From positions 1-39,904 of IMG/VR virus record IMGVR_UViG_3300037041_001843: DNA of 39,904 bases; one strand, written 5' to 3'. The notes beneath the pieces were generated by a model, which saw only the letters and a list, made by a program, of their open reading frames with translations, was not told where the DNA came from and searched no databases. How positions within the stretch are numbered: position 1 is the first letter of the stretch; every line of letters begins with the position of its first letter. The translations under genes were made by a program, and so were the position numbers. Shown here in pieces: positions 1 to 39,904 of the stretch. Origin of the DNA: a virus.

Positions 1-127
1 TGTCACGCCAGAGTTCCAAACCCTGACGAGAATCGGCTGCTGCTGGCCGTCCTTCTTCATGCTCGTTTCAAGCTCTGCAAGCTTGTCAGAGTTCATCTCG
101 TTCGGGTTGAAGGTGTTTTCCCTCAAC
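1..127. repeat. left copy of 127-bp terminal direct repeat
   Basis: These bases are identical to 39778-39904. The copy lies inside the 5' part of the ParB-like gene and the reading frame continues cleanly across the junction, so the contig can be closed to a circle of 39,777 bp. A length of exactly 127 fits an assembly k-mer overlap; a real short terminal repeat of the virion DNA is the alternative. Confidence 0.95.
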
Positions 128-159
128 GTCTTGATTCCTACTTCCTTGATGTCTTCCAA
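1..159 (-). CDS. ParB-like protein, 5' end (rest at 38701-39904)
   Basis: This is the start of the gene whose body lies at the other end of the contig; joined across the circle it encodes about 411 residues. The minus strand reads TTG GAA GAC ATC at 159, preceded by GGAGG at 173-169 with 9 bases of spacing, so TTG 159 is the preferred start; TTG 165 is in frame but too close to the ribosome-binding site. The added N-terminal residues (MEDIKEVGIKTLREN) match the beginning of a ParB/Spo0J N-terminal domain, which usually opens with a short strand followed by 'NPNEM'-like residues. It is the last gene before the contig end in the leftward operon. Confidence 0.85.
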   Translation of the reverse strand, partial: MEDIKEVGIKTLRENTFNPNEMNSDKLAELETSMKKDGQQQPILVRVWNSGVT

Positions 160-174
160 ATCCAATCTCCTCCT

Positions 175-357
175 TTATTTGTAGTCCGGGATGCCCATCC
201 TCTGCGTGAGGTTGAACTGGTGAATCAAACAATTCGCCATCTCTATCCCGTAATCTTTTCTGATGGTTTCCAGGGCGGGCTTGATGACAATGCTCATCGC
301 GGGTTCTCCCATCCGAATTGCCGACCTGATATTCCTCTCTGCACTTGCGTAGTCCAT
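175..357 (-). CDS. small protein of unknown function (60 aa)
   Basis: I do not recognise this family. The protein is 60 residues, probably all helical, with no cysteine pairs or membrane segment; it starts MDYASAERN and ends MGIPDYK. The ATG at 357 overlaps the TGA of the upstream gene (TGATG), so translation is probably coupled. An upstream in-frame start would bury the N-terminus in the neighbouring gene and give a basic, unlikely extension. It lies between the ASCH/zinc protein and the ParB-like gene, a position typical of early or accessory virus genes. Confidence 0.7.
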   Translation of the reverse strand: MDYASAERNIRSAIRMGEPAMSIVIKPALETIRKDYGIEMANCLIHQFNLTQRMGIPDYK

Positions 358-791
358 CACGCGCACCTCGAGCAAAGGTCGTCTTGGACCCACGTGCACC
401 CGCCTTCGCAAGCTCTTTGTTGAGTGCAGCCGCACTTCTTGCACATGCGCTCTTCAAACCGCACGACGATTGGCGTGAGGTTGATGAACACCGTGCTGTC
501 GGCTTTCAGGTCCTTGTTGAGCCTTCCAAGCTCGAGCAACAACTCAGCGACAACCGCCTTCGGGCTGTCTGCTCGGAAGCCGTCACGCACCGCGTCAAAA
601 GGCGTGAGCTCGTAGACCTTCTTCTCGATGTCGCCGTGCTTCCACACCCAACCCACTTTTTCGGGCTTGTATCTGGACCCGCTCATGGCCGCGTGCTTGC
701 CTTCCTTCAAGCGGTGAGTCCTAATCGTCGACCCTTTGCCGAACTCGTCCCGGAAGTGGTTTTCCCAATTACTCTTGGCATACCGAATCAT
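357..791 (-). CDS. ASCH-like domain protein with C-terminal zinc ribbon
   Basis: The first ~105 of 144 residues resemble an ASCH/PUA-like nucleic-acid-binding fold: a 'FGKGSTIRTHRLKEG' segment (cf. K-x-x-TIR in ASCH proteins) and a later 'ELTPFDAVRDGF' segment (cf. the domain's DGF turn). The C-terminus has a separate cysteine cluster, CKKCG ... CEGGC ... CSRC, likely binding zinc; such tails recur on phage proteins. ATG 791 is chosen over TTG 797 because it is an ATG with GGTGG upstream. ASCH domains are thought to bind RNA or modified nucleotides; the exact role here is unknown. Confidence 0.65.
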   Translation of the reverse strand: MIRYAKSNWENHFRDEFGKGSTIRTHRLKEGKHAAMSGSRYKPEKVGWVWKHGDIEKKVYELTPFDAVRDGFRADSPKAVVAELLLELGRLNKDLKADSTVFINLTPIVVRFEERMCKKCGCTQQRACEGGCTWVQDDLCSRCA

Positions 792-864
792 TCTCAACCA
801 CCGCCAGGCGAGCCTTGCGTGCCGCCCTGCTGTTCCTCTTGCTCAAGAATCCTCTGCTGCTCAT
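769..864 (-). CDS. very small basic protein (31 aa)
   Basis: A short frame reads MSSRGFLSKRNSRAARKARL then a tail ending VCQE. It starts at ATG 864 behind a strong ribosome-binding site (GGAGG, 8 bases before the ATG) and overlaps the next gene by 23 bases. The N-terminal two thirds is strongly basic, suggesting nucleic-acid binding, but I recognise no family. The good ribosome-binding site is the main reason for calling it; it could instead be a leader peptide coupled to the downstream gene. Confidence 0.5.
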   Translation of the reverse strand: MSSRGFLSKRNSRAARKARLAVVENDSVCQE

Positions 865-893
865 GTCGATTGCCTCCGTTTTTCAAGGGGAAA

Positions 894-911
894 GTCGGGC
901 AAAAGCCCGGC
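894..911 (-). terminator. GC-rich hairpin between genes
   Basis: A 7-bp stem (one G-T) with an AAAA/TTTT loop lies between the stop of the 925-1515 gene and the ribosome-binding site of the 31-aa gene. On the minus strand it is followed only by TTTCCCC, a weak T tract. It may be an attenuator or an mRNA-stabilising hairpin rather than a true terminator. Confidence 0.3.
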
Positions 912-924
912 CTATCAAGCCCTT

Positions 925-1515
925 TTACTGTGTTGCCACGGGTCTGCGGGCGGCCACGCGCTCGGCCATGTCATCGAGCCTGTTCGCGATGAGCTCGATA
1001 TCGAACTCTTCGTCCGGGCCGACTGCCTTGAGCTTGCCTTCCGTGATTTGCAGGCCGTACTCTTTTTGCATCTCGCTGCTTGCGAGCAGGGCGATGGCTG
1101 CGTTGACAGCCCACTGTCCACCAATGCGGCGCTGCTTCTTGAAGTCCTTCTCTTCCTTCTCGTCACGGTCGTCCAGGTTGGCGTGAGCCTTGGGCGCAGC
1201 TTGAACCGAAGTTGCGGTCGTTGACGAGGCAGTCCCGACCACGCTAATCTTTCGGGTGGTGTCGTAGTCGTAGTTCGTGTAGTTGCCCTTGATGCTCTTC
1301 ACCGCAGGAACGGAAATCAGCGTCCCTTTGGCGGGCAACTCTATTTGTGCGACTTCGCCTTCTTTGTTCGCCCAGTTCGCGACGTAAACCTTCTTGCCTT
1401 TGTCGTCTGTTATGACGAGGTTGTCCGGCTTGCTTTCGCCTTCGTCCCTTGCTTTCGAGTTGTCGTAGTACGCTGTGAGCGTGCCGACGACCTCAACTTT
1501 TTCACCCTTGGTCAT
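925..1515 (-). CDS. possible OB-fold-like protein with coiled C-terminus
   Basis: The product is 196 residues. Residues 1-90 alternate strand-like stretches (GEKVEVVGTLTAYYDN, KKVYVANWANKEG, GTLISVPAVKSIKG) as in OB-fold nucleic-acid-binding domains. A Ser/Thr/Ala linker follows at about 93-112, then a charged helical segment, then a C-terminal helical domain. It resembles single-strand DNA-binding proteins in layout only; I see no diagnostic motif, so the function is an inference. ATG 1515 overlaps the preceding gene by 14 bases. The neighbours are small early-type genes. Confidence 0.6.
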   Translation of the reverse strand: MTKGEKVEVVGTLTAYYDNSKARDEGESKPDNLVITDDKGKKVYVANWANKEGEVAQIELPAKGTLISVPAVKSIKGNYTNYDYDTTRKISVVGTASSTTATSVQAAPKAHANLDDRDEKEEKDFKKQRRIGGQWAVNAAIALLASSEMQKEYGLQITEGKLKAVGPDEEFDIELIANRLDDMAERVAARRPVATQ

Positions 1516-1729
1516 GCTTCTCTCCCCCTTCGAGCATCTTGGTCTGCGCGTGAGCGCGGACGTCGATTGCCATGTCTATCTTTTTTTTGAACTCTTCCGG
1601 CTGTGAAAAGTTGCCGTAAACCTTAATGTTGCCTCCTTTGCCTGCCGTGCCGATGTCGATGGAGTCCGGGTTGTTAGCCCGGAACGCCATCTCCAACAAC
1701 TCGATGAGCGAGCCCGTCATGGCACTCAC
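1502..1729 (-). CDS. small hypothetical protein (72-75 aa)
   Basis: Family not recognised. It begins MTGSLIELLEMAF after ATG 1720; GTG 1729, which forms a GTGA overlap with the upstream stop, would add three residues and matches the GTGA/ATGA coupling used throughout this genome. The sequence looks like helix, then a glycine-rich 'GTAGKGGNIKVYGNF' hairpin, then helix. No cysteine or membrane motif is visible. Confidence 0.65.
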   Translation of the reverse strand: MSAMTGSLIELLEMAFRANNPDSIDIGTAGKGGNIKVYGNFSQPEEFKKKIDMAIDVRAHAQTKMLEGGEKHDQG

Positions 1730-1905
1730 TTCGGAGCCTGCGCCTTGGCCAGCTTCGCCTTCAGCTCGTCAACTGCTGCCTCGATGAGCAGGCGCGGGTT
1801 CACCTTGTTCTTCTTGATGAACTCCTTGTACGGCTTGCCGACCTTCGTGTAGAGGGTTGCAGTCTCTTCTGCGTCCTTCTTGTCCTGTACGTCCTTCAAT
1901 TCCAT
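1726..1905 (-). CDS. small charged helical protein (59 aa)
   Basis: Family not recognised. The protein is very rich in Lys, Glu and Asp and probably a helix-turn-helix or coiled segment: 'KPYKEFIKKNKVNPRLLIEAAVDELKAKL' is split here as KPYKEFIKKNK and NPRLLIEAAVDELKAKL. The second part resembles the second helix of ribbon-helix-helix-type small regulators. ATG 1905 is chosen because GGAGG lies 8 bases upstream; ATG 1911 is in frame but only 2 bases from it. Confidence 0.65.
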   Translation of the reverse strand: MELKDVQDKKDAEETATLYTKVGKPYKEFIKKNKVNPRLLIEAAVDELKAKLAKAQAPK

Positions 1906-1917
1906 GTCCATCTCCTC

Positions 1918-2418
1918 CTATTGTATTTCCTGCATTTCTTCCAATTCTTCGTCCGAAAAGAGCTTCTGCAGGTCGGAAAACTCTTTCGAGACTGCCTCGT
2001 AAACCTCTCGTGCTGCTATCGAGTCGTCGTCGTAATCGAAGTTCGCGCAGAAGTCCTTGAACGAGCCCGGGTCGTACTTCTGCATGGACGCGAGGACGCA
2101 GTACGCGGTCACTTCTTCGAACGCCTTGTTGCGCTCGAGCTGATAACCGATGCACTTTGCCTCTTTGTGGTCGTTCACCTTGCGGCCTCCTGCAACGTCC
2201 CAGCAGATGAAACGCCCGGAGTGCGCTATCGACTGCCCGAAGTTGCACTTGAAAACCCGGCTGCCGCGCGTGAGGGAAACCTCGTAAATGTCACGGGGCA
2301 CTTTATCGTCCTTGAAGTGCTTGTCGTGCTTCAAGAAAACGGCATTGAATGTCGTGCCGGTCTTCTTCAAGAACGCCTCGGCTTTCGCGTCGTATTCGCT
2401 TGGCTCTTTGCTCGTCAT
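1918..2418 (-). CDS. conserved phage-type hypothetical protein (166 aa)
   Basis: Two parts look like a widespread phage hypothetical family that I recognise by pattern but whose function I do not know. One is a strand-rich N-terminus (DIYEVSLTRGSRVFKCNFGQ). The other is a helical C-terminus built around 'SMQKYDPGSFKDFC ... FDYDDDS' and ending 'FSDEELEEMQEIQ'. ATG 2418 gives MTSKEPSEYDAKAEAF; the longer frame upstream encodes Arg/His-rich sequence typical of a shadow frame. The gene starts six bases downstream of the preceding stop. Confidence 0.7.
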   Translation of the reverse strand: MTSKEPSEYDAKAEAFLKKTGTTFNAVFLKHDKHFKDDKVPRDIYEVSLTRGSRVFKCNFGQSIAHSGRFICWDVAGGRKVNDHKEAKCIGYQLERNKAFEEVTAYCVLASMQKYDPGSFKDFCANFDYDDDSIAAREVYEAVSKEFSDLQKLFSDEELEEMQEIQ

Positions 2419-2423
2419 GGTTT

Positions 2424-2744
2424 TCAGTCCTCCACCATCGGCGTGATGCGCTCGATTTCTTCCTCGTCCAACTCGGCGACTTCCAGCTTGATGCAGGTCG
2501 TGCCTTGAATGGCGATTAGAGCACCAGAGCACATCTCGCCTTGAACGTAGGCCTTGAAGCCTTCGCTTGCAAGCCACGGCACGATGAGCTTGAATATGTC
2601 TTTCGTGCTTTGGGCTTCGCCGCACTTGCGGATTACCTCGTAGAGCTTGTCCTCCGCTTCTATCTGTGACTTGGTTTTGCCCTCATCGCAATAGCGGCAG
2701 AGGCCAGCAGCGTTGCATGTTTTGTGTTCGCAGTCTTTACTCAT
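2424..2744 (-). CDS. small cysteine-containing protein (106 aa)
   Basis: The N-terminus (MSKDCEHKTCNAAGLCRYC) holds four cysteines and a histidine that probably bind zinc. A helical region and an acidic C-terminus (ELDEEEIERITPMVED) follow. ATG 2744 overlaps the upstream stop by 8 bases; the longer frame upstream would add Trp/Thr-rich residues read from the neighbour's acidic tail and is rejected. The family is unknown. It belongs to a run of consecutive zinc-binding mini-proteins in this operon. Confidence 0.65.
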   Translation of the reverse strand: MSKDCEHKTCNAAGLCRYCDEGKTKSQIEAEDKLYEVIRKCGEAQSTKDIFKLIVPWLASEGFKAYVQGEMCSGALIAIQGTTCIKLEVAELDEEEIERITPMVED

Positions 2745-2976
2745 CGTCATCGTCCTCCATGTCGTCCACCCACTCGTCATCATCCTGTGGGCAAGTGCAC
2801 TCGTCCTTGTGCTTGTGGCAGTCGTCGCACTTGCGCTCTTCTGCGAACAACTCCATCTTGGCGTCGTAGCGAGCCATTTCGAGCTTCACCTTGTCCGCCC
2901 GGTCCTTCTTGGCGATAGCGTCAACGTCAAGACCCTCGTTGTGTATGTTGATTGCTATTTCCTTCATCTTGCCCAT
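2737..2976 (-). CDS. small acidic zinc-binding protein (79 aa)
   Basis: The product starts MGKMKEIAINIHNEG and ends in a long Asp/Glu run. Between these a cluster CDDCHKHKDECTC could bind zinc. The strongly acidic tail may mimic nucleic acid, as in some viral anti-restriction proteins; that is speculation. ATG 2976 lies six bases past the previous stop. Family not recognised. Confidence 0.6.
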   Translation of the reverse strand: MGKMKEIAINIHNEGLDVDAIAKKDRADKVKLEMARYDAKMELFAEERKCDDCHKHKDECTCPQDDDEWVDDMEDDDDE

Positions 2977-2981
2977 TGGAA

Positions 2982-3134
2982 TCACATTCGCTTGGCTTGA
3001 CCCTTGCCCTGCACCTTGTAGCAGTCCGGGCACATGTACCCGCGCAAGCCGCTCTTGGTCTTGCCGTAGTACTTGGCGGTTTTAGTGCAGAAGTTGCACA
3101 CCTCGCCTGTAGTAGTCACAAAGTCGTCGCTCAT
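2982..3134 (-). CDS. zinc-ribbon mini-protein (50 aa)
   Basis: This 50-residue protein is one zinc ribbon: CNFC near residue 14 and CPDC near residue 36, with a basic tail (KVQGKGQAKRM). ATG 3134 forms an ATGA overlap with the stop of the upstream gene, which fixes the start. Such ribbons usually bind nucleic acid or act as protein adaptors; nothing more specific can be said. Confidence 0.7.
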   Translation of the reverse strand: MSDDFVTTTGEVCNFCTKTAKYYGKTKSGLRGYMCPDCYKVQGKGQAKRM

Positions 3135-3571
3135 GCCTTCTTCACCTCGTTGCCTGCAACGTCCCACTCGCGGTTGCAGTCCGCGCAATCGTACTTCTTC
3201 GCCCTGAGGTCGAAGCCTATTTCATGTGACTTGCAGAAAGGGCAGGTTGGGAAAGAGACCTTCGCACCCGTCAAGTTGATGACTTCCTTGGCGAAAGCAT
3301 CGCCCAGCGGGTCCTTGCTCTCCATCGCCGCAGAGAGCTCTGCGCAAGCTTTAGGCTGTTGAGGGAGTTGAACTTCGAAGACCATCCAAGTGTATTGCCC
3401 TTCGGCAAACTCCATCTGGGTCATTTCAATCCCGGCGGCAGTGCTTGCAGCTTCGGCATCCCCGAAGGTCGCGATGTCCTCGCCATCGTTACGGCGCATG
3501 GGGTAGGTTTCGGCGTTGCCGGGCTTTCCCAAGTCGTGCTCGGTGATTAAGACTATAAAGAAGGATTTCAT
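3131..3571 (-). CDS. hypothetical protein with C-terminal zinc ribbon (146 aa)
   Basis: Residues 1-70 form a strand-rich domain (MKSFFIVLITEHD, YTWMVFEVQLP). The last 40 residues are a classical zinc ribbon, CPFCKSHEIGFD ... YDCADCNREWD. ATG 3571 overlaps the upstream TGA (ATGA). The N-terminal domain is not recognised; the ribbon suggests nucleic-acid contact. Confidence 0.7.
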   Translation of the reverse strand: MKSFFIVLITEHDLGKPGNAETYPMRRNDGEDIATFGDAEAASTAAGIEMTQMEFAEGQYTWMVFEVQLPQQPKACAELSAAMESKDPLGDAFAKEVINLTGAKVSFPTCPFCKSHEIGFDLRAKKYDCADCNREWDVAGNEVKKA

Positions 3572-3735
3572 CGGAAGCGCACCTCAACGGGCTCGGAGTC
3601 GCGCGTGCCAACTATACCGAGTAATTCTGTAGCCCCGCTTTGCTCAAGGGCTGATACGAGTTGCCCTAAAGAGACTTGCTCAGGCAGCCCGAGCTTGATG
3701 CGTTTTTCGACGTACTTGTTTTCGTTCTCGTTCAC
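3568..3735 (-). CDS. first gene of leftward operon, small protein (55 aa)
   Basis: GTG 3735 is the preferred start because GGAGG at 3748-3744 lies 8 bases before it. An in-frame GTG at 3750 would place the ribosome-binding site inside the gene. The product (MNENENKYVEKRIKLGLPEQV...) is short, with a strand-helix-strand look and no recognised family. As the promoter-proximal gene it should be among the first leftward products. Confidence 0.65.
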   Translation of the reverse strand: MNENENKYVEKRIKLGLPEQVSLGQLVSALEQSGATELLGIVGTRDSEPVEVRFR

Positions 3736-3739
3736 GAGA

Positions 3740-3879
3740 AACACCTCCACCCGTTTTGAGCCTTGGTGTGCGGCTTTAATGTAATACTTTATGTTCCTGT
3801 AGCCTTATATAGCTGGCCATAAGCCCTCGGACGGGGCTATAGGATACTATTAAAAAGACCGTTTTTCAAGAGGTTATCT
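3740..3879. promoter_or_regulatory. divergent promoter region
   Basis: This gap holds no gene. TTATATA at 3805-3811 reads as an archaeal-type TATA box on both strands (CTATATAAGG on the minus strand). It would start leftward RNA near 3780, about 45 bases before GTG 3735, and rightward RNA near 3835. A second box, CTATTAAAAA at 3847-3856, would start rightward RNA close to 3880. A possible hairpin AGCCC/GGGCT lies at about 3823-3838. Which rightward box is used decides whether the leader needed for tRNA splicing is transcribed. Confidence 0.6.
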
Positions 3880-3981
3880 GGGCGTTGGTTGCAGGTTCGA
3901 GTCCTGCAAGCTGTGGGCGGCGCGAGTTCCGGAATTTGCGTCGTGACGGCTTTAGCTCAAGGGTAGAGCAGCGCCATAATG
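3880..3981 (+). tRNA. circularly permuted tRNA gene (3' half before 5' half)
   Basis: The 3' half comes first: G38 at 3880, anticodon-stem strand 3881-3885, variable loop 3886-3890, T stem GCAGG/CCTGC with loop TTCGAGT (3891-3907), acceptor strand 3908-3914, discriminator G 3915. A 30-nt spacer folds into a hairpin. The 5' half follows: acceptor ACGGCTT 3946-3952, T8 A9, D stem GCTC/GAGC (3955-3969), A26, anticodon stem 3971-3975, loop to 3981. The acceptor pairs over 7 bp and the anticodon stem over 5 (one G-U each). The joint forms a 3-4-3 bulge-helix-bulge: ATAA 3976-3979 with TTAT 3874-3877, bulges 3878-3880 and 3980-3982. Canonical cuts give a 72-nt tRNA. Core pairs T8-A14, A15-T48, G18G19 and TTC are all present. 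The anticodon reads AAU (A34), odd for an archaeon; decoding identity is uncertain. Confidence 0.72.
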
Positions 3982-3998
3982 CCCGTGGGGTTTATCGG

Positions 3999-4056
3999 TC
4001 AACGCAAGTTGATGGCGGGGTCAGGCTGGGAAAACCGCCCCAATACATGCCCAGCC
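3999..4056 (+). ncRNA. GNRA hairpin plus possible H-type pseudoknot in operon leader
   Basis: Downstream of the permuted tRNA a hairpin TCAAC-GCAA-GTTGA spans 3999-4012. A potential H-type pseudoknot follows: stem 1 GGCGG 4014-4018 with CCGCC 4035-4039, stem 2 GGCTGGG 4024-4030 with CCCAGCC 4050-4056, loops of 5, 4 (AAAA) and 10 nt. It ends 6 bases before the GGTGAT ribosome-binding site of the first rightward gene, a place suited to translational control. The hairpin competes with an outer helix (CGGTC 3996-4000 with GACCG 3857-3861) of the tRNA element. Confidence 0.45.
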
Positions 4057-4073
4057 AATTACGGTGATGCAGA

Positions 4074-4211
4074 ATGGCAGCAACAACTTCAATAGCAGTT
4101 CAAGAGAGCACCAAAGAAGCTCTGGACAAGTACAGGGAACACGAGCGCGAGACTTACGACGATATTGTCGTCAAGCTCATCAAGCTCGCCAAGAAGGGGA
4201 GACAACCATGA
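4074..4211 (+). CDS. first gene of rightward operon, small helical protein (45 aa)
   Basis: The frame reads MAATTSIAVQESTKEALDKY and continues with an acidic-basic helix ending KLAKKGRQP. ATG 4074 has GGTGATG at 4063-4069 with 4-5 bases of spacing, and the TGA overlaps the next ATG (ATGA at 4208). The pattern of one short strand (TTSIAVQ) followed by two helices resembles the small ribbon-helix-helix-like proteins common as antitoxins and transcription regulators in archaea. A regulatory role is inferred. It overlaps a different, longer frame starting at 4064 that I reject because it lacks a ribosome-binding site and reads as low-complexity sequence. Confidence 0.7.
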   Translation: MAATTSIAVQESTKEALDKYREHERETYDDIVVKLIKLAKKGRQP

Positions 4212-4549
4212 AACTGAATGTGCAGGAAAAAGTCGAGTCGAGCGAGCCTAAGACCATGCTTTACATGGACGGTCCTTATGCCGGGTTCAAGATACCCAAA
4301 GCCCAACTCAAGGCCCTCAAGACCGAGTTGGAAGCTCTGCGGGACAAGCTCGTGATTGTGGACAAGAAGATGTTCGCAGTCATCGCCAAAGGGCTCTATT
4401 TCAAGGCGCCGAAGTTGAAGTCCAAGGACCCGTTCGAGATTGACTGCGCTTGCCTGGACGAGACATTCAAGGCCGTCCGCGACGAGTTGTTCTTGCAGAT
4501 GAAGTTCGACCCCAAGCCCAAGCAGAAGAAGCTGACTGACAAGAAGTGA
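4208..4549 (+). CDS. hypothetical protein (113 aa)
   Basis: The product starts MKLNVQEKVESSEPK and is Lys-rich, with a mid-section 'DGPYAGFKIPKAQLKALKTELEALRDKL' (given here as DGPYAGFKIPK and LKALKTELEALRDKL) that should form a long helix. No family is recognised. The start at 4208 is fixed by the ATGA overlap with the upstream gene and a weak GGGGAG site. The stop overlaps the GTG of the next gene (GTGA). Basic composition suggests nucleic-acid or ribosome contact. Confidence 0.7.
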   Translation: MKLNVQEKVESSEPKTMLYMDGPYAGFKIPKAQLKALKTELEALRDKLVIVDKKMFAVIAKGLYFKAPKLKSKDPFEIDCACLDETFKAVRDELFLQMKFDPKPKQKKLTDKK

Positions 4550-5142
4550 TTGCCATGTCTGAACGGACTGCGAAGATTACCATTGAGTACGTCATCGTTG
4601 ACAAGCGCACTATCGAGGCTTCTGGCAAGGGCTTGGCGAGGATTGAGAAGGCACTCAAGCCGTATTTGATGCTTGAAGCGTTCAAGCCCGTAGTTGTTTC
4701 CATCAAGCCCGCGTATGTTGTTCGCAAGAAGCGCGGAAAGCCCGGACCCAAGCCGAAGCTGCTGAAAGAAAACAAGCTCGGCGGGAAACTTGCGATGACT
4801 AAACGCAAGTACAAGCACTCTGACAAGTGGATTGCAAAGCACAAGAAGGCCGGAGCTACCGGCGTGGCGTTGGACGCGGGTTCGATTCCCGCCCTCGCAA
4901 GGGGTAGCTCAGTGGCCGAGCAGCGCAACCCGGTGGGTGCAGCAAAGACCCATGTAGCTCGAGCGCCGGTTGGGGAGCGTAATACTCCCCGCCCTTCGGG
5001 GCCGAAGCCAAAGATGAAGCCGAACCCCAAAGCATTCCCAGACGCGGTTTATCACGACCACACACTCGAACGGGATTTGAAGCAGGCCGTCAAGTTGAAA
5101 GAGGACGGCGAGTTCGAAACAGACGAAGAGGATGCCAAGTGA
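4546..5142 (+). CDS. basic protein whose frame runs through a tRNA-like element
   Basis: The open frame is 198 codons from GTG 4546 (GTGA overlap) or 195 from ATG 4555. Residues 1-~55 look strand-rich (KITIEYVIVDKRT); residues ~60-100 are very basic (KKRGKPGPKPKLLKENK). About residues 103-145 are translated from the tRNA-like RNA at 4853-4960 and have the arbitrary look of translated tRNA (SIPALARGSSVAEQ). An acidic helix follows. One 198-residue protein, or two genes with the second starting at ATG 5014 (42 aa), are both possible. The frame staying open through the RNA is itself notable. Confidence 0.5.
   Translation: MIAMSERTAKITIEYVIVDKRTIEASGKGLARIEKALKPYLMLEAFKPVVVSIKPAYVVRKKRGKPGPKPKLLKENKLGGKLAMTKRKYKHSDKWIAKHKKAGATGVALDAGSIPALARGSSVAEQRNPVGAAKTHVARAPVGERNTPRPSGPKPKMKPNPKAFPDAVYHDHTLERDLKQAVKLKEDGEFETDEEDAK
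4853..4960 (+). ncRNA. permuted tRNA-like RNA with tetraloop-capped acceptor
   Basis: The layout repeats that at 3880: GGCGT 4866-4870, variable TGGAC, T stem-loop GCGGG/CCCGC with TTCGATT (4876-4892), then CCTC 4893-4896, GCAA, GGGG 4901-4904, T8 A9, D stem GCTC/GAGC (4907-4921), A26, GCGC 4923-4926. The acceptor is just 4 bp closed by a GNRA tetraloop. Tertiary signatures T8-A14, G15-C48, G18G19, T54-A58 and G53-C61 all hold. Flanks pair as CCGG 4859-4862 with 4930-4933 and GAGCTA 4853-4858 with TAGCTC 4955-4960, around an inserted hairpin TGGGT/ACCCA (4934-4952). There is no free 3' end, no U33 and no anticodon loop, so it should not be aminoacylated. It looks like a tRNA-core mimic. Confidence 0.6.
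4972..5002 (+). ncRNA. tandem GC-rich hairpins after tRNA-like element
   Basis: GGGGAG 4972-4977 pairs with CTCCCC 4985-4990 around a 7-nt loop. Immediately after, GCCC-TTCG-GGGC (4991-5002) forms a UUCG-capped hairpin. They lie 3' of the tRNA-like RNA inside the same open frame and end 11 bases before ATG 5014. They may protect or bound the RNA element; no T tract follows, so termination is unlikely. Confidence 0.4.
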
Positions 5143-5381
5143 AAGTCCAAGGCGATTACCAACGGTGGGTTAATAGTGTCGAAGATTACGAGCAGCGCAT
5201 TTACTATTACGTCCTCGATTCGAAGGGCAAGGAAACAATCGTGCAGTACGACAAGAAGAGTAAACGATTCTCTTGCCCTTGCGAGGCAGGGACGTTCGGC
5301 CAGCCTTGCGGCCACGTGGACGCTTGCAAGGAATACTTAGGCATGCAGGACTTCAAGCCAGTCCCATGCGAAATCAGGTGA
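5139..5381 (+). CDS. SWIM-type zinc-finger protein (80 aa)
   Basis: The central motif CPCEAGTFGQPCGHVDAC fits the SWIM pattern C-x-C-x(n)-C-x-H, preceded by the usual strand region 'YYYVLDSKGKETIVQYD ... FSC'. SWIM domains bind nucleic acid or partner proteins and occur in bacteria, archaea and eukaryotes. GTG 5139 forms a GTGA overlap with the upstream stop, fixing the start. At 80 residues it is a stand-alone finger. It sits next to a TRAM protein in a group of small nucleic-acid binders. Confidence 0.75.
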   Translation: MKVQGDYQRWVNSVEDYEQRIYYYVLDSKGKETIVQYDKKSKRFSCPCEAGTFGQPCGHVDACKEYLGMQDFKPVPCEIR

Positions 5382-5609
5382 GTGGATTTGGACCAGAAGA
5401 AGGATAAGAGGTCGCCGCCAGTTCATGTCGGGGACGTAGTGTACGTTGAGTGCATCAATACGAGCGAAAAGGACCCGAATACTGCCGTGTGCAGGATGGA
5501 GGGCGGGTTCGTGATATTCACGGCGGGCGCGAAGAACGGGGAGAGAGTCCAGGCGAAGGTTGACTCGATTCACCCTGCTGGACGCTGCGCATTCGGGACG
5601 AGAGTATGA
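5382..5609 (+). CDS. TRAM-domain RNA-binding protein (75 aa)
   Basis: Residues ~15-70 form a TRAM domain: 'VGDVVYVECINTSEKD', then 'AVCRMEGGFVIFTAGAKNGERV' (cited as GGFVIFTAGAKNGERV), then 'KVDSIHPAGRCAFGTRV'. Stand-alone TRAM proteins are typical of euryarchaea and related archaea, where they bind tRNA and other RNAs and are proposed RNA chaperones. A viral copy beside tRNA-like RNAs is suggestive. GTG 5382 directly follows the upstream TGA, and the stop overlaps the next ATG (ATGA). Confidence 0.8.
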   Translation: MDLDQKKDKRSPPVHVGDVVYVECINTSEKDPNTAVCRMEGGFVIFTAGAKNGERVQAKVDSIHPAGRCAFGTRV

Positions 5610-5941
5610 GCAAGAAAAGCGAAGTGCAGCACCGCATGCGCATCACGGCCATGTTCCAAACCGGAACAAAGCTCAACGTGATACACATAAACGCCGGGAA
5701 TACGCTCGAGCATGAGCTGACGAAGTGCTACGAGTGCATCAAGATAGCCAAGGCTGGCGAAGAATTTGTGACCGAAGCGGTTTTCAAGAACGGCAAGCGG
5801 TGCGACGTCGCCAACGTGACCAGGGAAATCGTCCGAGAGATAGTCATGTCAGAGAGTGAAGCAAGCTTACTCAAAAAAGCAAAGGAGTACCCGATGCCGA
5901 TTGAGACTGTCAAGGCTTTCAAGATAAACTTCAAGGGCTAA
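5606..5941 (+). CDS. putative PD-(D/E)XK-like nuclease (111 aa)
   Basis: The core 'EEFVTEAVFKNGKRCDVANV ... REIVMSESE' matches the pattern of small restriction-endonuclease-like proteins: Glu57 before a strand, Asp67 in 'KRCDVANV', then Glu78 in 'REIV' followed by SES. 'CYECIKIAKAGEEF' forms the preceding helix. I assign the fold by pattern, not search; a non-catalytic relative is possible. ATG 5606 overlaps the TRAM gene's TGA. The stop is followed by a non-coding stretch with structured RNA and a tRNA. Confidence 0.5.
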   Translation: MSKKSEVQHRMRITAMFQTGTKLNVIHINAGNTLEHELTKCYECIKIAKAGEEFVTEAVFKNGKRCDVANVTREIVREIVMSESEASLLKKAKEYPMPIETVKAFKINFKG

Positions 5942-5943
5942 AA

Positions 5944-6022
5944 GTCGCAACCTACCGCGCGAGCGAGACCGGGCCACACGGGGGAAGACCACAAGAGCAT
6001 GTGGGTAGGCGCCCCGGGCGAC
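5944..6022 (+). ncRNA. predicted folded RNA upstream of tRNA-Gln
   Basis: The gap 5942-6040 has no frame but strong complementarity: GTCGC 5944-5948 with GCGAC 6018-6022; CCTAC 5951-5955 with GTAGG 6005-6009; CCACA 5989-5993 with TGTGG 6000-6004, stacked directly on the former; a small GCGA-capped hairpin 5956-5965; and a possible pseudoknot CGGGG 5979-5983 with CCCCG 6012-6016. None of these pairings clash. It could be a processed small RNA or a leader for the tRNA; the class is not recognised. Confidence 0.45.
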
Positions 6023-6040
6023 GGGCTACACTTGAAGAGC

Positions 6041-6113
6041 AGCCGGTTCGTATAGAGGCCAAGTACGCTGGGCTTTGACCCCAGAGACAGGGGTTCGAGT
6101 CCTCTACCGGCTA
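6041..6113 (+). tRNA. tRNA-Gln (anticodon TTG)
   Basis: This is a normal cloverleaf of 73 nt: acceptor AGCCGGT/ACCGGCT 7 bp, D stem GTAT/GTAC with loop AGAGGCCAA, anticodon stem CTGGG/CCCAG with loop CTTTGAC (anticodon TTG at 6075-6077), 4-nt variable loop, T stem AGGGG/CCTCT with TTCGAGT, discriminator A 6113. T8, A14, G15 and C48 are present. CCA is not encoded. It would read CAA and CAG codons. It lies within the rightward operon, 73 bases before the next ribosome-binding region is complete, so it is probably cut from the polycistronic RNA by RNase P and RNase Z. Confidence 0.92.
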
Positions 6114-6130
6114 TCAATGAGGTGGAAGAG

Positions 6131-6310
6131 ATGGACAAGAGGAGATTCAACATCGGGGCTTTGAGCGCGGTCGCACTCGGAGCGATAAACTGGTTTTGCA
6201 TCTGCGCGAACTTGATTGTCGCGCCGAACATGCAAACCTTCGGGGTCCTCGCGGCGGCATCGCTGATTGCGATTGTTTGCGGCGGGTACTCCCTGGCGCT
6301 CGGTGATTGA
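6131..6310 (+). CDS. small membrane protein, two TM segments (59 aa)
   Basis: After MDKRRFNIG come two hydrophobic stretches: GALSAVALGAINWFCICANL and TFGVLAAASLIAIVCGG. They are joined by a short polar turn, predicting a helical hairpin in the membrane. ATG 6131 has GAGGTG 7 bases upstream; GTG 6122 would include the ribosome-binding site and is rejected. No family is recognised. Confidence 0.7.
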   Translation: MDKRRFNIGALSAVALGAINWFCICANLIVAPNMQTFGVLAAASLIAIVCGGYSLALGD

Positions 6311-6311
6311 A

Positions 6312-6788
6312 ATGGGCGAACCTATTATGGCGAAGGTCGACTTGAAGGACGCGACTGAGATTCCGGAAGAGCAGCCCTTCAAGTTCTTTACTTGCTTCAA
6401 GCTCGGCAGCCTGCAAGGCTATGCTTTCAAAGGAAAGCCCCGGCTCGGCTACTACCTTTTCAAAGCCAAGGACATTGAGCTTCTCGTGAAGGAGTCCATG
6501 CAAATCGGGCAGAAGAGCGGCTTCCAAGCTGGCTTCAAAGAGGGTGCAGCCGAGGTTGTGAAGAAGTCCTTGCAAGACTTGTTCAAGGACTTCAAGCCGC
6601 CGAAGGGTGCGACGATAGAAACCGTCAACGTGAATATCCCGTCTACGGTGTCCGGGAACTTCGCGACTACTACGGACGTCTTGAGCGCGACGAGCACAAC
6701 GGATATTGGCGCTCCGTACATGCCCAATGGAATTGTCCCTCGGAAGCAAATAAAAAAGCAGCAACACAAAAAGTTGCGGAGTAGATGA
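6312..6788 (+). CDS. hypothetical protein (158 aa)
   Basis: The product begins MGEPIMAKVDLKDATEIPEE and has a central 'IGQKSGFQAGFKEGAAEVVKKSLQDLFKDF' region (IGQKSGFQAGFKEGA, AEVVKKSLQDLFKDF) likely to be helical. A Thr/Ser-rich section and a basic tail (RKQIKKQQHKKLRSR) follow. ATG 6312 follows GGTGAT; ATG 6327 is an alternative. The stop overlaps queD's ATG (ATGA), tying it to the modification cluster, but I recognise no family. Confidence 0.65.
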   Translation: MGEPIMAKVDLKDATEIPEEQPFKFFTCFKLGSLQGYAFKGKPRLGYYLFKAKDIELLVKESMQIGQKSGFQAGFKEGAAEVVKKSLQDLFKDFKPPKGATIETVNVNIPSTVSGNFATTTDVLSATSTTDIGAPYMPNGIVPRKQIKKQQHKKLRSR

Positions 6789-7165
6789 ACATGAAGATTG
6801 GAACAGAGCTCAACCTGTGCTGCGCGCACAATCTCGGACTCCCGTACGAGAGCAAGTGCAACACCACGCACGGCCACAACTACCGCGTCCTCGTAGAGAT
6901 AGGCGGAAGCCTGGACGAGTACGGCATGATAATCGACTTCGCCAAGGTGAAGGCTGCTTTGATGAAGTACGACCACCAGGACTTGAACAAGATGATGCAG
7001 GGCCGGCCCACGGCAGAGAACATGGCGAGGATATTCATCATCGAGCTCATGGCGATATGCGGGCAGAATGTCAAGGATATTGGCGTCCGCGTTTACGAGA
7101 CCCCGACGAGCTACGCAGAAGAAACGTACGAGCAGGTCGGGACCGAGTGGAGGCCTTCCGAATGA
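6785..7165 (+). CDS. queD: 6-carboxy-5,6,7,8-tetrahydropterin synthase
   Basis: QueD converts 7,8-dihydroneopterin triphosphate to 6-carboxytetrahydropterin, step two of 7-deazaguanine synthesis. Family hallmarks are intact: zinc ligands His15, His29 and His31 in 'CNTTHGHNY', catalytic Cys25 just before them, 'GMIIDFAKVK', the Asp-His pair in 'YDHQDLN', 'PTAEN', and a C-terminal 'ETPTSYA' with the substrate-binding Glu. At 126 residues it is normal length. ATG 6785 overlaps the upstream TGA, and its own stop overlaps queE. Together with folE, queE and dpdA it implies modified viral DNA. Confidence 0.93.
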   Translation: MNMKIGTELNLCCAHNLGLPYESKCNTTHGHNYRVLVEIGGSLDEYGMIIDFAKVKAALMKYDHQDLNKMMQGRPTAENMARIFIIELMAICGQNVKDIGVRVYETPTSYAEETYEQVGTEWRPSE

Positions 7166-7875
7166 GCTTGACTCTTGCTGGCAACGAACTCTTTTACTCC
7201 CTCCAAGGCGAAGGCCCGACGATGGGCCGGCCTTCCATCTTCTTGAGACTTCACGGCTGCAACCTGAACTGCAAGTGGAAGGACAGCTCATGCGACACTC
7301 CATACGCAACAAACCCCAAAGAAGCGACCCAATGGGACGTGAAGGAACTCGCAAAGAAGGTCGTGACCCTGGCTGACCTTCACAAGTGCCCGCGCATCAT
7401 CATAACAGGCGGCGAACCCTTGTTGCAGGTCGAAGATCTTTACGTCCTCGTCGGGTTATTGCATCTTTACCGTCCGAGCGTGCCTTGGTATTTCGAAATC
7501 GAAACGAACGGCACGAAGTTCGACGAGACTCTTTTCCAAGTCGTGCAGCAGGTGAATTGCAGCCCGAAGCTTGCAAGCTCAGGCAACAACGACAAGACCA
7601 GGGAGTTGCACCCGGGCTACCTGCACTTGATGGACCTCGGAGCGCGGGTTTACTTCAAGTTCGTCGTGTCCAGTCCGGAGGACGTGCAGGAGATACTGGC
7701 TCTGCAGGAGAAGTTCGGGATTCCCAACGGCGCGATTTACTTGATGCCGGAGGGCGTGACGCAGGAAGCGATTTACGAGAAGATGGGCTGGCTGGCCGAG
7801 CTTTGTAAGGAAATGGGCTGGAACTTGGCACCAAGGCTGCACATCTTGCTGTGGGGGAATACGCGTGGCAAGTGA
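7162..7875 (+). CDS. queE: 7-carboxy-7-deazaguanine synthase (radical SAM)
   Basis: QueE rearranges 6-carboxytetrahydropterin to 7-carboxy-7-deazaguanine (CDG) with a 4Fe-4S cluster and SAM. The N-terminus shows 'NELFYSLQGEGPTMGRP', a QueE signature, then the cluster cysteines 33, 37 and 44, 'CDTPYA', and 'ITGGEPLLQ' (82-89). The cysteines are spaced C-x3-C-x6-C, whereas most QueE have C-x3-C-x2-C or a C-x14-C-x2-C variant: four extra residues (KDSS) sit before the third Cys. The length of 237 is usual. ATG 7162 overlaps queD's stop; an upstream in-frame extension inside queD is rejected. Confidence 0.93.
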   Translation: MSLTLAGNELFYSLQGEGPTMGRPSIFLRLHGCNLNCKWKDSSCDTPYATNPKEATQWDVKELAKKVVTLADLHKCPRIIITGGEPLLQVEDLYVLVGLLHLYRPSVPWYFEIETNGTKFDETLFQVVQQVNCSPKLASSGNNDKTRELHPGYLHLMDLGARVYFKFVVSSPEDVQEILALQEKFGIPNGAIYLMPEGVTQEAIYEKMGWLAELCKEMGWNLAPRLHILLWGNTRGK

Positions 7876-8299
7876 CAAGAAAGATGAATTGACTTGGACT
7901 GGATTTGACCAAGCTTGCGAAATACTTGCAAGAGAGATAAGGCGGTCTACGAAACCCGGCCAACTTCAGCGGGTTTATGGTTTTCCGAGGGGCGGTCTTG
8001 TTGTTGCAGTTCGCCTCTCTCATCTACTCGAACTTGAGTTCGTTCAAAACAAGGACGAGATTGACCTCGGAACGCTTGTCGTTGATGATATTGCCGACTC
8101 CGGGGCGACCATGATGGAGTTGAACGATTGGCTTGCAGCACTTCATCGGACTCCGTTATGGAAATTACAAACAGCGACAATCTATGAGTGCAGAGATAGT
8201 AAATTCAAACCGACGTACTCGGTATTTGAGAAAACTAATTGGGTGGTTTTTCCGTGGGAAACAAAAGATTCAACAAAGACCTCATCGAGAAAGGAGTAA
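7865..8299 (+). CDS. type I phosphoribosyltransferase (HPRT/XGPRT-like)
   Basis: The PRPP-binding loop 'LVVDDIADSGAT' at residues 71-82 is diagnostic. 'VYGFPRGGLVVAVRLSHLL' (38-56) is the XGPRT-type pyrophosphate/substrate region, and 'WVVFPWE' near the end matches the hood of COG2236-type purine phosphoribosyltransferases. These join a purine base to PRPP. GTG 7865 overlaps queE by 11 bases, and the gene's end overlaps folE by 46, so it belongs to the cluster. It could salvage guanine to raise GTP for FolE, or handle a 7-deazaguanine base; neither is shown by the sequence. Confidence 0.85.
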   Translation: MASDKKDELTWTGFDQACEILAREIRRSTKPGQLQRVYGFPRGGLVVAVRLSHLLELEFVQNKDEIDLGTLVVDDIADSGATMMELNDWLAALHRTPLWKLQTATIYECRDSKFKPTYSVFEKTNWVVFPWETKDSTKTSSRKE

Positions 8300-8808
8300 A
8301 GTTTCTCTTGCAAGGAATTGGCGAGGACCCGAACCGGCCCGGGCTAAAGGAAACGCCAGCGAGGGTCGCCAAGTTTTACGCCGAGTGGAAAGCCAACGGC
8401 GAGAGCATCAAGTACACGGCTTTTGAAGAGAAGTACAATAGCATGGTTATCGTCAAGAACATTCCCTTCTTCTCACTCTGCGAACACCACCTGCTGCCTT
8501 TTTACGGCAAGGCGTCGATTGCTTACATTCCCAATGGCAAGGTGGTTGGGCTTTCGAAGCTCGTGCGGGTCCTCAAGAAGTACGCGAACAGGCCGCAAGT
8601 GCAGGAGCGCATCGGCAAGCAAGTCTGCGACGAGCTGGAACGCGAGCTTGACCCGCAGGGCGTGATGATTAAGATTGAAGCGGAACACTTGTGCATGGCC
8701 ATGAGGGGCGTTAAAACTCCTGGGGCTGTCACGATTACAGAAGAAGTGCGCGGCTTGTTTTTCCACGCGAATCAAACCCGCCAAGAGGCGGTAGAGTTGA
8801 TGAAATGA
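8254..8808 (+). CDS. folE: GTP cyclohydrolase I
   Basis: FolE opens GTP to 7,8-dihydroneopterin triphosphate, the first step toward 7-deazaguanine. Zinc ligands Cys76, His79 and Cys147 are present in 'FFSLCEHHLLPF' and 'AEHLCMAMRGV'. 'YIPNGKVVGLSKLVRVLKKYANRPQVQE' (cited as GKVVGLSKLVR and ANRPQVQER) is the conserved FolE core. The length of 184 residues is normal. GTG 8254 gives MGNKRFNKD, just before the first conserved helix; the alternative TTG 8239 adds five residues. Archaea normally use the unrelated MptA (FolE2), so a FolE1-type gene in an archaeal virus suggests bacterial ancestry. Confidence 0.95.
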   Translation: MGNKRFNKDLIEKGVKFLLQGIGEDPNRPGLKETPARVAKFYAEWKANGESIKYTAFEEKYNSMVIVKNIPFFSLCEHHLLPFYGKASIAYIPNGKVVGLSKLVRVLKKYANRPQVQERIGKQVCDELERELDPQGVMIKIEAEHLCMAMRGVKTPGAVTITEEVRGLFFHANQTRQEAVELMK

Positions 8809-9131
8809 ACACCATGTACGCGAAAGTCACTCTGCAGATGCAGCGAGTGCATTATTGGGCGAAAGCCAAGAACTTTTTGAAGCACCCTCACCGGCACGTT
8901 TTTCACGTCGCTGTTTGGGTGCAGCAACTGCACAACGACCGTGACATCGAGTACTTGCAATTCAAAGCCGACTTAGAGCACGCTCTTTGTTACTTGATTC
9001 CGGAGCAGAGCGAGATGAGCTGCGAGAGCATGGCCGAGATTATCAAGACGCACGTCGAAACGAACTTCCCTGATAGGAAAGTCAAAGTGGAAGTGAACGA
9101 GGACGGCGAGAACGGGGCTTTAGTAGAATGA
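8805..9131 (+). CDS. QueD/PTPS-like protein lacking the catalytic Cys
   Basis: The product is 108 residues. 'RVHYWAKAK ... HPHRHVFHVAVWVQ' lines up with the zinc-binding part of QueD: His16 for the first ligand and His-x-His for the other two. The cysteine that precedes HGH in QueD is absent. 'SCESMAEIIKTHVE' matches the 'PTAEN' helix, and an acidic C-terminus carries Glu. It therefore keeps the metal site but probably not QueD catalysis. ATG 8805 overlaps folE's TGA. Similar proteins occur in other phages; a role in later steps of base modification is possible. Confidence 0.6.
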   Translation: MNTMYAKVTLQMQRVHYWAKAKNFLKHPHRHVFHVAVWVQQLHNDRDIEYLQFKADLEHALCYLIPEQSEMSCESMAEIIKTHVETNFPDRKVKVEVNEDGENGALVE

Positions 9132-9487
9132 ACAAACCAGTCTTCGTATTGTGTTGCGTGCTGCTCACCTTGTTGTTATTCGCGAGCTTCTCAGAGAAGA
9201 GCCAACCAATTCAACCGAGCAGCTTTCCTGCAAGCTTGCCGACACCGACACCCTTCATCGAATCGAACACACAACCCGTAGTGGTCCTCGTCGTTCCGGA
9301 ACCCAATTTGACTACGGGAAGGCAGTACGTCCTACATGCAAGCCCGGTTGGAGAGACGAGCGGCAACGAATCTTTGACGATAGTGCCTGCGCACCCGGGC
9401 GTGATAATCGGCGGCAATCGCGCACAATGCGAACTACTAATGAATACTAATGAATGTCAAATTAGTAATTGGAGCAGAACGCCATGA
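9128..9487 (+). CDS. membrane-anchored or secreted protein (119 aa)
   Basis: An N-terminal hydrophobic helix (PVFVLCCVLLTLLLFAS, residues 4-20) acts as a signal or membrane anchor. A Pro/Ser/Thr-rich linker (SSFPASLPTPTPF) and a small strand-rich domain follow, with Cys near residues 100 and 109 that could form a disulfide. No lipobox is clear. ATG 9128 overlaps the upstream stop and the stop overlaps dpdA (ATGA). Being between two modification genes does not itself suggest a modification role; the family is unknown. Confidence 0.65.
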   Translation: MNKPVFVLCCVLLTLLLFASFSEKSQPIQPSSFPASLPTPTPFIESNTQPVVVLVVPEPNLTTGRQYVLHASPVGETSGNESLTIVPAHPGVIIGGNRAQCELLMNTNECQISNWSRTP

Positions 9488-10152
9488 CCATCGTCTACTT
9501 GTCCACCGGCCCGAAACGCACGCCACTCCTGGCAGACAGCGGTTGCCCCAGCCTGCTCGTTTCATACTACTTCTTACACAACGCGCGTGGCAAGCCCGAC
9601 TTGGAGAAGTACATGAAGTATTTGGAGGACAATAAGGAGTTCATCACCACGTACGTCAACGCGGACACCGCCGACCTTCAAGAGACGAAGCGCAACATGC
9701 AAACAATGCTTGACCACGGATTCAAGCCCATCACGGTCTTTCACGCGAACCTCGACCCCGTCGAAGTGTTCTTGGAGTACTGCGAGACGTACGACTACTT
9801 CGGGATTGGAGGGGCGGGATTCGTGCATGACATGAGCCTGCGCAAGAAGATGATTCCTTATTACGCCAACCTCGCCAGGCGTTATGGCGTGAAGCTGCAC
9901 GGCTTCGGCATGACTGACTTCTCCTTCATCAAAAATTATCCTTGGTATTCCGTTGACTCATCTTCCTGGGCGGGGGGTAGTCGGTGGGGTTACATTTATC
10001 ACTTTGACAAAGGCGACTTAGTACAAACGAAAGCCAAGAACCAGTTGCCGAATGAGACGATTGACTCGTTCAACTGCGTGAATTGGAGCCGCTACGCGGA
10101 ACATGCTTTAGAGAGAGGGGATTTGAATTGGAAAGACGAATGGAAGAAATAA
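9484..10152 (+). CDS. dpdA: DpdA-like DNA 7-deazaguanine transglycosylase
   Basis: DpdA proteins are TGT-related enzymes that exchange guanine in DNA for a 7-deazaguanine base. Signatures seen: 'LADSGCPSLLVSYYF' near the N-terminus, 'YVNADTADLQETKRN' (58-71), 'YFGIGGAG' (105-112), 'KLHGFGMTD' (137-145) and 'WYSVDSSSWAGGSRWG' (154-169). The last two are the TIM-barrel strands carrying active-site Asp and substrate loop in phage DpdA. At 222 residues it is a short form without extra RNA-binding domains. ATG 9484 overlaps the upstream TGA. It ends the cluster queD-queE-PRT-folE-QueD-like-dpdA. Confidence 0.88.
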   Translation: MTIVYLSTGPKRTPLLADSGCPSLLVSYYFLHNARGKPDLEKYMKYLEDNKEFITTYVNADTADLQETKRNMQTMLDHGFKPITVFHANLDPVEVFLEYCETYDYFGIGGAGFVHDMSLRKKMIPYYANLARRYGVKLHGFGMTDFSFIKNYPWYSVDSSSWAGGSRWGYIYHFDKGDLVQTKAKNQLPNETIDSFNCVNWSRYAEHALERGDLNWKDEWKK

Positions 10153-10739
10153 GCGTCGACGACCTGACTGTCAACGATTACAACCCGAACGAGATGACGG
10201 ATAGCCTCATGGCCAGGTTGCAGGCCGAAATCAAGCGGGTAGGCTTCTTAGCGCCAATCATCGCCCGGGCAGCCGCAGGCAAACTCATCATCATTGACGG
10301 GGAGCATCGCTATATGGCTGCTAAAGCTTTGGGTATGACCTCAGTTCCAGTAATCGTAACTGATTTGACGGAAGAGGAGGCCAAGATTCAAACAGTCAAC
10401 CTCAACCAAATCAAGGGCGAGCTCAACCCGTTGAAGTACGCCAAGCTGCTTTCAGGCCTCAGGAGCAACTTCTCAAGCGAGCAAATTGAAACCTACCTGG
10501 GCGTCAAGGCCCGGGAACTCGCTGCTTACGAAGAAATCCTCAACTCACCAAAGAGGGACGTCCGCCTGGTGAACTTCAACGCCGTCGACGCAACAAACAA
10601 GCCCTTGGAAATCAGCTTCTTCATCACCGGGGAGGACCAAAAACTCGTCCAAGACGCCCTTAACGACACGGGAAAACCCAACAAAAACGAGGCCTTCATG
10701 GACATCATCAAGCACTACAAAGATTCACTCGCAAAGTAG
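10140..10739 (+). CDS. ParB-like N-terminal domain protein (199 aa)
   Basis: The first ~100 residues are a ParB/Srx-type domain: 'VNDYNPNEMTDSLMARLQAEI' (cited as VNDYNPNEM and LMARLQAEI), 'APIIARAAAGKLIIIDGEHR' with the DGEHR box, 'AAKALGMTSVPVIV', 'QTVNLNQIKGELNP'. These domains bind CTP or act as nucleases, and stand-alone copies commonly lie beside phage terminase genes. A C-terminal helical part follows. ATG 10140 overlaps the end of dpdA by 13 bases; TTG 10128 is an alternative. A packaging or DNA-binding role is inferred from position. Confidence 0.85.
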   Translation: MEEISVDDLTVNDYNPNEMTDSLMARLQAEIKRVGFLAPIIARAAAGKLIIIDGEHRYMAAKALGMTSVPVIVTDLTEEEAKIQTVNLNQIKGELNPLKYAKLLSGLRSNFSSEQIETYLGVKARELAAYEEILNSPKRDVRLVNFNAVDATNKPLEISFFITGEDQKLVQDALNDTGKPNKNEAFMDIIKHYKDSLAK

Positions 10740-10760
10740 AGTAACAAAAGGTGGCACAAA

Positions 10761-11270
10761 GTGGCAGGTATTCCTTCATCGCAACTCGAAGTGACCGCGC
10801 GGCGCAAGCGGTTCTTACAATTGGAGCTACTCGGCGCGTCCGAGGGCGAGATTTGCGAGCAGCTCGGCATCAGCGAGAGGACTTATTGGCGGGATAAGTC
10901 GAAGGTCGAGGAGGACATTAAGGCGAAGTATCTTTACCAACAGTGGCGCTTGGTCATCACTTGGTGGCAGCGGCAGCAGGAAGTTTATCGCGAGTACTCG
11001 ACGGCGTACGCGGACAGCCGCAACCTGGCGAGCAAGGACTCGTCGGGCAAGACCAAACCGGATTACAGCTTGTTGGATAAGATGAAGGAGATTGAGAACG
11101 AGGTTCTCGACCGGCTCATCAAGCTGGGTTTGGTGTTCTCGAAAGAGAGCCCTGGCGTCAATCCGAGCAGCGCGAGCGTCGGCATGAGCTTGGCCGAACT
11201 GATTCAGCGCAAGAGCCACGACTTCGAGGCGAATAAAGCGCAAGGAACGAGCTTGGTGCAAGGCCCATGA
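10761..11270 (+). CDS. putative terminase small subunit
   Basis: The N-terminus has a helix-turn-helix ('EGEICEQLGISERTYWRDKSKV', cited as EGEICEQLGISERTYWRDK) of the type that lets small terminases bind the packaging site. A helical centre ('LLDKMKEIENEVLDRLIKLGL', shown as MKEIENEVLDRLIKLGL) for oligomerisation and a flexible tail follow. It lies just ahead of terL, the usual order. GTG 10761 has GGTGG upstream. The stop overlaps the next ATG. Confidence 0.7.
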   Translation: MAGIPSSQLEVTARRKRFLQLELLGASEGEICEQLGISERTYWRDKSKVEEDIKAKYLYQQWRLVITWWQRQQEVYREYSTAYADSRNLASKDSSGKTKPDYSLLDKMKEIENEVLDRLIKLGLVFSKESPGVNPSSASVGMSLAELIQRKSHDFEANKAQGTSLVQGP

Positions 11271-11425
11271 CGAGGTCGCAGTTCTCGATAAGCAAGGACC
11301 GTTGTCCCACGCACCCGAGCACTTGCCTCATCGCCTTCGTCGAGAGCGAGGATAACAAGCGGCATTACGCTTGCCCCTTGTGCGAGCGGGACAAGAAGCG
11401 CGGGGTAGACTTGTTGGCGGTTTGA
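11267..11425 (+). CDS. zinc-binding mini-protein (52 aa)
   Basis: The short frame between the terminase genes reads MTRSQFSISKDRCPTHPSTC, then a linker, then CPLCERDKKRG. Cys13, His16, Cys20, Cys37 and Cys40 can bind zinc. ATG 11267 forms an ATGA overlap with the upstream stop, and terL starts 3 bases after its TGA, so it is firmly in the operon. It may be a DNA-binding accessory to terminase; that is inference. Confidence 0.75.
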   Translation: MTRSQFSISKDRCPTHPSTCLIAFVESEDNKRHYACPLCERDKKRGVDLLAV

Positions 11426-11427
11426 TT

Positions 11428-12864
11428 ATGGAGCCGGATAAGTTCGTTGCATACGCTCAAAAGAGCTTCCCGTTCTTCGTGGAGAACGTGTTCAGCGAAA
11501 GCTTTCCCAAGTTCACGATGGGTGATTACATAAGGCGGGTCGCGGAGTTCTACGACCATAACCGCCGCACCATGCGCCAGGCGCCAAAGGACCACTTCAA
11601 GAGCACGGGTATTTACGCGAACTTAATGTGGCAGATGTTTCAAAACCGCGAGCAGGATATTCACTTTCATTACTTCTCGTACAAGAGCGAGTTGGCGAAG
11701 TATCACGTCGGCAAGATAAAAGAGCTGATTGACCGCAACCCGTTCTTCTCAAGCTTCATCAATTTGAAGGAGCGTGCGGAGGGCGTCGCCAAGTACACGT
11801 TACTCGGCAACTACACGATTTCCATTCACCCGCACGGCATGCTGTCCTTCAAGCGCGGCATTCACGATTACGGCGTGATAGTGGACGACCCCTTCCAAGA
11901 CCCTGCGAACAAGGTCGACCCCAAGATAATCACGAGAATAAACGACATCTTCAAGACGCAAATCATGGACATGCCCAGTAGAGAGGGTTTCTTGCACGTG
12001 GTCGGCACTCCGCAAACGACGAGCGACTTCTTTTTTGACGACGAGCTGAACAAGCAGTTCGCGGTGATGGTCACGCCCGCAGAAGCGGACCCCGTCAAGC
12101 ACAAGCCCCTTTGGGCAGAGTGGATGGATTGGGACGAGCTGCAAAAACGCAGGAGAGCAAGGGGTAGCAAGATTTACGAGCAGGAATACAACCTGAGCCC
12201 GGCTTATAGCGAGGATGCTTTTTTCAAGCTCGAGCAGCTCATCCCTTGCCTGGACGACTCGCTGCACAACTTGCACTCCGTCCCGGACGACGATATGCTC
12301 AACCGGATTGGGGGTTGGGATATTGGCAAGAAGAGCCACCCCGCACACTTCTCTGTCCTGGAAGAAGGCAAGGACGGCCTATTGCGGCAAGTGTATCAAC
12401 AGTTTTTTGATGAGCAGGATTACCGCGACCAACTCTCGACCGTGTGCGAGGTTTGCGAGGCTCTCAAGGTTGACAAGGTCCTATACGACGCGACCAGGGG
12501 CGAATTGGAAGCTTTCAAGGAAAGAGATGAGATGCCCGGGTACATTGAGGACATGATATTCTCCATCAAAAGCAAGAACGCGATGGCCGGAGCCTTGAAC
12601 GCCGTCGTGACTGCGCGGGACAAGGATGGGAAACAAACTCCCCTCATTCGACTTCAGAGCGACAAGCGGCAAACGAACCAGTTGTTGGTCGTGCAGAATG
12701 ACTTGGACGCGATTCAAACGAGCGAAGGCCACGGAGACTGCTTCTGGTCCACGGCGATGGCCGTATGGGGTTTTATAGGCGGCAACCGGATGATTACTTT
12801 AGCGGGTGTGGACGACGTGCAGAACCGGATTGGCCGGAGCGTCTTGGACTGGAACCCGATGTAG
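11428..12864 (+). CDS. terL: terminase large subunit
   Basis: TerL is the ATP-driven motor and nuclease that packages DNA into the procapsid. Residues 52-60 'APKDHFKST' form a variant Walker A, 'GVIVDD' (149-154) is Walker B, 'VGTPQ' (192-196) is the coupling motif, and the C-terminal half starting 'GGWDIGKKSHPAHF' is the RNase H-like nuclease with Asp in the first strand. At 478 residues it is normal length. ATG 11428 lies 3 bases after the upstream stop; the longer frame from 11371 runs back into the zinc mini-gene and is rejected. Confidence 0.92.
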   Translation: MEPDKFVAYAQKSFPFFVENVFSESFPKFTMGDYIRRVAEFYDHNRRTMRQAPKDHFKSTGIYANLMWQMFQNREQDIHFHYFSYKSELAKYHVGKIKELIDRNPFFSSFINLKERAEGVAKYTLLGNYTISIHPHGMLSFKRGIHDYGVIVDDPFQDPANKVDPKIITRINDIFKTQIMDMPSREGFLHVVGTPQTTSDFFFDDELNKQFAVMVTPAEADPVKHKPLWAEWMDWDELQKRRRARGSKIYEQEYNLSPAYSEDAFFKLEQLIPCLDDSLHNLHSVPDDDMLNRIGGWDIGKKSHPAHFSVLEEGKDGLLRQVYQQFFDEQDYRDQLSTVCEVCEALKVDKVLYDATRGELEAFKERDEMPGYIEDMIFSIKSKNAMAGALNAVVTARDKDGKQTPLIRLQSDKRQTNQLLVVQNDLDAIQTSEGHGDCFWSTAMAVWGFIGGNRMITLAGVDDVQNRIGRSVLDWNPM

Positions 12865-12875
12865 AGGAGATACAC

Positions 12876-13028
12876 ATGTTATCGAGAGGAAAGGGAGGCT
12901 ACCGCCTCAAACCGAACGGCAAGCTCAAGGATGGTTGGCACTGCAAGCAGCCTGGTTGTGGTTGCATGGAGTGGGTGCGACTCAAGGACGGCAGGCACTG
13001 CCTCAAGTGCGGGAAGAAGAACCCATGA
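12876..13028 (+). CDS. zinc-ribbon mini-protein (50 aa)
   Basis: A Gly/Lys-rich start (MLSRGKGGYRLKPNGKLKDG) leads into CKQPGCGC and CLKCGKKNP, a zinc ribbon. ATG 12876 has GAGGAGA 5-6 bases upstream. The stop overlaps the next ATG. The function is unknown; the position between terminase and portal suggests a packaging or head accessory. Confidence 0.7.
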   Translation: MLSRGKGGYRLKPNGKLKDGWHCKQPGCGCMEWVRLKDGRHCLKCGKKNP

Positions 13029-13381
13029 GCTTCTTGGACTTCCAGAAACAGTTCCTCATTCGGAACGACAATGCTTGGGCGCGTAAGACGTATCAGAAGA
13101 TGAAGCGAAACGTGCCCTTCTACGCTGGACGCTGTCGGTTTTGCGAAAAGGACCAAGAGACGCTTTACCCAGTCCTGGCTGACTTGTGCTACAACTGTTC
13201 GAAGGCTTTGCCTGAGATGGGCTGCAAGCTGATTAAAGTCAAGCGATTCCACCAAGAACAGCACGAGTGCGCGAAGTGCAACGCGAAGGTTTGGAAGCTC
13301 TACCAATTCAACGTCGACGTCTGTAGCCCTTGCATGCGCAAGTTCTGGGACCCCAGCGGTCGACGCGGGCATACGTTTTAA
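13025..13381 (+). CDS. double zinc-ribbon protein (118 aa)
   Basis: Four CxxC pairs lie in order: CRFC, CYNC, CAKC and CSPC, enough for two zinc ribbons, in a basic background. ATG 13025 forms an ATGA overlap with the upstream stop; the longer frame from 12806 is a shadow of terL and its neighbour. The last codons overlap the proposed promoter of the portal gene. Family not recognised. Confidence 0.7.
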   Translation: MSFLDFQKQFLIRNDNAWARKTYQKMKRNVPFYAGRCRFCEKDQETLYPVLADLCYNCSKALPEMGCKLIKVKRFHQEQHECAKCNAKVWKLYQFNVDVCSPCMRKFWDPSGRRGHTF

Positions 13382-13384
13382 TAT
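13376..13384 (+). promoter_or_regulatory. TATA-like box before portal gene
   Basis: TTTTAATAT lies about 30 bases before the portal's GTG start at 13415, the spacing of an archaeal TATA box to a start site near 13407. It overlaps the stop of the preceding gene. It could give the head genes their own late transcript. Confidence 0.35.
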
Positions 13385-13414
13385 TCGGCAACTTATGGTC
13401 TTTGAGGGGATTGC

Positions 13415-15529
13415 GTGAACATACTCGGGTATGAAGTACTTGCACCAAAAGCTTGGAACTCTGTTAAAGGCAAGCTCTGGGATGCAGCGAATTCTCTCCC
13501 CGCGTCACTTCGCCCGTTGATTGACCGACTCGCGCAATTGGGTGGCGAAGGCATTCGAATCCCGTATTATCCCGTCCCGCCTCGCACTCTTTATGATTTG
13601 ATGAAGTACTCGGACGTGCTTAGAACTATCGTCCTCACTCGTAAGAAGGAGTGCTTCCGCAACAACATCGTCATCGAACCCCTCTACGGAGGGAAGTGCA
13701 ACTCGTGCGGAAAAGAGTACGAAGAACTCCCAACTGATAAGCTGTGTGAGAGATGCAAGCTACCTTTGATTGAGCCGGACCAGGCGATTAAGGCGAAGTT
13801 CGAGAAGTGGAGCGAGGACGTGAACGAGAACCATCAATCACTTATCAAAGTTCAAGAATCGCTTTTCATTGACGAGAACATCATAGACGACCAGTATCAG
13901 ATGATTCTCAAGGAGTATTATTGGGACGAGAACAACAACCTCTTGAAAGCGGATATTAAGGAAGTCATCCGCGCGGACCCGCTCTCCATGCGCATCATCT
14001 GCGACTTATCAGGCAGGCCCGGCAGGGATGATGAGGGCAAGAAGGTTTACACTTGCCTCGTTCACCGCGAATCTCTTTACAAGGAGCGGCACACTTGCCC
14101 CAGGTGCGGCAAGCCGTTGTTCCAAGCTTTTTTCAAAGCCGAGATGGAAACGTCCGGCAGCATGGGCGCGACTGGCAACAAAGGCACTTACTACGTTGCT
14201 GGCGAGGTCAAGCACACGAGCGAGTTCTATCCTAGTTTCACTTACGGGTTTTCTCCTGTTGCAACCGTTTGGCAAAAAGTCGTTACCCTCATGTATCAGG
14301 ACTCGTACATCAAGGAGTATTACGGCAAAGAGCGTCCGCCTCGCGGCATCCTCGTCTTCAACACAAGCAACGCGCAGTCGTTGAAAAAAGCGTGGCTTGC
14401 GCACAAGGAAGAATCCAGAAACAACCCGCATGACATTTCACCCATCGCACTCGAATTCGCCAAGGGCAGTTCCGGAAGCGGCAAGATGGTCGAGTGGATT
14501 GAATTCGTTAAGCCCCTCACGGATATGCAGTACGTTGAGACTCGCAACGAGTACAGGCGCATCATCGGCGCGGTGTGGGGAGTGCAGCCAATATTCCAAG
14601 GCGACATACAACAGAGCGGAGGCTTGAACAACGAGGGCCTGCAGGTCGCTGTCACGAACCGCAGCATCGAAAGCGGCCAAGCTCCTATCAATGAGAACCT
14701 CCGGGAGATTGCGGACCAGTTCGGCATGACAGAAGCTGGGTGGAAGGTAATCCTCGGCCCCGTAGAAGAGCGGGACGAGATGAGCGAGCTGCTCATTGAG
14801 AAGCAGAAGATTGACAACGCCAACTCCATGAAGAGTCTCGGTTATGAGGTCACTCTTGATGACGATGGCGAGTTCGAATTCACGAAGATGGCGTTGACAC
14901 CCACGCTGCCGGGTGTTCCGCCGACAAACCCGAATCCCTCCAACAACAACCCATTGGATATTTCCGGCATGCCGGAGAAATCCAAAAAAAAAAGCCTCTT
15001 GAGCGTCTATCGTGATGAAGCAGAGTGCGTGATGAAGTCCGACCCAGGATTCGTTGCGAAGGCCCTGCCGAGCGAGGAAAAGCTCTCAGCTTTGAAGGAT
15101 GGCATTTACTCTCGCAAGTTCGAGGGGCTCTCGAAGCAGCAGAGCAACCTCATCAAGGACTACCTCATCAGCGCGGTCGAGCATCGAATCCCTTACTCTG
15201 ACATGGTCGACCAGGTGAAGCTATTAGCGGACTTGGATGACGCGCAAGCAGAGAGCATCGTGAGGACCGAGACGCACGAGCTGCGCATGAAGCTCAGGCA
15301 AGTCGCTTACGAGGAACGCCTCCCGGAGGATGCCAAGTACAAGTGGATTGGCCCGAGCGACGACCGCACTTCGCCCGTTTGCAAGGACATCGTGGACGCT
15401 ACGAGGAACGGCGTGACCCTGCCGGAGTTGCAGGGCATCATCAAAGAGAAGGCCGACAAGTACGGGCTCAAGGCGCGTGACTTCACGCCCCACCCGAATT
15501 GCAGGCACGTGTACGTGAGAGCTGTATGA
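13415..15529 (+). CDS. portal protein fused to MuF-like head morphogenesis domain
   Basis: Residues ~1-520 form a portal: 'YSDVLRTIVLTRKKECFRNN' early, 'VETRNEYRRIIGAVWGVQPIF' (cited as EYRRIIGAVWGVQPIF) and 'NRSIESGQAPINENLREIADQF' (NRSIESGQAPINENL) in the core. Residues ~570-704 are a MuF-type minor head domain, with 'SIVRTETHELRMKL' and a 'HPNCRH' end. Two cysteine clusters interrupt the portal: Cys95/98/111/114 and a second ending 'CPRCG' near 232. Portals are rings at one vertex through which DNA passes; MuF fusions are known. GTG 13415 follows GAGGGG. Confidence 0.88.
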   Translation: MNILGYEVLAPKAWNSVKGKLWDAANSLPASLRPLIDRLAQLGGEGIRIPYYPVPPRTLYDLMKYSDVLRTIVLTRKKECFRNNIVIEPLYGGKCNSCGKEYEELPTDKLCERCKLPLIEPDQAIKAKFEKWSEDVNENHQSLIKVQESLFIDENIIDDQYQMILKEYYWDENNNLLKADIKEVIRADPLSMRIICDLSGRPGRDDEGKKVYTCLVHRESLYKERHTCPRCGKPLFQAFFKAEMETSGSMGATGNKGTYYVAGEVKHTSEFYPSFTYGFSPVATVWQKVVTLMYQDSYIKEYYGKERPPRGILVFNTSNAQSLKKAWLAHKEESRNNPHDISPIALEFAKGSSGSGKMVEWIEFVKPLTDMQYVETRNEYRRIIGAVWGVQPIFQGDIQQSGGLNNEGLQVAVTNRSIESGQAPINENLREIADQFGMTEAGWKVILGPVEERDEMSELLIEKQKIDNANSMKSLGYEVTLDDDGEFEFTKMALTPTLPGVPPTNPNPSNNNPLDISGMPEKSKKKSLLSVYRDEAECVMKSDPGFVAKALPSEEKLSALKDGIYSRKFEGLSKQQSNLIKDYLISAVEHRIPYSDMVDQVKLLADLDDAQAESIVRTETHELRMKLRQVAYEERLPEDAKYKWIGPSDDRTSPVCKDIVDATRNGVTLPELQGIIKEKADKYGLKARDFTPHPNCRHVYVRAV

Positions 15530-16149
15530 GAATCGCTTGCTGCATGAACGTCTTTAACGAAGTGGGCACTCTGCGAGCGGCGATGGAGAGTGCAGCACCT
15601 TACGTTGACTTCTTCGTTATCGTCGATGGGGCATACGCCAAGTTCCCGAACACCGGTAACAACGGGGCGTCCAACGATGGCACCTTAGAACTCGTCAAAC
15701 AATTGCAGGTCGAGTGGGACAAGCAAATCATCTTAGTCGAGGCCAAGGGTCCTTGGGAAAACGAGATGATAAAAAGAACCGCTTATTGGGACGCACTCTC
15801 TGACGGGGACTGGGCGTTGATCCTGGACGCGGACGAGAGACTCGCCTTCGGCGGGAACTCCTTGCAAGTGATTGAGAGCGTGAACGAAATTCGGGCTTTC
15901 AACGCCGGGGTGTGCATCTTCAAGTTCAACAACCAAAAGGGCGAGTATCACTTCGCGACGGTGACGAGGATTTACCGCAAGCTGCCTGGCACGCACTACG
16001 CGCAAACTCACGCGCACCTCGTACACTCCGAGGGCTGCCGTTGGAGTCAATTACAGTTGCCGGTGGTTATTGAGCATTATGATTATTTGAGGCCGGAAGA
16101 CAGGAACAAACAGCGCCTCGATTTCTACGCGAGCGGGGAGATGAAGTAA
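15526..16149 (+). CDS. GT2-like glycosyltransferase (207 aa)
   Basis: A GT-A fold is shown by 'MRIACCMNVFNEVGTLRAAM' at the start, 'FFVIVDGAY' (29-37) and the metal-binding 'LDADE' (100-104) with a preceding 'WALI'. Such enzymes move sugar from a nucleotide-sugar to protein, lipid or DNA. ATG 15526 overlaps the portal's stop, so it is co-translated with head genes. It could glycosylate capsid or tail proteins or the modified base; no acceptor is evident. Confidence 0.8.
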   Translation: MRIACCMNVFNEVGTLRAAMESAAPYVDFFVIVDGAYAKFPNTGNNGASNDGTLELVKQLQVEWDKQIILVEAKGPWENEMIKRTAYWDALSDGDWALILDADERLAFGGNSLQVIESVNEIRAFNAGVCIFKFNNQKGEYHFATVTRIYRKLPGTHYAQTHAHLVHSEGCRWSQLQLPVVIEHYDYLRPEDRNKQRLDFYASGEMK

Positions 16150-16917
16150 ATGCCGAGAGTCTATAAAAAAGAAAAGCCAGTCGAGCCAGTTCCAGAGAAG
16201 CACTCGCACTCTTGGGATGGGGATTCGAATCCTCGGAATCAACGCTGCAAGGACTGCGGTTGTCTTCGTTCGAGCGTGGAGAACATTAACGCTGGCGAGT
16301 TGGGTCGCACTTATTGGAATCAACAGTGGCAAATCCGGGGTGTGCAGAAGAACATTTACCCCCGGACGTACGAGTATATTCTCTCGCAAATCAAAGGCAC
16401 TGACCGCGCGATTGACTTGGGTTGTGGGACTGGCTCGTTCGTGCGAGAGTTCCGAGAAGTGTTCCCCGTGCAGCAGTTTGACAAGCACACGATTTGGGGC
16501 ATGGACGTCTCGGACTACGCAATCAAGAAGACTACGGACGAGGTCCTTGAGTTTTATGGCATCGTGGGCGAATTCCCTTACGACATGCCGATTTACTTGT
16601 GGAGAACTTTTGACGTCGTGATAGCAACCGAGTTGCTTGAGCACATAACCGAGGATGACGTGGCGGCCTGCGCGATTGCCATGCTGTGCAAGGACGCGGA
16701 GAGTATAGCCATGATTAGCGTCCCGGATAATACTCTGCCACCGCAATCGGAAGCCGAGCATCAGCGCACGTACACCCTCGAGCAATTGGATGAGTTATTT
16801 GGGAAGTACTTTGATTCCGTGAGCATCGTGCGGATTGAACAAGAACAAAAGCTCTTGGCGATTTGCTCGAGGCGGAACGGTTACGCGCCAGAGACGGTGA
16901 CTGGGAAGCTTGCCTAA
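16150..16917 (+). CDS. class I SAM-dependent methyltransferase with zinc-ribbon N-terminus
   Basis: 'AIDLGCGTGSF' (87-97) is the SAM-binding glycine-rich motif; 'WGMDVSDYAI' supplies the acidic ribose ligand, and 'FDVVIATELLEHI' is motif IV of small-molecule or sugar methyltransferases. Before it, 'CKDCGCLR' near 33-40 with upstream His may bind zinc. At 255 residues it resembles enzymes that act with glycosyltransferases. It starts directly after the glycosyltransferase stop. A sugar or protein target is more likely than DNA, since no NPPY-type motif is seen. Confidence 0.82.
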   Translation: MPRVYKKEKPVEPVPEKHSHSWDGDSNPRNQRCKDCGCLRSSVENINAGELGRTYWNQQWQIRGVQKNIYPRTYEYILSQIKGTDRAIDLGCGTGSFVREFREVFPVQQFDKHTIWGMDVSDYAIKKTTDEVLEFYGIVGEFPYDMPIYLWRTFDVVIATELLEHITEDDVAACAIAMLCKDAESIAMISVPDNTLPPQSEAEHQRTYTLEQLDELFGKYFDSVSIVRIEQEQKLLAICSRRNGYAPETVTGKLA

Positions 16918-17305
16918 AGATTACACTGCACAAGTCCTTTCGAAAGTCAATACGAGGATGGATGACGTTGCGGATTACATCTTTACGAGGAGCCAGGAGA
17001 ACGCCGCAAAGCTCACGGATACAGGAGAACTACTGACGAGTGGTTTCATCGAAAAGAGCTTCTTGCATAAGGTGATTGGCTACCGCTCGCCGCACGCTGT
17101 TTATGTGGAGTACGGGACGCACCCGCACATGCCACCAGTTGACGTGATTAAGGCCTGGGCGGGTCGTAAGCACTTGGCGAAAGGCAAGGAGTTGGACTCT
17201 GTTGCTTGGGCTATTGCGAGGCACATTGAGAAGTACGGCACTCCACCGCAACCCTTCTTTAGGCCTGCGATTCAGTCGGCTTTGTCGAAGTTCAAGCTCC
17301 GATAG
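16910..17305 (+). CDS. HK97 gp10-like head-tail joining protein
   Basis: 'AVYVEYGTHPHMPPVDVIKAW' (cited as YVEYGTHPHMPP) and 'YGTPPQPFFRPAI' are hallmarks of the HK97-gp10/tail-completion family, which caps the neck between head and tail. The length of 131 is typical. TTG 16910 (MPKDYTAQV) overlaps the methyltransferase stop by 8 bases. The family is usually placed after the major capsid gene, so its location before the protease is unusual. Confidence 0.8.
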   Translation: MPKDYTAQVLSKVNTRMDDVADYIFTRSQENAAKLTDTGELLTSGFIEKSFLHKVIGYRSPHAVYVEYGTHPHMPPVDVIKAWAGRKHLAKGKELDSVAWAIARHIEKYGTPPQPFFRPAIQSALSKFKLR

Positions 17306-17306
17306 G

Positions 17307-17314
17307 TTTTTATC
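17307..17314 (+). promoter_or_regulatory. TATA-like box before protease/scaffold gene
   Basis: TTTTTATC follows the gp10-like stop directly. RNA starting ~25 bases downstream would begin near 17335, at or inside the first codons of the next gene, as in archaeal leaderless transcripts. No ribosome-binding site precedes that gene, which fits. Confidence 0.35.
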
Positions 17315-17328
17315 CACCATTCACTCTG

Positions 17329-18927
17329 TTGTATGTCGTGGACGTCCAACCTTTCCCGAAGGTGGAGGTCGTAGACGACTCCCAACGCTTGTTCAAGAGC
17401 TACGCGTCCACGGAAATCGTAGACGAAGACGGCCACATCGTTCCCGTTGATGAGCTGCAAAAAACCATTGACAAGTGGCACGCGAGGGGCGCATCTATTT
17501 CTGACGGGGACCACTCCGACAAGATTATCGGCAAGGGCACTGGCAACAAGTACGGCGAGGATTGGGGAATAGGAACTCACCCCGTCGCGAAGGTGCCGGC
17601 TCTTTGGATTAAAGGCCAAGTGTTTCACAACCAAGCTTATGATGATGAGGTTTGGTCGCAGACGAAGAAAGGCGAGCGCACTGGCTTGTCGTGGTCCGGG
17701 CGTTTTCACTCTTACAAGAACGTGTCCATCAAAGGCACTCCGGCAAAAGAACTTCACGACCTCGAAACTTACGCCTTTGCTCTTTGCGGCGACCCGAAGA
17801 ACCAGTACGCGAACATGATGAACGTGAATTTCAAGGCCTCGAGCGGAGATGCGAAAAAAGCTATGGACGAACAAAAAGGTCGAGATTATACGTCTGCGAG
17901 AGGCCTCTGGCGGCAGATGCTTCAAGTAGAGCGCAAGGAACTCATGAACGATTGCGAGCTTCCGGAATACCTCAAGGCAAAGGATTGGGAAGACTTGTCA
18001 TCCGATAGGCAGCAAGAAATCTTCGAGAAGTTGAATTACATACACGGGATAAAGAAGAAAACTTCCAACGACGTGCAAAAAGCATCATTCGACGTAGAGG
18101 TCCTCGTTTATTTCGATGACGACCCTAACGCGCCTCCGTCGACCGTGCGAGTTGAAGCGGACAACGAGGAGCAGGCAAAGCGCAGGGCCCTTGAGATGAT
18201 TCAGCGCAAGTACAAGAACGCCGCGAAGGTAGAGGGCGTTTTCCAAGTGAAGAGCGTTCAAGCTTATGGTTTGAAGTCCGAGCAATCGGACGTCGACAAG
18301 GAAAAAAAAGAACACCCCTGGGCGACAGAGCAAGTCGCCGAGCGGATTGTCGAAGACCACGAGAATAAAGCTGCCGACACGGCAGGAAAAGGTGAAAACT
18401 CTATGGCAGACCCAATAGCTGGCCAGGAGGGCAAGGAAGTAGTGACGATGGAAGCCATCGCCGCACTTCTCAAGCAAGTGCTTGAAAGACTTCCTGCTGC
18501 TGCTCCGGCGGCCGGTCCCGTCCAAACCAAGAGTGGTGAGGGCGAGAACGTAAAGCTTCCCCAAACACCGTCTGAAAAGACGATGCAGGAGAACCCAAGC
18601 AAAACAGCAAGCGCAGACGCGCCCCTCAACGAGGCGACTGTGAAGGCAATCGGTGAAACTGTCGCGAAGGCCCTTGACGTGGCTTTTGAGACGAAGTTCG
18701 CTGCGAAGAGCGCGACCCCGAGGCCGGAAGCAGGCGCTGCAAAAGACCCGGCAACCAACCTCGCAGGAGGACAGCCCGTTCAGAAGAGCTTCGGCAGAGC
18801 TTATGACGTGGCAACCGGGAAAGTAAAGCTGTCACCTTCCAAGCTCATGCAAGATGAGCGTGAAGTAAGGGACAAGCAACGTGAAACTGCTCTGAATGCA
18901 ATACGCAATCAGGGCAAGGCGGAGTAG
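17329..18927 (+). CDS. XkdF-like prohead protease fused to scaffold
   Basis: Residues ~15-165 resemble XkdF-type capsid maturation protease domains: 'SYASTEIVDEDGHIVPV', 'ISDGDHSDKIIGKG', 'VWSQTKKGERTGLSWSGRF'. A middle strand-rich section (245-320) follows, then an Ala/Pro/Glu-rich, coiled C-terminus (360-532) typical of scaffold that is cut and released during maturation. The start is uncertain: TTG 17329, or GTG 17338 on a leaderless RNA. An internal ATG at 18403 with GGTGA 7 bases upstream may make the scaffold alone (174 aa), like Nu3 within C of lambda. The major capsid gene follows. Confidence 0.78.
   Translation: MYVVDVQPFPKVEVVDDSQRLFKSYASTEIVDEDGHIVPVDELQKTIDKWHARGASISDGDHSDKIIGKGTGNKYGEDWGIGTHPVAKVPALWIKGQVFHNQAYDDEVWSQTKKGERTGLSWSGRFHSYKNVSIKGTPAKELHDLETYAFALCGDPKNQYANMMNVNFKASSGDAKKAMDEQKGRDYTSARGLWRQMLQVERKELMNDCELPEYLKAKDWEDLSSDRQQEIFEKLNYIHGIKKKTSNDVQKASFDVEVLVYFDDDPNAPPSTVRVEADNEEQAKRRALEMIQRKYKNAAKVEGVFQVKSVQAYGLKSEQSDVDKEKKEHPWATEQVAERIVEDHENKAADTAGKGENSMADPIAGQEGKEVVTMEAIAALLKQVLERLPAAAPAAGPVQTKSGEGENVKLPQTPSEKTMQENPSKTASADAPLNEATVKAIGETVAKALDVAFETKFAAKSATPRPEAGAAKDPATNLAGGQPVQKSFGRAYDVATGKVKLSPSKLMQDEREVRDKQRETALNAIRNQGKAE
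18391..18405 (+). promoter_or_regulatory. internal ribosome-binding site and start for scaffold
   Basis: GGTGA at 18391-18395 lies 7 bases before ATG 18403, which is in frame with the protease gene. It resembles the site used for the major capsid gene (GGTGA before ATG 18938). It would yield a 174-residue scaffold beginning MADPIAGQEGKEV. Confidence 0.55.
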
Positions 18928-18937
18928 GTGAAACACC

Positions 18938-20113
18938 ATGAGCGGTGCATTCGTCAACACAATTGAAGAGCTTGAGATGCTCTACTACTCGGACCTCGGT
19001 CTACAATACCTTCGGGAAGCCCTGCCAGGCGACCTGACGGCGAACTTCGTAGCCAAGTCATCCGGGCCAATCTCGACTTCCACGAGCGGCGTCTACAACG
19101 CTGTTTACGGTGCGCAAGCGTGGAGTCAACTGAACCAGGAGGCCAACACTTTCGGTTGCCTTGCAAAGGTGCCGTGGGGCAGGTCTGGGTTCCGCGTGAA
19201 GAAGGCTCGCGCCAACTCCTTGCCAACTGCAGGAGTAACTGAAACTGGTGCTTTGCCTGACCCGTACGTCCCGGACTACGCAGAGATTTCGTACAAGCCG
19301 AAGATTGCTGCGATGGTCTTCAACAACACTGAGATGCAGGAGTATCTCGTTGAAGAGGCGGACGACGACAACTACGCCAGCATGGCGCAGCTCAGGCTGG
19401 ACATGGCTGTCGAGCACAAAGAGGACATCAACAAGCAGCTCAACACTGAGTTCGGGACGCTCGCGGGCAACATGTTCGAGTCAGTCGACCGTGTGACTGC
19501 AAGCTCTGTAGAACAGGCTGCTTGTGGAGAGCACGCAGGAGACGAGGACCTTTACGGCGTTGATAGGAGCGCGAACACTTACTTCAACGCGCAAGTGTCG
19601 CACAACAGCAACGTCGACAGGACTCTGACTGACTCAGTCATCCGCACGATGATTGAGACTACAATCCCCCAGGCAGGAGGCAACACCCAATTCGGGCAGA
19701 CTGGCCACGACACAATGGCAGTCGTAACCGGACTCTATCAGTCGCAGGTGCGATACAACCCGCTTGGACAGGCGTTCATCAGCGCAAGCGTGAACGGCAT
19801 CCAGTCGAAGGAGGGTATTGGCGCAGGAGTACGCGTCGTGACTATCTACGGAATCCCGATGGTGATTTCCAAGGACACTGTCAAGGACACGCTCTCGCGC
19901 ATGTACTTCCTCGACAACAGCAACCCCGAGGGATTCGACACTCCGCGTCTTTGTCTTAAAGTGGCGAAGCCGACGCAGTACTTCGAGGCCGGTATCAACC
20001 AGGGCACTCCGTTCGCAATCAACGCGTTCGGAAACAAGGGCCTCTACCGGACTATGGGAGAGCTGCACTGTCCGTTCCCCGCCGCGCAGGGTAAGATTCG
20101 CGACTTGAAGTGA
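18938..20113 (+). CDS. major capsid protein (HK97 fold)
   Basis: The product is 391 residues, directly after the protease/scaffold. The centre reads 'KPKIAAMVFNNTEMQEYLVEE' (cited as KIAAMVFNNTEMQEYL), then a long helix region, then 'TTIPQAGGNTQFGQTGHDTM', a P-domain-like section, and a C-terminal strand part 'GVRVVTIYGIPMVISKD'. Length, position and layout fit an HK97-fold capsid protein. The N-terminal arm (1-~65) may be shortened by the protease. ATG 18938 follows GGTGA. Expected to be the most abundant late product. Confidence 0.88.
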   Translation: MSGAFVNTIEELEMLYYSDLGLQYLREALPGDLTANFVAKSSGPISTSTSGVYNAVYGAQAWSQLNQEANTFGCLAKVPWGRSGFRVKKARANSLPTAGVTETGALPDPYVPDYAEISYKPKIAAMVFNNTEMQEYLVEEADDDNYASMAQLRLDMAVEHKEDINKQLNTEFGTLAGNMFESVDRVTASSVEQAACGEHAGDEDLYGVDRSANTYFNAQVSHNSNVDRTLTDSVIRTMIETTIPQAGGNTQFGQTGHDTMAVVTGLYQSQVRYNPLGQAFISASVNGIQSKEGIGAGVRVVTIYGIPMVISKDTVKDTLSRMYFLDNSNPEGFDTPRLCLKVAKPTQYFEAGINQGTPFAINAFGNKGLYRTMGELHCPFPAAQGKIRDLK

Positions 20114-20120
20114 GAAAAAC

Positions 20121-20378
20121 ATGGCCTTCTCCTTCACAATAGTCGCGCAAGGCGCGATGGGCGACAAAGCCTACGTCATCGGGACGTGGGACGGCAACGG
20201 CGTAACCAGCGGTGACATCGTGACTGGCCTTTCGGCTATCGAGTCCGTAGCGATTACGGACACGACTGCGGTGAGGGCGGGCATGACAACCGATTACACT
20301 TCCACAGCGGGAACAATCGCTCTGGGCTCTTTCACGAGCTCGGACGTGGGTTGTTTCATCGCGTGGGGCAGGGCGTGA
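20121..20378 (+). CDS. small structural protein, possible capsid decoration (85 aa)
   Basis: The protein is nearly all strand: MAFSFTIVAQGAMGDKAYVI, then Gly/Thr-rich loops, ending FIAWGRA. Small beta proteins just after the major capsid gene are often decoration proteins. ATG 20121 begins 8 bases after the capsid stop. The role is inferred from position and composition. Confidence 0.65.
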   Translation: MAFSFTIVAQGAMGDKAYVIGTWDGNGVTSGDIVTGLSAIESVAITDTTAVRAGMTTDYTSTAGTIALGSFTSSDVGCFIAWGRA

Positions 20379-20384
20379 GGATAA

Positions 20385-20828
20385 ATGGCGGACTACGTAC
20401 TCGTACTGGACCCGGAACTCGTCACAATGAGTGAAGTGTTTTCGAACCAGGCACAGAAGCTTGCCGAGGAATCGGTAACGCCTACTGACTCGGCTTTGAA
20501 TAGGACGGGTGTGTTGGCCGCCGAAACCTGCACTCTCTCAGGCGGGATAGTGCGGGATTCTCGCAAGCGCGTGAGCCAAACCATTTCATTGTCGGAGGTT
20601 TTCGCCAAGAAGAGTTTGAGGACGCTGACCCAAGCAGTGTCTTTGAACGATTCACAGACCACCATCAAGGTGTACATGACTGTGAAGTTCTTGATGACCG
20701 ACGCGAGCAATGTCGAGACGGACTTAGCTTACTACATAAACCAGAACATCGAGCCTGGGAATTTGAAAGCATTGAACGTAGTGCCAATCAGCTCCTCTAA
20801 CTTTGGGGTCTTGATTACGCACTCGTAA
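20385..20828 (+). CDS. structural protein with 18-residue LSD-type repeats (147 aa)
   Basis: Residues 11-~85 hold four full 18-residue units and part of a fifth: ELVTMSEVF..., ESVTPTDSAL..., ETCTLSGGIV..., QTISLSEVFA..., QAVSLNDSQ. They match the repeats of the 25138-26553 protein. Residues ~95-147 form a separate domain (VKFLMTDASNVETDLAYYI, ending FGVLITHS). The repeats probably form a rod with the C-terminal domain as head or anchor. ATG 20385 has GAGG upstream. Confidence 0.65.
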   Translation: MADYVLVLDPELVTMSEVFSNQAQKLAEESVTPTDSALNRTGVLAAETCTLSGGIVRDSRKRVSQTISLSEVFAKKSLRTLTQAVSLNDSQTTIKVYMTVKFLMTDASNVETDLAYYINQNIEPGNLKALNVVPISSSNFGVLITHS

Positions 20829-20841
20829 GGGGGTATAAACC

Positions 20842-21309
20842 ATGACTGAAACCGAAAAAGTCGGCCTCAAGGGAGAACTCGTACTCGAAAAGTTTTCGGG
20901 CGGCAAGCTCGTTGAGACCCGGCACGTAAAGAACCTCGTCGTGTCAGCTGGAAAGGCTGGCGTCGCTTCGAGGATAAACGGAGCGGGTGCAGAGACTGCA
21001 TTCACTTACATCGCAATAGGCACTGGAACTGCGGCTGCTGCTGCGGGCGACACTGCTCTTGGCGCAGAAATCACTACTGCGGGCGGAGAGCGCGGCGCTG
21101 CAACTTGCACTCGCGTGACCACGACTGTTGCGAACGACACTGCGCAGAACGTCCTCCTGTACAACTTCACTGGCTCGTTCGCCGTGACCGAGACAGGACA
21201 GCTCAACGACCCGTCGGCAGGAACACTCCTCGCGAGGCAAGTGTTCTCAGCCATCAACGTCGTGAGCGGGGACAGCCTGCAAGTGACTTGGAAGGTTGCA
21301 GTCGCTTAG
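20842..21309 (+). CDS. tail or fibre structural protein (155 aa)
   Basis: 'TRHVKNLVVSAGKAGVASRI' and 'FTYIAIGTGTAAAAAGDTAL' match a recurrent phage structural family in which 'KNLVVxAGK' and 'YIAIGTGTT' motifs precede a strand-rich Thr/Val domain. These proteins are usually fibre bases or tail accessories. ATG 20842 lies 14 bases after the upstream stop. A poly-T terminator follows. Confidence 0.65.
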   Translation: MTETEKVGLKGELVLEKFSGGKLVETRHVKNLVVSAGKAGVASRINGAGAETAFTYIAIGTGTAAAAAGDTALGAEITTAGGERGAATCTRVTTTVANDTAQNVLLYNFTGSFAVTETGQLNDPSAGTLLARQVFSAINVVSGDSLQVTWKVAVA

Positions 21310-21316
21310 GCGGCTC

Positions 21317-21341
21317 TTCTTTCTTTTTTTTTCTTTTTTCG
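21317..21341 (+). terminator. poly-T terminator after capsid module
   Basis: The plus strand carries runs of T broken by single C residues directly after the stop at 21309, and the next gene starts at 21367. Archaeal RNA polymerase stops at such T tracts without a hairpin. It likely lowers expression of the fibre and tail genes relative to the capsid genes. Confidence 0.65.
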
Positions 21342-21366
21342 TTCAAGGCCCCGGGAGTGAGTGAGC

Positions 21367-24300
21367 ATGGCGACGATAAGTACTAATGACTTGATGGACG
21401 CAACGATGATGAACAAGTTCGCGCAGAAGACAGCGAGCTTGACTTCCGGAGATTTAGTCGAGGGTAACGGGACGAATGAAGTTAACCCGACTACGATTCC
21501 TTCTGCTGTTGTTTCCAAGACGCAAAAAGAGTGCCAATCTTCGGGACGAATTACTGGCGGGGTTATCACAGCGCACACCGCAGGAGGCGCGGACGGGACT
21601 ATTGATATTTCCGAAATGACGGGGATAATCAAAACAACCAACGCTGTCGACGCGACTACAACGACCTTCACGATGACTGCCAAGACTTCGATAGCCTTGA
21701 CGGACAATGCGTTGAATTATCTCTATTATGATTACACCACTGCCACAGTAGCAGCGACTACGGACAGGACAGCGATTCACGAATACGACCAGTTCACTGT
21801 AGGCAGGGTTTACCGACAGGGAACGGACGTTGATATCGTTTCTTCGGGGACGAATATTTACAACTTTTACCGGAGGATTCACAACCGCCTCGTCAAGAAG
21901 TATGGGTTCGACCACGCGAGCGGAGCAACCGTGGCTTCAACCGGGACTCGTAATTTGACGACTACTGATGGGGTTTGGTATATTGGCAACACCGAGATAA
22001 CGACTTCCGCAAAGGACACTTCCGCAAGCGACAAATTCACCTACTATTACCTTTCAGGGGCTGCTACTTGGACTGCTGTTGCGAACTCGACGCAGATTGA
22101 CAACACGCAATATAACTTGACTGGCTCGCCTTACGGCCTCGCTACGCTTTCAAACAACAAGTATGGCGTTCACTGGGTGTTCATCTGCCCGGAGGGCGAC
22201 GTTTACGTTGTTTACGGCCAAGGGGATTATAGTCTCGCTGACGCGCAGAACGCGGTAACACCTTCCACTCTGCCGGATTACGTGGTGAAGAACACGCGGT
22301 TGGCTGCGAAGATTATCGTTGCCAAGAGTTCAGACACACTCACAGTGACCTCGGCTTATGTTCAAGGCTTCCCGGCAAGCTCTGCTCCGAATCACAATGA
22401 CTTGGGTGGCTTGCAGGGCGGGGCTTCCAACGAGTATTACCACTTGACTTCTAACCAGAGCAATGTGTTTGACTCGGTTCCTACTGCTACTCTTTCTGGT
22501 GTGACTGTTTACAAGGGTGGGGTAGCTAACGGCGGGTTCGAGAACCAACCAACCTTCGTTGCGAACACGACTGCGAACAACTGGATTGACGGGACTGCGG
22601 CAGGCTCGGCGACAGTAGACCAATACGGGTGGTATCTCTACACGACTGGTGGGAGTCTTGAAGCGGCTTTCAGTTCTACCGAGTCGTATCGTGGCAAGGG
22701 TAGCTTGAAGATTATATTCAACACTGGTGGCGCGGGTAGTGTGAACTGCGCTCCGACTTACTTGAACATTGACCAAGCCACGAACAAATACTTGATTCCG
22801 CTTAAGGCGAGCACGAAGTATCGCGCGTCTTGTAGGATGAAGATTTCAAGTGTTACTACTGCTGGAACTGGCGTGTCGCTTTATGTCGGGCAGTATGCTG
22901 GACTCACTTACTCGACTGGTGGTGGTCCCGCATACGCTAACGCGGTTCAGGATTGGACTGAATACGTTTACGAGTTCACTACTGGCGGGACGATTACTGG
23001 CGGGACTGTCGGGATGCTTGGAGTTGCAACGAACCTCACTTCGTATTGGGATGACATCAAACTCGAAGAGGTAGTCGAGGATGCTACTTCTGTTGTCTCT
23101 GCTGTTCACCCGCACGTTGTTTTCCAAGGCGTGACGACAACGGATAATGTAGACCAATCGCAGTTGGTAATTGATACGAGTGAGAAGATTGGAGATAATG
23201 CAAATGTTGATTATTGGATTGCTGAAAGTTTTACTCCAACAAAAAGTAAATTGGCTGGAATTGTTTTAAGCAAGGAAACCACAGATGGAACTCCGACAGG
23301 AAATCTTGTGTTTGATATTAGAACCGACAATTCTGGTTCTCCATCTTCTGTGATAGTAGCATCTAAGTCCTTTACTCTCGCTGAATGGAACGCCTACAGC
23401 AACGGAGAAGTTACGATTTCGGTTCCTTGCTTGCTTACTCCGGGTGCATTATATTGGGTTGTTGGACACGACTCAGTAGACAACGAAGCAACTGGTGTTG
23501 GATATAAGGTTTTTGCTGTTGCTTCTGGTGCGTATCCGGGTGGAACAACAAAGTATTCAACGAACCAAGGCGGTGCGTGGACTCCATATGGACACCAGTT
23601 ATACTTCAAGACTCATTACGCCAAGCCTTCTGAGCAGGCGACTGTGATATTGAACGGGGTTAAGACGGAACTCAAGAGTGGTAACTCGGATGGGATACTC
23701 GGCGGGGCAATCATAGACTTGGACAAAGGGAAATACCATTATGATTCTGGTTCTCTCATTTCATCAGCGAATACTCGAATTTGGAGTAATACTGTTTACT
23801 CTGCAACTGCGGGTGGCCAATCAACAATCGGTGGAAATATTGATTATATATTTCTAAATGGGTGGGCGCACGATAATTTGGTTGGTATGTATGATGCCAC
23901 CGTTGCGGGTTCAGTAGTAATAAAAGTGAATACTGTTGCCCCTATAAATCACTTGAAGATACGAGAAAGTTCCGGCAGTGATGGGACTCTGAATATTCAG
24001 ATTAGTTCGGACAATGTCAATTATACTACTATTCGGACATTTGCGACTCCAACAGTAGACGCTTTGGCAATAATCGACACCGATTTGGTTAATGGATGTT
24101 CTACGTTTTATTTGAAGTTCACGTGCACGGTAGCTTTGGCAATAGTGCAACTTGGTTTCGAAGCTGATTTGGACGCTTCTCAAATCCCCGTCGGCCTCGT
24201 CTACCCATTGGCAGTTCAACAGTTCGAGAGTAACGTAGTCCTGCCCTCGGTTGCAACAAGGGCGTATTACAGGCAGTCCAAGTTCCAGAACACGCAGGGA

Positions 24301-25077
24301 GTGGTAATGCCTGCAATAGAGTTCACGGATGGCAGTGCTGTTTACATCGGTCACGTTTTCACTCCGATTGACAACGGTGCGGAAACCAACCCCGCGATAG
24401 ACGTTCTCTCTACGAGCACGAACTGGCAACAGACTGGCACAGGAGCTAACGACAGCACGACTGGGTATATCCTCAATGATGGGGAGTATATGACGTTGTC
24501 AAGCACTGCGAGTTCAATCAAAGTGGTTTACAAAGTTGGTGGTGGAACTACGAGCTTTGCGAATATCACGAAGAACAGGTTCTACATCTCAAGCGATGGA
24601 GTAGCGAATGATGCGACTAAAGACCCTTCTTTAGAGTGTGGTGTGCAGTATCAGATTCCGAACCAAGGGATTGTCGAGACAGTCGGCGACTTGCAGAGGG
24701 AAGTCGAGAAGGTAAAGCACATTGATGGCGAATGGACTGACTATACTCCATATCTTGTATGGGGAACTGCTACACCGGAGGGAAGCGTATCAACTCTTGG
24801 TAGTTACAAGATTGTTGGAAAGACCTGTTACTTTACCCTCAACTATTCGGCAACGGATGGTAACGGAGCAACGAGCTTGAGTTTGTCTTTGCCTTGCTAT
24901 GCAACAGGACCAACATCAGTAACGGTTGCTGCGGTTCAAAAAGTAGACACTACTTGGTCGAATCCGATTTCATATATTGCCTCTGGGACTGCAAAAGTGC
25001 AATTCTTGGGCTTCTCAGCCGCAACGGACACCAAGGCTATTGCGGTTTTGGTAAGTGGATTCTACGAGATTGAGTGA
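21367..25077 (+). CDS. large tail fibre / receptor-binding protein (1236 aa)
   Basis: This is the largest gene, with Thr/Ser/Gly-rich beta sequence throughout. The N-terminus ('ISTNDLMDATMMNKFAQKTA') may anchor to the virion. Residues ~170-340 repeat short strand motifs. Residues ~355-600 include carbohydrate-binding-like sections ending 'YWDDIKLEEV', as in CBM-type phage fibre domains. Residues ~600-760 hold an inserted-looking domain from DNA richer in A+T ('WIAESFTPTKSKLAGIVL'). Another such section lies near 790-930. The C-terminal ~90 residues (WTDYTPYLVWGTATPEG...) resemble a fibre tip. ATG 21367 is chosen over GTG 21361. Confidence 0.8.
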   Translation: MATISTNDLMDATMMNKFAQKTASLTSGDLVEGNGTNEVNPTTIPSAVVSKTQKECQSSGRITGGVITAHTAGGADGTIDISEMTGIIKTTNAVDATTTTFTMTAKTSIALTDNALNYLYYDYTTATVAATTDRTAIHEYDQFTVGRVYRQGTDVDIVSSGTNIYNFYRRIHNRLVKKYGFDHASGATVASTGTRNLTTTDGVWYIGNTEITTSAKDTSASDKFTYYYLSGAATWTAVANSTQIDNTQYNLTGSPYGLATLSNNKYGVHWVFICPEGDVYVVYGQGDYSLADAQNAVTPSTLPDYVVKNTRLAAKIIVAKSSDTLTVTSAYVQGFPASSAPNHNDLGGLQGGASNEYYHLTSNQSNVFDSVPTATLSGVTVYKGGVANGGFENQPTFVANTTANNWIDGTAAGSATVDQYGWYLYTTGGSLEAAFSSTESYRGKGSLKIIFNTGGAGSVNCAPTYLNIDQATNKYLIPLKASTKYRASCRMKISSVTTAGTGVSLYVGQYAGLTYSTGGGPAYANAVQDWTEYVYEFTTGGTITGGTVGMLGVATNLTSYWDDIKLEEVVEDATSVVSAVHPHVVFQGVTTTDNVDQSQLVIDTSEKIGDNANVDYWIAESFTPTKSKLAGIVLSKETTDGTPTGNLVFDIRTDNSGSPSSVIVASKSFTLAEWNAYSNGEVTISVPCLLTPGALYWVVGHDSVDNEATGVGYKVFAVASGAYPGGTTKYSTNQGGAWTPYGHQLYFKTHYAKPSEQATVILNGVKTELKSGNSDGILGGAIIDLDKGKYHYDSGSLISSANTRIWSNTVYSATAGGQSTIGGNIDYIFLNGWAHDNLVGMYDATVAGSVVIKVNTVAPINHLKIRESSGSDGTLNIQISSDNVNYTTIRTFATPTVDALAIIDTDLVNGCSTFYLKFTCTVALAIVQLGFEADLDASQIPVGLVYPLAVQQFESNVVLPSVATRAYYRQSKFQNTQGVVMPAIEFTDGSAVYIGHVFTPIDNGAETNPAIDVLSTSTNWQQTGTGANDSTTGYILNDGEYMTLSSTASSIKVVYKVGGGTTSFANITKNRFYISSDGVANDATKDPSLECGVQYQIPNQGIVETVGDLQREVEKVKHIDGEWTDYTPYLVWGTATPEGSVSTLGSYKIVGKTCYFTLNYSATDGNGATSLSLSLPCYATGPTSVTVAAVQKVDTTWSNPISYIASGTAKVQFLGFSAATDTKAIAVLVSGFYEIE

Positions 25078-25079
25078 GT

Positions 25080-25136
25080 ATGTTTAATGCGGTGTTTGGG
25101 ACAGCGAAATACGGAAGAAGCTACTCGGTGAGTTGA
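25080..25136 (+). CDS. possible 18-residue peptide
   Basis: ATG 25080 encodes MFNAVFGTAKYGRSYSVS and stops 1 base before the next gene. GAGTGAGT precedes it as a weak ribosome-binding site. It could be a leader coupling the fibre gene to the repeat protein, or the remnant N-terminus of a lost paralogue. Evidence is thin. Confidence 0.25.
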   Translation: MFNAVFGTAKYGRSYSVS

Positions 25137-25137
25137 A

Positions 25138-26553
25138 ATGCCGGAGTACGACGCACTCGTAGACGTTGGCCGCGTGGGCTACACTTTCGTCGGCAATATC
25201 TTCAAGTACGACACGATAACCCCGAGCGACTCGCAGCAAAAAGCGACAACGCACGCCTATGTAGAGACTGTCACGCTCTCTGACGCGATATTGAAAGACT
25301 CGACCAGGGAAGTCACCGAAACCACGACCTTGTCCGACGTAATGCTGTTGACTGCATTGAAGGCGCTTTCGGAAACCGTGACGTTGACAGACTCGCGAAT
25401 ATTAGACTCTTTCAAACTTGCAGCAGAAGCAACTACTTTATCCGACTCGATTCTCAAGTACGCGACCCGCGAGTTAAACGACGACATCACTTTGTCTGAC
25501 GTGGCGAACGCGGTGAACACCAAATTCGAGCAAGTCAATTTGTCCGACGTGATTTCCAAGCTCGTGGAAACAACGAGAAGCGACTCGGTGACGTTATCCG
25601 ACCAAGCGTTGAAACAAGTGGGGTTGACGAGAGAAGAATCTCTTGCACTCACGGACCTCGCTACGAAAGCCGTTTCATTAACGCGTTTAGAGGGCTTGTC
25701 CCTTACGGACGCGATTTCAAGAGCGATGACGACAAGCAAAACCGATTCGTTGTCCTTGACTGGCGCGGCTGTTTTTTTAACAGCGATAACCAAAGCAGAC
25801 AACCTCTCCGTCTCTGATGAGATGCTGAAAGAAGTTAGGGTGACGAAGGACGAGCTTGTTACTCTCGCGGACGCGATTCAAAAGAGCGTCTCTGCAACCA
25901 AGGTTGAAAACTTGACGCTTACTGACTTGATTATCATGGCGAACTTCATCCAAAAAGCAGAGGTAATCGGGTTGTCGGACGTGATTTCCAAGACGGTTAT
26001 TGCTGACCGGCGCGAAGTCGTCACCTTGTTGGAGAACATGATTAAGCAGACTACTACTACGAAGGCGGAGGCTCTCGCGTTGAGCGATGTTATAGCCAAG
26101 CTCGTTACCCGCACGCACGCGGAAGCCGTTGCGCTCTCTGACGAGTTGAGCAAAGCTATTTCGATTGAGAAAGCAGAGGTTGCGATGCTCTCGGATAGCG
26201 CGGTAAAGAAAACCTCCACTACCAAGGCCGAGGTCGCTACGTTGTCGGACTTGATTTCGAAAGCAGTCTCGAAGCAGCTCGCGGATAACCTCATCCTGGC
26301 AGATGCAATCAAAAAGGACGTTGCGACCACCAAGAACGAGACGGCTACCCTGGCAGCGAACGCGACAAAGCAAGTCACTCCTGCGTCTAAAACAGAAACC
26401 GTGACTATCTCGGATGGCTCAACGAAGCAGGATTACAAGCGCGTGAGCGAGTCGATTTCCTTATCAGAGTTTATGAATGTGTTCGTTCCAATCAAGCCAA
26501 TCATGCTCAGAGCGTACGGCGACCCGATAGGGTTAAGAGGCGTGGGCTCGTGA
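25138..26553 (+). CDS. virion protein built of 23 tandem 18-residue repeats
   Basis: From residue 25 to about 437 the protein is 23 units, nearly all 18 residues (one 16, one 19), plus a partial last unit. The consensus is E-x-x-x-L-S/T-D-x-x-x-K-x-x-x-T-K-x, e.g. EALALSDVIAKLVTRTHA. Each unit has a short strand (xVTLSD) and a probable turn or short helix, as in solenoid or fibrous rods. The C-terminus (IMLRAYGDPIGLRGVGS) is distinct. Thr/Asp/Ser/Lys-rich repeat proteins of this look occur in archaeal genomes and viruses. It probably forms a spike or fibre shaft. Confidence 0.75.
   Translation: MPEYDALVDVGRVGYTFVGNIFKYDTITPSDSQQKATTHAYVETVTLSDAILKDSTREVTETTTLSDVMLLTALKALSETVTLTDSRILDSFKLAAEATTLSDSILKYATRELNDDITLSDVANAVNTKFEQVNLSDVISKLVETTRSDSVTLSDQALKQVGLTREESLALTDLATKAVSLTRLEGLSLTDAISRAMTTSKTDSLSLTGAAVFLTAITKADNLSVSDEMLKEVRVTKDELVTLADAIQKSVSATKVENLTLTDLIIMANFIQKAEVIGLSDVISKTVIADRREVVTLLENMIKQTTTTKAEALALSDVIAKLVTRTHAEAVALSDELSKAISIEKAEVAMLSDSAVKKTSTTKAEVATLSDLISKAVSKQLADNLILADAIKKDVATTKNETATLAANATKQVTPASKTETVTISDGSTKQDYKRVSESISLSEFMNVFVPIKPIMLRAYGDPIGLRGVGS
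25210..26448 (+). repeat. coding tandem repeats, ~54 bp units
   Basis: The 18-residue protein repeats correspond to ~54-bp DNA units. At DNA level they have diverged (different codons for LSD and TKAE in each unit), so the array is old and kept by protein selection rather than by recent duplication. Confidence 0.7.
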
Positions 26554-26568
26554 TGAAGGTAGAGTAAC

Positions 26569-27495
26569 ATGGGCGTTTCAATTACATGGGCGGCCCCAGT
26601 GGCCAATGCAACGTGGACGGCTACAGAAATTTACCGCGCGACGTCCTCTACGGGCGCGTACTCGCTTATCACAACCAAAGCCTTAGACCCGGCTTTGCCT
26701 GACACCGCGTACTTTGACGAAGAGGGGGGGACTACCTCGTATTACAAAGTTCGTTTTTACAACGCTTCAACGGGCATTTACTCGGGCTACGCTGACGCGA
26801 TTACCGCGCAAGTGGTGACGCTCTCGTACACTACTCCTTCGCGCGTAGCTTCTTTGATGCAGATTCGGAACTCGCAGCAGCTCGTTGGCTTTGACGGCAC
26901 GACCAAGCCTTCGATTTGGGAAGTGGTGGAGTTCATCCAAGCTGCGGAAGACGACATTGACTTTGCAACTCAGCACTCTTGGCGCGAGAAAAAGAACTAC
27001 GATGCCAATGACGCGAACGACTACGAGATACGCAACTTGCAGAACGAGTACAAGTACATGACTGGCATCCCCATCCATTTGGACCACCGGCGCATCCGGC
27101 AGCTCGACTACACGAAGGGAGACTCGATGCAGATATTCAACGGCAGCGAGTGGGAAGAGTGGCTTAGTGCTACGACTTCTTATCACGAGGGAAGAGAAAA
27201 CGATTATTGGCTGGACTACCGCCAAGGCATTGTTTACTTGCGCACTTACATTTACCGCAAGAGGCCGATGGGCTTTCGGATTCGTTATCGCTACGGAGAG
27301 CAAACTGTTCCGAACGATTTGGCCAAGGCCGCGACTTTCCTCGTCGCAGCAGACATAATGCGCTTGGACGACAGGACGATGAACCTCGTTGAAGGGGGAG
27401 AGCAGATGTCGAAGGCGCAGAAGGCCCAAATGTGGGAGGACGCTGCAAACGGAATCATCCACCGCAAGAAGGAATTCGCTATGGCGATAACATGA
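26569..27495 (+). CDS. Fn3-like domain fused to head-tail connector (308 aa)
   Basis: Residues 1-~85 form an Fn3-like beta sandwich ('ITWAAPVANATWTATEIYRA', 'YYKVRFYNASTGIYSGYADA'). From ~90 to 308 a helical connector follows, of the gp6/gp15-like type: 'TPSRVASLMQIRNS', 'VEFIQAAEDDIDFATQHSW', ending with 'LAKAATFLVAADIMRLDD'. Connectors join the portal to the tail. The fusion with an Fn3 domain is unusual and may decorate the neck. ATG 26569 follows GGTAGAG. Confidence 0.7.
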   Translation: MGVSITWAAPVANATWTATEIYRATSSTGAYSLITTKALDPALPDTAYFDEEGGTTSYYKVRFYNASTGIYSGYADAITAQVVTLSYTTPSRVASLMQIRNSQQLVGFDGTTKPSIWEVVEFIQAAEDDIDFATQHSWREKKNYDANDANDYEIRNLQNEYKYMTGIPIHLDHRRIRQLDYTKGDSMQIFNGSEWEEWLSATTSYHEGRENDYWLDYRQGIVYLRTYIYRKRPMGFRIRYRYGEQTVPNDLAKAATFLVAADIMRLDDRTMNLVEGGEQMSKAQKAQMWEDAANGIIHRKKEFAMAIT

Positions 27496-27989
27496 CGCTC
27501 TTCACTTCGACGATTACTGAGAGTTTGTCCGTCTCGGACGCGATCCAGCACGTCGAGGACGTGGACAGCATGGCGCGGTGGGTCGCACTCTTGAACTCAG
27601 GTTGGAGTTCTTCTTCCGGAGGGAAGAAGCCAATCATCGGCAAGATAATCGATTACAAGAGCATTGACGTCGGCATTGGGGGCCAGGACTACGTCTTGGT
27701 TTATCCTTCGGGGATGACGAAGAAGTCCGTTGGAGCGCCTTATGATGGGCGCAAGGTCACGAATTTGCAGAGCATTGATATTCGCTCGGGCAAGGACCAT
27801 GGGCGCATTCAACAGTTGAGGCGCGAAGTGGACAGGATAATGATGGCCAACCGCACGAACCGCAGTGCGACTGGCTTCCAAGTTATTTCAGGGCCGGAGG
27901 AAAAGGACTTGTCGGACAAATTCCGCAACCTATACCGTTACGTCCTGGACTACACAGGAGAGACTTTCGCGGAACGATTCATGGGGTGA
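27492..27989 (+). CDS. tail completion / minor tail protein (165 aa)
   Basis: The N-terminus (TITESLSVSDAIQHVEDV) is one unit of the 18-residue repeat seen in two other structural proteins. The rest has a strand-rich part ('IIGKIIDYKSIDVGIGGQDYVLVYP') cited here as IDVGIGGQDYVLVYP, and a C-terminal helical part ending TGETFAERFMG. Its position between connector and tail tube fits a tail terminator or completion protein. ATG 27492 overlaps the upstream TGA. Confidence 0.65.
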   Translation: MTLFTSTITESLSVSDAIQHVEDVDSMARWVALLNSGWSSSSGGKKPIIGKIIDYKSIDVGIGGQDYVLVYPSGMTKKSVGAPYDGRKVTNLQSIDIRSGKDHGRIQQLRREVDRIMMANRTNRSATGFQVISGPEEKDLSDKFRNLYRYVLDYTGETFAERFMG

Positions 27990-27995
27990 GTTAGT

Positions 27996-28943
27996 ATGTC
28001 AAACGCAATTTCCGGGTCTCTAACGAAGATATTGTACGGGTGGGAAGCTGTTTCCTACAAAACCGAAGCAGCGAGCATCAACAAGGTCTTGGGTTGGGGA
28101 CAAAAGCCGAACGTGACTCGCAGGATGAACCTGCAGGAAGTCCTCGGCACTGGCGGCAGGAACGTCCAGAAGCTCGTCAAGGGCAAGTTCGAAGGAGGCA
28201 TCGGCCTCGACTTCACGATGGCCAACGGGTATTGGACGAGGTTCTTCCTCGGAGCCGCGCCAACTGACGCAGGAGCCACGCCTTACACTCACACTTATTC
28301 CGAGTCGGATTCGATGGCTTCCGGAACGATTGAGTACAACCGGCCGACCGACACCCCGAGCATTTCGAGGTTATTGGGATGCAAGTGCGTGACGGCGGAA
28401 ATCTCTGGGCAAGTCGGCCAAGTTGTTTCTGGCAAGATGCAGATGGTGTACGCTGACGAAAAGCATTACACGACTACTGCGAACACGGCGACTGAGGCGG
28501 AAGAGCCTTTCTCGTTCGCAGACTTCTCACTCACCGTGGGCTCGGCCTATGCGGACGTGCAGAGCTTCTCTTTCGGCGTGAACAACACGACAAAGCTCTT
28601 GCATGGCTGCGGCTCAATAGTAGCGAGCCAGGCAATCGGGCATGAGCGCAAATACACTCTCAAGACCCGCATACCTTACGAGCAGTCCACAGAGTTGCTG
28701 GATGCAATCGGCGGGTCCTCGGGCGTAATCGGCCCGAGCAACAAGGCCTCCGCGACCTTCTCGCTTTCAAACGGCTTGACTGGCACGAGCCAACGCAGTT
28801 ACCTCATAACCCTTGCGAACTTGAAGATGGATGAGTTTGACGAGGCGCCAAGCACGGACGACGTCCTCATGGCAGACATTACCTTGAAGGCGTTGAGCTG
28901 CACGAGCATCGTGTACTCCAACAACACGGCAGCAGCCCCTTAG
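27996..28943 (+). CDS. major tail tube protein (315 aa)
   Basis: A strand-rich 315-residue protein sits before the tail chaperone and tape measure, the canonical place for the tube subunit. Segments such as 'GKFEGGIGLDFTMANGYW', 'CKCVTAEISGQVGQVVSGKM' and 'HERKYTLKTRIPYEQSTELL' have the alternating pattern of the tube/Hcp-like fold. Many copies stack to form the tail tube. ATG 27996 follows GGTGAG. A hairpin with T5 follows the stop. Confidence 0.78.
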   Translation: MSNAISGSLTKILYGWEAVSYKTEAASINKVLGWGQKPNVTRRMNLQEVLGTGGRNVQKLVKGKFEGGIGLDFTMANGYWTRFFLGAAPTDAGATPYTHTYSESDSMASGTIEYNRPTDTPSISRLLGCKCVTAEISGQVGQVVSGKMQMVYADEKHYTTTANTATEAEEPFSFADFSLTVGSAYADVQSFSFGVNNTTKLLHGCGSIVASQAIGHERKYTLKTRIPYEQSTELLDAIGGSSGVIGPSNKASATFSLSNGLTGTSQRSYLITLANLKMDEFDEAPSTDDVLMADITLKALSCTSIVYSNNTAAAP

Positions 28944-28955
28944 AACGGGGTTTTT
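28936..28955 (+). terminator. hairpin and T5 after tail tube gene
   Basis: CCCC 28936-28939 pairs with GGGG 28947-28950, followed at once by TTTTT 28951-28955. The stem includes the stop codon in its loop. It likely gives partial termination so the tube protein is made in excess over later tail genes. Confidence 0.5.
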
Positions 28956-28983
28956 CATTCTTCCAATAGTTAGTGAGTAGGTG

Positions 28984-29397
28984 ATGAATGTGGAAGACGA
29001 AACGAAGCAGGAAGACAGCGTGAAAGTCCTCATCGACCAGGGGGACCAGCTTGAGGTAGAGTGCGAAGGCAAGAAGTACGCCTTTGTAATCAACAACCTT
29101 GGGTGGTTCTTGCCTGAGAAGATAATGGAGAAGCACGCGTACATTGAACAGGACGAGCGTGAGGCTCACAAGCGGCAGATTCACATGGCGTTTGCCGAGA
29201 TTGAGCTTGAAATCATGCGCCAGGGAATCGCCAAGATGTCCGTCGACGGGGTTGAAGTGGCGAAGTCACCGGACGCACTCAAGCAAATTCCAGGCGACGT
29301 GAAGGACAAAGTCGTTGCCAAGGCCGCGCCGAGCTTCAAGAAGGATAAGTCCAAGCTAAAAAACTTGATGCGGTCCTCAACGGACTCGAAGGAGTAA
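28984..29397 (+). CDS. tail assembly chaperone, short form (gpG-like)
   Basis: This 137-residue protein sits between tail tube and tape measure, as gpG does in lambda. It starts MNVEDETKQEDSVKVLIDQG and is acidic and mixed, with a helix-rich second half ending KNLMRSSTDSKE. Near its end is A-AAA-AAC in phase with the reading frame, allowing a -1 shift to make a longer chaperone. ATG 28984 follows GGTG. Chaperones of this type coat the tape measure during tail assembly and leave before completion. Confidence 0.8.
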   Translation: MNVEDETKQEDSVKVLIDQGDQLEVECEGKKYAFVINNLGWFLPEKIMEKHAYIEQDEREAHKRQIHMAFAEIELEIMRQGIAKMSVDGVEVAKSPDALKQIPGDVKDKVVAKAAPSFKKDKSKLKNLMRSSTDSKE

Positions 29398-29579
29398 AAG
29401 TCAAGCAAGAAGAAATCACGACGATGATTCTGCGGGTCTACCGGCTCTGCAGGGCTTTTTCGTGTTTGCCGAAAGACCTTGGCGTTCCCCAGGAGGACGA
29501 AAGGTTATTCTTGTTGGGCTTCGAGATGATTCTGGACCGCGAAGAAAAAGAAAAAGTGAAAACCGATGGGAGTACTTGA
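28984..29579 (+). CDS. tail assembly chaperone, frameshifted form (gpGT-like)
   Basis: Slippage of -1 at A-AAA-AAC (29358-29364) lets ribosomes continue from 29364 in a frame open for 71 codons to TGA 29577-29579, overlapping the tape measure start by 14 bases. The extension reads LDAVLNGLEGVKVKQEEITT and onward, helical and acidic, ending KVKTDGST. There is no independent start with a good ribosome-binding site for this frame, so a programmed shift is the simplest reading. Product length is about 198 residues. Confidence 0.8.
29358..29364 (+). promoter_or_regulatory. -1 ribosomal frameshift site A-AAA-AAC
   Basis: The heptamer follows the X-XXY-YYZ rule and is in phase with CTA AAA AAC of the chaperone frame. 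It lies 11 codons before the zero-frame stop. A stimulatory downstream structure is not obvious by eye. Confidence 0.75.
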
Positions 29580-30855
29580 CGTATTGGAGGTCGTGCTGAA
29601 CGTAGTCGCAGACCGAGCCATCGCCACCCTGAACGCGTTTTCCAAGCAGGTTGAAGTGGGCGGCGCTGCGTTCGACAAGTTCGCGAAGAACGTGACGGTG
29701 CAGTCGCAGCTCGCATCAATGGCTTTCCTTAAAGGTTTTCAACTCGTTAGCGATTGGTTGTATGGAGTAAGCCCGACTTTCAAGAGCTTCTTTGACGTGA
29801 TAAATGTCTCTTTCACGGATTTGGGCGAAACTATCTCATCCGACCTCGAACCTGCTTTCAGCTTGATTGCTGAAACCATCCAAGGGCTCGTCGACGCTTA
29901 CAACAACCTCGACCCGAGCATCCGCACCGTCTTGTCTGCAATCATCGGCCTGGCGGCTGCGTTGGGCTTGGTGAGTGCGGCGTTTACGCTTTTGGCGCCG
30001 ATTATGACTTCTGCTATGGGCATCCTCGGCTTATTCGCACCAATAGTTGAGGTCGTTGGCGTCCTCATGTCGCTGTTGGCAGTCGGGTTAGGCACTACCT
30101 TGTTGGGTGCTTTCGTTGCAGTCGCAGCGGCCCTCGCGGTGCTTTGGCTCGCTTGGCAAACGAACTTCGGGAATATCCAGGGCTTTGTGACTGACGTGAT
30201 TAAGATTCTCGGCGACTTGTTCGACGGCCTTGTTACTACTGTCCGGGGAGTGTTTGACGTAATCATCGGGATATTCACGTTGAGTCCGGATAAGATTATG
30301 GCGGGCGTGGACGAAATCATCTCTGGACTCGCCGGGATTGGCACGGCTTGCGCGGACTTGATTGTGCGCATCGCGCAATTCGGTTTAGACCTCTTGGCGG
30401 GGTTCGCGGGAATCTTTTCGAGCATAATTACTTCTGCTTGGAACTTTGGGACGGGCTTGGTGACGAGCATTGTCGATGGAATTAATTCGGTCGCTTCTCA
30501 AATCGGCTCGGCTATTTGGAACGCCATACCCTCCGAAATCCGGGGGCTCTTGCAGAGCGGTATGGGAATCGCTTCGGGAGTCGCTTCTGGAATAGGCGGC
30601 CTCTTGCACTTGGCGGGTGGTGGCATTGTAACCTCGCCAACTTTGGCGTTGATTGGCGAGAGCGGCCCGGAGGCAGTTGTGCCTTTGTCCGGCGGCAACG
30701 CAGGAGTCGGCGGCGGAGTGACCGTGCAGAACCTGAATATTTACAACCCGCAGATGCGGAATGACATGGAGATTAGTGACCAAGTGCGAAAGATAGTCCA
30801 AGAACTGCACCTACAAACGAGCGCAGCTTCCGGGGCTTTCGGGACGATGAGGTAA
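29566..30855 (+). CDS. tape measure protein (429 aa)
   Basis: Long hydrophobic and amphipathic helices dominate (e.g. VLSAIIGLAAALGLVSAAFT and GAFVAVAAALAVLWLAW). The C-terminus holds the common phage tape-measure signature 'GGGIVTSPTLALIGESGPEA' followed by VVPL. Tape measures set tail length; 429 residues at about 1.5 angstrom each predicts a short tail of roughly 65 nm. ATG 29566 overlaps the frameshift extension. Confidence 0.88.
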   Translation: MGVLDVLEVVLNVVADRAIATLNAFSKQVEVGGAAFDKFAKNVTVQSQLASMAFLKGFQLVSDWLYGVSPTFKSFFDVINVSFTDLGETISSDLEPAFSLIAETIQGLVDAYNNLDPSIRTVLSAIIGLAAALGLVSAAFTLLAPIMTSAMGILGLFAPIVEVVGVLMSLLAVGLGTTLLGAFVAVAAALAVLWLAWQTNFGNIQGFVTDVIKILGDLFDGLVTTVRGVFDVIIGIFTLSPDKIMAGVDEIISGLAGIGTACADLIVRIAQFGLDLLAGFAGIFSSIITSAWNFGTGLVTSIVDGINSVASQIGSAIWNAIPSEIRGLLQSGMGIASGVASGIGGLLHLAGGGIVTSPTLALIGESGPEAVVPLSGGNAGVGGGVTVQNLNIYNPQMRNDMEISDQVRKIVQELHLQTSAASGAFGTMR

Positions 30856-30856
30856 C

Positions 30857-31303
30857 ATGACTGACGGCAGTTTGGCGAACACAGTAATCACGATTAGCAA
30901 CGGCACGTACAGCGTTTCCCTTGGCTTGGGGCAGACTATTGGGCGAGTGTCGCAGCAGAGCAAGAAGCAGTTGTATGAGCAGGGCAAGCCGCAGACGAAA
31001 AGCAATTGGGGCAACGCACCCGTCGTGAAGCAAAACGACTTCTTGCTTGTTTCCACGAACTTTACCCTCATCGGTTTCATCGTTGACGAGCCTTCTAAGT
31101 CCGCGAGGACGAAGGCGTATCAGCTTGAGCAAATCTTCCGAGCGGGAGGGAACTTCAACTTTACTTGGAGCAACTCGCCAAGAAGCTCATCTGGGCCGAC
31201 TACTTACTCTGTAAATGTCAAGGAGTGGCTGTTTGAAGAGATGGCTGGCACGACTGAGATGTATAGGGTGACGATGACGCTCTCGGAGGGAACTCAAAGA
31301 TGA
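30857..31303 (+). CDS. distal tail-like protein (148 aa)
   Basis: A small strand-rich protein starts 1 base after the tape measure stop, where distal tail or base-hub adaptors usually lie. It has 'TYSVSLGLGQTIGRVSQQSK' and 'YSVNVKEWLFEEMAGTTEMY' followed by RVTMTL, consistent with a beta sandwich of the tail-tip ring. There is no specific motif; the assignment rests on order and composition. Confidence 0.6.
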   Translation: MTDGSLANTVITISNGTYSVSLGLGQTIGRVSQQSKKQLYEQGKPQTKSNWGNAPVVKQNDFLLVSTNFTLIGFIVDEPSKSARTKAYQLEQIFRAGGNFNFTWSNSPRSSSGPTTYSVNVKEWLFEEMAGTTEMYRVTMTLSEGTQR

Positions 31304-34170
31304 GCGAGTCGTATGAAATCACGCTCTCGGAATTAATCACCGCTTCGGACTTCTCGTTCTCAAAAAAAGGCGCGGTGAATTACCTCGAAGTATTGGAGAC
31401 GTTGACGCCCAGCGACGGCCCTGCTGGCATGTTCTCGAACTACGATTACAAGGTCACTTGCAACGGGGTTGAGTACGAGCTTTCCTCAATCTCAATCACG
31501 GAAACTGCAAGCAGCTTGAACGTGTTCTCTGCCGAGATTTATGGTGTGCAGCAGAGCGATTCGAATATTGCGGAGGATAAGATATTCCGCGTTTTCATCG
31601 GCTCGACTTGCATCTTCAAAGGCACCATCACAAACTCTATTACGTCAACTGATGGGTACGCTACTCTTACGGGCAACGACCAGGCGATTAAGCTCAAGCG
31701 CAAAAGCACGGCGAGCATGGGCGGGAGAATCCAGTACACGAACACGGCAGTCAACACCATCGTCACCGCGATTTGCTCGGGCGCAATCAACGTGGGGACG
31801 AACACTGATACGAGCCTCTTAACTACGCGCGGCGAGTACGACAAGCGATTGGCTTGGCTCGCGGAAATAGCGCGGCAAGAAGGATTGGATTGGTGGGTGG
31901 ACCAGGACGGCGGGGATAATGACCAGTTCAACTTTGGCACTCGCGGAAGCCCAACGAGCACGGTCACGCTCTCAACTTATGGGGATGCTTGCAACTGCAA
32001 TATTGCGGACCGTAACCGGGACACGGAGCATATTTACAATTCAGTTTACGTCTTGGGTTATGGGGATGGAGTGAATCAAATTGTGGGCCACGCGGCGGCT
32101 TTCACCACGAACATCACCCTCGTCAACGGTGCAATCAGCAAGAGCGCGACTACAATCGTCGTCGACTCTACTGCGCTGTTTCCTGCGAGCGGGACCTTGC
32201 TGATTGGCGCAGAGAAGATTACTTACTCCGGGAAAACGGGCACGAGCTTCACCGGCTGCACTCGGGCAACTTCCTCAACGACGGCTACTGCGCACTTTGA
32301 CAATCAGCTCGTCTTCGATGCAACTTACTCTGAAAGCAGCCCGCAGACGGGTAGCAGCATCGACGTTTACGGGTTGATAGAAGAGCCATTCAACGACAAG
32401 GCAATTATCGCGGGAGTGACGGATTCTTCGGACGCGAATTATTACCCGGAGGCGACTGCACAAAAGATTGCCGAGCAACTGCTTTTGAAGTACTACTTGC
32501 CGAGCGAAATAATCCAGTTCACTTATTATGACACTCGCAGGAATCTCCCGGCGATTGGGGACGTCGTGACTCTCAACGATGTGGAAACCGGGTTGTCTTC
32601 CACCCAGTTCCGCGTCGTGAAAAAAGAGAGGATGATTGACGCCTTCAACTATCAGGACGATTACCTCATTACGATTGCGAACATTCCGCCAAACTTGTAC
32701 GAGGACTTGCAGAAGTCAAGCAAGTCCAGCTCGCAAAGTTTGCAGTACGGCCAAGGGGCTACGAATATTTATTGCGTGAACAACTCGGAGAACTGCGACT
32801 CGACGCACCCGATGTACTTGCGGTTTTACTTGCCTTCCGAGGCGGTTGCAGTAAACCGTTTGAAGCTCAACTTCAAGATGAAGAACTTCCGAGCTGATAG
32901 CAAGTCCGTGAACGTGGCTCCAAAGTTTTCGCAGTCAAGCGGGATGGTGATGGCTGGCGGCTTGGCTTGGCAGTGGGGTGGAACGAGCACTTCCCGGTCT
33001 TACCTTACTTTTTCCGGGTCGTTGACTTCACACTCTGATGTTTGGAAGGGCTCGAACGCGTCGACTGTGGACGAGGTCGTGTGCGGTTCTGGGATTACTT
33101 TAAACGACGACGTAATCGAGGTCGCAGGTAGCTTGGATAATTATGGCGGTGGAACTGCCGTGGTGTTGCCTTCTACTACTGCCGGGGCTTCTAATCACTC
33201 TCACTCGCAGAGTTCGCACGACCACGGCATCGCAGCGGATTTGTCTGCTCCATATCAACATGCTCATGGTTATGCTACGACAGGAATGACTGCTGGTGTG
33301 TACACTGGCGACGCAGGAGCGCACAACGGGCACATTGCATCATATTGGGCTCCTTACTCTTTGTTCGGTTCTTCAAACGGGAACGCAAGCAAAGCATCTG
33401 TAATAGAAGCAACTGGCGTGACTACTGGCAACGACTTCGTCACTTCCACGAACCTCGCAAGAGCAAGCAACGTCGTCCCTGGCGCGGATACGTGGACGGG
33501 GGTTACTTTGAACTTGCCTGCACAGGACGCTTCTTGGGGCTATCCTTGGGCGGCTACTGCGTACGCTTACAACCTTGCAGGGACTTTTGACCGGATTAAG
33601 ATAAACGCGGTTTTCTACAACGGCTTCAACCGCTCGGGGACGGTCACGCTTAGAATACAAAAGTCGACAGACATGGTCACTTGGGCGACTGTGACTGATG
33701 GGGATATTTCTGGAAACGTGGCAATCACTTATTCGCCGTACAGCCAGCACAATATCGAGATGAACATACTCACCGACTACAGGGGGTATTACTTCCGCAT
33801 CGCGATATTGACTTCCGGAGAGCTGAACGTGAACCAGACTGCGGACCCGGACTTGTCTTACCTTTACATCAACGTAGCGACGTACATTTCGACGCTTGAA
33901 TCCCTCGTGTACGGGATTTATGAGAACTCTGGCGCTCCGGACAACTTCACTCCTCCTGGCACGGTGACGGTGTCGACGGGCATCGAGGGTTCGGAAGCTG
34001 CTGTCGCAACTTACTCTGCGGACCAAGCGAATGTTGATTTGACGTCTATGATTAACTGGGTGCCTGACAACTGGTATGTCGTCAAGTTCGACCCCGCAGC
34101 GTCAACGTACGGCGGGCGCATGAGGATAGAAGCGAATTTGTACGTCCAAATATTCATCCAAAGCAAGTGA
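31300..34170 (+). CDS. tail hub / tail-tip protein with His-rich fibre section (956 aa)
   Basis: Residues ~1-260 have hub-like features of the gp27/late-control-D kind ('TGNDQAIKLKRKSTASMGG', 'RLAWLAEIARQEGLDWWVDQ'). Around 275-345 a small inserted domain ('TTIVVDSTALFPASGTLLIG', 'AEKITYSGKTGTSFTGCTRA') looks like a common phage tail add-on. From ~630 a His-rich stretch (NHSHSQSSHDHG, YQHAHG, AGAHNGH) suggests metal-binding HxH needles as in trimeric fibre tips. The C-terminal ~250 residues are a beta domain. ATG 31300 overlaps the upstream stop. Confidence 0.72.
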   Translation: MSESYEITLSELITASDFSFSKKGAVNYLEVLETLTPSDGPAGMFSNYDYKVTCNGVEYELSSISITETASSLNVFSAEIYGVQQSDSNIAEDKIFRVFIGSTCIFKGTITNSITSTDGYATLTGNDQAIKLKRKSTASMGGRIQYTNTAVNTIVTAICSGAINVGTNTDTSLLTTRGEYDKRLAWLAEIARQEGLDWWVDQDGGDNDQFNFGTRGSPTSTVTLSTYGDACNCNIADRNRDTEHIYNSVYVLGYGDGVNQIVGHAAAFTTNITLVNGAISKSATTIVVDSTALFPASGTLLIGAEKITYSGKTGTSFTGCTRATSSTTATAHFDNQLVFDATYSESSPQTGSSIDVYGLIEEPFNDKAIIAGVTDSSDANYYPEATAQKIAEQLLLKYYLPSEIIQFTYYDTRRNLPAIGDVVTLNDVETGLSSTQFRVVKKERMIDAFNYQDDYLITIANIPPNLYEDLQKSSKSSSQSLQYGQGATNIYCVNNSENCDSTHPMYLRFYLPSEAVAVNRLKLNFKMKNFRADSKSVNVAPKFSQSSGMVMAGGLAWQWGGTSTSRSYLTFSGSLTSHSDVWKGSNASTVDEVVCGSGITLNDDVIEVAGSLDNYGGGTAVVLPSTTAGASNHSHSQSSHDHGIAADLSAPYQHAHGYATTGMTAGVYTGDAGAHNGHIASYWAPYSLFGSSNGNASKASVIEATGVTTGNDFVTSTNLARASNVVPGADTWTGVTLNLPAQDASWGYPWAATAYAYNLAGTFDRIKINAVFYNGFNRSGTVTLRIQKSTDMVTWATVTDGDISGNVAITYSPYSQHNIEMNILTDYRGYYFRIAILTSGELNVNQTADPDLSYLYINVATYISTLESLVYGIYENSGAPDNFTPPGTVTVSTGIEGSEAAVATYSADQANVDLTSMINWVPDNWYVVKFDPAASTYGGRMRIEANLYVQIFIQSK

Positions 34171-34175
34171 TTCTG

Positions 34176-34409
34176 ATGGTTACTGTGGTTATGAAGAAAA
34201 AGGAACTCGGCGTCTTGCAGCCTGCGAGCAACGAGGCGTCTGAGGTTGTTGAAAAAAAAGTCTTGAAGTACTCGCTCAGGGTGGATAAGAAATCCAAGAC
34301 GTCGAAGGATATTGCATTCATCAAGGAAGTAAAGAATCCGGCCCCGGTTAAACTCGAAGGGAAGAAGCGAAAGATGATGCCGACAGATTTCGATTACAGT
34401 GAAGCGTAA
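34176..34409 (+). CDS. small basic protein (77 aa)
   Basis: A Lys-rich protein (MVTVVMKKKELGVLQPASNE ... KKRKMMPTDFDYSEA) with no recognised domain. ATG 34176, or GTG 34167 which makes a GTGA overlap with the hub stop, or ATG 34191, are possible starts. It may be a tail accessory; the family is unknown. Confidence 0.55.
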   Translation: MVTVVMKKKELGVLQPASNEASEVVEKKVLKYSLRVDKKSKTSKDIAFIKEVKNPAPVKLEGKKRKMMPTDFDYSEA

Positions 34410-34410
34410 G

Positions 34411-34419
34411 GTTTTATTT
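34411..34419 (+). promoter_or_regulatory. TATA-like box before peptidase gene
   Basis: GTTTTATTT is centred 25 bases before ATG 34440, and no ribosome-binding site precedes that ATG. This is the arrangement of an archaeal leaderless transcript and could separate timing of the lysis genes from the tail genes. Confidence 0.4.
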
Positions 34420-34439
34420 GAGACTTGGTTGTTTGATGT

Positions 34440-35450
34440 ATGGACTACGCCGTAAAGTTGTCAGAGGTTGCAAGCTCGTTGTCTGCGCCCGTGCTTTCGG
34501 CGTGGCGTTCCATACGCCAACAGGACTTGGTGGACCGCCTGCAGACGCTCAACGATGGGCTCTCTGGACGGGTTTTCAAACTGCAAGCTGATTTGAACCT
34601 CGTCAGCAAGGACAAGACGACTATCTTGGGCGAGATGAATGATTTGAAGGCCGAGATGGACGTCGCGTATTGCGACCTCCGGACGGCGAACAACAAAGTC
34701 GATTCTTTGGAAACTGAACTCAGGGCTGCCGTGGGAACTACTGGACCGCGGCCTCTTTTTTTGAATTCGCCTGGCGTTGGCAGGACTTATGCTTTTGGCT
34801 TCACGAGCCCGGACGATGGGCAGTTTTATGTTTACAAGGACCAGAGGGACGTGTACGCTCCAACCAAAGACATGATTGAGTGGGCGAAGGATAAGAAGAA
34901 TCTCTGCAAGTACGACAAGATTATGGCCGTGTGGCGGTATGGCAAGCCTGGGACTCCTTACGCTGCGGACAAGGGCGACAACTGCCAACTGCCGATTCAA
35001 ACTAACGCCAGGGAGAAAGGCGATTGCGAGGACACGGCCAAGAGGCAATCGACGCTCGCGCACTTGATTGGCTTGAGCGACAATGATTACTTCGACTTCG
35101 TCGGCCCGACGAGTTTCGGTTATCACTCGTTTAACGCCGTCCAGATCTCGGACGCGGACTTCCTCGAAGCGGGGATTACGGGCCGGGCGTCTGGTTGGTA
35201 TTTGTGCGAGGCGACTTTGAATTTCTCTCCTACTACTCCGATGCCACTTGTCGGCAGCCAGTACTGGGTTGACAACGGCGCTTTCAATTGGAATCACGTC
35301 GGGTCTATCAAGCCCTCGGAGTTGGCGGCTTTCAACGGCCAGCCACCCGGAGGGTTTGTTTCAAGCGTCTTTAGACGGCGCAAGTTAGAGCACGGGCAGG
35401 AGAAGAAGGATGCGATTAACGAGTATTGGAGGCAATACCATGGACTTTGA
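34440..35450 (+). CDS. transglutaminase-like cysteine peptidase, possible endolysin (336 aa)
   Basis: Residues 28-98 form a coiled coil. The C-terminal part has 'EKGDCEDTAKRQSTLAHLIG' with Cys196, 'GYHSFNAV' with His229, and 'GWYLCEATLN', the order Cys-His-acid expected of transglutaminase-like cysteine peptidases. Archaeal virus endolysins of the pseudomurein endoisopeptidase type (PeiW, PeiP) use this fold, and two small membrane proteins follow, so a lysis role is plausible. A virion-maturation or DNA-entry peptidase is the alternative. The specific substrate cannot be read from sequence. Confidence 0.65.
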   Translation: MDYAVKLSEVASSLSAPVLSAWRSIRQQDLVDRLQTLNDGLSGRVFKLQADLNLVSKDKTTILGEMNDLKAEMDVAYCDLRTANNKVDSLETELRAAVGTTGPRPLFLNSPGVGRTYAFGFTSPDDGQFYVYKDQRDVYAPTKDMIEWAKDKKNLCKYDKIMAVWRYGKPGTPYAADKGDNCQLPIQTNAREKGDCEDTAKRQSTLAHLIGLSDNDYFDFVGPTSFGYHSFNAVQISDADFLEAGITGRASGWYLCEATLNFSPTTPMPLVGSQYWVDNGAFNWNHVGSIKPSELAAFNGQPPGGFVSSVFRRRKLEHGQEKKDAINEYWRQYHGL

Positions 35451-35685
35451 ACCAGTGAAACTGAACGAGAATCAGAAGGTGGTCATCGGCGGCGCTATTC
35501 TCGGCGCGGCCCTGGGAGTCATCCCGCAGTTGTTGCAGACTGATTTGACTGCGAGCGCAATCGTCGACTTGCTGTTGGTCGCTGCTCTGCGGTTCTTCCA
35601 GATAATGGACGCTGAGTGGCGTAAGACCTTGACTGGCGGCGCGAAGAGCAAGGCGCAGCAAAAACCGGGATGGCGCTACTTGTAA
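35440..35685 (+). CDS. small membrane protein, holin-like (81 aa)
   Basis: After MDFEPVKLNENQ come a hydrophobic stretch VVIGGAILGAALGVIPQLLQ and a second, weaker one SAIVDLLLVAALRFFQIM. A charged tail (RKTLTGGAKSKAQQKPGWRY) follows. Two membrane helices with a basic C-terminus fit small holins, and the gene overlaps the cysteine peptidase by 11 bases. No family match is claimed. Confidence 0.6.
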   Translation: MDFEPVKLNENQKVVIGGAILGAALGVIPQLLQTDLTASAIVDLLLVAALRFFQIMDAEWRKTLTGGAKSKAQQKPGWRYL

Positions 35686-36048
35686 ATGGATGCGGGTACG
35701 TCCAGGTGCGGGCCGGAGCCAGAGCCAGCGGTCCGCATCACACTCGCCCAGATTTACAAAGAGATGAAGCACGACTTGTGCGTGCTTAGGTCGGACGTGA
35801 ATGAGATGAAGAATAGTAGTCACGAGACGAGGATGAACGTGCATCACTTGGTGACGGAGCTTGAACGCCGGACGAGTGAAGCGAACGCCAAAGTAGCTGC
35901 GCTCGAGGCGAGGGTAAAAAACTTGGACGAAGAGCACGTCCGGCCTTTGGAGAATCACCGCAACCAGGAATTAGGTGTGGTCGCGGTGATTACTTTCTTC
36001 TTTACCATCATTGGCGCGTGCATCTTCGAGGCTCTTTTCAAAGGGTAG
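35686..36048 (+). CDS. coiled-coil protein with C-terminal TM anchor (120 aa)
   Basis: Residues ~20-90 are a coiled coil (VTELERRTSEANAKVAALEA) and residues ~97-116 a single membrane helix (LGVVAVITFFFTIIGACIF). The layout resembles tail-anchored lysis or XhlA-type hemolysin proteins that pair with holins. The stop is the last of the rightward operon; the final 78 bases overlap the convergent minus-strand nuclease gene. Confidence 0.65.
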   Translation: MDAGTSRCGPEPEPAVRITLAQIYKEMKHDLCVLRSDVNEMKNSSHETRMNVHHLVTELERRTSEANAKVAALEARVKNLDEEHVRPLENHRNQELGVVAVITFFFTIIGACIFEALFKG

Positions 36049-36618
36049 CGGCTTGCAAGCCCGGGCATACCAGTAAAGCATCTCGCTTTTGCAAACGAAC
36101 GTCTCTTTGTGCCGTAGTTCGTTCATCACCATCTGCCCTTCTTTGACGACTTTCGCGTGCTGGACGAACTGTTTTTTCTCGACGCAGCCAAGAAACACGA
36201 CTTCTCTTCCTGACTGGTTTTGTCCTGCTCTTGCGACGAGGTTGAAGCCGAAAACGTAGTAGTCCGCCGGGTGGTTGATTTGCCTGGCGTTCAAGTGGAT
36301 GGTGTCGGAGGGTCGCATGCCGCACCCGCTCCTTTGGGTCTTCAAGCTGTATATCTTGTCAAGGACTTTGAAGTCCCAGTCGTCTGCCTTGCCGTCGACG
36401 CCACCGTACACGAAAGGCACGTGTAGGTGTTCGAGCAGGGCCTTGAAAGCTAATTCGCCCCGGAGTCCTGCGAGCTTGGCGTTCACGCTGCCGTCAAAAA
36501 GGTTCGCTTCGTTGCCTTTGTACTTGGTCCAGAGCTCTGCTCGGGCTCGGCACTCGTCATCTTCCATTTCGAGCAGGGTTACGGACCACCTGCCTGCGTA
36601 CTTGCGGATTTCAGCCAT
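35971..36618 (-). CDS. PD-(D/E)XK nuclease-like protein (215 aa)
   Basis: 'AGLRGELAFKALLEHLHVPF' then 'GKADDWDFKV ... IYSLKTQRSG' gives the D-x(n)-(D/E)-x-K arrangement, with the downstream 'NHPADYYVFGFNLV' strand typical of restriction-like nucleases. ATG 36618 overlaps the upstream stop by 8 bases. The C-terminal ~25 residues overlap the opposing gene end and may be dispensable. A role in DNA processing or host-DNA degradation is inferred. It is the last leftward gene. Confidence 0.6.
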   Translation of the reverse strand: MAEIRKYAGRWSVTLLEMEDDECRARAELWTKYKGNEANLFDGSVNAKLAGLRGELAFKALLEHLHVPFVYGGVDGKADDWDFKVLDKIYSLKTQRSGCGMRPSDTIHLNARQINHPADYYVFGFNLVARAGQNQSGREVVFLGCVEKKQFVQHAKVVKEGQMVMNELRHKETFVCKSEMLYWYARACKPLPFEKSLEDARANDGKEESNHRDHT

Positions 36619-37144
36619 ACATCTTGTCACCCTTCTGCTTCACTTGGGCGAGCCGGGCAGCCGCTTCGTTGTACAGCTCTTCCGGCAGAATCGGCCTTGA
36701 AAACGCTGTGGAAAGGCCGGTTGCCCTGTGCTTCGCCACGCTTTTAGCCCTAAAGAACTCGTCTTTTTCGATGAGGAGCCGAATGGATTCAATGGCTTCC
36801 TCCTTTTGGGCTGCCAGTTTGGGCTGCAAGACTTTGAATGCTTCCGCTTCTTTAGCCCGGTATTCAACAGCCGCTTGCTTGAGCTTGGCCGCGTGCGCTG
36901 CCAACCCTTCTGCTGCTTTCAACTGTTCCTGCGCTTGCGCGGTGCTCGCTGCGGCGATAGCTTGCTTTTCTTCCGCTTCCTGCTCGATTTGGGCGACACT
37001 CGACTGCGCCAAATCAGCTCTTATGAGAGCTTCAAGACGCCTGGGCATCTCTTCCTTGTACCTGTCCTTGAACTCAACCACAACAGATTGTGTCATGTAG
37101 GCAGAAAGAACCGTCTTAGGCTCTTTGGGCTTGGGCTTTGACAT
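36611..37144 (-). CDS. coiled-coil protein with RHH-like N-terminus (177 aa)
   Basis: 'SAYMTQSVVVEFKDRYKEEM' followed by PRRLEALIRADL resembles a ribbon-helix-helix DNA-binding segment (one strand, two helices). Residues ~60-140 are an Ala/Glu/Gln/Lys-rich coiled coil, and the rest is a small helical C-terminus. ATG 37144 follows GAGGT. Upstream lies an AT-rich repeat region that could be its own operator. A regulatory or origin-binding role is inferred. Confidence 0.6.
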   Translation of the reverse strand: MSKPKPKEPKTVLSAYMTQSVVVEFKDRYKEEMPRRLEALIRADLAQSSVAQIEQEAEEKQAIAAASTAQAQEQLKAAEGLAAHAAKLKQAAVEYRAKEAEAFKVLQPKLAAQKEEAIESIRLLIEKDEFFRAKSVAKHRATGLSTAFSRPILPEELYNEAAARLAQVKQKGDKMYG

Positions 37145-37382
37145 ACTGACCGACCTCACTTCCATTAATCGGGTTTTCAAAAAAGAACCCGCCAATGCAA
37201 ATAACTTATAACTTATAAACAATTGTATTAACTTATAACTTAAATGCTACCTTCCCTTCCTTCCCTTTGGAACATTGGAACTACGGTGTGAAATTGGGAA
37301 TACTGGAACACCCACTTTTTGGCTCATTTACGTCGTAGACGAAATGATAGGATGGCACCGTAATCGCAAAAACTTCCAGTAT
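37145..37382. promoter_or_regulatory. AT-rich repeat region, promoter or origin candidate
   Basis: This 238-bp gap holds no convincing gene. Between 37198 and 37243 the motif ACTTATAA (plus-strand sense) occurs three times with a fourth variant ACTTAAAT, arranged around CAATTG. Minus-strand TTTATAAG gives a TATA box about 60 bases before ATG 37144. Further right, TTGGAAC/CTGGAAC words repeat at 37259-37311. It may be a second leftward promoter, a binding array for the adjacent RHH-like protein, or an origin. Confidence 0.45.
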
Positions 37383-37386
37383 TCAA
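37298..37386. repeat. 11-bp inverted repeat GAATACTGGAA / TTCCAGTATTC
   Basis: GAATACTGGAA at about 37299-37309 is repeated inverted as TTCCAGTATTC at about 37374-37384, the latter touching the stop of the nuclease gene at 37383. In RNA they could form a stem enclosing ~65 nt; in DNA they could be paired protein-binding sites. Confidence 0.5.
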
Positions 37387-37796
37387 TCCTCCATCTCCCG
37401 CCCGACCTTTGCGCCTGCTTTGTGCAGGGCTTCCAGGACCGGCACGAAGTTCACGGGCTTGTCGTTGCTCGGGTACGCGATGAACGTCGACAAGCCTGAC
37501 TCTCTTTGGAACACGAGCAAGGGTCGCAAGAGCTTTCGTTTCTGAACGTCGGTCCAAGTGTCGTAATCCGCCTTGCACTGATACCCGATGGTCTGCCCTG
37601 TTTTGTAAGCGAGGCCATCAAGTACGCCCCAAAAGTCGACGGGAAAGGCGATGACGCCCTTCGCCCAGCCCTTGAGTCGCACCGTGCCCCTTGGCGTACA
37701 AACCGCGAGGCCTTTGCGTTCGAGGTTTTCTTGGCAGCGTTTTTCGAACTCCTTGCCGATTTGCTGGCTCGTTTTGGGCATGATTACCTTGGCCAT
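37383..37796 (-). CDS. Holliday-resolvase/VRR-NUC-like nuclease (137 aa)
   Basis: 'SQQIGKEFEKRCQENLERKG' is the opening helix of small archaeal-type resolvase/nuclease folds. 'FPVDFWGVLDG' and 'TIGYQCKADYDTW' give the D...(Q/E)-x-K core; Gln in place of Glu occurs in VRR-NUC and Hjc-like relatives. The length fits Hjc-type enzymes (~130). ATG 37796 overlaps the upstream stop (TGATG). It probably resolves branched DNA before packaging. Confidence 0.65.
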   Translation of the reverse strand: MAKVIMPKTSQQIGKEFEKRCQENLERKGLAVCTPRGTVRLKGWAKGVIAFPVDFWGVLDGLAYKTGQTIGYQCKADYDTWTDVQKRKLLRPLLVFQRESGLSTFIAYPSNDKPVNFVPVLEALHKAGAKVGREMED

Positions 37797-38569
37797 CAAA
37801 TTCGACCTCCGAGTTCTTCGGTGTGGGGTGGGGTGAGGCCGCACTCGCAGCCTTCTTTTTTGTTTTCTTTTTGTTCCTGCTTGCAGTTGAAGCAGTCATC
37901 GAACTCGGGTAGGATGTTGATTGTTTGCGTGCCGTCCGGGTTGACTCGTCCGTGTTTGTACTCGTCCTCGGCGTTGATGACTTTTTCCATGAACGACTGA
38001 ATCTCGTCGACGGGTATCAACTTGTCGGTGATGTCCACTTGCACGACTTCGTAGCTGCGCTTGTCGATGTACACGACCTCGGCTCGCTCTGCTCCTTTCG
38101 CCAGGGCGTAGATGCTCGCTTGCCACAAGTAGCCTTTCATCACGTTGCTTGAACTGAGTTTGACGTTCGAGGTTGTTTTGAAGTCGTAAACGGTTTCGCC
38201 GTCCCAACAATCGATGTGGCCTGTGATGGTTATCGCCCTGGGGGCTGCGGGTGGTAGTCCGTCTTCGTAGAACTTGTCGCAAGCGAATTGGAGCTTGCAA
38301 GGCACTTCGAATTGAACGGGCCTGTCAACGAACCCGACGCCGACCTTCTCTTGCAGGAACCTGTGGGCGACCGTGCCAACTTGGAAGTGCCGCAAGGTGC
38401 CTTGGTTGAACGAGCTTTTTCCCAAGTGATTCCTCACCGTCTGCCGCAAGCACCCGTTGACGCCCGATGCTCGGAAGACGTCCGGGGGCATTAGTTCTGG
38501 GTGACGGTTGTCCTGCGCTTGGATGTAGTTGTCTATTGCTGCTTGCCAATCAATCGATTTCTCTGTCAT
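37796..38569 (-). CDS. Cas4/RecB-like exonuclease (257 aa)
   Basis: 'FRASGVNGCLRQTVRNHLG' near 40 has the first Cys of Cas4/AddB-type iron-sulfur nucleases. 'ITGHIDCWDGETVYDFKTTS' carries the GHID...DFKT nuclease core, followed by 'KGYLWQASIYALAKG' (the QxxxY helix). The C-terminal cluster CFNCKQEQKENKKEGCECG supplies further cysteines for the cluster. Cas4-like phage nucleases act in recombination and end processing. ATG 38569 has GGAGG 8-9 bases upstream and overlaps the previous stop (TAATG). No CRISPR genes are near. Confidence 0.78.
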   Translation of the reverse strand: MTEKSIDWQAAIDNYIQAQDNRHPELMPPDVFRASGVNGCLRQTVRNHLGKSSFNQGTLRHFQVGTVAHRFLQEKVGVGFVDRPVQFEVPCKLQFACDKFYEDGLPPAAPRAITITGHIDCWDGETVYDFKTTSNVKLSSSNVMKGYLWQASIYALAKGAERAEVVYIDKRSYEVVQVDITDKLIPVDEIQSFMEKVINAEDEYKHGRVNPDGTQTINILPEFDDCFNCKQEQKENKKEGCECGLTPPHTEELGGRI

Positions 38570-38694
38570 TAGTCTTCCCTCCAAACTGTGTAAACGTCTC
38601 CTTTGTCCATGTTTCTGATTTCAGCTTGTGCTTCATCGAGGGAGACGGCTTTGCAGATGCAAATCGGCCCTTGCGATATTGTGTACATGGCCAT
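38569..38694 (-). CDS. small hypothetical protein (41 aa)
   Basis: A short frame encodes MAMYTISQGPICICKAVSLD and continues to VWREDstop. It starts at ATG 38694 behind GGTGAT and ends overlapping the Cas4-like gene's ATG by one base. The compact strand-helix pattern and good signals support a real gene; the family is unknown. Confidence 0.6.
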   Translation of the reverse strand: MAMYTISQGPICICKAVSLDEAQAEIRNMDKGDVYTVWRED

Positions 38695-38700
38695 GCGAAA

Positions 38701-39904
38701 TCACCGGGTGGAAGGGGCTTTCGCCCTCTTCACCTTTGCCTTCGCGTGACCAACGGACACGACTGCGCCTTTCTTTTTTTTCTCGATGACTTTCAGATTC
38801 AATAGCTCGATGACTTTGCGAATCTGCGCATCCGAGTTCTTGTCCAAAGCCCCATCAGGGACGACTGTGTTGCCGTCCTTGGAGAACTTGACATACCATC
38901 GCCAGAAGCCCTTGAACGGCGCTGAGAACCCTTCGATGGTGATGCTCGCGTCGTCCTTGTAGCTGCTGAACTCCAAGGTGCCTTGGCTCTCGATGCTGAT
39001 GCGCGAAATGTTCAACGCTATTGGCAGCTTGAACATGTCGAACAAGACCTTCCTTGCAGCCGCGTACGCGCCTTCGACTTTGTACGTGCGCTGGAAAACC
39101 TGCTTCTTCTCCTTGGCCTTGGGCTTGTCGTTTTCGAGGCCGGTCTGCGGGACCTTGCCAGTCTTGGGGCTCCAATCGTGGCCTTTTTCGCACTCGAAGT
39201 TGCCGCCGTAGGCAATCTCTTTAGCCGGGCCTTTACAAACGGGGCAAGTCTTGAACTCTGCCTTCTCAACCGCCAGGGCGAGCGTCTTCGCCTCTTCAAG
39301 GGTTTCCTTCGCATGGCGGCACAACCAAGAGTAGTTGCAGCCGTACTTCTCGGCCTTGCCTATCTTGATTGCTTCCTTTCGCTCGATTGTAGAGAGCGAG
39401 GCGAACAAGAGCCAGTCGTTCGCGTCAGGCTTGCTTTGATTCTTTTTCGCCAACGAAAGAATACCCTCGTGCTCTTCCTGCGTGATGCCCGCGAGCTGCT
39501 GGCGCTCCTTGAGGAACTTCTCGCTGACTCCGTAATCCTTCGAGAGTGACCCGAGCTTGGCGCCTCCTTCCAACGCTGTTTGGAAGAACTTGGCCTGCTT
39601 GAAAAAGTCCAGAGAGCCCCTTGCTTCGTTGACTTTGTAGCAGATGCGCCGGGCGGTTGCCTCGTCGATGTCCTGCACGATTACCTTCACGCTTTCCCAG
39701 CCGAGTTTTTTGGCGATGGCGAACCTGTGCGCACCGTCGATTATCTCGTACACGACGTGTGTGGGCTTGTCGCCGGTTGTCACGCCAGAGTTCCAAACCC
39801 TGACGAGAATCGGCTGCTGCTGGCCGTCCTTCTTCATGCTCGTTTCAAGCTCTGCAAGCTTGTCAGAGTTCATCTCGTTCGGGTTGAAGGTGTTTTCCCT
39901 CAAC
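38701..39904 (-). CDS. ParB-like protein with zinc ribbon (continues at 1-159)
   Basis: Together with bases up to 159 beyond the contig junction this encodes about 411 residues. Residues ~12-110 form a ParB N-terminal domain: 'FNPNEMNSDKLAELETSMKK', 'QQPILVRVWNS', 'YEIIDGAHRFAIAKKLGW' with the DGAHR box. A KorB-like helical middle follows (SLSKDYGVSEKFLKERQQLA). A zinc ribbon CPVCKGPAKEIAYGGNFECE lies near 230, and a C-terminal beta/helical domain ends the protein. It could partition an episomal genome, bind the origin, or control transcription; no ParA is seen. Confidence 0.85.
   Translation of the reverse strand, partial: LRENTFNPNEMNSDKLAELETSMKKDGQQQPILVRVWNSGVTTGDKPTHVVYEIIDGAHRFAIAKKLGWESVKVIVQDIDEATARRICYKVNEARGSLDFFKQAKFFQTALEGGAKLGSLSKDYGVSEKFLKERQQLAGITQEEHEGILSLAKKNQSKPDANDWLLFASLSTIERKEAIKIGKAEKYGCNYSWLCRHAKETLEEAKTLALAVEKAEFKTCPVCKGPAKEIAYGGNFECEKGHDWSPKTGKVPQTGLENDKPKAKEKKQVFQRTYKVEGAYAAARKVLFDMFKLPIALNISRISIESQGTLEFSSYKDDASITIEGFSAPFKGFWRWYVKFSKDGNTVVPDGALDKNSDAQIRKVIELLNLKVIEKKKKGAVVSVGHAKAKVKRAKAPSTR
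39778..39904. repeat. right copy of 127-bp terminal direct repeat
   Basis: Identical to 1-127. It shows that the contig is circular or terminally redundant and that the ParB-like gene is intact when the ends are joined. Confidence 0.95.

Follow-up and report, generated by a model that had tools for sequence, protein, structure and literature searches.

Gene content of the window and its likely host

The stretch of viral DNA that we analyzed, hereafter the window, comprises the 39,904 bases of an IMG/VR record (G000) that encodes portal, terminase, major capsid, and tape-measure proteins. Two elements on its plus strand, which we term W1 (3857-4000; 144 nt) and W2 (4849-4966; 118 nt), are the subject of this report. 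W1 is intergenic, lying between diverging gene blocks just ahead of the first rightward open reading frame, and W2 lies inside a 198-codon open frame on the plus strand (4546-5142), the peptide of which includes AGSIPALARGSSVAEQR. Both ends of this frame overlap neighboring frames, and its codon usage is weaker over 4906-5026. Our searches found no homologues of the 4064-4549 and 4546-5142 frames and no protein family for the latter. We also observed TTATATAG at 3805-3812 in the divergent intergenic region, approximately 45 to 50 bases before W1, which resembles an archaeal TATA box and is a candidate for one.

Across the whole window, the only ordinary tRNA or tmRNA detected by ARAGORN and by Rfam at gathering level was a linear tRNA-Gln(TTG) at 6041-6113. 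This tRNA has no encoded CCA and carries A1-U72, an archaeal-type feature of tRNA-Gln, and a BLASTN search with it for clues to the host returned unspecific tRNA matches only. Genes of the 7-deazaguanine pathway, which serves tRNA or DNA modification, encode QueD-like (6785-7165), QueE-like (6817-7875), and TGT-like (queuine tRNA-ribosyltransferase; 9469-10152) proteins, the last of which had no match among solved structures. The virus also encodes a methyltransferase, and two ParB-N-like proteins occur in this one viral record (10083-10739, plus strand; 38701-39903, minus strand). AUU is its most frequent Ile codon. A TROVE/Ro60 gene (PF05731) had no match in the 39.9-kb record, which is possibly a genome fragment.

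Among phage records, the capsid protein matched archaeal tailed viruses only (HCTV, HVTV, and a Methanofastidiosa virus), at 28-33% identity. Relatives of this protein also occur in a contig in a TA06 bacterium MAG (L008; 50% identity) and in a Pacearchaeota MAG (L009; 44% identity), and two genomes from the phylum of the Pacearchaeota MAG contain relatives. The occurrence of capsid relatives in MAG contigs of two domains possibly reflects a binning error or a wide host spread. An archaeal host is likely for this virus, and the TA06 and Pacearchaeota-phylum relatives do not fix that host.

Two tRNA-like folds in permuted order

In W1, a 3' tRNA-like half (3880-3915, plus strand) precedes a 5' tRNA-like half (3946-3981, plus strand), with a 30-nt spacer (3916-3945) between them. 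The 5' half supplies the acceptor strand ACGGCTT, T8-A9, the D stem GCTC/GAGC with the loop AAGGGTA, and the anticodon-stem strand GCGCC followed by ATAATG. The 3' half supplies G38, the anticodon-stem strand GGCGT, the variable loop TGGTT, the T stem GCAGG/CCTGC with the loop TTCGAGT, the acceptor strand AAGCTGT, and G73. T33 and G37 are present, as are the tertiary pairs A15-T48 and G53-C61. Rejoined, the two halves give 72 nt that ARAGORN reads as tRNA-Ile(aat) with a clean 7-4-5-5 cloverleaf. All features named in the original prediction, among them the reversed halves, both tertiary pairs, and the 5-nt variable loop, are found where it had placed them.

The permuted order was also found in the native DNA when ARAGORN was run in circular mode with 3801-4060 treated as a circle, and across 60 dinucleotide-shuffled copies of the window, 2.39 Mb in total, this search produced a single wrapped hit. 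We built a covariance model, R1, from 14 ordinary tRNAs that were cut at 37/38, permuted, and joined by a neutral spacer. R1 scored 50.3 bits on W1 (3880-3981; E=1.1e-16). Compared with shuffles, both the 102-nt core (z=-3.4) and the 144-nt element (z=-2.7) fold more stably. The rarity of such hits in shuffled DNA together with the R1 score argues that the permuted fold of W1 is not due to chance, confirming that its back-to-front tRNA shape is real as a fold. In the minimum free energy (MFE) structure, the spacer forms a 12-bp hairpin with a CCGG loop that prolongs the acceptor stem. The GACCG/CGGTC helix pointed out in the original prediction (3857-3861 with 3996-4000, plus strand) also lies in the MFE structure, where it forms a candidate basal stem.

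Searching the window with R1 revealed W2, an element with the same order of halves that the original prediction had overlooked. Its permuted tRNA-like head (4865-4933, plus strand; 32.9 bits, E=3.6e-10) consists of a T arm (GCGGG/CCCGC), a 4-bp acceptor hairpin with a GCAA cap, a D arm (GCTC/GAGC), and a partial anticodon stem. In the MFE structure, this head sits on a candidate basal stem of GAGCTAC (4853-4859) and GTAGCTC (4955-4961). Both U33 and the acceptor end are missing. Lacking U33 and with its acceptor sealed by the GCAA-capped hairpin, W2 is therefore unable to yield a tRNA. The Levitt pair is G15-C48 in W2 versus A15-U48 in W1, and its preservation in both elements suggests that each resembles an L-shaped tRNA head. 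W2 folds no better than its shuffles (z=-0.5).

A recent duplication giving rise to W1 and W2 was considered and rejected, as their core identity (75%) is not above that of unrelated viral elements (up to 83%). A weak tmRNA match (21.6 bits) proved to be the T arm of W2. The original prediction had proposed searching related viral contigs for conserved permuted halves. W1-like elements were found in none of the 26 virus records searched among the capsid and terminase relatives, and W2-like elements were likewise absent from relatives of this virus. Matches of 19 bits in L024 and L030 were discarded as W1-like elements, being barely longer than a T arm and inside AT-rich sequence.

The absence of both elements from relatives and the poor folding of W2 would fit nonfunctional remnants, that is, tRNA-derived sequence gained by recombination with a folding ability kept by chance. 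Against this stand the R1 E values of 1e-16 and 4e-10 in the window, the single wrapped ARAGORN match in 2.39 Mb of shuffles, the z score of the W1 core, and a Levitt pair that is preserved in different form in each element. We consider remnants very improbable.

Possible splicing of W1 and possible control in cis

The original prediction held W1 to be a circularly permuted tRNA gene, and we know of no viral case of such a gene. On this account, the host splicing endonuclease would cut a bulge-helix-bulge (BHB) at 3879/3880 and 3981/3982, the ends would be joined to form a circular molecule, and removal of the 30-nt spacer by RNase P and tRNase Z would leave an AAU tRNA, with W2 being a decayed copy. 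Several observations speak for it: the complete cloverleaf with its tertiary pairs, T33 and G37 in place, major capsid relatives that among known viruses are archaeal together with the possession of the endonuclease by archaea, and AUU as the Ile codon that the virus uses most. By constrained folding, a BHB with the exact 3-4-3 geometry can be drawn at 37/38 as had been claimed. Its 5' strand is GG TTAT CTG (3872-3880, plus strand) and its 3' strand ATAA TGC CC (3976-3984, plus strand), forming the helix TTAT/ATAA with bulges CTG and TGC. However, forming the BHB costs 3.2 to 4.1 kcal/mol relative to the most stable fold with an intact cloverleaf core, and beyond the bulges the outer helix amounts to only the 2 bp of GG/CC.

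Other features of W1 also sit poorly with maturation into a tRNA. The sequence gives an AAU anticodon (A34) and G73. Archaeal tRNA-Ile is generally known to carry a GAU or modified CAU anticodon and A73, so that for the archaeal host inferred here neither A34 nor G73 of W1 is suited to tRNA-Ile, in agreement with the original remark that AAU is odd for archaea. Spacer lengths of 1-74 are on record for permuted tRNAs, and this spacer falls within that range, but it is shut into a 12-bp hairpin, and in the permuted tRNAs known from archaea the halves meet at 59/60 and CCA is encoded (PMC3978253). Furthermore, W2 has the same order of halves yet cannot be a tRNA. The BHB energy, the 2-bp outer helix, the hairpin spacer, the 59/60 and CCA precedents, and A34 and G73 together indicate that splicing of W1 is possible but not favored, and we regard a genuine permuted tRNA gene as unlikely.

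The positions of the two elements raise a different possibility, in which W1, as part of the rightward operon's leader, and W2, within the 4546-5142 frame, would be cis-acting tRNA-like structures that bind a tRNA-handling enzyme and so control mRNA processing or translation. The enzyme could be RNase P, a synthetase, or a tRNA-modifying enzyme, perhaps one of the virus itself, which encodes the QueD-like, QueE-like, and TGT-like proteins and the methyltransferase. The location of W1 between diverging blocks and ahead of the first rightward frame agrees with such a role. Against it, the position is not conserved in relatives, and no known operator of this kind was among the Rfam matches. Control in cis is, in our estimation, quite improbable.

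Probable relation of W1 and W2 to Y RNAs

For both elements, the best Rfam match by bits in a permissive scan was YrlA, a bacterial Y RNA (RF02553), with 36.5 bits for the W2 head and 35.8 bits for W1 (3883-3973), covering model positions 23-87 and 23-85, respectively. Neither W1 nor W2 reached the YrlA gathering cut-off of 69 bits. Because any tRNA permuted at this place would match the YrlA head, the match is not discriminating for W1 alone. The permuted domain is present in both elements, with a closed acceptor hairpin between T arm and D arm that is extended in W1 and GCAA capped in W2. YrlA RNAs are described as 90-150 nt long. Pairing of their two ends makes a stem to which Rsr (Ro60) is bound, and their D, T, and acceptor arms make up a tRNA-like domain that PNPase binds and that DusA and TruB modify; the layout and size of W1 and W2 agree with this description (PMC8394870).

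We also examined elements of similar layout in other viruses. The spacing from T loop to D arm in W2 is too short for two tandem tRNA genes, and a DNA pattern for this short spacing matched 96 IMG/VR stretches, 80 of which are listed as loci L071-L150. TROVE (Ro60) matches at E<=0.001 were present in 26 of 50 pattern-matched contigs (24 of the 26 above the Pfam cut-off) versus none of 23 capsid and terminase relatives of the window virus, which suggests that the short-form pattern largely finds phage Y RNAs. None of the 50 contigs with Y-like elements contained the capsid family of the window virus. At five scanned loci, four elements scored 42-48 bits on YrlA, all below the gathering score. 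Two of the four, L087 and L100, scored lowest (42-43 bits) although their contigs carry Ro60, so that the YrlA cut-off misses phage members in general.

The basal stem of Y RNAs carries a Ro60-binding motif, GNCGAAN0-1G. A motif of this type occurs at the 5' end of W2 as GCCGGAG, which is shared with the Ro60-positive loci L072, L117, and L147, and is lacking in W1; a single such match has a chance of approximately 6% per element, and the pattern was found in only 4 of 25 Ro60-positive elements. A second motif, GNTTAYY, lies upstream of the T arm in 12 of the 25 Ro60-positive elements (1.7 expected). W1 carries GGTTATC at this flank position, as do many Ro60-associated phage Y RNAs, and the 5' strand of the possible BHB overlaps it.

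Among the pattern-matched loci, L089, L090 (3739-3874), L103, L106, L134/L144, and L139 each contain an ordinary tRNA, detected in the intron mode of ARAGORN, with a second, permuted tRNA-like domain in its anticodon arm. The inserted domain of these loci has a capped acceptor. The L090 arrangement folds far beyond shuffles (z=-3.5) with its outer acceptor and T arm paired; those of L089 and L139 fold no better than shuffles. Another locus, L084 (minus strand, about 2810-2950), has two tandem closed permuted tRNA-like units that directly follow ordinary tRNA genes; its contig has no TROVE match.

Considering these analyses together, we propose that W1 and W2 are probably Y RNA-like tRNA mimics with the architecture of YrlA rather than a spliced tRNA gene. 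The evidence for this interpretation includes the GCAA-capped 4-bp acceptor of W2 and its missing U33, the joining of the acceptor ends of W1 through a 12-bp hairpin, YrlA as the top Rfam match by bits, the co-occurrence of short-form elements with Ro60, and the GGTTATC and GCCGGAG motifs. Counted against it are the sub-cut-off YrlA scores, the missing TROVE match in the window, a W1 free of the Ro60-type motif, the z score of W2, and the absence of both elements from relatives of this virus. Given that the Rfam score and partner gene were assessed with these outcomes, membership in the Ro60-binding Y RNAs is not established. As for the original prediction, "circularly permuted tRNA" was the right description of the W1 fold, but a gene spliced by the host is not supported in view of the closed acceptor of W2, YrlA as nearest family, the unfavored BHB, A34 and G73, and the Ro60 co-occurrence of such layouts.

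In the proposed Y RNA-like mimics, the heads would be circularly permuted tRNA mimics based on a stem that joins the 5' and 3' ends. The RNA would be neither spliced nor charged and may persist as a stable RNA or as an element of a transcript, with its head recognized by an RNA-processing protein. The host might supply this partner, or its gene might lie outside the present contig; if the host is an archaeon, the exosome could serve as the counterpart of PNPase.

Should W1 and W2 behave as Y RNAs do, the use of tRNA mimics would extend to viruses in the lineage of archaeal tailed viruses, and such RNAs could be present on contigs that lack a Ro60 gene and even within an open reading frame. Binding of such heads to the archaeal exosome or to tRNA-processing or tRNA-modifying enzymes would then be testable. 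Our findings also carry a warning for searches for permuted tRNAs in viral DNA, which will catch Y RNA-like elements: reversed halves and a drawable BHB are insufficient to claim a permuted tRNA gene.

Compared with the permuted tRNA genes of Cyanidioschyzon, green algae, and Thermofilum, W1 shares a 3' half before the 5' half, a short spacer, and a drawable BHB. It differs in its AAU anticodon and in having a second copy, W2, with a sealed acceptor, and from the archaeal genes in a junction at 37/38 with an unfavored BHB rather than a 59/60 join with CCA. Permuted, two-piece tmRNA likewise has its tRNA-like 3' part encoded ahead of its 5' part, whereas W1 and W2 have no tag-coding segment, possess a D arm and an anticodon-type stem, and match the tmRNA model in the T arm only. 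Mobile genomes with Y RNAs or their protein partner are already on record: phage Y RNAs are reported in mycobacteriophages and Listeria phage CKA15 (PMC12282133), Y RNA or TROVE proteins in jumbo phages (PMC7824862), and a TROVE protein in archaeal Borgs (PMC11208441). In contrast, the RNAs described here occur without TROVE on the contig, and the capsid relatives of their virus are of archaeal type. Both elements have in common with YrlA a permuted tRNA-like head in which an anticodon-type stem, a T arm, and a D arm accompany a closed acceptor hairpin; the head rests on what in W1 and W2 is a candidate stem between the two ends of the RNA. W1 departs from YrlA in its full 7-bp acceptor with a 12-bp extension and in being without the Ro60-type motif, and W2 in its position within an open frame; both score about 36 bits, where the cut-off is 69, and their contig has no Ro60 gene.
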